Positions 1 through 49,294 of a stretch of DNA of 49,294 bases are shown in pieces (position 1 is the stretch's first letter; every line of letters begins with the position of its first letter). The notes under the pieces were generated by a model, which was given only the letters and a program-made list of their open reading frames with translations, did not search any database and was not told where the DNA came from. Both the position numbers and the translations under genes were made by a program. Source of the stretch: Syntrophales bacterium (lineage in GTDB: Bacteria; Desulfobacterota; Syntrophia; Syntrophales; JADFWA01); contig JAUSPI010000241.1 of NCBI GenBank assembly GCA_030655775.1, forward strand, positions 1-49,294, written 5' to 3'.

Positions 1-43
1 TTTATTCTACCACTACTTTAAATCAAAAACAACAATTGAACCT

Positions 44-63
44 CCCCGCAATAAGTCGCGGGG
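44..63. repeat. GC-rich 6-bp hairpin
   Basis: The arms ccccgc (44-49) and gcgggg (58-63) pair around an 8-base loop. There is no T-run after it, so it is not a clear intrinsic terminator. It may end a gene lying left of the window or belong to a dispersed repeat. Confidence 0.35.
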
Positions 64-99
64 AATGTACTCGCTGTTGAGTTCAGACACGGCAAAAAA

Positions 100-127
100 T
101 TGTGGACTTTTGTCAAGAGATTATATA
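100..127 (+). promoter_or_regulatory. Candidate tRNA-Pro promoter
   Basis: TTGTGG (100-105) and TATATA (122-127) are separated by 16 bases and end 15 bases before the mature tRNA. The spacing suits a sigma70-type promoter, but the -35 box is imperfect, so the call is tentative. Confidence 0.35.
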
Positions 128-142
128 TCGTCCAATCTGAGT

Positions 143-219
143 CGGGATGTGGCCCAGCCTGGTAGGGCACTGCGTTCGGGACGCAGGAGTCGCGAGTTCG
201 AATCTCGCCATCCCGACCA
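143..219 (+). tRNA. tRNA-Pro, anticodon CGG
   Basis: A complete cloverleaf can be drawn. The acceptor stem cgggatg (143-149) pairs with catcccg (209-215), followed by discriminator A216 and an encoded CCA (217-219). The anticodon stem ctgcg/cgcag (170-174, 182-186) encloses loop ttcggga with anticodon CGG at 177-179, which reads the proline codon CCG. The T arm holds gttcgaat. It lies on the opposite strand to pilC and ends 8 bases before the pilC stop codon, so the two genes converge. Confidence 0.96.
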
Positions 220-227
220 TTCTTTAT

Positions 228-1436
228 TTAGCCAACTACCGAAGCCATCTGGAAAATTGGAAGATACATGGCAATTATCATTCCCCCAACAACTCCACCC
301 AAGAAAACCATCATAAACGGTTCAAGCAGCGAGGTCATTGCGTCAACCGCAGCATCTACCTCATCATCATAGAAATCTGCAATTTTTAGAAGCATTGTGT
401 CAAGAGCTCCGGTAGCTTCACCCACCGCTATCATCTGAACCACCATGGAAGGAAATACGTTAGTATCCCTCAATGGTTCGGCTATTGTCTTGCCTTCACT
501 TATACTTTTTCTCGTTTCTATTAATGCATTTTCTACTACCTTGTTTCCGGACGTTTTACTCACAATATCGAGTCCTTCGAGGATCGGGACACCACTACTT
601 ATCATGGTAGCAAGTGTCCTGCTAAATTTTGCCACAGCCACCTTTTTCAATAATGGACCGAAAACTGGTGCCTTCAGTACCATATGATCGACGACAAGCC
701 TTCCCTGTTCAGTACGGTAATATCTCCTGAAGGCAAATACTGCGACGACCACTACACCTATCATATGCAGGATATAATGCTGCACAAATCCACTCATGTT
801 AATAAGGAATTGGGTAGGCCCAGGCAAAGCACCTCCCATACTTGTAAACATCTCCTGAAAGACAGGAATCACTTTAAGAAGAAGTAACGTGACAACTCCG
901 ATCGAAATCACAAGGACGCTGGCGGGGTAGGTCATCGCCCCCTTAACCTTACTTTTCAACTTCATTGCCTTTTCCATATAGGCTGAAAGGCGAGCAAGGA
1001 CAACATCGAGGATTCCACCGGCTTCCCCTGCGGCAGTCAGATTTACAAAGAGCTCATCAAATATCTTGGGGTGTTCTTTCAGTGCATCGGTAAGTGTCGA
1101 CCCACCCTCTATATCTGCCTTTACCGACATGATAATTTTAGCGAAGGTCTTGTTCGGCTCCTGGGAGCCGAGTATTTCTAAACACTGAATAAGAGGAAGA
1201 CCGGCATCGATCATCGTAGAGAATTGGCGAGAGAATACCACAACATCCTTTTCTTTAACTTTAGGCCGAAGAAAAGGAATACTTTCAAGCAAATCCTTAG
1301 GCTTTTTCTTTATACGGCCGGGCCTAAGACCCTGTCGGCGAAGCTGTGTCCTGATAGCAGACTCATCAGCAACTTCTGATTCGCCTTTTTTCAACTCCCC
1401 TTTTCTTGTATGCGCTTCCCATAAATATATCGGCAT
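228..1436 (-). CDS. pilC: Type IV pilus inner-membrane platform protein PilC
   Basis: A 402-residue T2SSF/GspF-family protein, the usual PilC length. It forms the inner-membrane platform on which the extension (PilB) and retraction (PilT) ATPases act. Two homologous T2SSF domains are visible: FSRQFSTMIDAGLPLIQ near the N-terminus and FSRTLATMISSGVPILEG in the second half. Hydrophobic segments lie near residues 170-190, 215-235 and 370-395. The ATG at 1436 is preferred because GAGGA lies 6 bases upstream; a TTG two codons earlier has no room for a ribosome site. It is the last gene of the minus-strand run. pilB is not in the window, but pilT and a pilU-type gene are (21422-23706). Confidence 0.93.
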   Translation of the reverse strand: MPIYLWEAHTRKGELKKGESEVADESAIRTQLRRQGLRPGRIKKKPKDLLESIPFLRPKVKEKDVVVFSRQFSTMIDAGLPLIQCLEILGSQEPNKTFAKIIMSVKADIEGGSTLTDALKEHPKIFDELFVNLTAAGEAGGILDVVLARLSAYMEKAMKLKSKVKGAMTYPASVLVISIGVVTLLLLKVIPVFQEMFTSMGGALPGPTQFLINMSGFVQHYILHMIGVVVVAVFAFRRYYRTEQGRLVVDHMVLKAPVFGPLLKKVAVAKFSRTLATMISSGVPILEGLDIVSKTSGNKVVENALIETRKSISEGKTIAEPLRDTNVFPSMVVQMIAVGEATGALDTMLLKIADFYDDEVDAAVDAMTSLLEPFMMVFLGGVVGGMIIAMYLPIFQMASVVG

Positions 1437-1453
1437 ACTCAATCCTCAAATTT

Positions 1454-1552
1454 AAGTGTCTAAAGTTTGAAGTGCCTAAAGTGAGCTAAAGTTGAACTGA
1501 TTAAAATCCTTAACTTTAGGCACTTTAGTTCACTTTAGGCATTTTAGTCACT
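1454..1552. repeat. Imperfect inverted repeat of ctaaagtgcctaaagt units
   Basis: The pilC-rlmB gap is filled by short units such as agtgcctaaagt and agtgagctaaagt on the left (about 1457-1494). They return as reverse complements on the right (aactttaggcact, actttagttcact, 1511-1552). The arms could form one long hairpin around a loop near 1495-1510. It overlaps the 3' end of rlmB. It could act as a processing or termination structure between rlmB and pilC, or be a selfish repeat. Confidence 0.7.
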
Positions 1553-2291
1553 TCTTTCTTATAAACCTCTTACGACTCATTTCGTAGAGTATAATCCCTG
1601 CTGCAACTGATACATTAAGGGAATCAACTTTCCCTGAAATCGGTACGGAGACAAAAAAATCACATTTTCTCCTGACAAGTGGTCTGATTCCTTTCTCTTC
1701 GCTTCCCATAACAAGGGCAATATAACCATCATAATCAAAAGAATGAACGTCCCGGCCAAGTTTTGCATCGGCACCATATATCCAGAATCCTTTTTCCTTC
1801 AGCCAATCAATAGTATTCGATATATTTACAACCTTGGTAATCGGAATATGATGAGCAGCCCCTGCGGACACCTTCATGACGGTCGGAGTAACTGATGCTG
1901 CACGATTTTCTGGAATAACGATGCCATTAACCCCACAACAATGAGCCGTTCTTATCAGTGAACCAAAGTTCTGTGGATCGGTAATGCCGTCAAGAATAAG
2001 AATTAAACTTCCTTTTAATGACTCACAACAATTGTTAATAATCTTATCTACGCTGGCGTAAGAATATTCTTCAGATAAACAGACGATGCCCTGGTGAAAA
2101 CTTCCCAAGGCAAGTCTTTCTAAATATTTCTTCTCTTGAAACTCTATTTCTATCTGATTCTGTTCCGCCAGTTTTAAAATATCCCGAACATTTTTTTCAC
2201 TTCTGCCGCTGGCTACCACTATCTTTTTTATCTTACCGCTATCACTTCGGAGGGCCTCCATAACGGGCTTAACACCATAGATAACCTGCAT
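1548..2291 (-). CDS. rlmB: 23S rRNA 2'-O-ribose methyltransferase, RlmB/TrmH (SpoU) family
   Basis: A 247-residue SpoU-class methyltransferase expected to 2'-O-methylate a guanosine in the peptidyl-transferase region of 23S rRNA, using S-adenosylmethionine. The N-terminal substrate-binding domain begins VIYGVKPVMEALRS. The catalytic trefoil-knot motifs follow: ILDGITDPQNFGSLIRTA (motif 1, with the N and R of the family), VMGSEEKGIRPLVRR (motif 2) and SLNVSVAAGIILYE (motif 3). The ATG at 2291 is chosen over an upstream in-frame start at 2330 because homologues begin at this VIYG segment and AAAGAG lies just upstream. RlmB is the best fit; another TrmH-family specificity cannot be excluded. Confidence 0.88.
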   Translation of the reverse strand: MQVIYGVKPVMEALRSDSGKIKKIVVASGRSEKNVRDILKLAEQNQIEIEFQEKKYLERLALGSFHQGIVCLSEEYSYASVDKIINNCCESLKGSLILILDGITDPQNFGSLIRTAHCCGVNGIVIPENRAASVTPTVMKVSAGAAHHIPITKVVNISNTIDWLKEKGFWIYGADAKLGRDVHSFDYDGYIALVMGSEEKGIRPLVRRKCDFFVSVPISGKVDSLNVSVAAGIILYEMSRKRFIRKK

Positions 2292-2352
2292 GACATCTCT
2301 TTCTGTTAATCTGAGCCATTGCTCGTACAAGGACAGCGCCCCGCATTACACC

Positions 2353-2383
2353 ACACGGACAAACAAGTTTGTCCATGCCACCC
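2353..2383. repeat. Dispersed palindrome ggacaaac-aa-gtttgtcc, copy 1
   Basis: The core 2357-2374 is an 8-bp palindrome with a 2-base centre, flanked by acac and atgccaccc. The same 31-base unit recurs at 3577-3607 (one base different) and 4821-4851. An expanded version sits at 17709-17771. It lies between pyrF and rlmB. Confidence 0.85.
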
Positions 2384-2401
2384 GATAGAAGACAGGGCAC
2401 A

Positions 2402-3190
2402 TCACTTGTTCTGACTCCTGACCCCTGACCTCTGACCCCTGACTTGTTCAAGCCCCTCGGAAATCTCTTTACAGATTTCGTCAGCCGCACTTACAGGATC
2501 GTCTGACATTAGTATCGGTCTCCCAACGACAATAAAATCGGCCCCCCTTCTTATGGCTTCTCCGGGAGTTAATATTCTCTTCTGATCGTCCCCCGCTACC
2601 TTCATACTTCCCCTGATACCGGGCGTCACTATTATGAAATCTTCTCCGCATATCTTTCTTATAGAAACTACATCACGGGCAGACGCTACAACCCCGGAAA
2701 CACCGGCATCACGGGCAATTCTTGCCAGGTTTGGAACAATCTCTTCTGCCGTCTCGCTGAACCCTAACATCTCAAGATCGTCATCGTTCAGACTGGTTAA
2801 AACGGTTACAGCAAGGATACATGGCATGGAAGCACCGGACTTCTCCACCATTTTCTCAACTGCAATGACCGTTTCCTCCATCATCTTTTTTCCACCGAGT
2901 GCATGCAGGTTAAACATGGAAACACCCAGTTTCACCGCTGCCTCGGCAGCTCTGGCAACGGTGTTCGGAATGTCATGAAACTTCAGGTCGAGAAAAACCT
3001 TTCCTCCCATCTCCTGTATCTTTAAAACAAGTTCCGGACCGAAACGGGTGTAGGACTCTTTGCCGACCTTAAATACTCCCACATGATCTTTAAGGAGTTC
3101 AACCCATTCCAATGCCCTGTTAATGTCCTCTCCAATATCAAGAGCGAATATTAACCTTTCCCTCGCATTATTGTTCAATCTGTTTTTCAT
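2402..3190 (-). CDS. pyrF: Orotidine 5'-phosphate decarboxylase
   Basis: PyrF catalyses OMP to UMP plus CO2, the last step of de novo pyrimidine synthesis. The beta-1 motif RLIFALDIG and the active-site motif [11 protein letters not shown] (residues 68-78, with the Asp/Lys/Asp of the catalytic tetrad) are intact. The phosphate-binding loop TPGIRG and the C-terminal [11 protein letters not shown] are also present. The enzyme proper ends near [10 protein letters not shown]; the last ~15 residues come from a tandem repeat and look like an appended tail. The ATG at 3190 lies inside the end of rpoZ (23-base overlap), suggesting translational coupling. A TTG at 3178 is possible but has no better ribosome site. 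Confidence 0.94.
2411..2443. repeat. Short tandem repeat of tgacccc/tgacctc units
   Basis: Degenerate tandem copies of a ctgacYYctgac unit. The repeat lies inside the pyrF reading frame and supplies its last residues (Arg-Gly-Gln-Arg-Ser-Gly-Val-Arg), a low-complexity tail typical of translated repeats. Confidence 0.7.
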
Positions 3191-3422
3191 TTTCGGGCGG
3201 TTTCACTTCTACTTTCTTCCTGTCAATAAATTCAGGATGCGCCAACATGACCTTTCCGGCAGCAATCTCCCTGAGGGCACCCACTATTTCCCTGTTGCCC
3301 CTAATGTCACAAAGAGGCTTAGAACCTTTAAGCAACTGTTTTGCCCTTTTGGCTGCCAGCAGCACGAGGGCAAATCTATTTTTTGTTTTTTGCAATGCAT
3401 CTTCAACGGTAATTCTTGCCAT
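3168..3422 (-). CDS. rpoZ: RNA polymerase omega subunit
   Basis: An 84-residue omega subunit, which binds beta' and helps assemble RNA polymerase. The signature [20 protein letters not shown] opens the protein, followed by [11 protein letters not shown] and the acidic/proline tail usual for Deltaproteobacteria. The ATG at 3422 has GGAGG 8 bases upstream; an earlier in-frame start lacks this. It sits between gmk and pyrF. The yicC-gmk-rpoZ neighbourhood is common in this phylum. Confidence 0.95.
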
Positions 3423-3576
3423 ATTTACTACCTCCAATAAATAAGTTTCGGGTTTTGAGCTAAGGGTTTAAAGTTTCGTAATATTTTAGTTATCCGAAGT
3501 CCCCTTCAACCCTCTTTAGTAAAGAGGGGAACAGAGAAATTTGTTGAACAGCAGGCCAAAGCTCTGTGCTACGTCA

Positions 3577-3640
3577 ACACGGACAAACAAGTTTGTCCAT
3601 ACCACCCAACAATATCTCTTTGTGCCTCTGTGCCTTTGGC
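3577..3640. repeat. Dispersed palindrome copy 2 plus tgcctctgtgcc tail
   Basis: acac-ggacaaac-aa-gtttgtcc is followed by aacaatatctctttgtgcctctgtgcctttgg. The same composite (palindrome, then caatat-tctttgtgcct) appears at 4821-4895, so the two parts probably spread as one unit. It lies between rpoZ and gmk. Confidence 0.8.
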
Positions 3641-3650
3641 GCTTTATGCC

Positions 3651-3680
3651 TTATAACTACTCATACCTGAGTAGTTATAA
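3651..3680. repeat. Perfect 13-bp hairpin at the gmk 3' end
   Basis: The arms 3651-3663 and 3668-3680 (ttataactactca / tgagtagttataa) pair perfectly around loop tacc, and the right arm contains the gmk stop codon. No U-tract follows on either strand, so an RNA-stability or processing hairpin is more likely than an intrinsic terminator. Confidence 0.6.
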
Positions 3681-4289
3681 GAAATCTTTTATTACTTCTG
3701 TCAATCGTTCCCTTCTGCTCTTTTCCGCCACATATATTGACCTTAAATTATCAATGGCGGATTTTAGGCTGTCATTAATAACAATATAATCATACCAGAC
3801 AATTTCTTTTATTTCATCCATTGCTTTTTTCAAACGGGTACTCATTATATCATCTTTTTCAGACCCTCTCTTTTCCAACCTTTCCTTCAAGACATCAATT
3901 GAAGGGGGAAGAACAAACACAAAGATACCCCCGGGGTAATTTTCCTTCAATTCCCTTGCACCTCGTGGATCGACGTCCAATATGAGATCATATCCCTTTT
4001 CTAAAAAATCTTTCATTGTTTTTCCGGATGTCCCGTACATGTACCCGTAGTTTTCGGCCCACTCAGCAAATTCCCCTTCTGCTATCCGCTTCTTGAACTC
4101 AAAATCGGAAATAAAGTAATAATCTTTGCCATCCTCTTCCTTAGGGCGAGGAGGTCTGGTGGTGTAAGATACTGAAAACCGCATATTCGGCAACATTTTC
4201 AAAACTTCTTTGCAGATTGAAGTCTTACCTGCACCGGAAGGAGCAGAAACTACAATAAACAATCCTGATGTTTTCGTCAAAAGTTCCAT
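3675..4289 (-). CDS. gmk: Guanylate kinase
   Basis: A 204-residue GMP kinase (ATP + GMP to ADP + GDP), the usual length. The P-loop SAPSGAGKTS (residues 15-24) is followed by the GMP-binding segment SVSYTTRPPRPKEEDGKDYYF and by ILDVDPRGARELK, then the lid region. In most bacteria this last segment reads DID.QGA; here Asp-Pro-Arg replaces the middle, a conservative change also seen in relatives. No strong ribosome site precedes the ATG at 4289. Confidence 0.95.
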   Translation of the reverse strand: MELLTKTSGLFIVVSAPSGAGKTSICKEVLKMLPNMRFSVSYTTRPPRPKEEDGKDYYFISDFEFKKRIAEGEFAEWAENYGYMYGTSGKTMKDFLEKGYDLILDVDPRGARELKENYPGGIFVFVLPPSIDVLKERLEKRGSEKDDIMSTRLKKAMDEIKEIVWYDYIVINDSLKSAIDNLRSIYVAEKSRRERLTEVIKDFL

Positions 4290-4327
4290 AATAAATCCGA
4301 AAAGTTTGCACTGAAGATATCTAACAG

Positions 4328-4570
4328 TTAAAAGTATACTGCTTTTAATTGGTTACTTATTTTAAAATAGTTTTGCCTTATTCTCGCTGACGGATCAAGT
4401 TTCCTCTTTATTTTAATGAGTTTACTGTATGCATCTTCAAGGTCGTTTTCGATTTTTGAGGTATCTTCACCTTTATTTCCCAATCTTCTTTTTTCTATAC
4501 CCAACTCATTAAATATCTCAACTAATCTTACATAATCTTTTTTTAACAATTTCCTTTTAAGCTTATTCAT
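4328..4570 (-). CDS. Small basic protein of unknown function
   Basis: I do not recognise this gene. From the ATG at 4570 it encodes 80 residues, rich in Lys and Arg and predicted helical (heptad-like runs such as ENDLEDAYSKLIKIKRK), with no cysteines and no membrane segment. A GTG at 4660 would add 30 residues that partly overlap repeat-like sequence, so the shorter form is listed. It occupies the yicC-gmk interval where many relatives carry remA (DUF370), but it does not resemble RemA. It may be a fast-evolving small gene or chance coding in a repeat-rich gap. Confidence 0.35.
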   Translation of the reverse strand: MNKLKRKLLKKDYVRLVEIFNELGIEKRRLGNKGEDTSKIENDLEDAYSKLIKIKRKLDPSARIRQNYFKISNQLKAVYF

Positions 4571-4820
4571 TCCCGGCCGTTCCTTTATGTTAGAGTGTCT
4601 TGAAAGTATAATTCTTCGCTGCTCAAAACATTTTTTCGACAATTCTAAATCTCGCTCCACTACAAATCCAAAACTCGCTCTTCGAGCTCAAACAGTTGGA
4701 TTTGCGGTCGTTTTGCTGCGATTTGAATCGTTACCGAAAAAATCTTGATTCGCCTCTCAGAATCATACTTCCCAATCTCTATTCTACAGAACACTGACCG
4801 CTTACTTTTATTGTCCCATT

Positions 4821-4895
4821 ACACGGACAAACAAGTTTGTCCATGCCACCCAGCAATATTTCTTTGTGCCTTTGTAACTATGTGCCTCTGTGCCT
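4821..4895. repeat. Dispersed palindrome copy 3 plus tgcctctgtgcc tail
   Basis: The 31-base palindrome unit 4821-4851 matches copy 1 exactly through atgccaccc. It is followed by agcaatatttctttgtgcctttg and tgcctctgtgcctc. It lies in the 267-base gap upstream of the small basic ORF, downstream of yicC. The rest of that gap (4661-4810) holds only short imperfect inverted repeats such as aaatcca/tggattt. Confidence 0.8.
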
Positions 4896-4927
4896 CAAGC
4901 TGTCGGTTTTAGCCGATAGCGGTTATT

Positions 4928-5815
4928 TCATTCAATATTCATTGTCTGTTCTCTTAATCTGGAAATTTCGTTTTTGATTTCTATTACATTATAAGATATT
5001 TCTGCATCAGGGCTCTTGGACCCTATGGTATTTACTTCTCTGTTCATCTCTTGGAGCAGAAAATCTATTTTTCTTCCCACAGCACCACTACTCTCCAGCA
5101 TTTCATAGAATTGACCGATATGACTTTCAAAACGCACAACTTCCTCAGTAATGTCACTCTTTTCAGCCATTATTGCAACTTCTTGACACAACCTTGTCTC
5201 GTCAATTTCCATACCATCTGTTAATTCCTTCACCCTGTCTGAAAGTCTCTTTTTATACTCGAGCAGAACCATGGGTGTCCTTAATTTTACAGAACTGATA
5301 CTTTTCTTGACAGTGTCAAGCCGTGACAGAAAATCTCTGTAAATGGCTTCCCCTTCCTTCCCTCTCATTTCAATAAGTGCTTCAATAGAATGATTAAGAG
5401 TTTTCTCAAGTTCTTCCCAGACGGCCTCCATATCCATTTCGATTTCTGAAGGAACAATGCCACCCTTAAGCCCGGTAATCATATCCAAAGATATTTCTCC
5501 TTTAAGTCCGAGCTCTTCTTTTAAATCAATTAACAAAGAATGGTAATTACGAATGAGAGGAAGATTCAGCTCAAACTTTCCTTCATATTCCAGGTTCAAA
5601 CCACTGGAATTGAGCTGAACATTCACCTCGACCCGTCCCCTGAACAATTTTTCACTTATCTTCTTTTTTATCTCCACCTCCAATGGGAAAAGTATACCCG
5701 GAAGACGAAACAATATCTCCATATTACGATGGTTGAGAGACCTTATCTCAACAACCAGTTTTTTACCTTCCAGAGCGGATTCCGCCCTGCCGTAGCCAGT
5801 CATACTTCTTATCAT
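4928..5815 (-). CDS. yicC: YicC-family endoribonuclease
   Basis: A 295-residue YicC/YloC-family protein; E. coli YicC is a metal-dependent endoribonuclease implicated in small-RNA turnover. The hallmark N-terminus MIRSMTGYGRAE is present, followed by SLNHRNMEILFRLP. The C-terminal DUF1732 block ends GRKIDFLLQEMNREVNTIGSK, the most conserved stretch of the family. AGGAG lies 11 bases before the ATG. It is next to gmk and rpoZ, the usual neighbourhood. Confidence 0.93.
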   Translation of the reverse strand: MIRSMTGYGRAESALEGKKLVVEIRSLNHRNMEILFRLPGILFPLEVEIKKKISEKLFRGRVEVNVQLNSSGLNLEYEGKFELNLPLIRNYHSLLIDLKEELGLKGEISLDMITGLKGGIVPSEIEMDMEAVWEELEKTLNHSIEALIEMRGKEGEAIYRDFLSRLDTVKKSISSVKLRTPMVLLEYKKRLSDRVKELTDGMEIDETRLCQEVAIMAEKSDITEEVVRFESHIGQFYEMLESSGAVGRKIDFLLQEMNREVNTIGSKSPDAEISYNVIEIKNEISRLREQTMNIE

Positions 5816-5837
5816 TTAAATTTTTTCTCCTGTTAGT

Positions 5838-6368
5838 TCATCTTTCCAGTTTCAATTGAGCAAGATATTTTTCCCTTATCCTGTTGAACATTTCCATGAT
5901 GTTTTTTTCAGCGTAATCGGGGTAAGTCCATTCGAGCGGCTGAAAGGTTTTATTCCTGTAAATCAACGTCAAATCGGCATATATGCCATTCCCCAGATAG
6001 GGGCGGTGAGCATAATTCTTCCCTGTTGCGAGTATCAAATTATGCTTGGATATATAGCCCGGATCTATATTTGTTCTCCTTTTATCGTTGCTCGAATATT
6101 TCTCTTCAAGACTGTTGGTAAAAATCTTGATTCCCGGCAGGGATTCAGGTCTTACCAGATTTTCAAACGAAACGAATCTCCTGACCAGGGATTGCCCCAT
6201 CTCCTTCGTATAATAGTCGGTATAGTCAAAAAGTATAAACTCACTTATAAAGTCAGTTCTTCCATATTTTTCCGACAGCTCTCCCAGTATCTCCCCCAGC
6301 AGCTCTCTGTCTGTAGAAAACATACTCGATATCAGCTTTGCCGGCTCCGGACTCTTAAGCTTGCTCAT
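5838..6368 (-). CDS. DUF4416 family protein
   Basis: A 176-residue cytoplasmic protein matching my recollection of DUF4416. It shows ILFDYTDYYTKEMG, RFVSFENLVRPESLPGIK, NIDPGYISKHNLILATGK, and a closing YLGNGIYADLTLIYRN plus FQPLEWTYPDY. No biochemical role is established to my knowledge. Its ATG overlaps the stop codon of the heptose kinase by 4 bases (ATGA), so the two are translationally coupled, hinting at a role near LPS-core or nucleotide-sugar metabolism. There is no signal peptide or membrane segment. Confidence 0.85.
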   Translation of the reverse strand: MSKLKSPEPAKLISSMFSTDRELLGEILGELSEKYGRTDFISEFILFDYTDYYTKEMGQSLVRRFVSFENLVRPESLPGIKIFTNSLEEKYSSNDKRRTNIDPGYISKHNLILATGKNYAHRPYLGNGIYADLTLIYRNKTFQPLEWTYPDYAEKNIMEMFNRIREKYLAQLKLER

Positions 6369-7351
6369 AACATTTTTCTGAGTTCTTCCTGTGAAACAGT
6401 AGCAGTTCCCACCTTACCCACCACAATCCCGGCAGCGTGATTTGCAAGCACTGCGGCCTCTTTAAATGTTGCCCCGGCAGCCATACAGAGAGCAAAGACA
6501 CCTATTACCGTATCCCCCGCACCGGTCACATCAAAGACCTCCCTGGCAACAGTTGGAATATGAGTAATGCCTCCTCCATCTTCAAAAAGGCTCATCCCCT
6601 CCTCACCCTTTGTAATAAGAACGGCTTTGAAACCAAACCTTTCGAGAAGAGATTCTCCGTTTTTAATAAGATCATCCTCGCAGGTAATCTCCATGCCGAG
6701 AGCACGACCGGCCTCATGATGATTGGGCGTTATTACATCAAACCCCTGGTAGAGGGAAAAATCATTCTGTTTCGGGTCAATACAAACGATAATATCCCTT
6801 CCGGCTGTCACCTCTCGGATTCCTTGTAGCAGTCTTTCCGAGATGATCCCTTTGCTGTAATCTGAAATAACAACCGCACCCAGGTCATCCCTTATACTTT
6901 CAATATATTCTAACATCTTTTCAATGCTACTCAAACTTACAGAATCCTTGTTTTCCCTGTCAAATCTTACCACCTGCTGGCTCTGTGCTATAATTCTTGT
7001 TTTTACAGTGGTGGGACGACTCTGTTCCACTATGACACCAGTCGTATCAATATTCATCTCTTCGAAATTGCGTATCAATAAATCCCCCATATCATCGGAG
7101 CCTATAATACCTGTTACGTTGACCTTCCCTCCTACGGAAAATATATTATTCATAACATTGGCCGAGCCACCAAGGAGAAAATTTTCCGAGGTAACCTCAA
7201 CGACGGGAACCGGTGCCTCAGGAGATATACGGGAAACCCTTCCCCAGATAAACTGGTCAACCATTAAATCTCCAACCACAAGAACCTTTGATCTGGAAAA
7301 TTTATCAATTATTTCAAGCAATCTTTTTTTACTCACAAGTTTCTTTACCAT
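6365..7351 (-). CDS. rfaE1: D-glycero-beta-D-manno-heptose-7-phosphate kinase (RfaE domain I)
   Basis: A 328-residue PfkB-family sugar kinase that makes heptose-1,7-bisphosphate for ADP-heptose and the LPS inner core. The sequence shows VVGDLMVDQFIWGRVSRISPE, the substrate loop FLLGGSANVMNN, ITKGEEGMSLF, and the catalytic anion-hole motif DVTGAGDTV with base Asp280. It lacks the nucleotidyltransferase domain of bifunctional HldE, so a separate RfaE2/HldE2 must lie elsewhere. It overlaps galE by 7 bases and the DUF4416 gene by 4. Confidence 0.92.
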   Translation of the reverse strand: MVKKLVSKKRLLEIIDKFSRSKVLVVGDLMVDQFIWGRVSRISPEAPVPVVEVTSENFLLGGSANVMNNIFSVGGKVNVTGIIGSDDMGDLLIRNFEEMNIDTTGVIVEQSRPTTVKTRIIAQSQQVVRFDRENKDSVSLSSIEKMLEYIESIRDDLGAVVISDYSKGIISERLLQGIREVTAGRDIIVCIDPKQNDFSLYQGFDVITPNHHEAGRALGMEITCEDDLIKNGESLLERFGFKAVLITKGEEGMSLFEDGGGITHIPTVAREVFDVTGAGDTVIGVFALCMAAGATFKEAAVLANHAAGIVVGKVGTATVSQEELRKML

Positions 7352-8325
7352 TTATTCTCGAACCTCTTACTATGCCACTTCCATGCTGTTTCAATAATTA
7401 CATTCAGATCAGCAAACGCCGGTTTCCACCCCAATTCCTTTATTATTTTTTCGGAACTTGCCACCAACCGGGCGGGATCTCCCTCTCTTCTATCACCTTC
7501 TACAACAGAAACTTTCGTTCCGGTAACCCTGTTAACCGCTCCTATAACTTCTTTCACCGAAAAACCCTCTCCGTTTCCGAGATTATAGATGGCTTCTGTT
7601 GAACTGTCTTTTAATTGCCTCAGGGCGAGGATATGAGCTTCTGCCAGGTCATTTACATGTATATAGTCCCTGATACATGTCCCATCTGGTGTATCATAAT
7701 CAGTCCCGAAAATCGTTATATTATTTTTTCTTCCCAGGACTGCATCAAGGATAAGAGGTATCAAATGAGTCTCGGGTGAGTGGTCTTCACCGATTATGCC
7801 TTCGGGATCAGCTCCCGCAGCATTGAAGTATCGCAGTGAAACAAAGTTAAGACCATAGGTTGAATGATACTTTTTTAAAATATTTTCAAAAATAAGCTTT
7901 GTGTTTCCGTACACGTTCGTCGGAACAGTCGGATGCTCTTCTGCAATCGGCACTCTTATCGGTTCTCCGTACACCGCCGCACTGGAAGAGAATACGATTT
8001 TTTTGACCCCGGCATCCAACATCGCCCCAAGAAGATTTATGCCGTTGGCAACATTATTTCTATAATAACTGTGTGGATCAATCTCGGATTCACCAACAAG
8101 ACTATACGCTGCAAAATGGATTACCGCTTCTATATCATAATTTTTAAAGGTCTTTATTAACATATCCTTGTCCGACAGGTCTCCCCTGATAAATTCGCCG
8201 GATAAAACCATATCACTATGACCCCTGGAAAGGTTGTCGTATATTATTGTATCATAACTTTTTTCTCCGAGAAGTTTGACCACATGGGAGCCAATATAGC
8301 CCGCTCCGCCTGTAATTAGTATCAT
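7345..8325 (-). CDS. galE: UDP-glucose 4-epimerase
   Basis: A 326-residue extended short-chain dehydrogenase that interconverts UDP-glucose and UDP-galactose with bound NAD. The Rossmann motif [10 protein letters not shown] (5-14), the catalytic SSSAAVYG segment (113-120) and the Y139-x3-K143 pair are intact. The [12 protein letters not shown] substrate motif and C-terminal GWKPAF also match GalE. Its ATG overlaps the stop of the upstream sugar-nucleotide gene (ATGA). UDP-GlcNAc 4-epimerase activity cannot be excluded by sequence alone. Confidence 0.92.
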
Positions 8326-9260
8326 ACCTTTTTCCCTTTGAAATATTCTAAAACCAGTTTCAAACCTTCCTCAAGCTGTATTTTCGGTTCCCATCCGAGT
8401 AAGCTCTTCGCCCTGGCAATGTCAGGCCTTCTTACTTTCGGATCATCTACTGGAAGATCGCTGAAGATAATCTTACTTTTTGATTTGCATGTATCGATCA
8501 GCTTCCTTGCAAATTCCAGTATTGTTATTTCACGGGGATTGCCGATATTGACCGGACTAACATAATCAGAATAAAGAAGTCTGTAAATTCCCTCAACCAA
8601 ATCGTCAACGTAGCAGAAACTGCGGGTCTGACTGCCGTCACCGAAGACGGTCAGGTCTTCCCCCTTTAGCGCCTGCACCATGAACGTGGGAAGTGCTCGT
8701 CCATCATCCGCCCTCATCCTTGAACCATAAGTATTAAATATTCTTACAATTCTTGTGTCAATGCCATGGTACCTGTGATAAGCCATTGTCAGTGCTTCTG
8801 CAAACCTTTTTGCCTCATCGTATACCCCGCGCGGGCCAATAGGATTGACATTCCCCCAGTAATCCTCCGACTGTGGATGCTCCAATGGATCTCCGTAGCA
8901 CTCCGAGGTAGAAGCAAGTAGAAATCTGGCTCTTTTTTCCTTGGCTAAGCCCAATGTCTTGTGAGTGCCGAGAGATCCTACTTTAAGGGTCTGAATGGGA
9001 AGCTTAAGATAGTCTATCGGGCTTGCAGGAGATGCAAAATGGAGGATATTATCAACCTTTCCCTCCACATAGATAAAATTGGTTACATCATGTTTTATAA
9101 AGGTAAATCTATCATTTCCAAAGAGGTGAGCTATGTTGTCTATATTTCCCGTCAGGAGGTTATCCATACAAATCACATAATGTCCCTTTGAAATAAAATA
9201 ATCGCAAAGATGGCTCCCTAAGAAACCTGCTCCTCCTGTAATCAAGGTTCTTTCCAACAT
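8322..9260 (-). CDS. UDP-glucuronate decarboxylase-type NAD-dependent epimerase
   Basis: A 312-residue extended SDR most like UDP-xylose synthase, which decarboxylates UDP-glucuronate to UDP-xylose. It shows [14 protein letters not shown] (7-20), [19 protein letters not shown], the UXS-type TSE triad (118-120) before [10 protein letters not shown], and Y147-x3-K151 in [18 protein letters not shown] and [16 protein letters not shown] follow. The ATG at 9260 has GGAGG 5 bases upstream; an in-frame start at 9317 would add 19 residues without a ribosome site. It heads the overlapping galE/rfaE1/DUF4416 run, consistent with surface-polysaccharide synthesis. Confidence 0.88.
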
Positions 9261-9317
9261 ATTATCCTCCGTCGTCAGGTTTACGAAGTTGGCAACAGCC
9301 ACTTCGTATAATCTCAC

Positions 9318-9346
9318 AAGCTATTATTATGTATGAATTTTGTCAA
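9318..9346 (-). promoter_or_regulatory. Candidate promoter of the nucleotide-sugar operon
   Basis: On the minus strand TTGACA (9346-9341) and TAGCTT (9323-9318) are 17 bases apart, about 57 bases before the UDP-glucuronate decarboxylase start. The -35 box is consensus; the -10 box is weak. Confidence 0.4.
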
Positions 9347-9482
9347 TCGTTTTCTCAATCTTTCCAGTGGAATAATGAGATGTTACAGGTAATTCACTTG
9401 TGGGTATTGTTCCTGACATTTCAAGGATTCTTTTCAGCAAGATTATAGGAGATTCAATATCTGGAGATTATAGAAAAAAGGG

Positions 9483-9510
9483 TTGCCTTTCTGTTTGTTT
9501 TATGTATAAT
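9483..9510 (+). promoter_or_regulatory. Candidate promoter upstream of the V-ATPase operon
   Basis: TTGCCT (9483-9488) and a consensus TATAAT (9505-9510) are 16 bases apart. If used, it would give a 5' leader of about 550 bases before ntpI, or drive an unlisted small RNA. Confidence 0.35.
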
Positions 9511-9735
9511 TTAAAGAAGTTGTCACATTTATAAGCAGAACGATATTACTTCTGATCAGACATATTTTCTACTTCTTCTCCGATATTTATAAATTCAGTG
9601 TAATGCCTACTCGATGAGAGTTATAATAGTATTTAATTCTTAATTAAACCTTTTTTTAAAACTATTTGGATCATCTCCCGATTAGTTGAAGTTAATTAAG
9701 GCAAAATAAGTGTGTTATCTATAATTAATACCAGA

Positions 9736-9984
9736 GGGTTCAAGGGGTCGAGGATTCGAGTGAAAGGAAGAAAGACAACCCTGGATTACATCAGGATGCT
9801 TTACATATCTTATGGTTCTGTTTGCGAATTTGAAACATAGATATTATTAGCAGGGGATTTGGATTTAATTGAAAAAGGTGTATTGGGTAAATTAAAAAAA
9901 GATATAGCAGAAAGCTAAAGAATGTTAAAGGTGCCGATAAAGTCTCTAAAAAACAAACCCTTGAATCCTTGACCCCTGGAATCC
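9736..9984. repeat. Inverted repeat pair flanking about 200 bases
   Basis: The left arm 9736-9760 (ggggtcgaggattcgag core) and the right arm 9960-9984 (cttgaatccttgacccc core) are reverse complements over 25 positions with about four mismatches. The enclosed sequence has no recognisable gene. This could be a small non-autonomous element or two inverted copies of a cttgaatccttgacccc dispersed repeat. Confidence 0.55.
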
Positions 9985-10073
9985 TTGGACCCTCTTCTCC
10001 AACTAAATTGGAGAAGAACCAACTATTTAAGCTTTTTAAAATGATGCCAATCTTTATAAACACTCCCGAAGAA

Positions 10074-12038
10074 ATGGTGAAGGTGAGAGTAATAACACTT
10101 AAAGATTCTTCTGAAAGTGCTCTCAGACACTTACAGGAAATCGGACTCCTTCACATAGAAGAATCAAAGGAACCGGTCGATAAAGCAGCTATCGAAAGGG
10201 ATAAGAATCGGGTGGAAACGGCGCTCTCCTCTATTCACGATATCTTAAACTGCCTGACAGAAGAAATAGCAATACTTTTACCTGAAGATATCAAACTTCA
10301 TTCTCTCGATGAAATTACAGACCAGACAGACAAAATTCATGGTAGGTTTTCTAAACTCACCCGAAAAACCGCCCATTTAAAAGAGGAAATTGCAAATTTT
10401 GAAGAGCTTGATAAATATCTGGGTCCACTGGCACGCCACACAAATGTGCCTTTGAAGGATTTGCAATATTCCGGGACATATTTATTTACTAACGTCCTGG
10501 CCTTTTCTGAGGATGCTTATAAGGCATTTAGTGAGCGAGCCGGTCAGTATTTGTTCCAGCATGTTGCCGTTCCAGTCGAAGGTGAGGTGGCAGTTTATTT
10601 TGTAGCCGGAACTGAACATCGAAAGACAATAGAAACGCTCATTAAAAACATCGGTGCAGCAACTCTGAAGATACCGGACATGGAATTATCCCTGAGGGAG
10701 TTCATAAAAGAAATTGATGAAGCGATTCGCAGCCGGAAAAAGGATCGTGATGAATTTGAAAAAGAACTCCAGAAAATGATTAAGGAGAATTTAGACCAGA
10801 TTGTCTTATTCAGGGAAATACTCGCTGCGGAAAACGAGAGGTTGTCTATCCTCGAACAGGCATGGGAGGCACGGTACGTTACCTTTATCGAAGGCTGGAT
10901 ACCACAAATCAATGCTGACACAGTAACTACCGGTTTAAAAGAAACATCAGATTTTGCATTTGTTGATACGAAGAAACCCGATCCTGCGGACACGCCTCCA
11001 ACAAAGCTCCAAAATCCCCCAGGAATTCGACCATTCCAGATTATTGTAAGCCTTTTCAGTCTACCCAAATATGACGATTGGGATCCTACGCCCATCGTGG
11101 CTTATTTCTTTGCCTTCTTCTTTGGACTGATGCTCAATGATGTCGTATATGCCGTCGGCCTCATTTTACTGGCCAGATTTTTACTTTACAAACTTGCTGA
11201 TGATCCAACCTCCGAGGAATTTTATCTGTTTCGAAACGTTTTATACATTAGCGGCAGCTCAAGTCTCATATTTGGATTACTTTCCGGTACCTATCTTGGT
11301 GATTTCCTCAAAATGTTTTTCAACGTAGAGCTACAAAACATCGCCCTGGTGTCGCATGTGCACAAATACCTTTCGGATCCCATTTCATTTATTGTCCTTT
11401 CACTCATAATAGGGCTTGTTCATGTAAATTCGGCTCACATACTCTCTCTTATCAAAGGAGTAAAGGAAAAGAATAAGGGGTTAATACTGAGCAAGATCGG
11501 GCTTTTTATTTTACAAATTTTCGGTATTCCCTATATCTTTAATGCCCTGCTGCATGTAAAACTTATCCCGCTGAGTGCCGGAGCATATTCTGTCCTTATT
11601 TATCCCCTGTTCTTAGGTCTGACCTTAATTGTCATAGCCAGCTTCATGCAGATGGGCGGCCTGGGCGGAATTTTCTGGATTTTTGAACTAACTGGTATTA
11701 TGGGAGATATCATGTCATACTCAAGACTGGCAGGAGTGGGGCTTGCTACATTTTATCTTGCCTCATCTTTTAATCTTCTTTCAGATTGGGTTTCTTCCTC
11801 ACTGTCGAATTTGATACCCGGCATCGTTGGATTTATCATAGCGTTCGTTGTTGCTTTTATAATGCTTATTATTTTCCATGTTTTTAATTTGCTTCTTAGC
11901 AGCCTGGCTGCTTTCATACATTCACTGAGACTATGCTTCGTGGAATTCTTACTGAAATTCTATGAAGGGGGAGGGGGAAAATATGCCCCGTTTCATCTGA
12001 GACTCCGGAGGGAAGTATTGGTAGGTACAAAATCTTAA
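10074..12038 (+). CDS. ntpI: V/A-type ATP synthase subunit I (subunit a homologue)
   Basis: About 654 residues, the length of archaeal/bacterial subunit I. The soluble N-terminal half begins VKVRVITLKDSSESALRHLQEIGLLHIEES, which binds the peripheral stalks. The C-terminal half has about seven or eight membrane segments starting at PTPIVAYFFAFFFGLMLNDVVYAVG. The channel arginine is most likely in IMGDIMSYSRLAGVGLATF, the family's MSYxRL motif. An ATG at 9969 would run through repeat sequence; the ATG at 10074 (or the GTG next to it) matches the family start but lacks a strong ribosome site. First gene of the operon. Confidence 0.92.
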   Translation: MVKVRVITLKDSSESALRHLQEIGLLHIEESKEPVDKAAIERDKNRVETALSSIHDILNCLTEEIAILLPEDIKLHSLDEITDQTDKIHGRFSKLTRKTAHLKEEIANFEELDKYLGPLARHTNVPLKDLQYSGTYLFTNVLAFSEDAYKAFSERAGQYLFQHVAVPVEGEVAVYFVAGTEHRKTIETLIKNIGAATLKIPDMELSLREFIKEIDEAIRSRKKDRDEFEKELQKMIKENLDQIVLFREILAAENERLSILEQAWEARYVTFIEGWIPQINADTVTTGLKETSDFAFVDTKKPDPADTPPTKLQNPPGIRPFQIIVSLFSLPKYDDWDPTPIVAYFFAFFFGLMLNDVVYAVGLILLARFLLYKLADDPTSEEFYLFRNVLYISGSSSLIFGLLSGTYLGDFLKMFFNVELQNIALVSHVHKYLSDPISFIVLSLIIGLVHVNSAHILSLIKGVKEKNKGLILSKIGLFILQIFGIPYIFNALLHVKLIPLSAGAYSVLIYPLFLGLTLIVIASFMQMGGLGGIFWIFELTGIMGDIMSYSRLAGVGLATFYLASSFNLLSDWVSSSLSNLIPGIVGFIIAFVVAFIMLIIFHVFNLLLSSLAAFIHSLRLCFVEFLLKFYEGGGGKYAPFHLRLRREVLVGTKS

Positions 12039-12052
12039 AGTGAGGTGAAAAA

Positions 12053-12520
12053 ATGACTGAAATACAAGCCTTAGCTACACTTGGAGGTGCAATTGCATTA
12101 GCAGGAGGTCTGACAGGATCGGCAATAGGAATTGCCACAGCCGCATCTGCCGGGGTTGCTACTTTATCTGAAGAGCCCGGTCAGTTGAGAAATGTCATAG
12201 TACTGGCATCTCTACCGATGACACAAAGCTTTTATGGACTGATTATTCTCATTATTATTCTCACTGTGGTTGTTCCGAACCTGCCCGCATTCGGTGGTGC
12301 CGGAATTGCGGTGCTTGCCATCGGCGTTATAGGAGCATTTGCTGAAGCTTTCTCAGGGATATTCCAGGGATCTGTCTGCGCTGCGGGAATAGCCCTCCTG
12401 CCGAAGACAAAAGGACAAATATTAACTGCATCGATGATGTTGGCCGTGTTTGTAGAACTTATTGGTGTTCTGGGGTTGGTGTTCACCATCATGGCGCTGA
12501 ACATACTAAAGCTAATGTAA
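12053..12520 (+). CDS. ntpK: V/A-type ATP synthase subunit K (rotor c-ring), probable Na+ type
   Basis: A 155-residue duplicated-hairpin proteolipid with four membrane helices that forms the rotor ring. Only the second hairpin carries the ion-binding carboxylate, Glu135 in AVFVELIGVLG. Compared from memory with Enterococcus hirae NtpK, the Na+ ligands have counterparts: Leu54, Thr57 and Gln58 in LPMTQSFYG, Gln105 in IFQGSVCAAG, and Glu135. This suggests Na+ rather than H+ coupling, though that is an inference. GAGGTG precedes the ATG by 6 bases. It follows ntpI after 14 bases. Confidence 0.94.
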   Translation: MTEIQALATLGGAIALAGGLTGSAIGIATAASAGVATLSEEPGQLRNVIVLASLPMTQSFYGLIILIIILTVVVPNLPAFGGAGIAVLAIGVIGAFAEAFSGIFQGSVCAAGIALLPKTKGQILTASMMLAVFVELIGVLGLVFTIMALNILKLM

Positions 12521-12532
12521 TAAGATGCACGG

Positions 12533-13138
12533 GTGGATACTATGGAAACTGGCAAAATAAGGAAAGCTATTCTTGACAAGGCAAAAGAAGATGCCGACAA
12601 AATTATAAGCGACGCCAAGATTAAGGCGAAAGAAGCAATCGAAAAAGCTGAAGAACAAAAGGAACTAAGATTTGCGGAAGAAAAGAAGAAGGCCATATCA
12701 GAAGCCTATCGCGAGGCATCAAAGATCCTGGCGCAGGCTTCTCTGAAATATCGTCAGGTGAAATTGAAGGAAAAGGATGCTATTATCAATGAAATCATAA
12801 AAAGGGCAAAGGACGAACTGTCACAGGATATAAATGATAAGGAACTGTTTGTCCGTCTTATTCAAGAAGCAATCGATGCCTTAGAAACAGAAGATAAAGT
12901 CAGGCTTTTTGTTTCTCCTAAAGACCTTAACATTGTTCGGGAAGTTATTGAGGAGAATAGCAGATTAAAAGAAAAAATAACTGAAGTTAATGAAATCGAT
13001 TGTATGGGTGGGATTCTGATGGAGGCTATCGACGGTATGGTTAGTATCAATAATACATTCGATACCAGGCTGGAAATGTTGATGCCAAAAATTTTGCCCA
13101 AAATCGGTAAAAAACTCTTTGGAGTTGATGAAATTTGA
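12533..13138 (+). CDS. ntpE: V/A-type ATP synthase subunit E (peripheral stalk)
   Basis: About 200 residues. The N-terminal half is a long charged helix (AILDKAKEDADKIISDAKIKAKEAI...), which pairs with the H/G subunit as a right-handed coiled coil. The C-terminal globular domain includes GGILMEAIDGMVSINNTFDTRL, the segment that binds the head. The GTG at 12533 and the ATG at 12542 are both possible; the GGGTGG before the ATG could serve as a ribosome site. The stop codon overlaps the next start. Confidence 0.9.
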   Translation: MDTMETGKIRKAILDKAKEDADKIISDAKIKAKEAIEKAEEQKELRFAEEKKKAISEAYREASKILAQASLKYRQVKLKEKDAIINEIIKRAKDELSQDINDKELFVRLIQEAIDALETEDKVRLFVSPKDLNIVREVIEENSRLKEKITEVNEIDCMGGILMEAIDGMVSINNTFDTRLEMLMPKILPKIGKKLFGVDEI

Positions 13139-14169
13139 ACCTAATCAGCACCCGTTATGCATTTACATCAGCTTACCTCAAAGGTGAAGAATCCAGATGT
13201 GTTTCTGCTGACCACGTCGATTGGATGATGCAAAAATCGACCATGCAGGATGTCCTGGAAGTGATCGAAAATACCGATATTGGTGATTATCTCCGGGGGC
13301 AACCTATCAAAACTTTTGATGAAGCCGATGAATATCTGTGGAAATACCTTGGTGAATGTCTGAAGCGTCTTGAACGGTTCAAACCTCCTTCTGAAATCGT
13401 TCATCTGGCAGATGCATACATCAAAAAGTACGACATCCTGAACATTAAGATTGCCGTAAGAACGGTTTTAATGGAAAAGCCGGCTCCCATGGCACTGTTA
13501 GGAGTAATCTATAATCAGGGATATCTTGAGAAATTATTAAGCATTAAGAGCGTGGATGAAATCGCTGAAATTATTGTAATGTGCAACCTGGGTGATTATG
13601 CCTCCCTTATAAAGGATATTAAAGAGAAAGATGTTATATCTGAGGCCGAGATCAGACTGGACAGGATGTATTATGAAGGCCTGTTGAGCGCGCTGAGGAG
13701 GATAGATGACGGGCACTTGGTTACCAAAGCCGTGGGCATCATCATTGATCTGGAAAACCTTCAGATTGTTTTTCGATCCGTCCTCGGAGAAAAAGAATCT
13801 ATGGTTACTGAATTTGTTCTCGAGGGAGGATACGTGCTCTCGGCTAATACTGTCAGAGAGTTTCTCTCACTCAAAATGAGCGAAATAACAGGTAGACTGG
13901 AACATACAGAATATTATCAATTAGCCCAGGAAATTTCCAAAGGCTTTGAAAAAGACGGGAATATTACAATTATAAATAAACTAATAGATAAGCTTAAATT
14001 TCAATTATTAAAGGATTTGCTTTCGCCGAGAGTGCTATCCTCATCCAACATGTTATGGTACCTGATTTTGAAAGAATGGGAAATACGCAATGTAAGACTA
14101 ATTCTTAAGACCCTGGAAGATGGCATACCACCATCAGAAATTAAGGATTATCTGGTAATAGCATCATGA
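13135..14169 (+). CDS. ntpC: V/A-type ATP synthase subunit C (central stalk socket)
   Basis: A 344-residue AC39/V-type C subunit, which connects the rotor shaft (D/F) to the K ring. It starts with the typical N-terminus ISTRYAFTSAYLKGEESR. It continues with helical repeats such as VHLADAYIKKYDILNIKIAVRT and, at the C-terminus, EWEIRNVRLILKTLEDGIP, the family's N-x-R signature. Translation most likely begins at TTG 13135, which overlaps the ntpE stop (TTGA), with GGAG 10 bases upstream. It ends in an ATGA overlap with ntpF. Confidence 0.9.
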   Translation: MNLISTRYAFTSAYLKGEESRCVSADHVDWMMQKSTMQDVLEVIENTDIGDYLRGQPIKTFDEADEYLWKYLGECLKRLERFKPPSEIVHLADAYIKKYDILNIKIAVRTVLMEKPAPMALLGVIYNQGYLEKLLSIKSVDEIAEIIVMCNLGDYASLIKDIKEKDVISEAEIRLDRMYYEGLLSALRRIDDGHLVTKAVGIIIDLENLQIVFRSVLGEKESMVTEFVLEGGYVLSANTVREFLSLKMSEITGRLEHTEYYQLAQEISKGFEKDGNITIINKLIDKLKFQLLKDLLSPRVLSSSNMLWYLILKEWEIRNVRLILKTLEDGIPPSEIKDYLVIAS

Positions 14170-14519
14170 TATCACTGCAAAATTTAGATATCGCCGTTAT
14201 AGGAAATGAAGATCAGGTCATACTTATGCAGCTCGCCGGCGTTGAAAAGTATCGGGTAATAGAAGGTGAAAGCGACATTCGGGAAAAAGTGCGAGAAGCG
14301 TTAAGGGAATTCGTGAACGATACCTCGATCGGAATAATTATGATACCGGAAAACTTGAGGGATTACGTAGATGATATTCTGAAATATATCAGTGAAAGTA
14401 AGAAGATAACCCCTGTTATAATTGAAATTCCTTCAAAATTTACAACAGAAAAAGAAGATGTAAGAGAATTCTACAAATCTTACATGAAGAAGTTATTAGG
14501 ATTTTCAATAGAGATTTAG
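14166..14519 (+). CDS. ntpF: V/A-type ATP synthase subunit F
   Basis: A 117-residue subunit F of the rotor axle, with a Rossmann-like fold that binds subunit D and the catalytic head. It shows LDIAVIGNEDQVILMQLAGVE, then TSIGIIMIPENLRDYVDDIL, then TPVIIEIPSK. The ATG overlaps the ntpC stop by 4 bases, showing tight coupling. It is followed by ntpA after 23 bases. Confidence 0.9.
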   Translation: MISLQNLDIAVIGNEDQVILMQLAGVEKYRVIEGESDIREKVREALREFVNDTSIGIIMIPENLRDYVDDILKYISESKKITPVIIEIPSKFTTEKEDVREFYKSYMKKLLGFSIEI

Positions 14520-14542
14520 GCATAATTGTGAGGAAATGACCA

Positions 14543-16294
14543 ATGGGTAAAATCTGGAAAGTCTCAGGACCCGTCGTAATCGCTGAAGACATGCGAGGAT
14601 CCAAGGTATACGAAGTTGTTGATGTGGGCGAGGCAAGGCTAACCGGAGAAATAATCGGACTTGAACAGGATAAGGCGGTTATCCAGGTCTATGAGGATAC
14701 CGTTGGGCTTCGCGTCGGAGAACCAGTAGAAGGAACCGGAGAGATATTGATGGTGGAGCTCGGCCCAGGTCTCGTCGGGAGCATCTTTGACGGTGTTCAA
14801 AGATCTCTTGTTACGATGATGGAAGATATCGGTGATTTCCTTGAAAGAGGGGCACGCACATTCCCTCTTGACCGGGACAAAAAATGGCATTTTACACCTT
14901 CAGTCAAAGCTGGTGATCAGGTCGAAGAAGGTGATATTATCGGTACAGTTCCCGAAACGGGGCTCGTAGAACACAGAATAATGATACCGATAGGTATTAA
15001 GGGCAAACTGCTGGAGATATCTGAAGGCGACTACACGGTAGAAGAGCCGGTTGCAGTTGTAGAACATGACGGAGAAAGAAAAAATATCACACTTATGCAA
15101 CGATGGCCGGCAAGGAAACCAAGACTCTACAAACAGAGATTGAATCCCGAGAATTTGCTCGTTACAGGAACCAGAATTATAGATTACATCTTCCCCCTCG
15201 CATTAGGGGGCAAGGCGGCCATACCGGGCGGCTTCGGTACCGGCAAGACAGTTACACTGCAGCAGATGGCAAGATGGGCACAAACACAGTTAAATATCTA
15301 TGTAGGTTGCGGTGAACGGGGAAACGAGATGGCGGACGTCCTCCATAGCTTCAAGCAGCTAAAGGACCCCAATACAGGCAAGTTATTGCAGGAAAAAGAA
15401 ATATTTATTGCCAACACGTCCAACATGCCTGTTGTGGCAAGGGAAATAAGTATTTTCATAGGCATTACCTTAGCTGAATATTACAGAGACATGGGGTACG
15501 ATATTCTCCTCGTTGCAGATTCAACTTCGCGGTGGGCTGAGGCAATGAGAGAGATTGGGGCAAGACTCGAAGAAACACCCGGTGAAGAAGGTTTCCCCAC
15601 ATATCTCGGTTCAAGACTGGCCTCATTTTATGAAAGATCCGGAAGGGTTGAGTGTAAGGGAAGTCCTTTAAGGAATGGATCGGTTACTGTAATCGGGGCA
15701 GTAAGTCCTCCTGGGGCTGACTTCAGCGAACCCGTTACTCAAAGTACCCTCAGGATCGTTGAAGCACTCTATTCACTTGATGTTGCTCTGGCAAATAAAC
15801 GGCATTTCCCAACGATAAGCTGGCTCACCAGCTACAGTCTCTATGCAGATGCAACGAACCGTTGGTGGAGCGCTATCAGTCCTGAGTGGTCAGATACAAG
15901 GGATATGACACTCAAAATACTTCAGAAAGAGGCAGAACTGGAAGAGATCGTGCGGCTTGTTGGCCCGGAGTCGTTACCTGAAGATGACAAGTTAATCCTT
16001 CTTGCCGCGAGGATGATAAGGGAAGACTTCCTTATGCAGAGTGCCTACCATCCGGTTGATAACTATACGACCCCCCAAAGGGCCCATCTGATGCTGAGCA
16101 CGATTATGAAGTTTTACGAATTAGCCCGGGAAATGTCTGTATCGGGTACGTTAGTGAGCGATATCGCCTCGTCAAAAACATTACAAAGAATATCCCGAAT
16201 GAAGGATGTCCCAAATGAGGATTTTGATAAATATGTCCACGGCATATGGTCTGAGATAGAAGAAAGTACGGAGGTTCAAGAAGGAGAGATATGA
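14543..16294 (+). CDS. ntpA: V/A-type ATP synthase catalytic subunit A
   Basis: The 583-residue nucleotide-hydrolysing or synthesising subunit. The beta-barrel start GKIWKVSGPVVIAEDM is followed by the V-type-specific insert (DKKWHFTPSVKAGDQVEEGDI...). The P-loop GGFGTGKT is at residues 229-236; most archaeal and eukaryotic enzymes read GPFGSGKT here, so this is the G-G-F-G-T variant. GCGERGNEMADVL, the Walker B region DILLVADSTSRWAEAMREI and FPTYLGSRLASFYERSGRV also match. It overlaps ntpB by 4 bases. Confidence 0.97.
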   Translation: MGKIWKVSGPVVIAEDMRGSKVYEVVDVGEARLTGEIIGLEQDKAVIQVYEDTVGLRVGEPVEGTGEILMVELGPGLVGSIFDGVQRSLVTMMEDIGDFLERGARTFPLDRDKKWHFTPSVKAGDQVEEGDIIGTVPETGLVEHRIMIPIGIKGKLLEISEGDYTVEEPVAVVEHDGERKNITLMQRWPARKPRLYKQRLNPENLLVTGTRIIDYIFPLALGGKAAIPGGFGTGKTVTLQQMARWAQTQLNIYVGCGERGNEMADVLHSFKQLKDPNTGKLLQEKEIFIANTSNMPVVAREISIFIGITLAEYYRDMGYDILLVADSTSRWAEAMREIGARLEETPGEEGFPTYLGSRLASFYERSGRVECKGSPLRNGSVTVIGAVSPPGADFSEPVTQSTLRIVEALYSLDVALANKRHFPTISWLTSYSLYADATNRWWSAISPEWSDTRDMTLKILQKEAELEEIVRLVGPESLPEDDKLILLAARMIREDFLMQSAYHPVDNYTTPQRAHLMLSTIMKFYELAREMSVSGTLVSDIASSKTLQRISRMKDVPNEDFDKYVHGIWSEIEESTEVQEGEI

Positions 16295-17697
16295 TGATGG
16301 AATCCCTGCAACTATTTACAAGGGAGACAAAAGCGATAAGCACTGCGAGAAGGTCACTCCTTATAATTGAGAGTATTCCCGGCATCAGATACAACGAAAT
16401 TGTCGATGTTCAGTTAGGCACCGGTGAGAAGAGAAGTGGACAGGTTATCGAGGTAGGCAAGAAAATGACGGTAGTCCAGGTATTTGGCGGCGTCAGCGAG
16501 GTCGACCTTTTGAAAAGCACGATAATATACAAGGGTGAAACCCTGAAACTGCCCGTCTCTATCGACATACTGGGAAGGATATTCGATGGAAGCGGGAGTC
16601 CCATAGATGGTGGCCCCCCTATTGTAGCAGAGGATTATATTGACATTAACGGGGTACCTATAAATCCAGCATCCCGGCAGCCGCCCTCAGAATTCATCGA
16701 AACAGGTATTTCCGCTATTGACGGTCTTAACGTTCTTGTCAGGGGCCAGAAATTGCCGATTTTCAGTGGATCAGGCCTGCCCCATAATAAGATCGCAGCC
16801 CAGATAGTAAGGCAGGCTGCTTTAAAAGGGGAAACGGAAGATTTTGTAACTGTCTTTGCAGCAATAGGAGTCAGCTATGACGACGCCGCCTATTTTATTT
16901 CCAACCTTGAAGAGACCGGAGCACTCAGCAAGGCTGTTGGATTCATCAACACGGCATCATCTCCGGTAATCGAGCGATTATCGACACCTCGTCTGGCCTT
17001 AACCGCAGCCGAATATCTCGCATGGGAACATGGTCTGCACGTGCTAGTCATACTCACCGACATCACGAATTACTGTGATGCGCTTCGAGAGCTTGCTGCA
17101 ATGAGAGGGGAGATACCCAGCAGAAGGGGCTATCCGGGATATATGTATACAGACCTTTCCTCTATGTATGAGAGGGCTGGGAGAATCACCGGGAAAGAAG
17201 GGTCGGTGACGATCTTGCCCATTTTGACCATGCCCGACGATGATATTACCCATCCCATACCTGATCTTACAGGATACATCACTGAAGGGCAGATTGTTCT
17301 TTCGAGAGCTCTTGAGAGAAAGAGAATATATCCGCCAATAGATATATTTTTGTCTCTTTCCAGAATGATGCGTGAGGGAATCGGGGAGGGAAAAACGAGA
17401 GAAGACCATAACAATGTATTTATGCAGGCATACGCAGTGTACGCAGAGGGGAACTATCTGAGAGAAATCTCAACTGTTATCGGTACTGAAGCCTTAAGCG
17501 ACAGGGATAAAATCTACCTTGCTGCTGCGGACAGATTTGAACAGGAATATATTTCCCAGAGTGAGCATGAAAGAAGAACAGTTGAGGGAACTCTGGAATT
17601 AGCATGGAAAATCTTTTCGATGATTCCTGTTGAGGATCTGAAATTGATAAGTGAAGAGTTCATCAAAAAATATCTGCCAGAAACATCGAATCCTTGA
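16291..17697 (+). CDS. ntpB: V/A-type ATP synthase regulatory subunit B
   Basis: The 468-residue non-catalytic partner of subunit A, alternating with it in the A3B3 head. It shows the B-type replacement of the P-loop, FSGSGLPHNKIAAQIVRQA, and FVTVFAAIGVSYDDAAYF. The arginine-finger region GRITGKEGSVTILPILTMPDDDITHPIPDLTGYITEGQI follows. Its N-terminus overlaps the ntpA stop. A 113-base gap containing an expanded palindrome separates it from ntpD, the only sizeable break among the core subunits. Confidence 0.97.
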   Translation: MMMESLQLFTRETKAISTARRSLLIIESIPGIRYNEIVDVQLGTGEKRSGQVIEVGKKMTVVQVFGGVSEVDLLKSTIIYKGETLKLPVSIDILGRIFDGSGSPIDGGPPIVAEDYIDINGVPINPASRQPPSEFIETGISAIDGLNVLVRGQKLPIFSGSGLPHNKIAAQIVRQAALKGETEDFVTVFAAIGVSYDDAAYFISNLEETGALSKAVGFINTASSPVIERLSTPRLALTAAEYLAWEHGLHVLVILTDITNYCDALRELAAMRGEIPSRRGYPGYMYTDLSSMYERAGRITGKEGSVTILPILTMPDDDITHPIPDLTGYITEGQIVLSRALERKRIYPPIDIFLSLSRMMREGIGEGKTREDHNNVFMQAYAVYAEGNYLREISTVIGTEALSDRDKIYLAAADRFEQEYISQSEHERRTVEGTLELAWKIFSMIPVEDLKLISEEFIKKYLPETSNP

Positions 17698-17708
17698 AGC
17701 CGAACTCT

Positions 17709-17771
17709 GGTAGGTGGCATGGACAAACCATGTGCCGAATTTGCTTCGGTATTGTTTGTCCGTGCATCAAA
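17709..17771. repeat. Expanded dispersed palindrome between ntpB and ntpD
   Basis: ggtggcatggacaaac (17713-17728) and gtttgtccgtgca (17753-17765) are the two arms of the ggacaaac/gtttgtcc family seen at 2353, 3577 and 4821. Here the 2-base centre is replaced by about 24 bases containing their own small hairpin, ccgaatttgcttcgg. It lies inside an essential operon without disrupting a gene. Confidence 0.75.
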
Positions 17772-17810
17772 TTCGGTGGTTAGAAAAACTTCACCTTACT
17801 AAGGTAAGCC

Positions 17811-18461
17811 ATGGCTAAAAAAATACAGGTTACAAGACCAACCAAGATTGAGCTTGCACGTCTCAAGCACCGGCTTAAGCTGGCTACAAGGATCCATAAG
17901 ATTGTCAAGGACAGACTTTCCATATTGATCATGGAGCTGCTTCAGACAGTCAGAGAATGCGCATCGGTTAAAGATAGACTCCTCACAGAATTTTCAGAAG
18001 CTTACAGGTCATTGTCTATAACTGCAGGGTATCATGGATACGTGTCTCTGAAAAAGGAACTCCTGGTATCCGAAATGGCCTTTAAGGTGAACGCCGGAAC
18101 AAGGAATGTCGCGGGGGTTAGAATACCATTTTTCGAAATTGAGAAAGCGGATGAAATGAAAGCAGAGACGAAGAACATGGCAGATACTTCCTCATTTCTG
18201 GATCACAGCACAGAACTTTCCCAAAAATGCCTGAAGACCATTATCGAACTTGCTGAACTTCAAAAATCCCTGGAACTTTTAGGAATGGAGATCAACAAGG
18301 TAAAAAGAATAAACAATGCCCTGGAGCATGTCGTAGTCCCGGGTCTCGATATGACCATAAAATATTTAACCATGAAATTTGAAGAGAGAGACAGGGAAGA
18401 GGCTGCTCGTCTCAAACATGTAAAGTTACTTATCGAACAGAGAGAAGCCTATGCCTACTGA
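17811..18461 (+). CDS. ntpD: V/A-type ATP synthase subunit D (rotor shaft)
   Basis: A 216-residue coiled-coil rotor shaft. It begins with the conserved PTKIELARLKHRLKLATRIHKIVKDR and contains the mid-protein VRIPFFE element. The long C-terminal helix includes INKVKRINNALEHVVVPGL, the family's R-R-x-N-A-L-E signature in the form KRINNALE. The ATG at 17811 has AAGGTAAG nearby. It overlaps the downstream DUF61 gene by 11 bases. Confidence 0.94.
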   Translation: MAKKIQVTRPTKIELARLKHRLKLATRIHKIVKDRLSILIMELLQTVRECASVKDRLLTEFSEAYRSLSITAGYHGYVSLKKELLVSEMAFKVNAGTRNVAGVRIPFFEIEKADEMKAETKNMADTSSFLDHSTELSQKCLKTIIELAELQKSLELLGMEINKVKRINNALEHVVVPGLDMTIKYLTMKFEERDREEAARLKHVKLLIEQREAYAY

Positions 18462-18885
18462 TCAATTTCCCGACGGATTCGTTGCAGGATACCTGAAAGA
18501 CGAATTCAAAGCTTTAAATGCACAGATCCCGCGTAAACGGAAATCGCTCACCGAACTCCTGAAGGAAGAACATCCTCATGTGGTATGTAACGACGGGAGC
18601 GCACATTTTTTTAAGAAAAAGGAACTTGAGTATCTTTCGCAAATGCTATACGAGAATGAGCAAACTTCTCTATTACTTCCAATAATTATAGAAATTACTT
18701 CGGATCAAGGCTGGGTGACCGTACGATCAAAAGGGGAAACAGAAGCAAAGATCTTTTCGAAGATTCTTGACATGAATGTGGTCTGCAAAGATGGTCTAAT
18801 AACAATATTTAGACCTCAGTTAAACATAGTTAGAAAGGTGTTAAAAACAACTACACAGTATGTCTTTCTTTTTAAAAATCCCTGA
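18451..18885 (+). CDS. DUF61/UPF0216 family protein, archaeal type
   Basis: A 144-residue protein that I match from memory to DUF61 (UPF0216), a family known mainly from archaea and of unknown function. Matching segments, in order: IPRKRKSLTELLKEE (26-40), CNDGSAHFFKKKELEYL (46-62), LPIIIEI (76-82), FRPQLNIVRK (120-129) and TTTQYVF (133-139). It starts 11 bases inside ntpD, so it is co-translated with the rotor shaft. It has no membrane segment. Its presence in a bacterial V/A-ATPase operon suggests it was acquired with the operon or aids its assembly; both are inferences. Confidence 0.8.
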   Translation: MPTDQFPDGFVAGYLKDEFKALNAQIPRKRKSLTELLKEEHPHVVCNDGSAHFFKKKELEYLSQMLYENEQTSLLLPIIIEITSDQGWVTVRSKGETEAKIFSKILDMNVVCKDGLITIFRPQLNIVRKVLKTTTQYVFLFKNP

Positions 18886-18947
18886 GGATTCAGGCTGAAA
18901 CTTTTTAAAAATATTATAAAGACAACAGCTAAGAAAGGAGAAGTATT

Positions 18948-19391
18948 ATGAAAGCGTTTGCAGACAAGCTGATAGATATTACAGAAAGTCATGCAGAGGA
19001 GATTTCCAGAGAATGGTGCAAAGCTGTAAGGAAAAATCCCCGGACAAAATCATACCATTCCATGTTAGCGGAAGAATGTTTCCCCCATGCTTTGGATTTT
19101 TACAGGAATCTGAGGATAATATACTTTAGCGAAAAACCGTACAAGGAAGTGTGTGACTTCTTTTCAAAATACGCTGAAGAGAGGTACGATGAAGGAATTC
19201 CCCTGCAAGAAGCTGCGTACGCCATTGTTATGATGAGGAGGCATATGTGGCTTTATGCCGAATTCCAGGCGCTCTTTCTTACACCCGTTGATCACCATCA
19301 GGCAATAGCAACTATTAATAGAACAATTCGTGTATTCGATCAGGGCCTGTATTGTATCATCCAAAAATATGATGAAATGAACAAACAATAG
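18948..19391 (+). CDS. RsbRD_N-like sensory domain protein
   Basis: A 147-residue, single-domain, all-helical protein resembling the RsbRD_N domain found at the N-terminus of RsbR paralogues and some kinases. Visible landmarks are EEISREWCKAVRKNPRTKSYHSM, FPHALDFYRNL, and EGIPLQEAAYAIVMMRRHMW, the last being the family's helix before the fold ends. There is no STAS, kinase or DNA-binding domain, so it could act only by binding a partner. A strong AAAGGAG site lies 7 bases before the ATG. It lies between ntpD/DUF61 and the stalk subunit gene, suggesting regulation of the ATPase (inference). Confidence 0.75.
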   Translation: MKAFADKLIDITESHAEEISREWCKAVRKNPRTKSYHSMLAEECFPHALDFYRNLRIIYFSEKPYKEVCDFFSKYAEERYDEGIPLQEAAYAIVMMRRHMWLYAEFQALFLTPVDHHQAIATINRTIRVFDQGLYCIIQKYDEMNKQ

Positions 19392-19407
19392 ACAGAGGAT
19401 TTTTCTT

Positions 19408-19728
19408 ATGCCTGAAGAAATGCAAACTACGATAAGAGAGATTGAAAGCGAGGCTGAGAAGCTCCTCGATGAAGCCAGGGTTAAAGCCAGACAAATACTG
19501 GAAGATGCTAAAAAAAAGGTGAATACAATATTGTCTTCAGAACTCCCTATGGATGAAATTAGGGCGGAGCAGAATAAAATCATCAGTGCGGCCAACGAAG
19601 AAGCAGATAGACAAATTGAGGATTCAAAGAAGAAGGCTTTACAGCTCAAGGCGGATGCACAAGCGAAGGTAGATGAGACAGTAAAGTTGATAGTAAATTA
19701 CATCAAAGGGGATTCGTTAAAAATATAA
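19408..19728 (+). CDS. ntpH: V/A-type ATP synthase subunit H/G (peripheral stalk coiled coil)
   Basis: A 106-residue, almost wholly helical protein with the AhaH/NtpG pattern: IREIESEAEKLLDEARVKARQILEDAKKK, then a hinge near SSELPMDEI, then a second helix. It pairs with subunit E to form the peripheral stalk. In archaea and Thermus the gene stands first in the operon; here it is near the end, after DUF61 and the RsbRD_N-like gene. It could be mistaken for a generic coiled-coil protein, but length, composition and context favour H/G. Confidence 0.85.
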   Translation: MPEEMQTTIREIESEAEKLLDEARVKARQILEDAKKKVNTILSSELPMDEIRAEQNKIISAANEEADRQIEDSKKKALQLKADAQAKVDETVKLIVNYIKGDSLKI

Positions 19729-19735
19729 AAAGGTC

Positions 19736-20734
19736 ATGACCAAGAAAGCGACAGGAGATCAGTTTTACGATCTTGCCGATGAATACATGAGAGAAAAGCG
19801 CTATGAAGATGCTGCTGTCCTCTATGAAAAATTGGCGGATATGAATCCCGGTGAAGATTCCCTTATCATGTCTCTGGCTTGGGCATACAGAGAAAGCGGG
19901 AGATTGGAAGATGCCGTTGGATGTCTCGAGACACTTTTTGAAAAAGAACTGAGAGGGAAGGTTTTTACCGGGTTTGCGTTTGATGAACTGGTTAGAATAT
20001 TCGTGGATGAAGGAAAACATGACAAACTTGTCGATACCTGTGAGAAGGCAGTTGCTGCCCAGCCAGAGGATGTTAATCTACTCGGTACTCTCGGCAATGC
20101 ATATTTGAGGGCTGGTCACGCATATAAGGCCGTTGAGGTCTTCAAAAAAGTCATTAGTATAGAACCCGATTCTCCCACGTTTTTCATTAACTTCGGGAAT
20201 GTCCTTGTTGCCGCTGGAGACCTCGACGGCGCTGAGAACGCTTACAATACGGCTGTTGCCATCGACCCCCCAGAGGCCTCTCTTTTTTATAACAGGCTCG
20301 GGAGTGTCTATTACAAGGCAGGGCAGTATGAAAGGGCTGAAAAGGCTTACAGAAAATCCCTGAAACACAGGTCTGACAGTTCACTTTGTTACTGCGATCT
20401 CGGTGATGTACTGGTGAAGCAGGGAAAATTTGAAAAGGCGAGTAATGCTTACGAAAATGCTATCAGAATAAATCCTGAATCAGCAGCTATTTTCTATAAC
20501 AGGTTTGGAAATACACTGGCCTCGGAGATGTATCATCGTCAGGCAATAGATATTTTCGAAAAGGCAATCATCGCAGATCCACAAAACCCATTCTATTATC
20601 TACGACTTGCTGAATCCTGCACGGCTGAGGGTTTCACTGAAACAGCTGAAAAAGCTCTTCAAAAGGCCGGATTACTAAAAGAACCTGCGTCAATGAAAAT
20701 ATCAAAACGAAAAGGTGATCAATATTTAAAATAA
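19736..20734 (+). CDS. Tetratricopeptide-repeat protein
   Basis: A 332-residue soluble protein built of about eight TPR units. Examples are YMREKRYEDAAVLYEKLAD, AWAYRESGRLEDAVGCLE, GNAYLRAGHAYKAVEVF and GSVYYKAGQYERAEKAYRKSL. There is no signal peptide or membrane helix. It begins 7 bases after the ntpH stop, so it is the last gene of the ATPase operon. TPR proteins are scaffolds; an assembly or docking role for the ATPase is plausible but unproven. Confidence 0.85.
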   Translation: MTKKATGDQFYDLADEYMREKRYEDAAVLYEKLADMNPGEDSLIMSLAWAYRESGRLEDAVGCLETLFEKELRGKVFTGFAFDELVRIFVDEGKHDKLVDTCEKAVAAQPEDVNLLGTLGNAYLRAGHAYKAVEVFKKVISIEPDSPTFFINFGNVLVAAGDLDGAENAYNTAVAIDPPEASLFYNRLGSVYYKAGQYERAEKAYRKSLKHRSDSSLCYCDLGDVLVKQGKFEKASNAYENAIRINPESAAIFYNRFGNTLASEMYHRQAIDIFEKAIIADPQNPFYYLRLAESCTAEGFTETAEKALQKAGLLKEPASMKISKRKGDQYLK

Positions 20735-20773
20735 CTGGTTGGTTTTTATATCCATATTATTCATTCATTTTAC

Positions 20774-20806
20774 TTTTGCATTTTGCATTTTGATATTTGA
20801 TATTTA
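20774..20806. repeat. Low-complexity ttttgcattttgcattttga repeat
   Basis: A short tandem of ttttgca units followed by atatttgatattt, in the gap between the ATPase operon and the pil genes. It resembles the simple dispersed repeats found elsewhere in the gaps. No clear terminator is visible in 20735-20884. Confidence 0.5.
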
Positions 20807-20884
20807 AATTTCTTGGCATTCTCGGCCGAAGACTGACGGCAAATCCTGGTATGATGTTCCTAACGGGAATATGTGGCCTGTGGT

Positions 20885-21400
20885 TCAGATCCGCCCCATT
20901 TTTTTCATGGTTTCTTTAAAGACGTGATAAAAGGCTTCATTGTCGGCCACGCCCCGTTTTATAATTGTCTTGAAATCACCAAAGTTTTCCATATTAATAA
21001 CAGTGTTGACGCTTTTGTTAAAAGCGGCCATGTTATCCATGGTTCTGAATCTGTTACTTACCAGTGCCACAAAAAGGTTCCTTCTGATGCCCATCGGAAG
21101 GCGCTCAAGATATTTGAGTACATTATTAGCATCAGGATCGTCTGTATCAAAATTTTCATTCAGCACAACCATATCATATACATGAAACCTCATTGCCTTG
21201 AGCGCATCTCGTACAGATACGGTGTCCGTGATTTGATAGTCCATCTCTTTTAAAATAGATATCATTTCTGCTTTTATTGAAGGGTCAGATTCGCAGATCA
21301 GGGCAGTTTTTCCACCTTCCTCAACGAAGTCAAATGGCCGGTCTGAAGGATCGTATTTGTCTGATGCTACCTCATCAACAAGTGTTTTCTTTTCCTCCAT
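20885..21400 (-). CDS. Degenerate receiver-domain (pseudo-receiver) protein
   Basis: A 171-residue protein with a CheY-like fold from about residue 32: KTALICESDPSIKAEMISILKEMDY, then VYDMVVLNENF. At the phospho-acceptor position the usual Asp is Asn81, and only Glu37/Asp39 remain of the acidic pocket, so it is unlikely to be phosphorylated normally. The N-terminal 30 residues are disordered-looking, and the C-terminus (EAFYHVFKETMKKMGRI) is helical. It lies 21 bases downstream of the pilU-type gene, so it may be a phosphorylation-independent regulator of the twitching motors (inference). Confidence 0.72.
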   Translation of the reverse strand: MEEKKTLVDEVASDKYDPSDRPFDFVEEGGKTALICESDPSIKAEMISILKEMDYQITDTVSVRDALKAMRFHVYDMVVLNENFDTDDPDANNVLKYLERLPMGIRRNLFVALVSNRFRTMDNMAAFNKSVNTVINMENFGDFKTIIKRGVADNEAFYHVFKETMKKMGRI

Positions 21401-21421
21401 GATGTTTTCCTTTTCTTCCCT

Positions 21422-22597
21422 TTACTGTTTTCTTCCGGGTTTTCCGTAGTCCATGTCTACTTCAAGTTTATCTATGTCAGTTGTTGTCTCTCCTTTGGCA
21501 CTCTTTATAGCATCAATGCCACGGCTGACAACACTCTTGTTGGAGGCATAGGCCTTTGCGGTTTCTTCGGTGATGAGTCCCTTTTCGTATAATTCAACAA
21601 TATAATCGTCAAAGGTCACCATGCCAAAAGGCTTGCCTGCCTGGATTATTTCATAGAAGGTTTTTCCTTCCGATTCACCGTGGAGAATCGTGTCCTTAAC
21701 TCTCAGGTTAGTTCCCATAACTTCAAAGGCAGCAACCCGCCCTCCCCCTTCCTTGGGGAGGAGTCTCTGGCAGACGATCCATCGAATTGTGTCAGTTAAA
21801 CGTATGCGAATCTGGTTTTCTTCTTCAGAATTGAACATGCCGATTATTCGGTTAATGGTCTGACCAGCGTCTACTGTGTGAAGAGTGCTCATTACGAGAT
21901 GCCCGGTCTCTGCGGCACTCAATGCAATCTCCACCGTTTCCCTGTCACGCATTTCACCAACCAGAACTACCTTTGGCGCCTGCCTGAGAGCGGCTCGCAG
22001 ACCAGTAGCAAAACCATCAAAGTCTGTACCCAGTTCTCTCTGGTTAAATGTGGCTTTCTTCTGCTGGTGCTGATATTCAACAGGGTCTTCCAGGGTTACA
22101 ACATGAACAGATTTTTTTTCGTTTATATCATTTAACATTGCAGCAAGTGATGTAGATTTCCCGCTACCGGTTGCACCGGTTACCAGAACAATCCCGTTTT
22201 TCTCCTCTGCTATCTTGTAAAAGACCTCGGGGAGACTCAATTCCTCGTACGTCGGAATCCTGGTTTCAAGCTTTCGCAATACGATTGAGTAATTTCCACG
22301 CTGAGAGAATATGTTGACCCTAAAACGGGCCTTACCAGGAAGTTCATAAGAAGAATCGCAGGACCCTTCAGCGAAGAGTGTCTCTGTCAGACGACGATCC
22401 TGATTTATAAGATTCAGAGCAAGGATCTCGGTTTGGAAGGGAGAAAGTTCAGCAAAAGGAGGATCCATATTAACACTGGTTAGTTCGCCGGAACTTTCCA
22501 CCTGTAACGGCTTGCCCACGGTAATATTCAGGTCAGAGACATTCTGATGTGAATCAAGCATCTTTGTTAAGATATAATCTGTTTCCTGTTTTCTCAT
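21422..22597 (-). CDS. pilU: PilT/PilU-family pilus retraction ATPase (PilU-type)
   Basis: A 391-residue hexameric secretion ATPase. It has Walker A VTGATGSGKSTSLAAML, the Asp box VHVVTLEDPVEY, Walker B LVGEMRDRETVEIAL and the His box TGHLVMSTLHTVDA. It lacks the AIRNLIRE-type motif that PilT needs to power retraction (here GTNLRVKDTILHG), which favours a PilU-like accessory motor. The ATG at 22597 has GGAGGG 7 bases upstream. It follows pilT by 26 bases. The symbol is assigned by type, not proven orthology. Confidence 0.85.
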   Translation of the reverse strand: MRKQETDYILTKMLDSHQNVSDLNITVGKPLQVESSGELTSVNMDPPFAELSPFQTEILALNLINQDRRLTETLFAEGSCDSSYELPGKARFRVNIFSQRGNYSIVLRKLETRIPTYEELSLPEVFYKIAEEKNGIVLVTGATGSGKSTSLAAMLNDINEKKSVHVVTLEDPVEYQHQQKKATFNQRELGTDFDGFATGLRAALRQAPKVVLVGEMRDRETVEIALSAAETGHLVMSTLHTVDAGQTINRIIGMFNSEEENQIRIRLTDTIRWIVCQRLLPKEGGGRVAAFEVMGTNLRVKDTILHGESEGKTFYEIIQAGKPFGMVTFDDYIVELYEKGLITEETAKAYASNKSVVSRGIDAIKSAKGETTTDIDKLEVDMDYGKPGRKQ

Positions 22598-22623
22598 ATT
22601 ACTTCCCTCCGACAATAGGATAT

Positions 22624-23706
22624 TTATACCTCTGTAAAATCTGTTGGGGGACGTTTTAAAAGAGGTCTGAACTTCGCCTTGTCGTTACACTTATTGTATG
22701 CATCGTCGACGCCTATCCAACCCCGGTTGACAAGTTCCATAATCGAGTCATCCAATAGCTGCATTCCAAACTTCTTCCCGGTCTGTATCATTGATGGAAT
22801 CTGGAAGGTCTTCGATTCCCGGATCAGGTTACGAACTGCCGGGTTAGCAATCAATATTTCAAGAGCAGCACAGCGCCCCCCTTTATCAACGCGCTTAAAC
22901 AGGGTTTGTGACAATACCGCTCGGAGGCCATCGGCCAGTGTGGATCGGATTTGTGCCTGCTCACTCGCAGGAAAAACCTCGATAATCCGATCAACTGTCT
23001 TGGCTGAACTCGATGTATGAAGGGTTCCGAAGACAAGATGACCGGTTGATGCGGCTTCTATTGCAAGTGATATTGTTTCAAGGTCTCGCATCTCTCCCAC
23101 CAGAATAATGTCAGGATCTTCCCGCAAGGCACCACGAAGTGCTGCAGCAAAACTTTTGGTATGGAGGCCGACCTCCCTGTGGTTTATTATGCAACCCTGG
23201 CTCTCATGAACAAATTCGATCGGGTCCTCCACAGTGATGATATGATCCTTACGGACACGGTTTGCCTCATCAATTATAGCTGCAAGGGTCGTCGATTTGC
23301 CGCTCCCCGTTGGTCCGGTTACCAGAACGAGTCCCCGGGGCAGAGATGCCAGCTTGGCAACAATAAGTGGAAGCCCCAATTGTTCAACGGTTAATATCTT
23401 ACTGGGAATTTCTCTGAAAACTGCCGCAACACCATTCTGCTGCTGGAAAAAATTGGCCCGGTATCTGGCAAGCCCCGGGATTTCATATGCAAAGTCCATA
23501 TCTCCCGTTTCTTCGAATTGCTTGATTTTATGCTCAGGCGCTATCTCATAGAGCATGCCTTTCAGCTCATCATTCTCCAGCACGTTGTACTTGACACGTT
23601 CCATCTCTCCTCCTATCCTTACAACCGGCTGCTGTCCGGCAACGAGATGGAGGTCTGATGCACCCTGTTCGTGCATTAAATTAAAAAAAGCGTCTATTTT
23701 TGCCAC
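22624..23706 (-). CDS. pilT: Twitching motility ATPase PilT
   Basis: A 360-residue retraction ATPase. It shows MHEQGASDLHLVAGQQPVVR, Walker A VTGPTGSGKSTTLAAI, Walker B LVGEMRDLETISLAIEAA, the His box TGHLVFGTLHTSSSAKTVDRI, and the PilT-specific AVRNLIRE motif. Translation starts at GTG 23706, with AAGGGG 6-7 bases upstream. A repeat element ends or begins 28 bases before the start codon, so the element may separate the gene from its original promoter or now supply one. Confidence 0.95.
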   Translation of the reverse strand: MAKIDAFFNLMHEQGASDLHLVAGQQPVVRIGGEMERVKYNVLENDELKGMLYEIAPEHKIKQFEETGDMDFAYEIPGLARYRANFFQQQNGVAAVFREIPSKILTVEQLGLPLIVAKLASLPRGLVLVTGPTGSGKSTTLAAIIDEANRVRKDHIITVEDPIEFVHESQGCIINHREVGLHTKSFAAALRGALREDPDIILVGEMRDLETISLAIEAASTGHLVFGTLHTSSSAKTVDRIIEVFPASEQAQIRSTLADGLRAVLSQTLFKRVDKGGRCAALEILIANPAVRNLIRESKTFQIPSMIQTGKKFGMQLLDDSIMELVNRGWIGVDDAYNKCNDKAKFRPLLKRPPTDFTEV

Positions 23707-23734
23707 ATCTTACCCCTTTGATTATAAATTTAAG

Positions 23735-23890
23735 TTTGATGGCCTCGTAAAAAGTCATAAAGTATGCCATTTGTCATGCTGAACTTGTTTCAGCATCTAA
23801 TTATTGAGTTAGAGACCCTGAATGATCCTGAAACAAGTTCAGGACATGATTTTGGGTGACAAAAAAAGACTTTTTACGAAACTGTCAAGT
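23735..23890. mobile_element. TIR element, copy A (inverted orientation)
   Basis: The terminal repeats tcgtaaaaagtc (23745-23756) and gactttttacga (23868-23879) flank internal palindromes built from cctgaaacaagttcagg and gctgaacttgtttcagc. The reverse complement aligns closely with copies B (24493) and D (45786). It has no coding capacity. It lies just upstream of pilT. The right end diverges after gactttttacgaa. Confidence 0.85.
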
Positions 23891-23910
23891 TTCGCCATAT
23901 TATAAAATTC

Positions 23911-23939
23911 TTGACACAAATGCAATAAGCAAATAAGAT
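23911..23939 (+). promoter_or_regulatory. tRNA-Ala promoter
   Basis: Consensus TTGACA (23911-23916), a 17-base spacer and TAAGAT (23934-23939) place transcription initiation near 23946, about 20 bases before the tRNA. Confidence 0.7.
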
Positions 23940-23964
23940 ATTACCGCTATCAGATAAAGGGGTT

Positions 23965-24040
23965 GGGGATGTAGCTCAGTTGGGAGAGCGCGGCGTTCGC
24001 AATGCCGAGGTCAGGGGTTCAATTCCCCTCATCTCCACCA
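23965..24040 (+). tRNA. tRNA-Ala, anticodon CGC
   Basis: A 76-base cloverleaf. The acceptor ggggatg pairs with catctcc (one G-U), followed by A and an encoded CCA at 24038-24040. The D arm is gctcagttgggagagc. The anticodon stem cggcg/tgccg encloses loop ttcgcaa with anticodon CGC at 23998-24000, reading the alanine codon GCG. The T arm is aggggttcaattcccct. No duplicated 3' end is visible downstream, so there is no sign of an integrated element using it as an attachment site. Confidence 0.96.
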
Positions 24041-24308
24041 AAATCTGCCTAAACCCTGCCAAACAATATAAGTTTCGGTACTGATATACAGATATGAGAA
24101 GGAATGGGGGCCAGAGTTATCAGATACTGAGTAATTTTGGTTCCGAGTGTTCATAACCCTAATACTATACACTGTCTGATCATCATCTTTATTCTGTTTA
24201 TTATTGAGCTTTTCGAATGTTACTGTTCTGAAGTGACGCAGGGTTGGATAATCGTGTAATATATCAACACATCTTTCCAATATTTTGTGAGGGCATAAGC
24301 CATCAGTT

Positions 24309-24491
24309 TTATCTTGTTGACCTTGTTCGAATCGGCTTTCCCAACTCAGGTTTTCGAGAACACTTCCCTCTAATAGCCTTTTTCTTCTTCTCATCAAGCC
24401 TGTTTTGGCGCTCGCACCAAAGCTGATCTTTTTTCTTGTTTATCAGCTTGATAGTATGGAAATGGTCAAAAATAATTGTCACTTGACAAAC
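24309..24491 (-). pseudogene. ISL3-type transposase fragment
   Basis: Reading the minus strand from 24491, the frame encodes VCQVTIIFDHFHTIKLINKK and continues QLWCERQNRLDEKKKKAI to a stop at 24309. The FDxFHxIKLxN segment is the hallmark of the DDE domain of ISL3-family transposases. There is no start codon or upstream domain. The frame is cut at its 5' side by the TIR element beginning at 24493. Sequence from 24041 to 24308 has no further recognisable protein. It is a decayed IS between a tRNA and a repeat element. Confidence 0.7.
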
Positions 24492-24492
24492 A

Positions 24493-24667
24493 TTGATGGT
24501 CTCGTAAAAAGTCTTTTTTTGTCACCCAAAATCATGTCCTGAACTTGTTTCAGGATCATTCAGGGTCTCTAACTTGCTGAAATAATTAGATGCTGAAACA
24601 AGCGAGATCCTGAAACGAGTTCAGGATGACAAATGGTGCAGTTTATGACTTTTTACGAGAACATCAA
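24493..24667. mobile_element. TIR element, copy B
   Basis: A 175-base element bounded by ttgatggtctcgtaaaaagtc (24493-24513) and its inverted copy (24647-24667) with one mismatch over 21 bases. Internal palindromes centre on cctgaacttgtttcagg and cctgaaacgagttcagg. It is nearly identical to copy D at 45786-45959. It is non-coding, and I see no clear target-site duplication. It interrupts the ISL3 relic. Confidence 0.9.
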
Positions 24668-24754
24668 CATTAGATCTTTGTTAAAAACAGTCAATAGATG
24701 TTCAGGCCGTAAGTAAAACATAAAACAAAGGTCACTATAAGAAGGGTAATATAG

Positions 24755-26710
24755 ATGGATCCAGATAGTAATATAGACATACGTGAAGAATATCGACCGG
24801 ATCTCTTATCTCTCAGGTCTCAGATATACCATAAGAGAATAGAAAAATTTACCAAGTTATATCCGCAGAAGTTTATAAGTGAAGATAAAATATTCAACCA
24901 TATTAATCGAGGTGATCGAATATTTATCGGTACCGGCTGTGGAAAACCCCAATACCTTGTTAATGCCCTCACAGATTATGTGGAATCCCATCCAAAGGCC
25001 TTTTTCGATGCTGAAGTTCTCCACGTATGGTCTCTTGGTGTTTCTCCATATATGGCTGAAAAATTCAAGCGGAATTTTCGACATAATTTTTTCTTCATTT
25101 CCGATCTTACCAGGGAACCTGTCAATAAAGGGATGGCCGATTATACGCCGATATTTCTGTCTCAAATTCCGGACTTGATACTCAGCGGAGCGCTGCCGAT
25201 TGATATTGCCTTAATCCAAACATCTTACCTGGATAATCATGGTTATATGAGTCTCGGTGTCAGTGTTGACATTGTTAAGGCGGCGACGGAAAAAGCTTCA
25301 ATAGTGGTGGTCCAGATTAATTATAATGTACCACGGGTACATGGTGATGGTTTTATACACATAAATGATGTTGACTTTATTGTTGTTCATGATGAACCTC
25401 TTCTCAAATACGAAGTGGAAGATACCGATATTGAGGCGACGAGACAGATTGGCAAATATGTATCACGGTTGATTAAGGACGGAGATACAATTCAAGTGGG
25501 GTATGGAACCATTCCCAATGCAATTTTGTCTAACCTCGATAAAAAAAGACATCTTGGTGTTCATACGGAGCTTCTTAGTCAGGGTATAGTGGATTTGATG
25601 AAAAAAGGGGTTATAGATAATTCAAAAAAGAATGTTAATCGTGGAAAGACAATCGCGACATTCTGTATGGGGGGGACAGAAACTTACGAATATTTACATG
25701 ACAATCCCATGATCGAGCTTAGAACAATCGACTACACAAACGATCCCCTGATTATAGCTCAGCATGACAATATGGTGGCCATCAATACAGCCCTGGAGAT
25801 AGATTTTACCGGCCAGGCAAGTGCGGAATCCCTGGGAAAGGTCTTCTATAGTGGGATAGGGGGACAGGCTGATTTCATGAGGGGCGCGGTGATGGCACGA
25901 AATGGGCGGACAATACTCGCCATTCAATCAACTGCACAAAATGGGGAAATTTCAAGGATATCACCTTTTCTTAAAGAGGGGGCGGGGGTAACTCTCAACA
26001 GGGGTGACATTCATTATGTCGTGACTGAATACGGGATAGCATATCTGCACGGGAAAAACATAAGAGAAAGGGCAATGCAATTGATAGCTATTGCTCATCC
26101 GAAATTCAGATCCTCGCTGATAAAGGAAGCAAAGGAAGCAAACATTATTTTTAAAGATCAGGCGTTTATTTCCGGGAAGAGGGGGGAATATCCGGAAAGT
26201 CTGGAAACTTATAAGACGACAGAAACAGGATTTGATATCTTTTTAAGACCTGTAAAGATCAGTGATGAACCATTATTAAAAGATTTCTTCTATGCCCTGT
26301 CAGACAGGAGTCTCTACAGAAGGTTTATTTCGAGACGGAAAGATATGCCTCATGAACTCTTGCAACATTTTGTGATCATTGATTATACTAAGGACATGGT
26401 AATTCTTGCTGTTGCAAAGGAGGAAGAGAGAGAGAAAGTTCTGGGAGTTGGTCAGTATGGAATAGATGAAACAACGCATACTGCTGAAGTGGCAGTAGTG
26501 GTGAGAGATGATTGTCATAACAGAGGGATAGCAACAGAATTGCTTTCCTATTTAACATATCTTGCCAAGAGACAGGGACTTCACGGGTTTACCGCAGATG
26601 TTCTGGTGGAAAATAACATAATGCGACATGTCTTTGAAAAAATGGACTTTGAGATTGAAAGAAGAATCAGTGCAGGTGTTTACGAACTTAAACTTGCGTT
26701 TAAAGAGTAG
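24755..26710 (+). CDS. Acetyl-CoA hydrolase/transferase fused to a GNAT acetyltransferase domain
   Basis: 651 residues. Residues ~35-480 form a class I CoA-transferase of the acetyl-CoA hydrolase/4-hydroxybutyrate CoA-transferase type: DRIFIGTGCGKPQYLVNAL, GYGTIPNAILSNL, HTELLSQGIVDL with candidate catalytic Glu272, and ALEIDFTGQASAESLG. Residues ~493-651 are a GNAT domain with the acetyl-CoA loop NRGIATELLSYL. It would move CoA between short-chain acids; the GNAT part may acetylate a protein or the enzyme itself (inference). AAGGG precedes the ATG. After the TAG stop the same frame stays open for 26 codons (next entry). Confidence 0.88.
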   Translation: MDPDSNIDIREEYRPDLLSLRSQIYHKRIEKFTKLYPQKFISEDKIFNHINRGDRIFIGTGCGKPQYLVNALTDYVESHPKAFFDAEVLHVWSLGVSPYMAEKFKRNFRHNFFFISDLTREPVNKGMADYTPIFLSQIPDLILSGALPIDIALIQTSYLDNHGYMSLGVSVDIVKAATEKASIVVVQINYNVPRVHGDGFIHINDVDFIVVHDEPLLKYEVEDTDIEATRQIGKYVSRLIKDGDTIQVGYGTIPNAILSNLDKKRHLGVHTELLSQGIVDLMKKGVIDNSKKNVNRGKTIATFCMGGTETYEYLHDNPMIELRTIDYTNDPLIIAQHDNMVAINTALEIDFTGQASAESLGKVFYSGIGGQADFMRGAVMARNGRTILAIQSTAQNGEISRISPFLKEGAGVTLNRGDIHYVVTEYGIAYLHGKNIRERAMQLIAIAHPKFRSSLIKEAKEANIIFKDQAFISGKRGEYPESLETYKTTETGFDIFLRPVKISDEPLLKDFFYALSDRSLYRRFISRRKDMPHELLQHFVIIDYTKDMVILAVAKEEEREKVLGVGQYGIDETTHTAEVAVVVRDDCHNRGIATELLSYLTYLAKRQGLHGFTADVLVENNIMRHVFEKMDFEIERRISAGVYELKLAFKE

Positions 26711-26791
26711 GATAATGTAGTGAAAGTCAATTATCCCAATATAAAAGATATAGAAATTAATCCACTGGTAATGTATGAGCAGAAAGAGTAA
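26711..26791 (+). pseudogene. Short in-frame ATP-grasp-like fragment after the CoA-transferase
   Basis: Directly after the TAG of the fusion gene, and in the same frame, 26 codons encode NYPNIKDIEINPLVMYEQKE and end in TAA at 26789-26791. The IxEINPLxxYE pattern matches the end of the ATP-grasp domain of ADP-forming acyl-CoA synthetases. A GTG at 26720 could start a 23-residue peptide, but with no good ribosome site. Most likely a leftover of a neighbouring acyl-CoA synthetase gene. Confidence 0.5.
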
Positions 26792-26833
26792 GAATGGGGG
26801 TCTAATTAGAACTAACAACATGTAAAGATAGCT

Positions 26834-27613
26834 ATGACGACCCTTAAACCCACCAGACAACAACTTACATCATGGTCAAAACTGAATATGGCAAAGTATC
26901 GCCACGAGGAGGGGCTTTTTTTGGCAGAGGGCCTCAAGGTTGTGCAAGAATTATTGAAAAGCACATACGATACGCCGGCGTTGCTCATACTGGAAGAAAA
27001 GAAGAAACATCTGGAGTCCTTTTTATCAACGCTGCCGGGTCATATCGAAATTTATACCCTGAAAAAAAGTGAATGGAAAAGATTTAGCCAGGACAGCGAA
27101 CCGGAAGGAATTATGGCACTTGTCAAGATGCCTCATTCCGAAAAATTTTCCCCGGCGCTGGAGAAGGGAAACAATCATCTTTTATTGCTTTATGAAGTGA
27201 ACAATCCAAGTAATCTTGGTGCTGTCATGCGTACGGCCCACTGGTTCGGTATCAAGACAATCGTGCTGAGCACCAATTCGGTAGATTTTACCAATCCAAA
27301 AGTCGTTCGAAGTTCCATGGGAAGCCTGTTTCATCTGTCAATTATCCCCGAAGTAGATTTCGATAAGGCCTTGCCGGAATTTAAAAAACATTATTTTTTA
27401 GTGGGCAGCACCGCACAAAACGGAGTTACACCACACAGCTGTACATATAAAACGGCACTTCTGCTTGGCAGTGAAAGTCACGGGCTGCCGGAAAAATTGA
27501 CAAGTTTAGCTGCTGAGCAATGGTATATTCCCGGTACCGGTGGTGCGGAATCACTCAGCCTTGCACATGCGGCAGCAATTATGATGTATAAAATGACGCA
27601 ACGTGGAACGTAA
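26834..27613 (+). CDS. TrmH-family RNA 2'-O-methyltransferase
   Basis: A 259-residue SpoU/TrmH-class methyltransferase distinct from RlmB at 1548. The N-terminal substrate domain (LFLAEGLKVVQELL) is followed by VNNPSNLGAVMRTAHWFGIK (motif 1), LLGSESHGLPEKL (motif 2) and GGAESLSLAHAAAIMMYKM (motif 3). SAM-dependent methylation of rRNA or tRNA is expected; the target nucleotide is not predictable from sequence. The ATG at 26834 has no strong ribosome site. It is followed by cutA. Confidence 0.88.
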   Translation: MTTLKPTRQQLTSWSKLNMAKYRHEEGLFLAEGLKVVQELLKSTYDTPALLILEEKKKHLESFLSTLPGHIEIYTLKKSEWKRFSQDSEPEGIMALVKMPHSEKFSPALEKGNNHLLLLYEVNNPSNLGAVMRTAHWFGIKTIVLSTNSVDFTNPKVVRSSMGSLFHLSIIPEVDFDKALPEFKKHYFLVGSTAQNGVTPHSCTYKTALLLGSESHGLPEKLTSLAAEQWYIPGTGGAESLSLAHAAAIMMYKMTQRGT

Positions 27614-27630
27614 TTCCAGCGAGGTGACCC

Positions 27631-27957
27631 ATGATGGAAGATTATATCCAGGTTATTACAACTACCGAAGAAAAGAAGGATGCCGAAAGGATAGCCAGCA
27701 GTCTGGTAGAGAAAAGACTGGCCGGATGCGTCCAGATAATTGGACCCATAATGAGCACCTATCACTGGAAAGGCAATATAGAAACATCCAAAGAGTGGCT
27801 ATGTCTCATCAAGAGCAGGAAAGATCTATATGTGGAACTTGAAAAAGCAATCAAAGAAATGCATCCGTATGAGACGCCGGAAATTATAGCTACACCTGTT
27901 GTTGGCGGCAGTAAAGACTATCTTAAATGGCTCAGTGATGAGCTTAAAAAGGAATAG
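27631..27957 (+). CDS. cutA: Divalent-cation tolerance protein CutA
   Basis: A 108-residue trimeric PII-like CutA1. It shows VITTTEEKKDAERIASSLVEKRLAGCVQI, STYHWKGNIETSKEWLCLIKS, HPYETPEIIATPV, and the closing YLKWLSDEL. It is linked to copper tolerance in E. coli, though its general role is uncertain. GAGGTG precedes tandem ATGs at 27631 and 27634. Confidence 0.94.
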   Translation: MMEDYIQVITTTEEKKDAERIASSLVEKRLAGCVQIIGPIMSTYHWKGNIETSKEWLCLIKSRKDLYVELEKAIKEMHPYETPEIIATPVVGGSKDYLKWLSDELKKE

Positions 27958-27998
27958 AGGATTCCATTTTAACAAACTATTAAATTCAGGAGGCAAAC

Positions 27999-28481
27999 AT
28001 GCAGGTTTTAGTGATGTACTATTCAAGAACAGGGAATACTGAAAAACTGGCTAAAGAAATAGCAAAAGGTGTACAGGGAGTTGAGGATGTAAAATGTGTA
28101 CTGAAACCGGCATCTGAAGTTACAGAAGATGACTTTTTGTCTTCTGATGGAATTATAGCCGGCTCACCTGTATATTTCGGAGTGATGGCCGCTGAGATGA
28201 AAGAGGTTTTTGATAAGTTTGTCGGTACCCGCAACAACATGGAAGACAAGATAGGCGCCGCTTTTGCAACATCGTTTGACCCGTCGGGGGGTAAAGAAAC
28301 GACGATGATCTCGATTATACAGGTCATGCTGATATATGGAATGATCATTGTCGGAGATCCTCTGGACGCAACCGGCCACTACGGTGTATCGTGTACCGGA
28401 GCACCGGATGAACAAACTGCTGCAAATGGCGCAAAACTGGGTAAAAGAGTTGCTTCCCTGGTAAAGAAACTGAGAGGATAA
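27999..28481 (+). CDS. Flavodoxin-family (WrbA-like) FMN protein
   Basis: A 160-residue single flavodoxin domain. The FMN phosphate loop YYSRTGNTEKLAKEIAKG comes first, then DGIIAGSPVYFGVMAAEMKEVFDKF and AAFATSFDPSGGKETT, and finally GHYGVSCTGAPDEQ. It is shorter than typical WrbA (~200) but carries the WrbA-like SPVYFG loop. An electron carrier or quinone reductase is likely. CAGGAGG lies 6 bases before the ATG. Confidence 0.88.
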   Translation: MQVLVMYYSRTGNTEKLAKEIAKGVQGVEDVKCVLKPASEVTEDDFLSSDGIIAGSPVYFGVMAAEMKEVFDKFVGTRNNMEDKIGAAFATSFDPSGGKETTMISIIQVMLIYGMIIVGDPLDATGHYGVSCTGAPDEQTAANGAKLGKRVASLVKKLRG

Positions 28482-28485
28482 AAGT

Positions 28486-28571
28486 GAAGCTCCCCGCCCA
28501 CAGGGCGGGGCTTCCCGGTAAGGAATATGTTTGTTTTATATTGCGCCCCTTACCCCGCCTACAAGGCGGGG
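28486..28571. repeat. Two GC-rich hairpins after the flavodoxin gene
   Basis: ccccgccc/gggcgggg (28492-28510, extended by gaag/cttc) and ccccgcc/ggcgggg (28553-28571) are related stem-loops about 40 bases apart. The first begins 5 bases after the flavodoxin stop. Neither is followed by a T-run. They may stabilise the 3' end of the transcript or be REP-like repeats. Confidence 0.6.
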
Positions 28572-28632
28572 CTTGCGGGTGCGCTCCCGGTCAAGCTTGA
28601 ACAGGGAAACAACAGTGCTAAAGGAGTGAGAA

Positions 28633-30207
28633 ATGAAAGTAAGCACAGTCGCCGAAATGAGGTCTCTTGACCGGTATGCAATAGAAACCCTTGCTATACC
28701 TCAAGAGCTCTTAATGGAAAACGCGGGGGAGGCTTTATATTTTGTTATACTGAACGAGTTTGGCGTAAAGGATAAAAAATTTGCGATTATCTGCAGTGTC
28801 GGCAACAACGGAGGAGACGGACTCGTTGTCGCGAGAAAAATCCACTCAAACGGCGGAAATATAAAGGTCTTCATTCTGGGTGACGTAAATAAATTTAAAG
28901 GTGCGGCAAAGACAAACTTCGATATCATATCCCTGTTTCCGATTGAAATCCGGCATTTTGAATCCGTGGAATCGATAAAGAGTGATGTCCTGCATTGCGA
29001 TGCGATAGTTGATGCAATTTTTGGCACGGGCTTAACAAGAAATGTCGAAGGCCTCCATGGAGATGTCATACAGCTTATTAACGAAAGCGGTAAAAAGGTT
29101 TTCAGTATGGACATTCCCTCCGGTATCAATGGCGACAACGGGGAAATCATGGGTGCCGCAGTCAAGGCAGACTATACCGTTACTTTCGGCCTTCCCAAGA
29201 TAGGAAACATGCTTTTCCCAGGCTATGAACATTGTGGAAAATTGTATGTTTCACACATATCTTTTCCTCCATCCCTCTATGATAAAGATTCAATAAAAGT
29301 TGAAATCAACGATCACATTACACTTCCCCCGAAAGACAAAAAAGCCCACAAGGGGGTTTTGGGTGAAGCCCTGTTTATCGCGGGCGCTTCAAGCTACTTC
29401 GGGGCGCCCTATTTTTCCGCCCTGTCGTTCCTGAAAGCGGGCGGAGGATATTCGCGCCTCGCGGCACCCGTTTCAGTGACACCGTTTATTGCCAATAAGG
29501 GAAGCGAGATTGTTTTTATTCCGCAGAAAGAAACGAATTCGGGGAGCATCTCTTTAGAAAATAGAGACGCTTTACTTGAGCTTTCCGAAAAAATGGACAT
29601 GGTAGTAATCGGCCCCGGCTTATCATTAAACGAAGAGACGCAGCAACTGACAAGAGAGCTCATAGAGAAAATCGAAAAACCGCTCCTCATCGATGGGGAT
29701 GGTATCACCGCCATTTCCAAAGACCTGGACATAATAAAAAAGAGAAAGTGGCCTACGATACTGACACCTCACCTGGGCGAGATGTCAAGAATTACAAAAA
29801 TGGATGTAAGCGATCTTGACAGAAATAAAATAGATGTCCTGCGGAGTACCTCAAAGGAGCTGAACGCAATCATCGCCTTGAAGGGAGCCCACTCGCTGAT
29901 CGGTTATCCCGATGAGAAAGTTTACATCAATATGAGCGGGAATCCCGGTATGGCGTCGGCAGGATCGGGTGATGTTCTTACGGGAACCATCGCCGCGATG
30001 TTCGGCCTCGGTTTATCCATTGAAGATGCGGCAAGAAAAGGCGTTTTCATCCATGGGTTCGCCGGCGATCTTGCAGCCGAAGATATCGGTGAGGACGGCA
30101 TAACGGCACAGGACATACTCGATTATCTGCCGCTCGCCGTGAAGATTGACCGGGAAGGCCTCGACGAGACCCTGAGATACGCCTACGAAGGCATTCGTGT
30201 AATATAA
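28633..30207 (+). CDS. nnr: Bifunctional NAD(P)H-hydrate epimerase / ADP-dependent NAD(P)H-hydrate dehydratase
   Basis: 524 residues with both NAD(P)HX repair activities. The N-terminal YjeF domain (NnrE, ~1-215) begins STVAEMRSLDRYAIETL and has GNNGGDGLVVARKIH plus DAIFGTGLTRNVEG. The C-terminal YjeF domain (NnrD, ~225-505) has KKAHKGVLGEALFIAGA, LTPHLGEMSRI, and the nucleotide motif AGSGDVLTGTIAAMFG. It repairs hydrated NADH/NADPH using ADP or ATP. AAGGAG precedes the ATG. About 150 bases separate it from the flavodoxin gene. Confidence 0.95.
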   Translation: MKVSTVAEMRSLDRYAIETLAIPQELLMENAGEALYFVILNEFGVKDKKFAIICSVGNNGGDGLVVARKIHSNGGNIKVFILGDVNKFKGAAKTNFDIISLFPIEIRHFESVESIKSDVLHCDAIVDAIFGTGLTRNVEGLHGDVIQLINESGKKVFSMDIPSGINGDNGEIMGAAVKADYTVTFGLPKIGNMLFPGYEHCGKLYVSHISFPPSLYDKDSIKVEINDHITLPPKDKKAHKGVLGEALFIAGASSYFGAPYFSALSFLKAGGGYSRLAAPVSVTPFIANKGSEIVFIPQKETNSGSISLENRDALLELSEKMDMVVIGPGLSLNEETQQLTRELIEKIEKPLLIDGDGITAISKDLDIIKKRKWPTILTPHLGEMSRITKMDVSDLDRNKIDVLRSTSKELNAIIALKGAHSLIGYPDEKVYINMSGNPGMASAGSGDVLTGTIAAMFGLGLSIEDAARKGVFIHGFAGDLAAEDIGEDGITAQDILDYLPLAVKIDREGLDETLRYAYEGIRVI

Positions 30208-30644
30208 GCCCACAATAATAATAAAGCTGTACACAGTTTTTGATTTGAAAGCCTTGATCAAGGCATATAGCAGTTGTCCACACTGTAAGAATTGACTGGG
30301 GAGTTGTGATATTGATTTCCTACATGCAATTTTGATGGGAATCAATAAACATGGATTCGTAAAAAGTCCCAAAAACGTCATGCCGGACTTGATCCGGCAT
30401 CCAGAACTTATTGAAAAGACTGGCTTTCGGCTTTCGCCGGAATGACGAGAAATGGTATTTTCTGACTTTTTACGGGAGCATCAATAAAGAAACGTTATCT
30501 TTGCAATGGAGATGTGTGCTTTTACTTGACCGCACCTTGAATGGGTGCCCCCCTTTCTTATGCTACTTAACTTGGAAATTGTGTTTGACTCTGAACCGCC
30601 ATAAAAAACTGCCGGATGGCGGTTGGGGTGGAGGAATTCTAATT
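30208..30644. other. Intergenic region with TIR element copy C and hairpins
   Basis: Contains an imperfect hairpin tattgatttcc/gggaatcaata (30310-30347), the variant TIR element (30351-30484) and a 9-bp perfect stem aaccgccat/atggcggtt (30594-30624). The frame at 30411-30668 runs through these repeats and is not a credible gene. It separates the convergent NAD(P)HX repair gene and the HicB-like cassette. Confidence 0.6.
30351..30484. mobile_element. TIR element, copy C (variant interior)
   Basis: The ends tcgtaaaaagtc (30357-30368) and gactttttacggg...atcaa (30464-30484) match the family. The interior is different: tgccggacttgatccggca followed by ctttcgccggaatgacg. Shared ends with unrelated centres suggest that a common enzyme recognises the termini. 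Confidence 0.75.
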
Positions 30645-30938
30645 TTAAATAATTCTTTTGTGTTTTAGTATCTTTTCATATTTTTCTCTATTCAAAGGGC
30701 ATTCAAGAAGGTCATCAAATTCACTTGTTGTCAATGCAAGCTGTTTACCCATTTCATTATAAAGTCCCTTCCCGATCGGTTTTCTACCTTTTGGAATAGT
30801 AATCCTCTTTACTTTCACTCCATCTTTCTCAAACCATCCATTATATTCCTTGCTCTTACTTCTAAAACGAATACCAAGTTTATTTTCATTTTCACAACAT
30901 TTCTTAACGTCGAGAGTATTAAATTTTTGGTTTTTCAT
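30645..30938 (-). CDS. Unknown small protein, possible divergent HicA-like partner
   Basis: 97 residues from the ATG at 30938, which has AAGGA 4 bases upstream. I do not recognise it firmly. It has WFEKDGVKVKRITIPKGRKPIGKG followed by a helix and FDDLLECPLNREKYEKILK. The strand-then-RITIPKG layout and the closing helical part recall HicA toxins (double-stranded RNA-binding fold), but the catalytic His of HicA is absent. It starts 7 bases after the stop of the HicB-like gene, so the pair is co-expressed. A toxin role is speculative. Confidence 0.6.
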   Translation of the reverse strand: MKNQKFNTLDVKKCCENENKLGIRFRSKSKEYNGWFEKDGVKVKRITIPKGRKPIGKGLYNEMGKQLALTTSEFDDLLECPLNREKYEKILKHKRII

Positions 30939-30945
30939 ATATTCC

Positions 30946-31374
30946 TTACTCAATAATTCTTTCCGCTAAGAAATTTCTAATTTTGAGCCATTCTTCCGTA
31001 AAATTATCATCCTCCAGCAAATCTTCATAGAGTGATTCGATCTCACGCTTTAACATTTCAATAGATTGAAGTCTATTTTCACCATACCCATATACTGAAG
31101 GGAGATCAGGTGCCTGAGCAAGGAAACCATTGTCATCTGGATCAATAATAACATCTATTGACATACTAAGAAATTTGCTTTCTAATTTATGTATCTTAAT
31201 ATGGTTTAATGCAGGCATCATTTGTTGAATTCCGGTAGCATATCCTACCATATACCCAATATTGTAACTCCCCGACGCTACTAATAGCAAACCATAATCG
31301 GTTATGTATTTTACCTTACGTCTTAATGTTGGATCAAGAGAATCAATGTCACTATTATATTGTCTATCTTCCAT
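30946..31374 (-). CDS. HicB-like fold protein
   Basis: 142 residues from the ATG at 31374 (GGAG 6 bases upstream; longer starts at 31419 or 31437 would overlap the gene before). The C-terminal half, IDVIIDPDDNGFLAQAPDLPSVYGYGENRLQSIEMLKREIESLYEDL, has the HicB antitoxin pattern: a strand, D-x-D-x-G-x-x-A-x-x-P-D-L-P, then a helix. The N-terminal ~70 residues (LLLVASGSYNIGYMVGYATG) are not from a family I know and could be a membrane-associating or hydrophobic segment. There is no DNA-binding helix-turn-helix. Antitoxin identity is inferred. Confidence 0.68.
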   Translation of the reverse strand: MEDRQYNSDIDSLDPTLRRKVKYITDYGLLLVASGSYNIGYMVGYATGIQQMMPALNHIKIHKLESKFLSMSIDVIIDPDDNGFLAQAPDLPSVYGYGENRLQSIEMLKREIESLYEDLLEDDNFTEEWLKIRNFLAERIIE

Positions 31375-31387
31375 TTCTGTCTCCGTC

Positions 31388-31729
31388 TTATTGTTTTTGC
31401 TTCTCGATTGTTTCTTCATAAATATCTGCTTTTTCAATTAACCATTGTCCCATAGACCTTGCAACTCTTGGATTAATAGAAAGTGAAAACATAACATCTC
31501 TAATAACAGATTCTTTTTTAATTTCAGAAATTGGTTTTTTACTAAGCTGTCCAGTATTATCTATTTTATATGTTTCGGATTGAGGAATCGCGTTTCTTTC
31601 ACTATAAACATTCATTATAATTTCACCAAAAGCATTTAAGCCACCATAACACCCGCTGGTGTTGTAGATGACGTAATTGGGGGAAATTTTATACTCAAAA
31701 GTAATTGTTTTTTGTTTTTTGTCAGTCAT
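31388..31729 (-). CDS. Unknown small protein, first gene of the HicB-like cassette
   Basis: 113 residues from the ATG at 31729, with AGGAG 9 bases upstream. I do not recognise it firmly. The strand-rich part YVIYNTSGCYGGLNAFGEIIMNVYSER is followed by MFSLSINPRVARSMGQWLIEKADIYEE. This layout (a small beta domain, then a x-x-x-A-x-x-x-x-x-W/L-x-x-x helix) is vaguely like DUF3467 proteins. It is 13 bases from the HicB-like gene. Composition is AT-rich like the rest of the cassette and unlike flanking housekeeping genes, consistent with acquisition. Confidence 0.6.
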   Translation of the reverse strand: MTDKKQKTITFEYKISPNYVIYNTSGCYGGLNAFGEIIMNVYSERNAIPQSETYKIDNTGQLSKKPISEIKKESVIRDVMFSLSINPRVARSMGQWLIEKADIYEETIEKQKQ

Positions 31730-31761
31730 GATTACTATCTCCTTTTTTTGTCTTTTATCTT

Positions 31762-31881
31762 TTACGTCTCCTCTATTCCCACGGTGGTACCATATGGGGA
31801 TCGCTCCAAAGGCCAATCTTTTTTTTCAACCTGCGGTTGTGCAAATTTAGGACTATTTAAACGCTCCTTAGCATTGTCTTG
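31762..31881 (-). pseudogene. Decayed small reading frame upstream of the cassette
   Basis: A 39-codon open frame without a start codon encodes NAKERLNSPKFAQPQVEKK then DWPLERSPYGTTVGIEET and stops at 31762. The composition looks protein-like. An ATG in the adjacent frame at 31889-31887 (MTRQC then stop) suggests a frameshift. It is probably the end of a fourth, now broken, cassette gene. Sequence from 31882 to 32316 has no other recognisable gene. Confidence 0.4.
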
Positions 31882-32316
31882 TCATATTTGTCAATTGCAG
31901 AAGAATGGAAAGAGTGAGGTCACCAATGCCAAACTTTTAAAATCATTAAGATCGACCTAAAACAACCCCCCCATCTCTCCATTTGAGAAACGGGGTTTTG
32001 TTATAATCTGCCCATGATACCCTCTTCCTTTGTGATAAAAGGGTTAATCTTGTTTACTATAATTTCGGTGAATCGGATATTTACAATACTAAGATGATAT
32101 TCTTTGTCAAGATTTTTCTATGTTTGTTGAGTGCCCAAAGTTTCAAGATATTCACTTGCTGTATGTAATAAAATTATCAAATCGGCAATTCAATATATCT
32201 TGCCAGTCGATTTAATCTTAAATCAGAGAACCTCTTTCCAGATATGGATGGTATCTCATAACTCCGTGGTCAATTCTGAATAAATTTCAAAAACCGGTAT
32301 CAAGATACTTTTTTGT

Positions 32317-32385
32317 TCAACCGACCCATTTCACAAATTCGACCAGCGGGGCCTCTTTTTTTGAATCTATTGTTGTTTCGAGTCG
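32317..32385 (-). pseudogene. C-terminal relic of a nitroreductase
   Basis: The minus strand encodes SKKEAPLVEFVKWVG followed by TGA. The intact nitroreductase at 33262 ends RERAPLTEFVKWVG with the same stop and following base. Nothing of the rest of the gene remains; the frame runs back to a stop at 32386-32388. The lipoprotein gene now starts 15 bases further on, suggesting a duplication followed by replacement or deletion. Confidence 0.65.
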
Positions 32386-32400
32386 TTAATGTGGAGTGTG

Positions 32401-33117
32401 TCAGTCGATCTGTTTCGCGGCGTCTATAAAAATCCGGTTTATTTCCTCACTTTCAAATACCCTTCTAATGGCAACCGACATGGCTTCATTCATTACTTCT
32501 TCAATCTTTTGTTCCGAGAAGCTGACATGTTCGACAGTGGGAGTACTTTCAACGGTGATTTTAACTATTGTTTCCGGTTTCCGGACATTCGCGAAACCGG
32601 CGACAAATTTGACTTTGGCAGTATATTTCCTGATAGGGAATTCCTTGGTGCAGACGATTTCAAACTCATGGATATTTCCGCCTATTACTATATTCCCCCA
32701 CTCTTTATTAATCGTGTCATTTTTGAGATCCCAGTCCGGTGTATCTGTTGATAGCCTGTTTCCGGCTTTAGTGAGATAGTCCTTAAAGGCATGCGTTACC
32801 GCATCGGAAGGAATTCGGAATTTGGGAAAAATGGGGATTTGAGTGCCATCGGATTTTATAACCTTACCAATCTCCATTTTGTCTTTTACCTGACGCAAAT
32901 CGTTAAATTTTGCGACAGTTAAGACGAGTTTCCAGACATTTTTGTTCAATGCTGGAGTTGTATCCGCAGGTTCATAGTTTATATCGATAGTGTACGGACT
33001 CACTACCGCGCAGGAACTCAGAGATACTGCGGCACAGAAAGCGAACAGTAACAATGCAATAGCAGATAATAGATTATATCTTCTTTTATAACCGTACTCT
33101 ATGACGTATCGTATCAT
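32401..33117 (-). CDS. Putative outer-membrane lipoprotein
   Basis: 238 residues. A basic N-terminus (YKRRYN) leads into a hydrophobic segment ending in lipobox LSSC with lipidated Cys36. The mature part starts AVVSPYTIDINYEPA and contains QVKDKMEIGKVIKSDGTQIPIFP. Its C-terminal strand-helix pattern is typical of YajG-like periplasmic lipoproteins, but I cannot assign a family firmly. There is no Asp at +2, which in Proteobacteria favours outer-membrane sorting. It is flanked by nitroreductase sequence on both sides. Confidence 0.72.
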   Translation of the reverse strand: MIRYVIEYGYKRRYNLLSAIALLLFAFCAAVSLSSCAVVSPYTIDINYEPADTTPALNKNVWKLVLTVAKFNDLRQVKDKMEIGKVIKSDGTQIPIFPKFRIPSDAVTHAFKDYLTKAGNRLSTDTPDWDLKNDTINKEWGNIVIGGNIHEFEIVCTKEFPIRKYTAKVKFVAGFANVRKPETIVKITVESTPTVEHVSFSEQKIEEVMNEAMSVAIRRVFESEEINRIFIDAAKQID

Positions 33118-33261
33118 GCCCCATGCACCTCGGATTTTGGATTATCAAGGATTTTATAATGTTATTGTATATTTTCAGATGTCCTGTGTCAAATTGAAAA
33201 AAGAGAAATACGAAGCAAGAGGGAAACAGATCAAATCTGCTCTTGACTCATCTTCATTCCT

Positions 33262-33927
33262 TCAACCGACCCATTTGACAAATTCAGTTAAGGGGGCTCT
33301 TTCCCTTTCGAAATTGTTGATAGGAGAGTCTTTATCGGGATATCCCAAGGCCGCACCGATGATGATTGATCTATCCTCTGGTATGGAAAGGATCTCTCGC
33401 AGAAGTTCCGGATAACCGATGGCGACGGCCATAATGCAGCTCCCGATCCCTTTCTCATAGGCCGAAAGGCAGATGGTCTGCATAATAAGGCCGATATCAA
33501 ACATTCCGTATTCTATACGGATATCTCTGGACATGCAGGCGACGATAAGACACGGCGCATCGAAGAGAGTCGCCATATTCTGATAGATTTTATTGCGGGC
33601 ATCTTTATCTCTTCGTTTGATACCCATGCTCGTCATCACGATTTTCCCCATTTCACCGTACCGTCTCTTCATATGTTCCGGCCAGTCTTCCTGCATGGGC
33701 ACATCGGTTGAAAATGGTTCACCGTTGACCATTTTCTCGTGGTTCTTTTCTCTGAATTCGTCGAGGGGTTTCCCTGTCAGTATGTAAAATTCCCAGGGCT
33801 GGGTATTTCCCCAGGAAGGCGCCCAGGATGCGGTCTCCAAAATATCTTCGAGAAGATCGCGGGAAATCTCATCTTTTTTGAATTTTCTTATGCTCCGTCT
33901 CCCTTTAATTACTTCTTCTACCGTCAT
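33262..33927 (-). CDS. Nitroreductase-family FMN oxidoreductase
   Basis: A 221-residue nitroreductase. The FMN-binding GRRSIRKFKKDEIS lies at the N-terminus, then ETASWAPSWGNTQPWEFYIL, YGMFDIGLIMQTICLSAYEKGIGSC and IIIGAALGYPDKDSPIN. Physiological substrates cannot be predicted. It is intact, whereas a second copy survives only as a C-terminal fragment at 32317. Confidence 0.92.
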   Translation of the reverse strand: MTVEEVIKGRRSIRKFKKDEISRDLLEDILETASWAPSWGNTQPWEFYILTGKPLDEFREKNHEKMVNGEPFSTDVPMQEDWPEHMKRRYGEMGKIVMTSMGIKRRDKDARNKIYQNMATLFDAPCLIVACMSRDIRIEYGMFDIGLIMQTICLSAYEKGIGSCIMAVAIGYPELLREILSIPEDRSIIIGAALGYPDKDSPINNFERERAPLTEFVKWVG

Positions 33928-34008
33928 TGCTGACTCCTCTTCGTGGTTTTTGTAAGAAATGAGTGGCTATCTCGAGGCTTTCTTTTGAAATTTCTGCGGG
34001 GGGCGGGT

Positions 34009-34995
34009 CTATAGCTTTCTCTCAATGATGTAATCGGCAATCGTCAGGAGAGCTGTTTTTGCCTTCGAGCCTTCAAGCGGTTCAAGAAGGGTTTTCCCCT
34101 CGTCAATATATGCTTTTGCTTTACCGAGGGCATAATCTATCCCCTTGTATTTGTCGATCAGGGAGACGATTTTCCCGATATCCTCGATGTCTGGATCGTC
34201 GCTCTTTACAGTTTTTTTAATCGCCTTCTTCTCTTCAGGCGAACATTTTTTGAGCGTATATATGAGAGGGAGTGTAATCTTCCCCTCTTCGATATCCTTG
34301 CCTATGGCTTTCCCGAACTCTTCCTCCACGGCGACATAATCGAGTGTGTCATCGGTTATCTGAAAAGCCATACCAAGCCTCATGCCGAATTTGGTCAATG
34401 CACCAACTTTTTCCTCCGATGCATCTGCCAGAATACCACCCAATGCGCAGGCCGCAGAGATCAAAATGGCAGTTTTTTTCTCCACCACAGACAGATAGTC
34501 CTTTTCGGTGATATTTATATCACCACACTTCATCAGCTGCAGGACTTCACCTTCGGCCATTGTGTTCGTGGTGGTTGAAAGGAGCTTCACTATAGAAAAA
34601 TTCCCATAATCGGCCATCAGCTTGAAGGATTTGGAATAGAGGAAATCCCCCACAAGGACACTGGCAGAGTTTCCCCAGACTTTATTGGCCGAGGACTTTC
34701 CCCGTCTTGTTTCTGCGTGATCTACCACGTCATCGTGAAGGAGCGATGCCGTATGAATAAATTCAATAACAGCAGACATGGGATAGTGATTTTCCCCTTT
34801 ATAACCGCAGATATCCGAAGCAATCAAGAGTAATAGGGGTCTGAATCTTTTCCCTCCGCTGCTGATCAGATAATTGGAGACCTGGGGGATAAGACGTATT
34901 TCGGAGTAGAGATACTTCTCCATATGTTCCTCTACGCTCTTGAGATTACCTGCGTAGCGATTCAGAACATCCTGTAGCTGCATAATATCCGACAA
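34009..34995 (-). CDS. ispB: Polyprenyl diphosphate synthase (octaprenyl type)
   Basis: 328 residues. The first Asp-rich motif LLHDDVVDHAETRRG and the second FQITDDTLDY are intact, together with GGKRFRPLLLL. It makes the long trans-polyprenyl chain of respiratory quinones. The TTG at 34995 is chosen because GGAGG lies 8 bases upstream; the ATG at 34983 would be 20 bases away. The side-chain length (7-9 isoprenes) is not certain from sequence, so the symbol is by family. Confidence 0.9.
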   Translation of the reverse strand: MSDIMQLQDVLNRYAGNLKSVEEHMEKYLYSEIRLIPQVSNYLISSGGKRFRPLLLLIASDICGYKGENHYPMSAVIEFIHTASLLHDDVVDHAETRRGKSSANKVWGNSASVLVGDFLYSKSFKLMADYGNFSIVKLLSTTTNTMAEGEVLQLMKCGDINITEKDYLSVVEKKTAILISAACALGGILADASEEKVGALTKFGMRLGMAFQITDDTLDYVAVEEEFGKAIGKDIEEGKITLPLIYTLKKCSPEEKKAIKKTVKSDDPDIEDIGKIVSLIDKYKGIDYALGKAKAYIDEGKTLLEPLEGSKAKTALLTIADYIIERKL

Positions 34996-35052
34996 AGTCT
35001 TCACCTCCAACGTAGTTCTCCCCCATCAAGTGGGAGGAAATTACTGATGATG

Positions 35053-35069
35053 TCCGCCTTTGAGGCGGA
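35053..35069. repeat. Small hairpin tccgcct/aggcgga
   Basis: A perfect 7-bp stem around loop ttg in the 160-base rimO-ispB gap. A second stem, ctcccccatcaagtgggag (35023-35041), lies beside it. Possibly transcript-processing hairpins. Confidence 0.4.
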
Positions 35070-35172
35070 AAAGCTAACTGTATATATATTAAGATTATGT
35101 AAAAAGTCAAATTTATCGTTCCTATACAACACCCCTTCGCATCCCTTCGGTACCGCGGGCATGGAATGTTTG

Positions 35173-36531
35173 TCACATCTCCGCTTCATTATCTCTTTGT
35201 CTGGCAAAAAGGTCATAAACATCGGCTGAAGTTATTTTGCAGGTTATAATATCCCCAACTGCTGCATCGTCCGCACTGACATACGTTATCCCGTCTATTT
35301 CCCATGCCTGGCCTCTTGTCCTGCCAATATACGGGAAATCCGGGCGATTACTTTCATCTTCTATCAGAACTTCCTCAAGATCACCGATACGGGATTGATT
35401 TATATCATAGGAAATTCTCGACTGCTCTTCCATCAGGATATTTTTCCTCAGTTCCTTTTCCTTCTCAGGAACATGAGCAGGGAAATCGGCTGCCGCTGTT
35501 CCCTCCTCCTTCGAATATTCGAATACTCCAAGATTTTCAAACCTTGCCCACTTTACAAAATCGAGCAGTTTATCAAATTTTTCCGGAGTCTCTCCCGGGA
35601 ATCCCACGATAAGAGAGGTCCTGAGAGCCACCCCCGGAATAACCTCCCTTGCCAGATTTAAAGTGTTTCGAATGAGTCTACTCCCGCCTTTTCTGTTCAT
35701 TGCCGTCAGGATATCATCATCGATATGCTGGAGGGGAATATCGATATAGTTACATATCTTCTCTTCCCCGGCTATGGTCTGAAAAATCTCCCCGGTAAGA
35801 TATGCAGGATACGCATAGAGGAGCCTTATCCACCTGATCCCATCCATAGAGGCCATCTCTTTCAACAAGAGACTCAGGCCGGGCTTTCCTTTCAGATCGC
35901 TACCGTATAAGGTTGTGTCCTGAGCGGTGATATTTATCTCTTTTATCCCTGCCTTGACGAGCATTTCCGCTTCTTTGAGTATGTCATCTACTTCCCTGCT
36001 CCTGTATTTCCCGCGTATGGAGGGTATCACACAGTAGGAACAGCAATTTGAGCACCCCTCGGCAATCTTCAGGTAAGCGCTGCAGCCGGATGTGGAAAGG
36101 AGACGTGAATAGGTGGAATCCATAAGAAAGGAAGGTTTCCCTATGAAGGATTGACGCTCAGCAAACGTACCGTTTTCCAGATTGCTGATAAAGTCGGCAA
36201 TCCTTGGAATTTCACCGGTTCCCAGAAAAAGATCGATTTCAGGAATCTCTTTTTTCAGGATCGTCCCGTACCTCTGCGGAAGACAGCCTGTCACGACCAG
36301 ATGCCTGCATTTTCCATCTTTTTTCCACTCAGCCATCTGGAGGATCTCTTCAATAGATTCCTCTTTTGCGGGGAGAATAAAAGCGCAGGTGTTAATGATA
36401 ATGATATCGGCCTCTTCTGCAGAGGGGGTAATGCCGAAGCCGCTTTTTATCAGGAGAGATGCCATTACCTCGGAATCAATAAGGTTCTTGGGACATCCGA
36501 GGCTTACGAAATGTATGTTCTTGTTTTGCAT
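35173..36531 (-). CDS. rimO: Ribosomal protein S12 methylthiotransferase RimO
   Basis: A 452-residue radical-SAM enzyme that adds a methylthio group to an Asp of ribosomal protein S12. The N-terminal UPF0004 domain has cluster cysteines C13, C49 and C83 (FVSLGCPKNLIDSE, NTCAF, GCLPQRY). The radical SAM motif C160-x3-C164-x2-C167 lies in GCSNCCSYCVIPSIRG. A TRAM domain closes the protein. The ATG at 36531 follows the ftsK stop (TAAGATG), so the genes are coupled. Confidence 0.95.
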   Translation of the reverse strand: MQNKNIHFVSLGCPKNLIDSEVMASLLIKSGFGITPSAEEADIIIINTCAFILPAKEESIEEILQMAEWKKDGKCRHLVVTGCLPQRYGTILKKEIPEIDLFLGTGEIPRIADFISNLENGTFAERQSFIGKPSFLMDSTYSRLLSTSGCSAYLKIAEGCSNCCSYCVIPSIRGKYRSREVDDILKEAEMLVKAGIKEINITAQDTTLYGSDLKGKPGLSLLLKEMASMDGIRWIRLLYAYPAYLTGEIFQTIAGEEKICNYIDIPLQHIDDDILTAMNRKGGSRLIRNTLNLAREVIPGVALRTSLIVGFPGETPEKFDKLLDFVKWARFENLGVFEYSKEEGTAAADFPAHVPEKEKELRKNILMEEQSRISYDINQSRIGDLEEVLIEDESNRPDFPYIGRTRGQAWEIDGITYVSADDAAVGDIITCKITSADVYDLFARQRDNEAEM

Positions 36532-36532
36532 C

Positions 36533-38794
36533 TTAGCGTGGAAGCTTTCCAACCAGGATCTTTCTCGGTTTGGCGCCATCCGAAGGACCTACTATACCCT
36601 CTGCTTCCATTCTTTCAATAATCCGGGCAGCCCTGTTGTATCCTATTTTCATATATCGCTGTACGAGGGAGATAGACGCCTGCCCCAGATCTGTAACCAG
36701 GGCAACTGCTTCATCATACTTTTCATCAAATTCCTCATCTAATTTCTCGCTCTTTGATGATTCGGGTTTATAATTCAGTATCGATTCATCATAAGATGGC
36801 CTTCCCTGTTTCTTTGTGAAGCTGACTATTTTCCCGATTTCCTGATCGGCCACATAGGCGCCATGGATTCGGTCGAGTTTTGCTGTTCCGGGCGGCATAA
36901 AGAGCATGTCTCCTTCTCCAAGAAGATGTTCCGCACCGAGCTGGTCGAGTATCGTTCTCGAATCTACTTTTGAGGAAACCTGGAATGAAATACGCGTGGG
37001 GAAATTTGCCTTGATGACCCCTGTAATGACATCGACTGACGGTCTCTGGGTTGCCAGAATAAGGTGAATGCCCGCGGCTCTGGACATCTGTGCCAGACGG
37101 GTAAGAGACTCCTCCACATCCCTTTGCGCCACCATCATCAAGTCCGCAAGTTCGTCGATGACGATGACAATATAGGGAAGCTTGAAACGGATTTTTATTT
37201 CACTTTCTCCCTGGTCATCAACCCCGGAAGATGGGATAACCGGGTTGGAAACGGAAGCGTAGGAAATTCCGTTCTCTTCTTTAGTGATTTTCCGTTTTTC
37301 CAGATCGAGGAGCAGGGCTTTTTCCACCAACCTGTTGTATTTTTCGATATTTTTAACGCCGGTCTCCCCTATTAGTTCATATCTTCGCCCCATCTCTTCG
37401 ACGGCCCACCTGAGGACAGTAGAGGCCTTTTTGGGATTGACAACCACCGGGTGTAGTAGGTGGGGTATTCCCTCATAACCTGACAGTTCCAGTCTCTTGG
37501 GGTCTATCATGATGAATTTTACGTCATCCGGTCTTGCCTTGAAGAGTATGCTGCAAATTACTGCATTGAGGAAGACGCTCTTTCCCGAACCGGTGGTTCC
37601 CGCAATAAGAAGATGCGGCATTCTGACAAGATCTGATATCACAGGAACTCCAACAATATCCTCTCCCAGGGCAATTGGAAGTTTGTATTTCGATTCAAGG
37701 AACTCCTCATTATCCAGAACATCTTTTAAGTGTACCGGTTCCCTTTCGTTATTCGGTATTTCAATGCCGACTACTGCTTTCCCCGGTACGGGGGCAATAA
37801 TTCTTACACGGGGTGACTTAAGGGCTAATGCGAGATCGTCAGAAAGGTTGACTATTTTATTTATCTTTACACCGGGTGCCAGCTCAAGCTCGTACATGGT
37901 AATTACAGGACCCGGTTTAACTTCCACTACTTTTCCGTCGACTCCAAAATCAGATAATTTCTTTTCCAGAATCCTGGAATTCATAATGAGGCTTTCTTTT
38001 TTAATCCTCATGTCCTTACGCTTTACATCGTCAAGAAGGGAAAGCGGAGGCAGATTGAAAGTGCCATTAGATTCGAGAAATTCAAAGGATGTCTGTTCTA
38101 ATCTCTTTCTACGCTCCCTTTCCGCAGCAGTTATAAGTGGAGCTTCTTCCGTCTGCCTTTTTTTCTTTGCACTGGAGACCTTCTTTTGCCTTCTGAACCG
38201 TTCTATTCTTATTACAATGAAGGTTTTCAGCCAGACAAACATGCCACTTACTGACTTTATTATACCCCTGATCAGAGATATCAGAGACAGGTTGACAGTG
38301 ATCATAAGGGATACGATAAGGATAAGGCATAGAAGTATATATGTGCCTACGTGGTTCATATACGAACTCAAGAATGTTGAAAAAAAAGTCCCAAGAAGAC
38401 CCCCCGAGGCAATTTTTGTCCCGAACATATGGATTGTGGGGTATCTCATTGCTGAAAGTACAGATGTGGAAAATATGAGACCGATAAAACCGGCAATGAC
38501 CAGGAAACCGACCTTGAAGATCCTGTTCAGGAAAAAACTGAAGGAAGTTATGATAAGGATAATCGGAAGCCAGAAGGCTCCTATTCCCATGAACCTTATA
38601 AAAATATCAGCGGTATAGGATCCGACAGAACCGCAAAGATTGTGAATCTTTACCTTGCCTGTCACATAGTGTGTAAAGGAAGGATCGGCTGGATTATAGG
38701 AAACAATGCATAACGAGGTAAAAATGGCGATGGCAAGGAATATAATCCCTAAAATTTCTTTTCCTCTTTTTGATTGCTGCTGCTTTTCTTTCAT
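36533..38794 (-). CDS. ftsK: DNA translocase FtsK/SpoIIIE
   Basis: 753 residues. Four membrane helices occupy the first ~190 residues. A short charged linker leads to the motor, with GPVITMYELELAPGVKINKI, Walker A AGTTGSGKSVFLNAVI (~398-413), Walker B VIVIDELADLMM and ILATQRPSVDVITG. The C-terminal gamma winged helix (QASISLVQRYMKIGYNRAARI) reads KOPS sequences. The linker is short compared with E. coli FtsK and resembles SpoIIIE. It segregates chromosome termini at the septum. AAGG lies 6 bases before the ATG. Confidence 0.96.
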   Translation of the reverse strand: MKEKQQQSKRGKEILGIIFLAIAIFTSLCIVSYNPADPSFTHYVTGKVKIHNLCGSVGSYTADIFIRFMGIGAFWLPIILIITSFSFFLNRIFKVGFLVIAGFIGLIFSTSVLSAMRYPTIHMFGTKIASGGLLGTFFSTFLSSYMNHVGTYILLCLILIVSLMITVNLSLISLIRGIIKSVSGMFVWLKTFIVIRIERFRRQKKVSSAKKKRQTEEAPLITAAERERRKRLEQTSFEFLESNGTFNLPPLSLLDDVKRKDMRIKKESLIMNSRILEKKLSDFGVDGKVVEVKPGPVITMYELELAPGVKINKIVNLSDDLALALKSPRVRIIAPVPGKAVVGIEIPNNEREPVHLKDVLDNEEFLESKYKLPIALGEDIVGVPVISDLVRMPHLLIAGTTGSGKSVFLNAVICSILFKARPDDVKFIMIDPKRLELSGYEGIPHLLHPVVVNPKKASTVLRWAVEEMGRRYELIGETGVKNIEKYNRLVEKALLLDLEKRKITKEENGISYASVSNPVIPSSGVDDQGESEIKIRFKLPYIVIVIDELADLMMVAQRDVEESLTRLAQMSRAAGIHLILATQRPSVDVITGVIKANFPTRISFQVSSKVDSRTILDQLGAEHLLGEGDMLFMPPGTAKLDRIHGAYVADQEIGKIVSFTKKQGRPSYDESILNYKPESSKSEKLDEEFDEKYDEAVALVTDLGQASISLVQRYMKIGYNRAARIIERMEAEGIVGPSDGAKPRKILVGKLPR

Positions 38795-38871
38795 AAACGA
38801 CCTTACTTTTAAAATCTAAAAATCAAACGACATCCGTATCTTTCATTTACTTCCTGCTCAACGTTAAACGA

Positions 38872-39681
38872 TCATATATTAAAAAGCAACGTGGCAATAC
38901 CCACAAACCAGCAGTAGTAAGCGAAGATACTAAGCCCTCTCTTTTTGATTATTAAAAAGAGAAGCTTCAATGACATAAAACCGGTTAATAGAGCGGCAAT
39001 GGTACCGGCTATATAGATAATTAAGTCGCTCGACGGAACGGAAACAATGTGCCGTGATTCGAGGATCACTGCCCCAATTACTGCCGGGATTGAAAGCAGG
39101 AAGGAAAACCTTGCCGCCGTTTCCCTGTCCAACTTTCTGAATATTCCAAAGGCTATCGTTGAGCCGGATCTCGATATGCCCGGTACGATAGCGATCCCCT
39201 GGACAATACCGATAATTATACTGTCAGTGATGGTCATATCCTTTTCGAACTTCTCTGTGTTTTTGATCTTGTCAGAAAGAAACAGTAAAAATCCCGTTAC
39301 CAGAAGCATGAAAGCAACAACATTAACTGATTCGAAGAGTATATGAACCTTGTCTTTTAATGCAAACCCAATAATACATGTAAATATGGTTCCCACTCCA
39401 ATAAGAACTGCAGTCTTCCTTCTAATAGATATAAGGGCATAATCTACATTATCGGGTTGTTTCGGTACTATGGCTTTTACAATTTCGTATAAATCTCTCC
39501 TTAAGAAAAAAATGACCGCTAAAAGAGTCCCGAAATGGAGCATCACGTCAAAAAGAACACCAGGCTGCCTGAACCCCTTCATAAAACTCTGAGCTATAAC
39601 CAGATGGCCGGAACTGCTCACCGGTAAAAATTCCGTTAGTCCCTGAATAACTCCAAGTATTATTCCTTCCCAGGGACTCAA
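38872..39681 (-). CDS. uppP: Undecaprenyl-diphosphate phosphatase UppP (BacA)
   Basis: A 269-residue integral membrane phosphatase that recycles C55-PP to C55-P for peptidoglycan and O-antigen synthesis. It has the catalytic motif GLTEFLPVSSSGHLV near the N-terminus and PGISRSGSTIAFGI in the middle, with about eight hydrophobic segments. The TTG at 39681 is the start: AAGGA lies 6-7 bases upstream and the codon overlaps the stop of a 31-codon ORF (TTGA). Confidence 0.95.
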   Translation of the reverse strand: MSPWEGIILGVIQGLTEFLPVSSSGHLVIAQSFMKGFRQPGVLFDVMLHFGTLLAVIFFLRRDLYEIVKAIVPKQPDNVDYALISIRRKTAVLIGVGTIFTCIIGFALKDKVHILFESVNVVAFMLLVTGFLLFLSDKIKNTEKFEKDMTITDSIIIGIVQGIAIVPGISRSGSTIAFGIFRKLDRETAARFSFLLSIPAVIGAVILESRHIVSVPSSDLIIYIAGTIAALLTGFMSLKLLFLIIKKRGLSIFAYYCWFVGIATLLFNI

Positions 39682-39773
39682 AGTCTGTCCTTCCCCTCTG
39701 TCACAGTCATACCGTTGTAATAATTTCTGACGAGGGCATCTCGAACTTCTGTTATGAGTTCATCACGAATCAT
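39678..39773 (-). CDS. 31-residue ORF translationally coupled to uppP
   Basis: The ATG at 39773 has AGGGA 7 bases upstream and encodes MIRDELITEVRDALVRNYYN then GMTVTEGKDRL. Its TGA overlaps the uppP TTG start. A minus-strand promoter at 39820-39848 would give a leader of about 40 bases. The peptide looks like an amphipathic helix with charged faces. It could be a real microprotein or a leader whose translation opens the uppP start. No known family comes to mind. Confidence 0.55.
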   Translation of the reverse strand: MIRDELITEVRDALVRNYYNGMTVTEGKDRL

Positions 39774-39819
39774 CGGATTTCCCTTGTTGTAATTCGTTAT
39801 CTGATGGAATGTTATAAGA

Positions 39820-39848
39820 TGATTACTTAATAACACAGGTGATGTCAA
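39820..39848 (-). promoter_or_regulatory. uppP operon promoter
   Basis: Minus strand TTGACA (39848-39843) and TAATCA (39825-39820) with a 17-base spacer, about 50 bases before the 31-residue ORF. It is divergent from the ssb promoter 17 bases away. Confidence 0.6.
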
Positions 39849-39865
39849 CAAGGAATATAATTAGA

Positions 39866-39894
39866 TTGTCAAGTTTAGTTAAGTGGTGTATAGG
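39866..39894 (+). promoter_or_regulatory. ssb promoter
   Basis: TTGTCA (39866-39871), a 17-base spacer and TATAGG (39889-39894), 33 bases before the ssb ATG. Divergent from the uppP promoter. Confidence 0.6.
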
Positions 39895-39926
39895 GTCAAG
39901 ATACATTATTATTAAGGGGGGTTAAA

Positions 39927-40352
39927 ATGATTAACAAAGCTATCCTTGTGGGAAGACTAGGAGCCGATCCCGAAGTAAGATATACTCAAGATGGCACGAT
40001 GGTTACGAATTTAAGATTAGCCACCAGCGAGCGCTGGAAAGACAAAAGCGGTGAAAGGGCAGAGAGGACCGAATGGCACAGAATTGTTACTTTTGGAAGA
40101 TTGGCGGAGATATGCGGAAATTATCTTTCGAAAGGAAGCTTGGTTTATATTGAAGGCAGGATTCAAACAAGATCCTGGGAAGATAAAGATGGCGACAAAC
40201 GATACACCACAGAGATAGTTGCCTTAAATATGCAAATGCTTGAGTCAAAAGGCCAGGTATCGGAATCGCAATCGCAAGTTTCGGATCAGAATGAATCAGA
40301 GCAGACATTTCCAGGTTCAGAATCGGCACCCGAAGACGACGTTCCCTTTTAA
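39927..40352 (+). CDS. ssb: Single-stranded DNA-binding protein
   Basis: A 141-residue SSB. The OB fold begins [20 protein letters not shown] and contains [20 protein letters not shown] and [22 protein letters not shown] Gln/Ser-rich linker ends in the acidic partner-binding tip DDVPF. It coats single-stranded DNA and recruits repair proteins. A G-rich ribosome site (AAGGGGGG) precedes the ATG. Confidence 0.96.
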
Positions 40353-40441
40353 CAGGTTACAAGAGTCGTCTATAATTCTTAAAGCTTACCGGTTCAGTTT
40401 GAATCTTAGCTTGTAACCCCTGCGGACCGCTCTAAGTGATC

Positions 40442-40636
40442 CTATTTGTTCTCATCTTCGTTAATCTTTTTAGAATCAGGAGTTACGTCTATTTCTTCCG
40501 GTTCGGCTGTAGCTTTTTTAAAGTTCTTTATGCCCCTGCCGATTGCACTACCTATCTCGGGAAGTTTTCCTGCACCGAATATGATAAGTATTATCACCAG
40601 TATTATAAGCAACTCGGGCATTCCTATTCCAAACAT
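40442..40636 (-). CDS. tatA: Twin-arginine translocase subunit TatA/TatE
   Basis: 64 residues. A short N-terminal membrane helix (residues ~7-20) is followed by the conserved hinge [22 protein letters not shown], an amphipathic helix and an acidic tail. It forms the protein-conducting part of the Tat pathway. TatB and TatC are not in the window. GAGG lies 10 bases before the ATG. Confidence 0.93.
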
Positions 40637-40761
40637 ATTAACATTACCTCTTAACAGACAATTAGTATTACTTTATTCGTGTTGTCACCTTAAAACATCA
40701 AGGTGTCCTTGTCAAACATTTACTTAAACTCAAAGTGGGGTTATCTTCCGCTTTCGATATC

Positions 40762-41592
40762 TTACGGCAGTGTTAAATGGATGACCTGACCATGTTTTCC
40801 CAAGACTCCAAGAGATTCCCCTTGAAAAGTAAGATTAACGCCTCCGGCATTACCAATATCAATTGTAAACCCTTTTGAAGCCTCTTTATAGATCTTTTCA
40901 CCAGGTCTCAATAAAACTTCTTTAGGAGGGTTATTATCTACTGTTATGCTTAGCCATACCAGTTCAGTTGCTTCTATGGTCATTTTATAGGCAGCCTCAA
41001 CAACTTCGTTTTGCTTATTAGCAATGTCCTGACTGACGCTGGATTCTTCTTCAATTTCCGTTTTGAGCTCTTCCGCTTGCTTTTCCACTACTGCGGGTTG
41101 AGGTTCAGCCTCTTTTACTGTTACTGCGGTTTTACTTTTATCAGCAACTTCCTTTTTAACATTTTCTGCCTTGTGCTTAGGATACAACAAGAAAATGATA
41201 AAGACTATAATAAAAAGGCCTGTTAATATCCATCCTGGGAGACTGCGGTGAGAGTTATAAAACTTAGACAGACAACTCTTGCTTTTAACTGCTTCCTCAC
41301 GAGATGACTTATCCTGTTCCAGATATTTCTCATAACGGGAAAGTATCTTTTCGCTATCAATACCTACCGCTTTAGCATAGGTTTTTATAAAAGTCCTTGT
41401 GTAGACGGATTCAGGAAGTAAGTGGAATTCTTCATTTTCAATGGCCTCAAGAATTAAAATTCTAATCCTGGTTGATTCAAATAAATCATTTAAGGTTATG
41501 CCACTTGATTCCCTGACTTTTTTTAAATCAAGGCCGGTTTCTTCAACATCTTGTTTCAATTCTTCAGTGATGGAGTTATTTTCGTTTTTCAT
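40762..41592 (-). CDS. RodZ-like helix-turn-helix membrane protein
   Basis: 276 residues. The N-terminal HTH (~20-85, with LKKVRESSGITLNDLFESTRI and SVYTRTFIKTYAKAVGID) is followed by a single membrane helix (~119-137). A Lys/Glu-rich linker leads to a periplasmic DUF4115 domain (LVWLSITVDNNPPKEVLLRPGEK). In E. coli RodZ links MreB to the cell-wall machinery; here a RodZ-like morphogenetic role is inferred. The DUF4115 end IHLTLP is complete. Confidence 0.87.
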   Translation of the reverse strand: MKNENNSITEELKQDVEETGLDLKKVRESSGITLNDLFESTRIRILILEAIENEEFHLLPESVYTRTFIKTYAKAVGIDSEKILSRYEKYLEQDKSSREEAVKSKSCLSKFYNSHRSLPGWILTGLFIIVFIIFLLYPKHKAENVKKEVADKSKTAVTVKEAEPQPAVVEKQAEELKTEIEEESSVSQDIANKQNEVVEAAYKMTIEATELVWLSITVDNNPPKEVLLRPGEKIYKEASKGFTIDIGNAGGVNLTFQGESLGVLGKHGQVIHLTLP

Positions 41593-41693
41593 AGAATCTA
41601 CCGTACGCTAAAGCAAACCTGAAACACTTTTAAGCTTGTTATAAATTTACCAGATGAGACATCTATCATTAAATATATGGTCACGCAACAAAA

Positions 41694-41847
41694 AGTTGAT
41701 ACCCCAAAATAGACATTGACCCTTCCAACACAGTAGGATAGGCGTCCCGCCTGTCCATAATGGTGAAACGCTTAGACAGCCGAGACGGCTGTCCTACGGG
41801 ATGGGGAGAACAGACTTTATTTTCAATGTCTATTTTGGGGTGGTAAC
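41694..41847. mobile_element. Small element with taccccaaaatagacattga inverted ends
   Basis: accccaaaatagacattga (41701-41719) and its exact inverse (41823-41841) bound about 100 bases. Inside, gtaggataggcgtcccgcctgtc (41733-41755) pairs with gacagccgagacggctgtcctac (41775-41797) as a second, long hairpin. It is non-coding and unrelated to the tcgtaaaaagtc family. It lies in the divergent gap between the RodZ-like and inositol-phosphatase genes. Confidence 0.75.
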
Positions 41848-41875
41848 TTCAGCACATGGCATCGTAGGAGCCGAT

Positions 41876-41923
41876 GCCTGCCTGTGCGTCTCCCTGTCTT
41901 CATCGTGGACACGACAGGCAGGC
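41876..41923. repeat. 10-bp inverted repeat gcctgcctgt/acaggcaggc
   Basis: Perfect arms at 41876-41885 and 41914-41923 with a 28-base loop, just right of the 41694 element. Function unknown. Confidence 0.45.
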
Positions 41924-41990
41924 GCACGCAGACATGCCCCCACCGCCATTAAACAGGTCTGCTCGGGGAAAAACATGCTCTACTTTCTCT

Positions 41991-42046
41991 CAGTGCCTCT
42001 GTGCCTTTGTGCCTTTGTCACTCTGTGCCTCTGTCACTTTGTGCCT
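41991..42046 (+). repeat. Tandem tgcctctgtgcctttg array
   Basis: About seven degenerate 7-8-base units (gtgcctct, gtgccttt, gtcactct, gtcacttt). It is the same motif that follows the ggacaaac palindromes at 3577 and 4821, but here without the palindrome. It ends about 70 bases before the inositol-phosphatase start. Confidence 0.7.
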
Positions 42047-42117
42047 GATTTTTAATATTGATAAGCTTGATTCAAAGTGATAGCTTCAATCAGATTACTT
42101 TTCCGGAGACTCCACTT

Positions 42118-42903
42118 ATGAATGACTACAGGGAATTTACAATAGATATTGCAAGGGAAGCAGGGAACTTTCTTAAAGAGAGACTGAATGACGAACATAC
42201 GATAAATTACAAAGGTGTAATCGACATTGTTACAGAAATCGACCAGATGTCCGAAGATATGCTTATATCCAGAATCAACAAGAAATTCCCACACCATGAC
42301 ATACTGGCGGAGGAATCTTCAGAAACAGACAGGGGATCTGAATTTAGATGGATTATAGATCCACTTGACGGCACCACCAATTATGCTCATGGGTATCCGG
42401 TTTTCTGTGTGTCCATTGCCCTGGAACAGGAAAATGAGATTATCCTCGGGGTCATTTATAATCCAGTGACGGGAGAAATGTTTGTTGCTGAAAAGGGTGG
42501 TGGTGCCTTTTTAAACCATAAAAGGATTTTTGTTTCAAACAACTTAGACCTCTCAAGGAGTCTTCTGGCTACCGGCTTTCCTTATGATATCCGCGTAAAC
42601 CCGGACAATAATCTCAACTATTTTAATGAGATGGCCACGAAGGTACAGGCTATTCGCCGGGCGGGATCAGCGGTCCTTGACCTCGCATATGTGGCAGCGG
42701 GTCGCTTTGACGGATTCTGGGAACTGAGGCTGAAGCCCTGGGATACTGCTGCCGGGTGGCTCATGGTAAAAGAAGCAGGTGGTACGGTTACCGATATTTT
42801 CGGGGAAGATTATTATCTGAAATCTCCTCATATGCTCGCCTCAAATGGAAAGATACATGATAAAATGATTGATGTGTTCAGGGCTTGCGCGTGCAAGCCC
42901 TAA
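42118..42903 (+). CDS. suhB: Inositol-1-monophosphatase family protein
   Basis: 261 residues. The metal sites are complete: Glu65/Glu66 in LAEESSE, D81-P-L-D84-G-T in WIIDPLDGTTNY, and the C-terminal ELRLKPWDTAAGWLMVKEAGG. It hydrolyses inositol or related sugar phosphates; SuhB-type proteins also bind RNA polymerase, which is not predictable here. The ATG at 42118 has GGAG 9-10 bases upstream. The last residues ACACKP are encoded by a gggcttgc/gcaagccc hairpin (42881-42900), so the original C-terminus may have been altered by a repeat. Confidence 0.9.
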   Translation: MNDYREFTIDIAREAGNFLKERLNDEHTINYKGVIDIVTEIDQMSEDMLISRINKKFPHHDILAEESSETDRGSEFRWIIDPLDGTTNYAHGYPVFCVSIALEQENEIILGVIYNPVTGEMFVAEKGGGAFLNHKRIFVSNNLDLSRSLLATGFPYDIRVNPDNNLNYFNEMATKVQAIRRAGSAVLDLAYVAAGRFDGFWELRLKPWDTAAGWLMVKEAGGTVTDIFGEDYYLKSPHMLASNGKIHDKMIDVFRACACKP

Positions 42904-42918
42904 ACACAGGAGCAAAAA

Positions 42919-43224
42919 ATGTTTTTTTTCATCGGCGGCATTCAACCGAGAACCAGACGAATCAGCAATAATCCGAGACCATGCCCTTCCTGCGGTTACC
43001 ATGCAGCATATCTAAAAAGGGTTGACAACTATCTGAGTCTGTTTTTTATCCCTATTTTCCAGGTCAAGCGTGGTGACACGGTTCTAATGTGTGAAAAATG
43101 CGGCGTGGTTCTTGATAAGGAAGGTAGAGCAGTGAAAGAAGGTGATGTCCGGTGCCGCCACTGCGGACGAAATTTGAGCGGAGATTTCACTTTCTGCCCC
43201 CACTGCGGAAACAAGACGGGCTAA
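42919..43224 (+). CDS. Zinc-ribbon protein
   Basis: 101 residues with four CxxC pairs: C22/C25 and C58/C61 frame one split ribbon, and C79/C82 with C93/C96 form a compact C-terminal ribbon (CRHCGRNLSGDFTFCPHCG). Between the first pair is a hydrophobic LSLFFIPIF segment. The role is unknown. It follows the phosphatase gene by 15 bases, so the two are probably co-transcribed. Confidence 0.85.
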   Translation: MFFFIGGIQPRTRRISNNPRPCPSCGYHAAYLKRVDNYLSLFFIPIFQVKRGDTVLMCEKCGVVLDKEGRAVKEGDVRCRHCGRNLSGDFTFCPHCGNKTG

Positions 43225-43332
43225 GCCTGCATTAGGAATTATATTATCATTACTCACTTCGAAAATTTTTCCGGGCGACGCCTCTGGACGGACGACCAAA
43301 AATCAGATGTCTTGAAAGACAGGATTTTCCCC

Positions 43333-43361
43333 TTGACATCAGCCATTTTTATATGTTAGCA
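43333..43361 (+). promoter_or_regulatory. Candidate promoter of the trpB2 leader
   Basis: Consensus TTGACA (43333-43338), a 17-base spacer and TTAGCA (43356-43361). The -10 box is weak. It would start transcription near 43368. Confidence 0.45.
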
Positions 43362-43367
43362 GGAAAT

Positions 43368-43561
43368 TGGCTGAAGATACGAGGCAGTTATGGTTTTTAG
43401 AGCAGGAATTTTTACTTTTTATTGGTGGTGGCAGGCAAAAACTGGTCTGCCCGTCGAGTCTCTATGGTAAAAAGCAAATAAGGGTCGTGGGCAAATAGGA
43501 AACTCCCATGGCTCCTGATATAGTAACTAAAAAAAGCCATGGGTTTTCCCATGGCTTTTTT
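43368..43561 (+). ncRNA. Candidate small RNA or leader ending in a perfect terminator
   Basis: About 195 bases between a TTGACA-type promoter and a strong intrinsic terminator, with no ORF. It contains the local hairpin ggcaggcaaaaactggtctgcc and a second pairing of gtgggcaaa with ccca near 43488-43508. The region just before the terminator (aactcccatggctcc) could pair with the terminator's gccatggg arm, forming an antiterminator. I do not recognise a known riboswitch. Its size would also fit a stand-alone sRNA. Confidence 0.4.
43530..43561. terminator. Perfect 14-bp intrinsic terminator
   Basis: aaaaaagccatggg (43530-43543), loop tttt and cccatggctttttt (43548-43561). The A-run and T-run make it bidirectional. 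It lies 318 bases before trpB. Confidence 0.88.
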
Positions 43562-43609
43562 GGGATCTTGGCAGGCTATCTGAAGTAAAAACGAAAAGGA
43601 GGATATATT

Positions 43610-43746
43610 ATGAAACAGGTGAAGGTATTTTGAATAAAAATGATATGAATTTTCCGATAAATTTTGCTAAAGAGGATAGGAAAGGTTTGCATAATTGGTT
43701 TTCTGGTCATTGCGAGGAGCGAAGCGACGTGGCAATCTATTTGTAA
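43610..43746 (+). other. Two overlapping short ORFs behind a strong ribosome site
   Basis: AGGAGG (43597-43602) precedes an ATG at 43610 that encodes MKQVKVF and stops at 43633. A TTG overlapping that stop (TTGA at 43630) opens a 38-codon frame beginning NKNDMNFPINFAKEDRKGLH that runs into the gcgaggagcgaagcgacg repeat and ends at 43746. The strong ribosome site suggests either a leader peptide or the broken start of a gene interrupted by the repeat. Confidence 0.4.
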
Positions 43747-43786
43747 TTACAGATAGTTTGAGATTGCTTCACTACGTTCGCAATGA
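43706..43786. repeat. gtcattgcgaggagcgaagc inverted repeat
   Basis: gtcattgcgaggagcgaagcgacgtggcaatct on the left is answered by agattgcttcactacgttcgcaatgac on the right. The pair forms a long imperfect hairpin around ~22 bases. Repeats of this sequence are widespread in unrelated bacterial genomes (recollection). It sits 92 bases before trpB. Confidence 0.8.
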
Positions 43787-43878
43787 CAATATGTGTATTA
43801 TGCAAACATCTCAATAGAAGCTCGGCATCAAAATATAAATATTTTTAAATAACCAAATAATAAGACAAGGAGATAAAA

Positions 43879-45240
43879 ATGGATAAGAGAACAAAGTTTA
43901 CTCTCAGTGAAGAGGAAATACCGCGGTACTGGTATAATATTCAGGCAGATTTGCCTGAGCCACTTCCACCGGTTTTGCACCCGGGCACAGGAAACCCTAT
44001 AACCCCCGATGATCTGGCTCCTCTATTTCCTATGGAGTTGATTAAACAAGAGGTAAGTACCGAACGCTGGATTGAAATCCCTGAGGAAGTGCGAGATATT
44101 TATAAATTATGGAGACCTACAACGCTGTACCGGGCACATAGATTGGAGAAGTTTTTAGATACACCGGCTAAGATCTTCTATAAATATGAGGGGTCAAGCC
44201 CTCCTGGAAGTCATAAGCCCAATACTGCCGTGGCCCAGGCGTACTATAACAAGATGGAAGGAATTAAGCGCATCGCCACCGAGACCGGAGCCGGACAGTG
44301 GGGAAGCGCCCTCTCTTTTGGCGGCGCTTGCTTTGACCTTGAGATTAAGGTCTATATGGTCAGGATCAGCTACGATCAAAAGCCTTATCGCCGCGTTATG
44401 ATGGAGACCTGGGGAGCCAAGTGCGTACCAAGCCCCAGCAACGAGACAAAGGCAGGGCGAGATATGCTGGCAAAAGACCCTGATTGTCCCGGCAGCCTTG
44501 GTCTTGCTATCAGTGAGGCCGTAGAGGATGCCGTGTCTCGTGATGATACCCACTATGCCCTGGGCAGTGTGCTCAATCATGTCATGCTGCATCAAACCGT
44601 AAATGGGCTGGAGGCAAAAAAGCTGATGGAAAAGTTAGATGTATACCCCGATATTATCATAGGTTGTATCGGTGGCGGCTCAAACTTCGCCGGCCTGTTC
44701 TTCCCATTTGTTAAAGATAAAATTGACGGTACAAAACCAGACCTGCGTATCATCAATGTTGAGCCTGCAAGTTGTCCTACTCTAACCAAGGGACCATATG
44801 CCTATGATTTTGGCGATGCGGCCGGGCTTACTCCATTGATCAAGATGTATACCCTCGGGCACGGCTTTATTCCGCCTCCGGTCCATGCCGGAGGTCTTCG
44901 CTACCATGGGATGGCGCCCCTCATATGCCACCTGTATAGATTAGGGTTTGTTGAAGCAAGAGCTGAGCATCAACTTGCAACCTTCCAGGCCGGGATAACA
45001 TTTGCTCGTACTGAAGGTATTATCAGCGCCCCCGAGGCAAATCATGCTATTAAAGCGGTTATTGACGAAGCCCTTAAGTGCAAAGAATCCGGTGAGTCAA
45101 AAACCATCCTCTTGGCACACAGCGGACACGGGCATGTTGATATGGCTGCCTACGATGCCTACCTTTCCGGTAAACTCCATGATTATGAGTATCCCAGGGA
45201 AATGGTAGAAGAGGCTTTGGCTCAACTTCCCAAAGTATAA
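43879..45240 (+). CDS. trpB: Tryptophan synthase beta chain, TrpB2 type
   Basis: 453 residues, about 50 longer than classical TrpB1 and typical of TrpB2. The PLP lysine is Lys113 in [29 protein letters not shown], the phosphate cup [11 protein letters not shown] and the C-terminal SGHGHVDM follow. It condenses indole or a related acceptor with serine. No trpA is in the window, as usual for TrpB2, so it may salvage free indole. AAGGAG precedes the ATG. The upstream 650 bases carry a leader RNA candidate and repeats. Confidence 0.93.
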
Positions 45241-45260
45241 GCAGCTTACACTAATCGAAG

Positions 45261-45295
45261 TTTATGGGGACAGATTTGAAATCTGTCCCCATAAA
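45261..45295. repeat. 16-bp palindrome tttatggggacagatt
   Basis: tttatggggacagatt (45261-45276) and its exact inverse (45280-45295) around loop tga, 20 bases after trpB. It could terminate or protect the trpB transcript, but there is no proper T-run. The sequence resembles a dispersed repeat seen in other genomes (recollection). Confidence 0.7.
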
Positions 45296-45312
45296 AGTTA
45301 TGGGATAACAAA

Positions 45313-45579
45313 ATGGAAAAATATGATCATTTAGAGATAAGGTGTCCGAGACTGGGAGGGGAGGTTACTTTTTTCTACTGCCGGAGAGAAAGAAATAATC
45401 TTCCCTGCCCACACATAATCGACTGCTGGGAAATGTATTTTCCAGTTGAAAAGTATCTCAGTTCAAAACTCTCCCGGGAAGAGTGGGATCGCTGTTTCAA
45501 TCAAGCACCCAAGAACAAGGTAATGACTCTGATTGAACTCATAGAGGCGGCAAAAAATCAAAAACAGGTCCCGGACTAA
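45313..45579 (+). CDS. Small Cys-rich conserved protein
   Basis: 88 residues with five cysteines: C11 in RCPRLGGEVTF, C23 in FYCRRE, C32 and C38 in LPCPHIIDCW, and C61. The spacing suggests a metal site or Fe-S cluster rather than disulphides in the cytoplasm. The C-terminal helix KVMTLIELIEAAKN is family-like. I recall similar small proteins in Deltaproteobacteria but no assigned function. It lies 72 bases after trpB. Confidence 0.7.
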   Translation: MEKYDHLEIRCPRLGGEVTFFYCRRERNNLPCPHIIDCWEMYFPVEKYLSSKLSREEWDRCFNQAPKNKVMTLIELIEAAKNQKQVPD

Positions 45580-45785
45580 AAATTCCTTACCACCCTTCCA
45601 CAAATCCCTGATTCACCATCAAAATCGGAGAACCCTTGAGAAACATAGGTTTATAATGTTTTATTTGCAGTACTCAGGTGCAAGCAAAATTACTGCAAGA
45701 CCTTATTACTAAAGGAATTCGTAAAATTAGGCGGTGGATTTGGGAAATGTTCTTGCCTCCCTATTATATTTCAGATAATCTAATC

Positions 45786-45959
45786 TTGATGGTCTCGTAA
45801 AAAGTCTTTTTTGTCACCCAAAATCATGTCCTGAACTTGTTTCAGGATCATTCAGGGTCTCTAACTTACTGAAATAATTAGATGCTGAAACAAGTGAGAT
45901 CCTGAAACGAGTTCAGGATGACAAATGGTGCAGTTTATGACTTTTTACGAATGCATCAA
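45786..45959. mobile_element. TIR element, copy D
   Basis: 174 bases, bounded by ttgatggtctcgtaaaaagtc (45786-45806) and gactttttacgaatgcatcaa (45939-45959). Nearly every base matches copy B apart from a few substitutions and one T-run indel. The right end lies 6 bases before the rarA start. The rest of the gap (45580-45785) has no recognisable gene. Confidence 0.9.
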
Positions 45960-45965
45960 TCTCCG

Positions 45966-47312
45966 ATGGCTGATAAATCAATGGATCTGTTTGATCAAAC
46001 CGAAAAAGAGAAAAAAGGGGAAATGAGCCCGCTGGCGGACAGGATGCGACCCAAAACCCTCGAGGCTTTTGTGGGACAGCACCACCTCCTTGGAAAAGAC
46101 GGACTGCTTCGCCGTGCCGTAGAAGAGGACAAGTTGTTTTCTGTGATTTTCTGGGGACCGCCAGGTTCGGGAAAGACAACCTTAGCCCGCATCATCGCCC
46201 GCGATACAAAATCTCATTTTGAAGCATTCTCTGCTGTTCTTTCCGGAGTCAAAGAAATCAGAGCCGTTATCGAAGAGGCAAAGTCACAGCTCCGCTATCA
46301 TCAAAAAAAAACCGTTCTCTTCGTTGACGAAATCCACCGGTTCAACAAGGCCCAGCAGGATGCCTTTCTACCACACGTGGAAAACGGTCTAATTACACTT
46401 ATCGGTGCCACAACTCAGAACCCCTCATTTGAAGTCATCGCCCCACTGCTCTCAAGGACACGGGTGATGGTCTTAAAGCCATTTTCCGATGACGAATTAT
46501 CAATCATCCTGAAGCGGGCTTTAAGCGACAGAGAAAACGGTTTTGGACCGCTCTCCCTGGAGATTGACCCGGATGCCCTGGAACACATCATCTGGACGGC
46601 CGATGGAGATGCCCGTACAGCCATGAATAATCTGGAGGCGGCAGCATTTCTCGTACAGGAAAAGGAGGCGGGGCAAAGAAAAATCACACGAAAAGTGGTG
46701 GAAACGGCTATCCAGAAGAAAGCCCTCCAATATGACAAGCTTGGCGAAGAGCACTACAATCTCATCTCAGCCTTTCATAAGAGCTTGCGGGGAAGTGACC
46801 CGGATGCCGCACTTTACTGGCTCTGCCGTATGCTCGAAGGGGGCGAGGATCCGCTCTATATTGCCCGCCGTATGGTCAGATTTGCTTCTGAAGATATAGG
46901 AAATGCCGATCCTGATGCACTATCGATAACAGTCTCTGCTATGCAGGCCTTTCAATTCATCGGTCTTCCCGAAGGTGAACTTGCCCTGGCACAGGCCGCC
47001 GTCTACCTTGCGACGGCCCCGAAGAGTAACGCTATCTACACAGGCTACGGAAATGTTAAACAGACCGTAGGCACTACCGGCACACTCCCGGTACCGCTTC
47101 ATATTCGAAATGCGCCAACAGGCTTGATGAAAGATCTCGGCTATGGCAGGGGGTATAAGTATGATCATGATTTTCCCGATGCCCATGCCCCTCAGGACTA
47201 TCTACCTGAAAAACTGAAGGGACAGATTTACTACCGGCCTACAGAGAGGGGCTACGAAAAAGTCGTCAAGAAAAGGCTTGAAAAGTGGCGCGAGCTCACG
47301 AAAGGAAAGTAA
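45966..47312 (+). CDS. rarA: Replication-associated recombination ATPase RarA (MgsA)
   Basis: 448 residues. An AAA+ ATPase of the RarA/WRNIP1 family that acts at stalled forks. It shows [21 protein letters not shown], Walker [14 protein letters not shown] (~64-76), Walker [34 protein letters not shown] (sensor 1), and the RarA C-terminal tetramerisation region. The ATG at 45966 or 45981 is possible. Neither has a strong ribosome site, and a repeat element ends just upstream. Confidence 0.93.
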
Positions 47313-47316
47313 ACAT

Positions 47317-49008
47317 ATGATCCAAAGCAATGCCTCTGCCCCATCTGATTTTATCAGGGATATTATCGAGGACGACTTTAGAACCAACAAGCATCAAGGA
47401 CGCGTGGCTACCCGATTTCCGCCGGAGCCGAATGGGTACCTCCATATCGGACATGCAAAGTCCATCTGCCTCAATTTTGGTATCGCCGCCCAATACGGGG
47501 CTACCTGTAATCTGCGTATGGATGACACAGATCCGAGCGGGGAAAGCATGGAGTATGTGGATTCTATCATTCGAGACGTAAAATGGCTGGGGTTCGACTG
47601 GGAGGATCGTTTATATCACGCCTCTGATTACTATGAAAAACTGTACAAGTATGCCGTGCAGTTGATCAAGAAGGGCAAAGCTTTTATTTGCAGCTTAAGT
47701 CCCGATGATATTCGGGAGTACCGGGGCTCCTTCACTGAACCGGGCAGAGAAAGTCCTTATCGCGAACGGTCAGTTGAAGAAAACCTGGATTTGTTCGAAC
47801 GCATGAGGGCCGGAGAGTTTGAAGAAGGTTCCCATGTCCTTCGGGCAAAAATTGACATGACTTATCCCAATATCACTTTGCGGGATCCCGTCATGTACCG
47901 GATCAAAAAAGAGACCCACTATAGAACCGGCGATCAGTGGTGCATCTATCCCATGTACGATTTTGCTCACTGTCTCTCGGACTCCATCGAGAAGATCACC
48001 CATTCCATCTGTACCCTGGAGTTTGAAAACAACCGGCCTCTTTATGACTGGTTTCTGGATGAACTGAACGTGGAATATCATCCGCAGCAGATCGAGTTTG
48101 CCCGTCTCAATCTCAGCTTTACTATTATGAGCAAACGTCTGCTTATGGAATTAGTGGAAAGAGGGTTTGTCAGCGGATGGAATGATCCGCTGATGCCTAC
48201 CCTTGCAGGTATGCGAAGACGGGGGTTCACCCCCGAAGCGATCCGCGACTTTTGTGACCGAATCGGAGTGGCCAAAAATGACAGTCTTGTCGATATGGCT
48301 TTACTTGAAAACTGCGTCAGGGAAGACCTGAATGAAAGTGCCCCGCGCGTTATGGCTGTACTCCGACCACTGCGTGTGGTCATCGATAACTATCCGGAAG
48401 ACCAGGTTGAGGAATTCGATTGCCCCTATCATCCCAAGAATCCCGAAATGGGCTCCCGTAAAGTGCCCTTCTCCCGTGTACTCTATGTAGAACAAGACGA
48501 TTTCATGGAAGATCCTCCAAAAAAGTTTTATCGGCTGGCTCCCGGCAGGGAAGTGCGTCTCCGCTATGGGTATTTTATAAAGTGCGTGAGCGTCGTCAAA
48601 GATCCTGATACGGGCGAAGTGGTCGAAGTCCACTGCACCTATGACCCGGAAACGCGAAGCGGGTTTGCCCCCGACGGCCGGAAGGTCAAAGCGACCATCC
48701 ACTGGGTATCGGCAGCTCACTCCATTCAGGCGGAAGTCCGTCTTTACGACCGCCTTTTTCACGTGGCCAATCCTCTGGAGGACGGTGCTGATTATACGGA
48801 ATATTTCAACCCAAAATCGTTAGAAATCCTCAGTACATGCCAACTGGAGCCAAGCATAGCGGATGCTGTACCTGAAAGCCGGTTCCAGTTTGAAAGGCTT
48901 GGCTATTTTTGTGTGGATACCGTTGACTCATCCCCTGACGCCCCTGTCTTCAACCGAACGATAACACTGCGGGATTCATGGGCAAAAATCGCTGACAAGG
49001 CGGGGTAA
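47317..49008 (+). CDS. glnS: Glutaminyl-tRNA synthetase
   Basis: 563 residues. A class I enzyme charging tRNA-Gln directly. It shows the start [20 protein letters not shown] with HIGH at 43-46, [21 protein letters not shown], and the KMSKS-equivalent IMSKRLL near 269. The C-terminal anticodon-binding barrel domains follow. The ATG at 47317 (AAGGAAA upstream) is 5 bases after the rarA stop; an in-frame start at 47278 would lie inside rarA. The presence of GlnRS fits Proteobacteria/Desulfobacterota, where the GatCAB route is not the sole source of Gln-tRNA. Confidence 0.96.
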
Positions 49009-49051
49009 TTCACTCATGTAACCGCTCCCTATAAAATCTATTATAAGTGGA

Positions 49052-49131
49052 CTATTCCCCCACCTGATCTACCTTCTCCTCTATACAAGCCACCAGTGTT
49101 TTTAATTCATCCTTCTTCAACTGTATAAGGT
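49052..49131 (-). pseudogene. C-terminal fragment cut by TIR element copy E
   Basis: The minus strand reads LIQLKKDELKTLVACIEEK then VDQVGE and stops at 49052. The helical, charged sequence looks like real protein. Its 5' side runs into the element at 49132 and meets a stop within it. It is probably the end of a gene whose beginning was displaced by the element; the rest would lie beyond the window. Confidence 0.45.
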
Positions 49132-49285
49132 TTGATGCACTCGTAAAAAGTCTCAAACTGTGTCATTTGTCGTCCTGAACTCGTTTCAGGATCTCGCTTG
49201 TTTCAGCATCTAAACATTTCAATAAGTTAGAGACCCTGAAATAAATTCAGGGTGACAAAAAAAGACTTTTTACGAACTTGTCAGG
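49132..49285. mobile_element. TIR element, copy E
   Basis: ttgatgcactcgtaaaaagtc (49132-49152) and gactttttacga (49264-49275) bound an interior matching copy A in the same orientation (cctgaactcgtttcagg, then cctgaaataaattcagg). The right boundary near 49285 is approximate because the window ends soon after. Confidence 0.85.
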
Positions 49286-49294
49286 TTTTGGTAA

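Follow-up and report, generated by a model that had tools for sequence, protein, structure and literature searches.

The window, by which we mean the whole 49,294-nucleotide stretch of DNA analyzed here, comes from a member of the Syntrophales (phylum Desulfobacterota) and contains a V/A-type ATPase operon in which the genes for subunits A, B, C, D, E, F, I and K all lie within one run. The gene order is ntpI-K-E-C-F-A-B-D-DUF61, followed by a gene for an RsbR-N/HisK_N-like protein of 147 amino acids and then by one for an AhaH/NtpG-like coiled coil. The features of the operon are as follows.

9969..12038, + strand: ntpI, membrane stator subunit a/I (PF01496, E 3.9e-24; NF004428, E 3.6e-92)
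12053..12520, + strand: ntpK, rotor-ring subunit (PF00137; alignment with 2bl2)
12533..13138, + strand: ntpE, peripheral stalk (PF01991, E 2.6e-22)
13135..14169, + strand: ntpC, subunit C/d, the joint between shaft and ring (PF01992, E 3e-43)
14166..14519, + strand: ntpF, rotor subunit F (PF01990, E 5.1e-18)
14543..16294, + strand: ntpA, catalytic subunit (open reading frame and operon position; homologues equally placed in all long loci)
16291..17697, + strand: ntpB, non-catalytic subunit (573 bits to the Methanosarcina mazei B subunit, 2c61)
17811..18461, + strand: ntpD, subunit D, the central rotor shaft (PF01813, ATP-synt_D, E 9.4e-45)
18451..18461, + strand: overlap of ntpD and DUF61, 11 bases, ATGCCTACTGA
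18451..18885, + strand: DUF61 (UPF0216) protein (PF01886, NF003153, AlphaFold2 model against 5vfk, dN/dS)
18948..19391, + strand: RsbR-N-like protein, small and stand-alone, predicted to fold as a globin (HisK_N/RsbRD_N, best member E ~2e-5)
19408..19728, + strand: NtpG/AhaH-like coiled-coil peripheral-stalk subunit (TIGR02926 AhaH, E 1.2e-5, below cut-off; PF16999, 0.0096)

The true start of ntpI is probably internal to the open reading frame listed. Both the subunit set and the I-K-E-C-F-A-B-D gene order are those of the archaeal and Thermus-type A/V-ATPase operons (Methanosarcina aha, Thermus), from which the window's operon differs by the extra DUF61 gene after D. The 11-base overlap between ntpD and DUF61, which a preliminary description of this DNA had pointed out, recurs as a spacing of -11 in every Desulfobacterota locus in which we read both genes, and its arrangement suggests that it is likely a site of translational coupling. 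The gap between ntpB and ntpD (17698-17810) holds a strong hairpin with 15-nucleotide arms at 17717-17731 and 17751-17765 (folding z -4.3), present as a single copy in the window; the gap is shorter in relatives.

The DUF61 reading frame encodes 144 amino acids, and the reverse strand of the same interval is interrupted by stops throughout. Its assignment to DUF61, initially proposed from family features, was borne out by profile searches: PF01886 matches with E 2.7e-35 and 121.7 bits (cut-off 27) over profile positions 3-127 of 127, and the NCBIfam equivalog NF003153 (PRK04115) scores 132.5 bits (cut-off 114). PF01886 also matches all 34 of the bacterial homologues we collected, and the window's own genome carries one copy. 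Given that dN/dS ranges from 0.05 to 0.30 in nine close pairs, the protein is under purifying selection and the reading frame is far beyond chance. An AlphaFold2 model built from the 34 native sequences (pLDDT 84.8, pTM 0.79) had a single significant Foldseek match in the PDB, 5vfk (E 1e-7, TM 0.68/0.67, rmsd 3.3), the NMR structure of the archaeal DUF61 protein SSO0941, and the window protein is therefore predicted to have the fold of the solved archaeal member. Sequence searches of the PDB, with the single sequence or with a profile, returned nothing real, and the 34-member bacterial profile misses Sulfolobus SSO0941 by sequence. We found no match to the model in a viral fold library at E <= 0.001, no DUF61 relatives in viral contigs, and only chance-level matches by tblastn against plasmids.

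The window protein is thus like the DUF61/UPF0216/COG2083 family in sequence, above curated cut-offs, and in fold, but it differs from this mainly archaeal family in its bacterial host and in a gene tied to a V/A-ATPase operon. We know of no function for any member. A literature search for DUF61, UPF0216 or PF01886, and for MJ1224 and SSO0941, yielded, among the papers searched, none naming them, and COG2083 appeared as one table entry; the association with the ATPase is therefore probably undescribed, although automated databases may show it.

To gauge how tightly DUF61 is linked to ntpD, we rely on HMM surveys of genomes, many of which are fragmented MAGs. Among 60 genomes of the order, the window's included, seven carry DUF61, and in all seven ntpD lies directly before it with the 11-base overlap. 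Across the phylum, DUF61 is present in 8 of 395 Desulfobacterota genomes, six times beside ntpD and twice as a divergent, solitary gene. In the Dehalococcoidia (Chloroflexota), 23 of 245 genomes have DUF61 and 23 of 23 have ntpD directly upstream; ntpD occurs in 25 of the 245, and none of the 220 ntpD-less genomes has DUF61. In a survey of 400 Chloroflexota genomes, DUF61 turned up only in members of this Dehalococcoidia set. We had reached the Dehalococcoidia, as the class representing the second phylum, through a scan of genome contigs: a single-sequence scan found no relatives, and an alignment scan over one genome per species (84,980) did, with 34 DUF61 loci and a V/A-ATPase operon wherever the contig was long enough. 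The scan patterns were built from ATPase-linked members, and we therefore treat the HMM surveys alone as unbiased. The earlier proposal that DUF61 is fixed beside a V/A-ATPase, for which a genome survey for DUF61 next to ntpD homologues had been suggested as a check, holds for Desulfobacterota and Dehalococcoidia alike; random placement in relatives, the outcome that it had set against this, was not seen, with the exception of the two solitary genes.

These two, the sole exceptions to the linkage in the surveys done, encode proteins of 131 amino acids in other Desulfobacterota (L083, 1690-2085; L084, 7378-7773) and fall below the NF003153 cut-off at 29.8 and 22.1 bits. Judging from the translations, the neighbor is presumably an endonuclease V gene in one and rlmH in the other. 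We also considered whether genome G449 might hold a decayed operon in which DUF61 had outlived the ATPase. We rejected this, since its ntpB was found on contig C48 (71% identical), which closes with the 5' end of ntpD, and the 3' end of ntpD lies just before DUF61 on contig C340; with the two halves of ntpD so divided, the locus is split or badly assembled. Two cases of ntpD without a visible DUF61 inside the clade described below (G054, and contig C41 of G450) likewise proved to be contig ends. Separately, one Chloroflexota MAG has ntpD split over two contigs (L103, 944-1078; L102, 1-129) with unrelated reading frames beside each half, which reflects either an insertion or an assembly chimera.

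Fisher p-values computed over genomes overstate the evidence for linkage, because a single ATPase clade is involved and the genomes are not independent; one event may lie behind every case of linkage. A better argument than the genome counts is that DUF61 has held its position while other features of the operon changed. The RsbR-N-like gene is absent or has moved, and in the Dehalococcoidia ntpG stands before ntpI and the spacing between D and DUF61 is positive (with gene starts chosen mechanically) rather than -11, and yet DUF61 still follows ntpD. This position is kept across two phyla whose ntpD products are 57-60% identical.

We asked which ATPases carry DUF61 by means of a B-subunit tree with 84 sequences. 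The DUF61-type ones, 45 in all and two of them assigned by contig ends, are separated from the rest by a single branch (SH-aLRT 100, length 1.19), and DUF61 is thus restricted to one V/A-ATPase clade. Subunit D exceeds its cut-off in about 98 of 395 Desulfobacterota genomes, and ATPase-linked DUF61 occurs in six. Given that most V/A-ATPases work without it, DUF61 is not a general V/A-ATPase factor. The Syntrophales ATPases outside the clade have D subunits about 24-31% identical, where tblastn aligned them, and none has DUF61; they include a second ATPase encoded in the window's genome. The window's genome itself contains a second, distant subunit D (G000, C249:686-1255) and a fragment of a third (C213:64204-64362), both without DUF61 since the genome's only copy is the one in the window. 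The trees of DUF61 and ntpD agree in their main clades, with a Mantel r of 0.71 overall (0.92 in Chloroflexota and 0.68 in Desulfobacterota). A mirror-tree test that controlled for the other subunits gave 0.56 for E versus 0.24 for D, and so no clear answer as to a partner subunit; DUF61 evolves at a rate similar to that of E, I and F, which are peripheral subunits.

DUF61 is known mainly from archaea (in our 14 control genomes it was found in two, Methanocaldococcus jannaschii and Sulfolobus acidocaldarius), and the preliminary description had raised transfer of the operon from an archaeon. The ATPase as such does not seem to be a recent archaeal arrival: the window's B subunit shares 57% identity with the Methanosarcina mazei one and 55-58% with several bacterial types that lack DUF61, and M. 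mazei, the sole archaeal sequence in the tree, falls on the other side of it, with the window-type B subunits forming a clade apart from M. mazei and from the other bacterial types. On the comparison with this one archaeal B subunit, transfer of the whole operon is not supported. The DUF61 gene taken alone may well have come from an archaeon. The simplest account would be that an ATPase lineage gained DUF61 once, and that spread between two bacterial phyla, or inheritance within them, came afterwards. Other Desulfobacterota V/A-ATPases without DUF61 (L145-L149, families f24 and f54) have B subunits nearest to M. mazei, 67% identical for L148, and are better candidates for archaeal transfer than the window's operon.

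What is established for DUF61 is its family, its predicted fold, purifying selection, its position behind ntpD in two phyla and its confinement to one ATPase clade. Of the roles that could go with these observations, we consider it most likely, at about even chances, that DUF61 is a dedicated accessory factor of one bacterial V/A-ATPase lineage, with a part in the assembly or regulation of the head and rotor. The more specific proposal that it is a previously unrecognized bacterial V/A-ATPase factor that partners the rotor shaft to assemble or control the enzyme is plausible but falls somewhat short of that. We infer a likely assembly or regulatory role, a putative contact between DUF61 and the ATPase, and D as the candidate partner. 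DUF61 would be synthesized from the ATPase operon immediately behind subunit D, probably by translational coupling, and if translation is coupled in this way the two proteins would arise at a constant ratio. DUF61 would then help to assemble or regulate the A, B, D and F subunits of the soluble head and rotor; for example, it could hold D or the D-F shaft until insertion, or it could stay on the complex and limit idle ATP hydrolysis. The kind of role proposed resembles that of the ATPase assembly or inhibitor factors AtpZ/AtpI, the Paracoccus zeta subunit, IF1 and VMA21, which are also small accessory proteins, although they serve another type of ATPase and no sequence or fold likeness to DUF61 was seen. 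The anaerobe groups that bear DUF61 are thought to live near the thermodynamic limit, where wasted ATP or ion leakage matters.

Alternatively, DUF61 could be an RNA-binding or RNP-associated protein recruited to regulate the mRNA or translation of the ATPase operon, rather than the protein complex. We rank this second, though as unlikely. The closest solved structure is that of SSO0941, whose neighbors SSO0939 and SSO0940 we take to be Nop5 and fibrillarin of box C/D RNPs; such a neighborhood would count against an ATPase role and point to RNA work, and because SSO0941 would then sit in an RNA context, we keep the explanation. The window protein is basic (pI 8.5), but the median over the bacterial set is only 7.7, and the likeness of the fold to aIF1/YciH (E 0.2-0.4) is weak and below significance. 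The hairpin between ntpB and ntpD is strong, but it is found in the window only, the corresponding gaps of other operons being short, and no RNA-binding motif was found in DUF61.

It is similarly improbable, and in our ranking third, that DUF61 is a passenger with a separate housekeeping function, inserted once after ntpD and carried along by vertical descent and horizontal transfer. Given that the DUF61 ATPases form one clade, one insertion event is enough, and two bacteria have kept a divergent solitary copy. However, a passenger would hardly be expected to hold a constant position over two phyla while neighboring genes moved or vanished, to be missing from all of the Dehalococcoidia without the ATPase, or to be under purifying selection. 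Last, and very unlikely, DUF61 might be a permanent, stoichiometric part of the finished complex, comparable to small subunits confined to particular lineages, rather than a transient factor. The one copy per operon directly after D, the mirrored DUF61 and ntpD trees and the rate of change like that of E, I and F would allow this, but searches of the PDB by sequence and by Foldseek found no likeness of DUF61 to any known ATPase subunit.

The gene link to the ATPase, found in two phyla, in one clade and after the rotor-shaft gene, makes the function of the family directly testable. If the accessory role that we favor is correct, it would give a first functional handle on an archaeal protein family and bacterial V/A-ATPases a dedicated accessory protein.

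The rotor ring offers a clue as to which ion this ATPase lineage moves. Although overall similarity to the Enterococcus hirae NtpK (2bl2) is low (E 6.7e-10), the window's NtpK keeps the LPxTQxxYG motif, the Q of GIxQGxVxAAG and a VE pair in the final helix, and with them the positions L, T, Q, Y, Q and E, which we take to be the Na+ ligands of the E. hirae Na+-V-ATPase. Because these residues are kept, Na+ coupling is probable for the DUF61-type ATPases. To our knowledge, the E. hirae enzyme has no DUF61.

The RsbR-N-like gene follows DUF61 in the Syntrophales-type operons. The AlphaFold2 model of its product (pLDDT 88.8) is similar to globin sensor domains and to the RsbR N-domain, with TM ~0.7 and Foldseek E values of 0.004 or weaker. 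Relatives of this protein, 37-39% identical, also occur after ntpD in V-ATPase operons of another family that lack DUF61 (L055 and L057), and the protein may be a V-ATPase-associated sensor.
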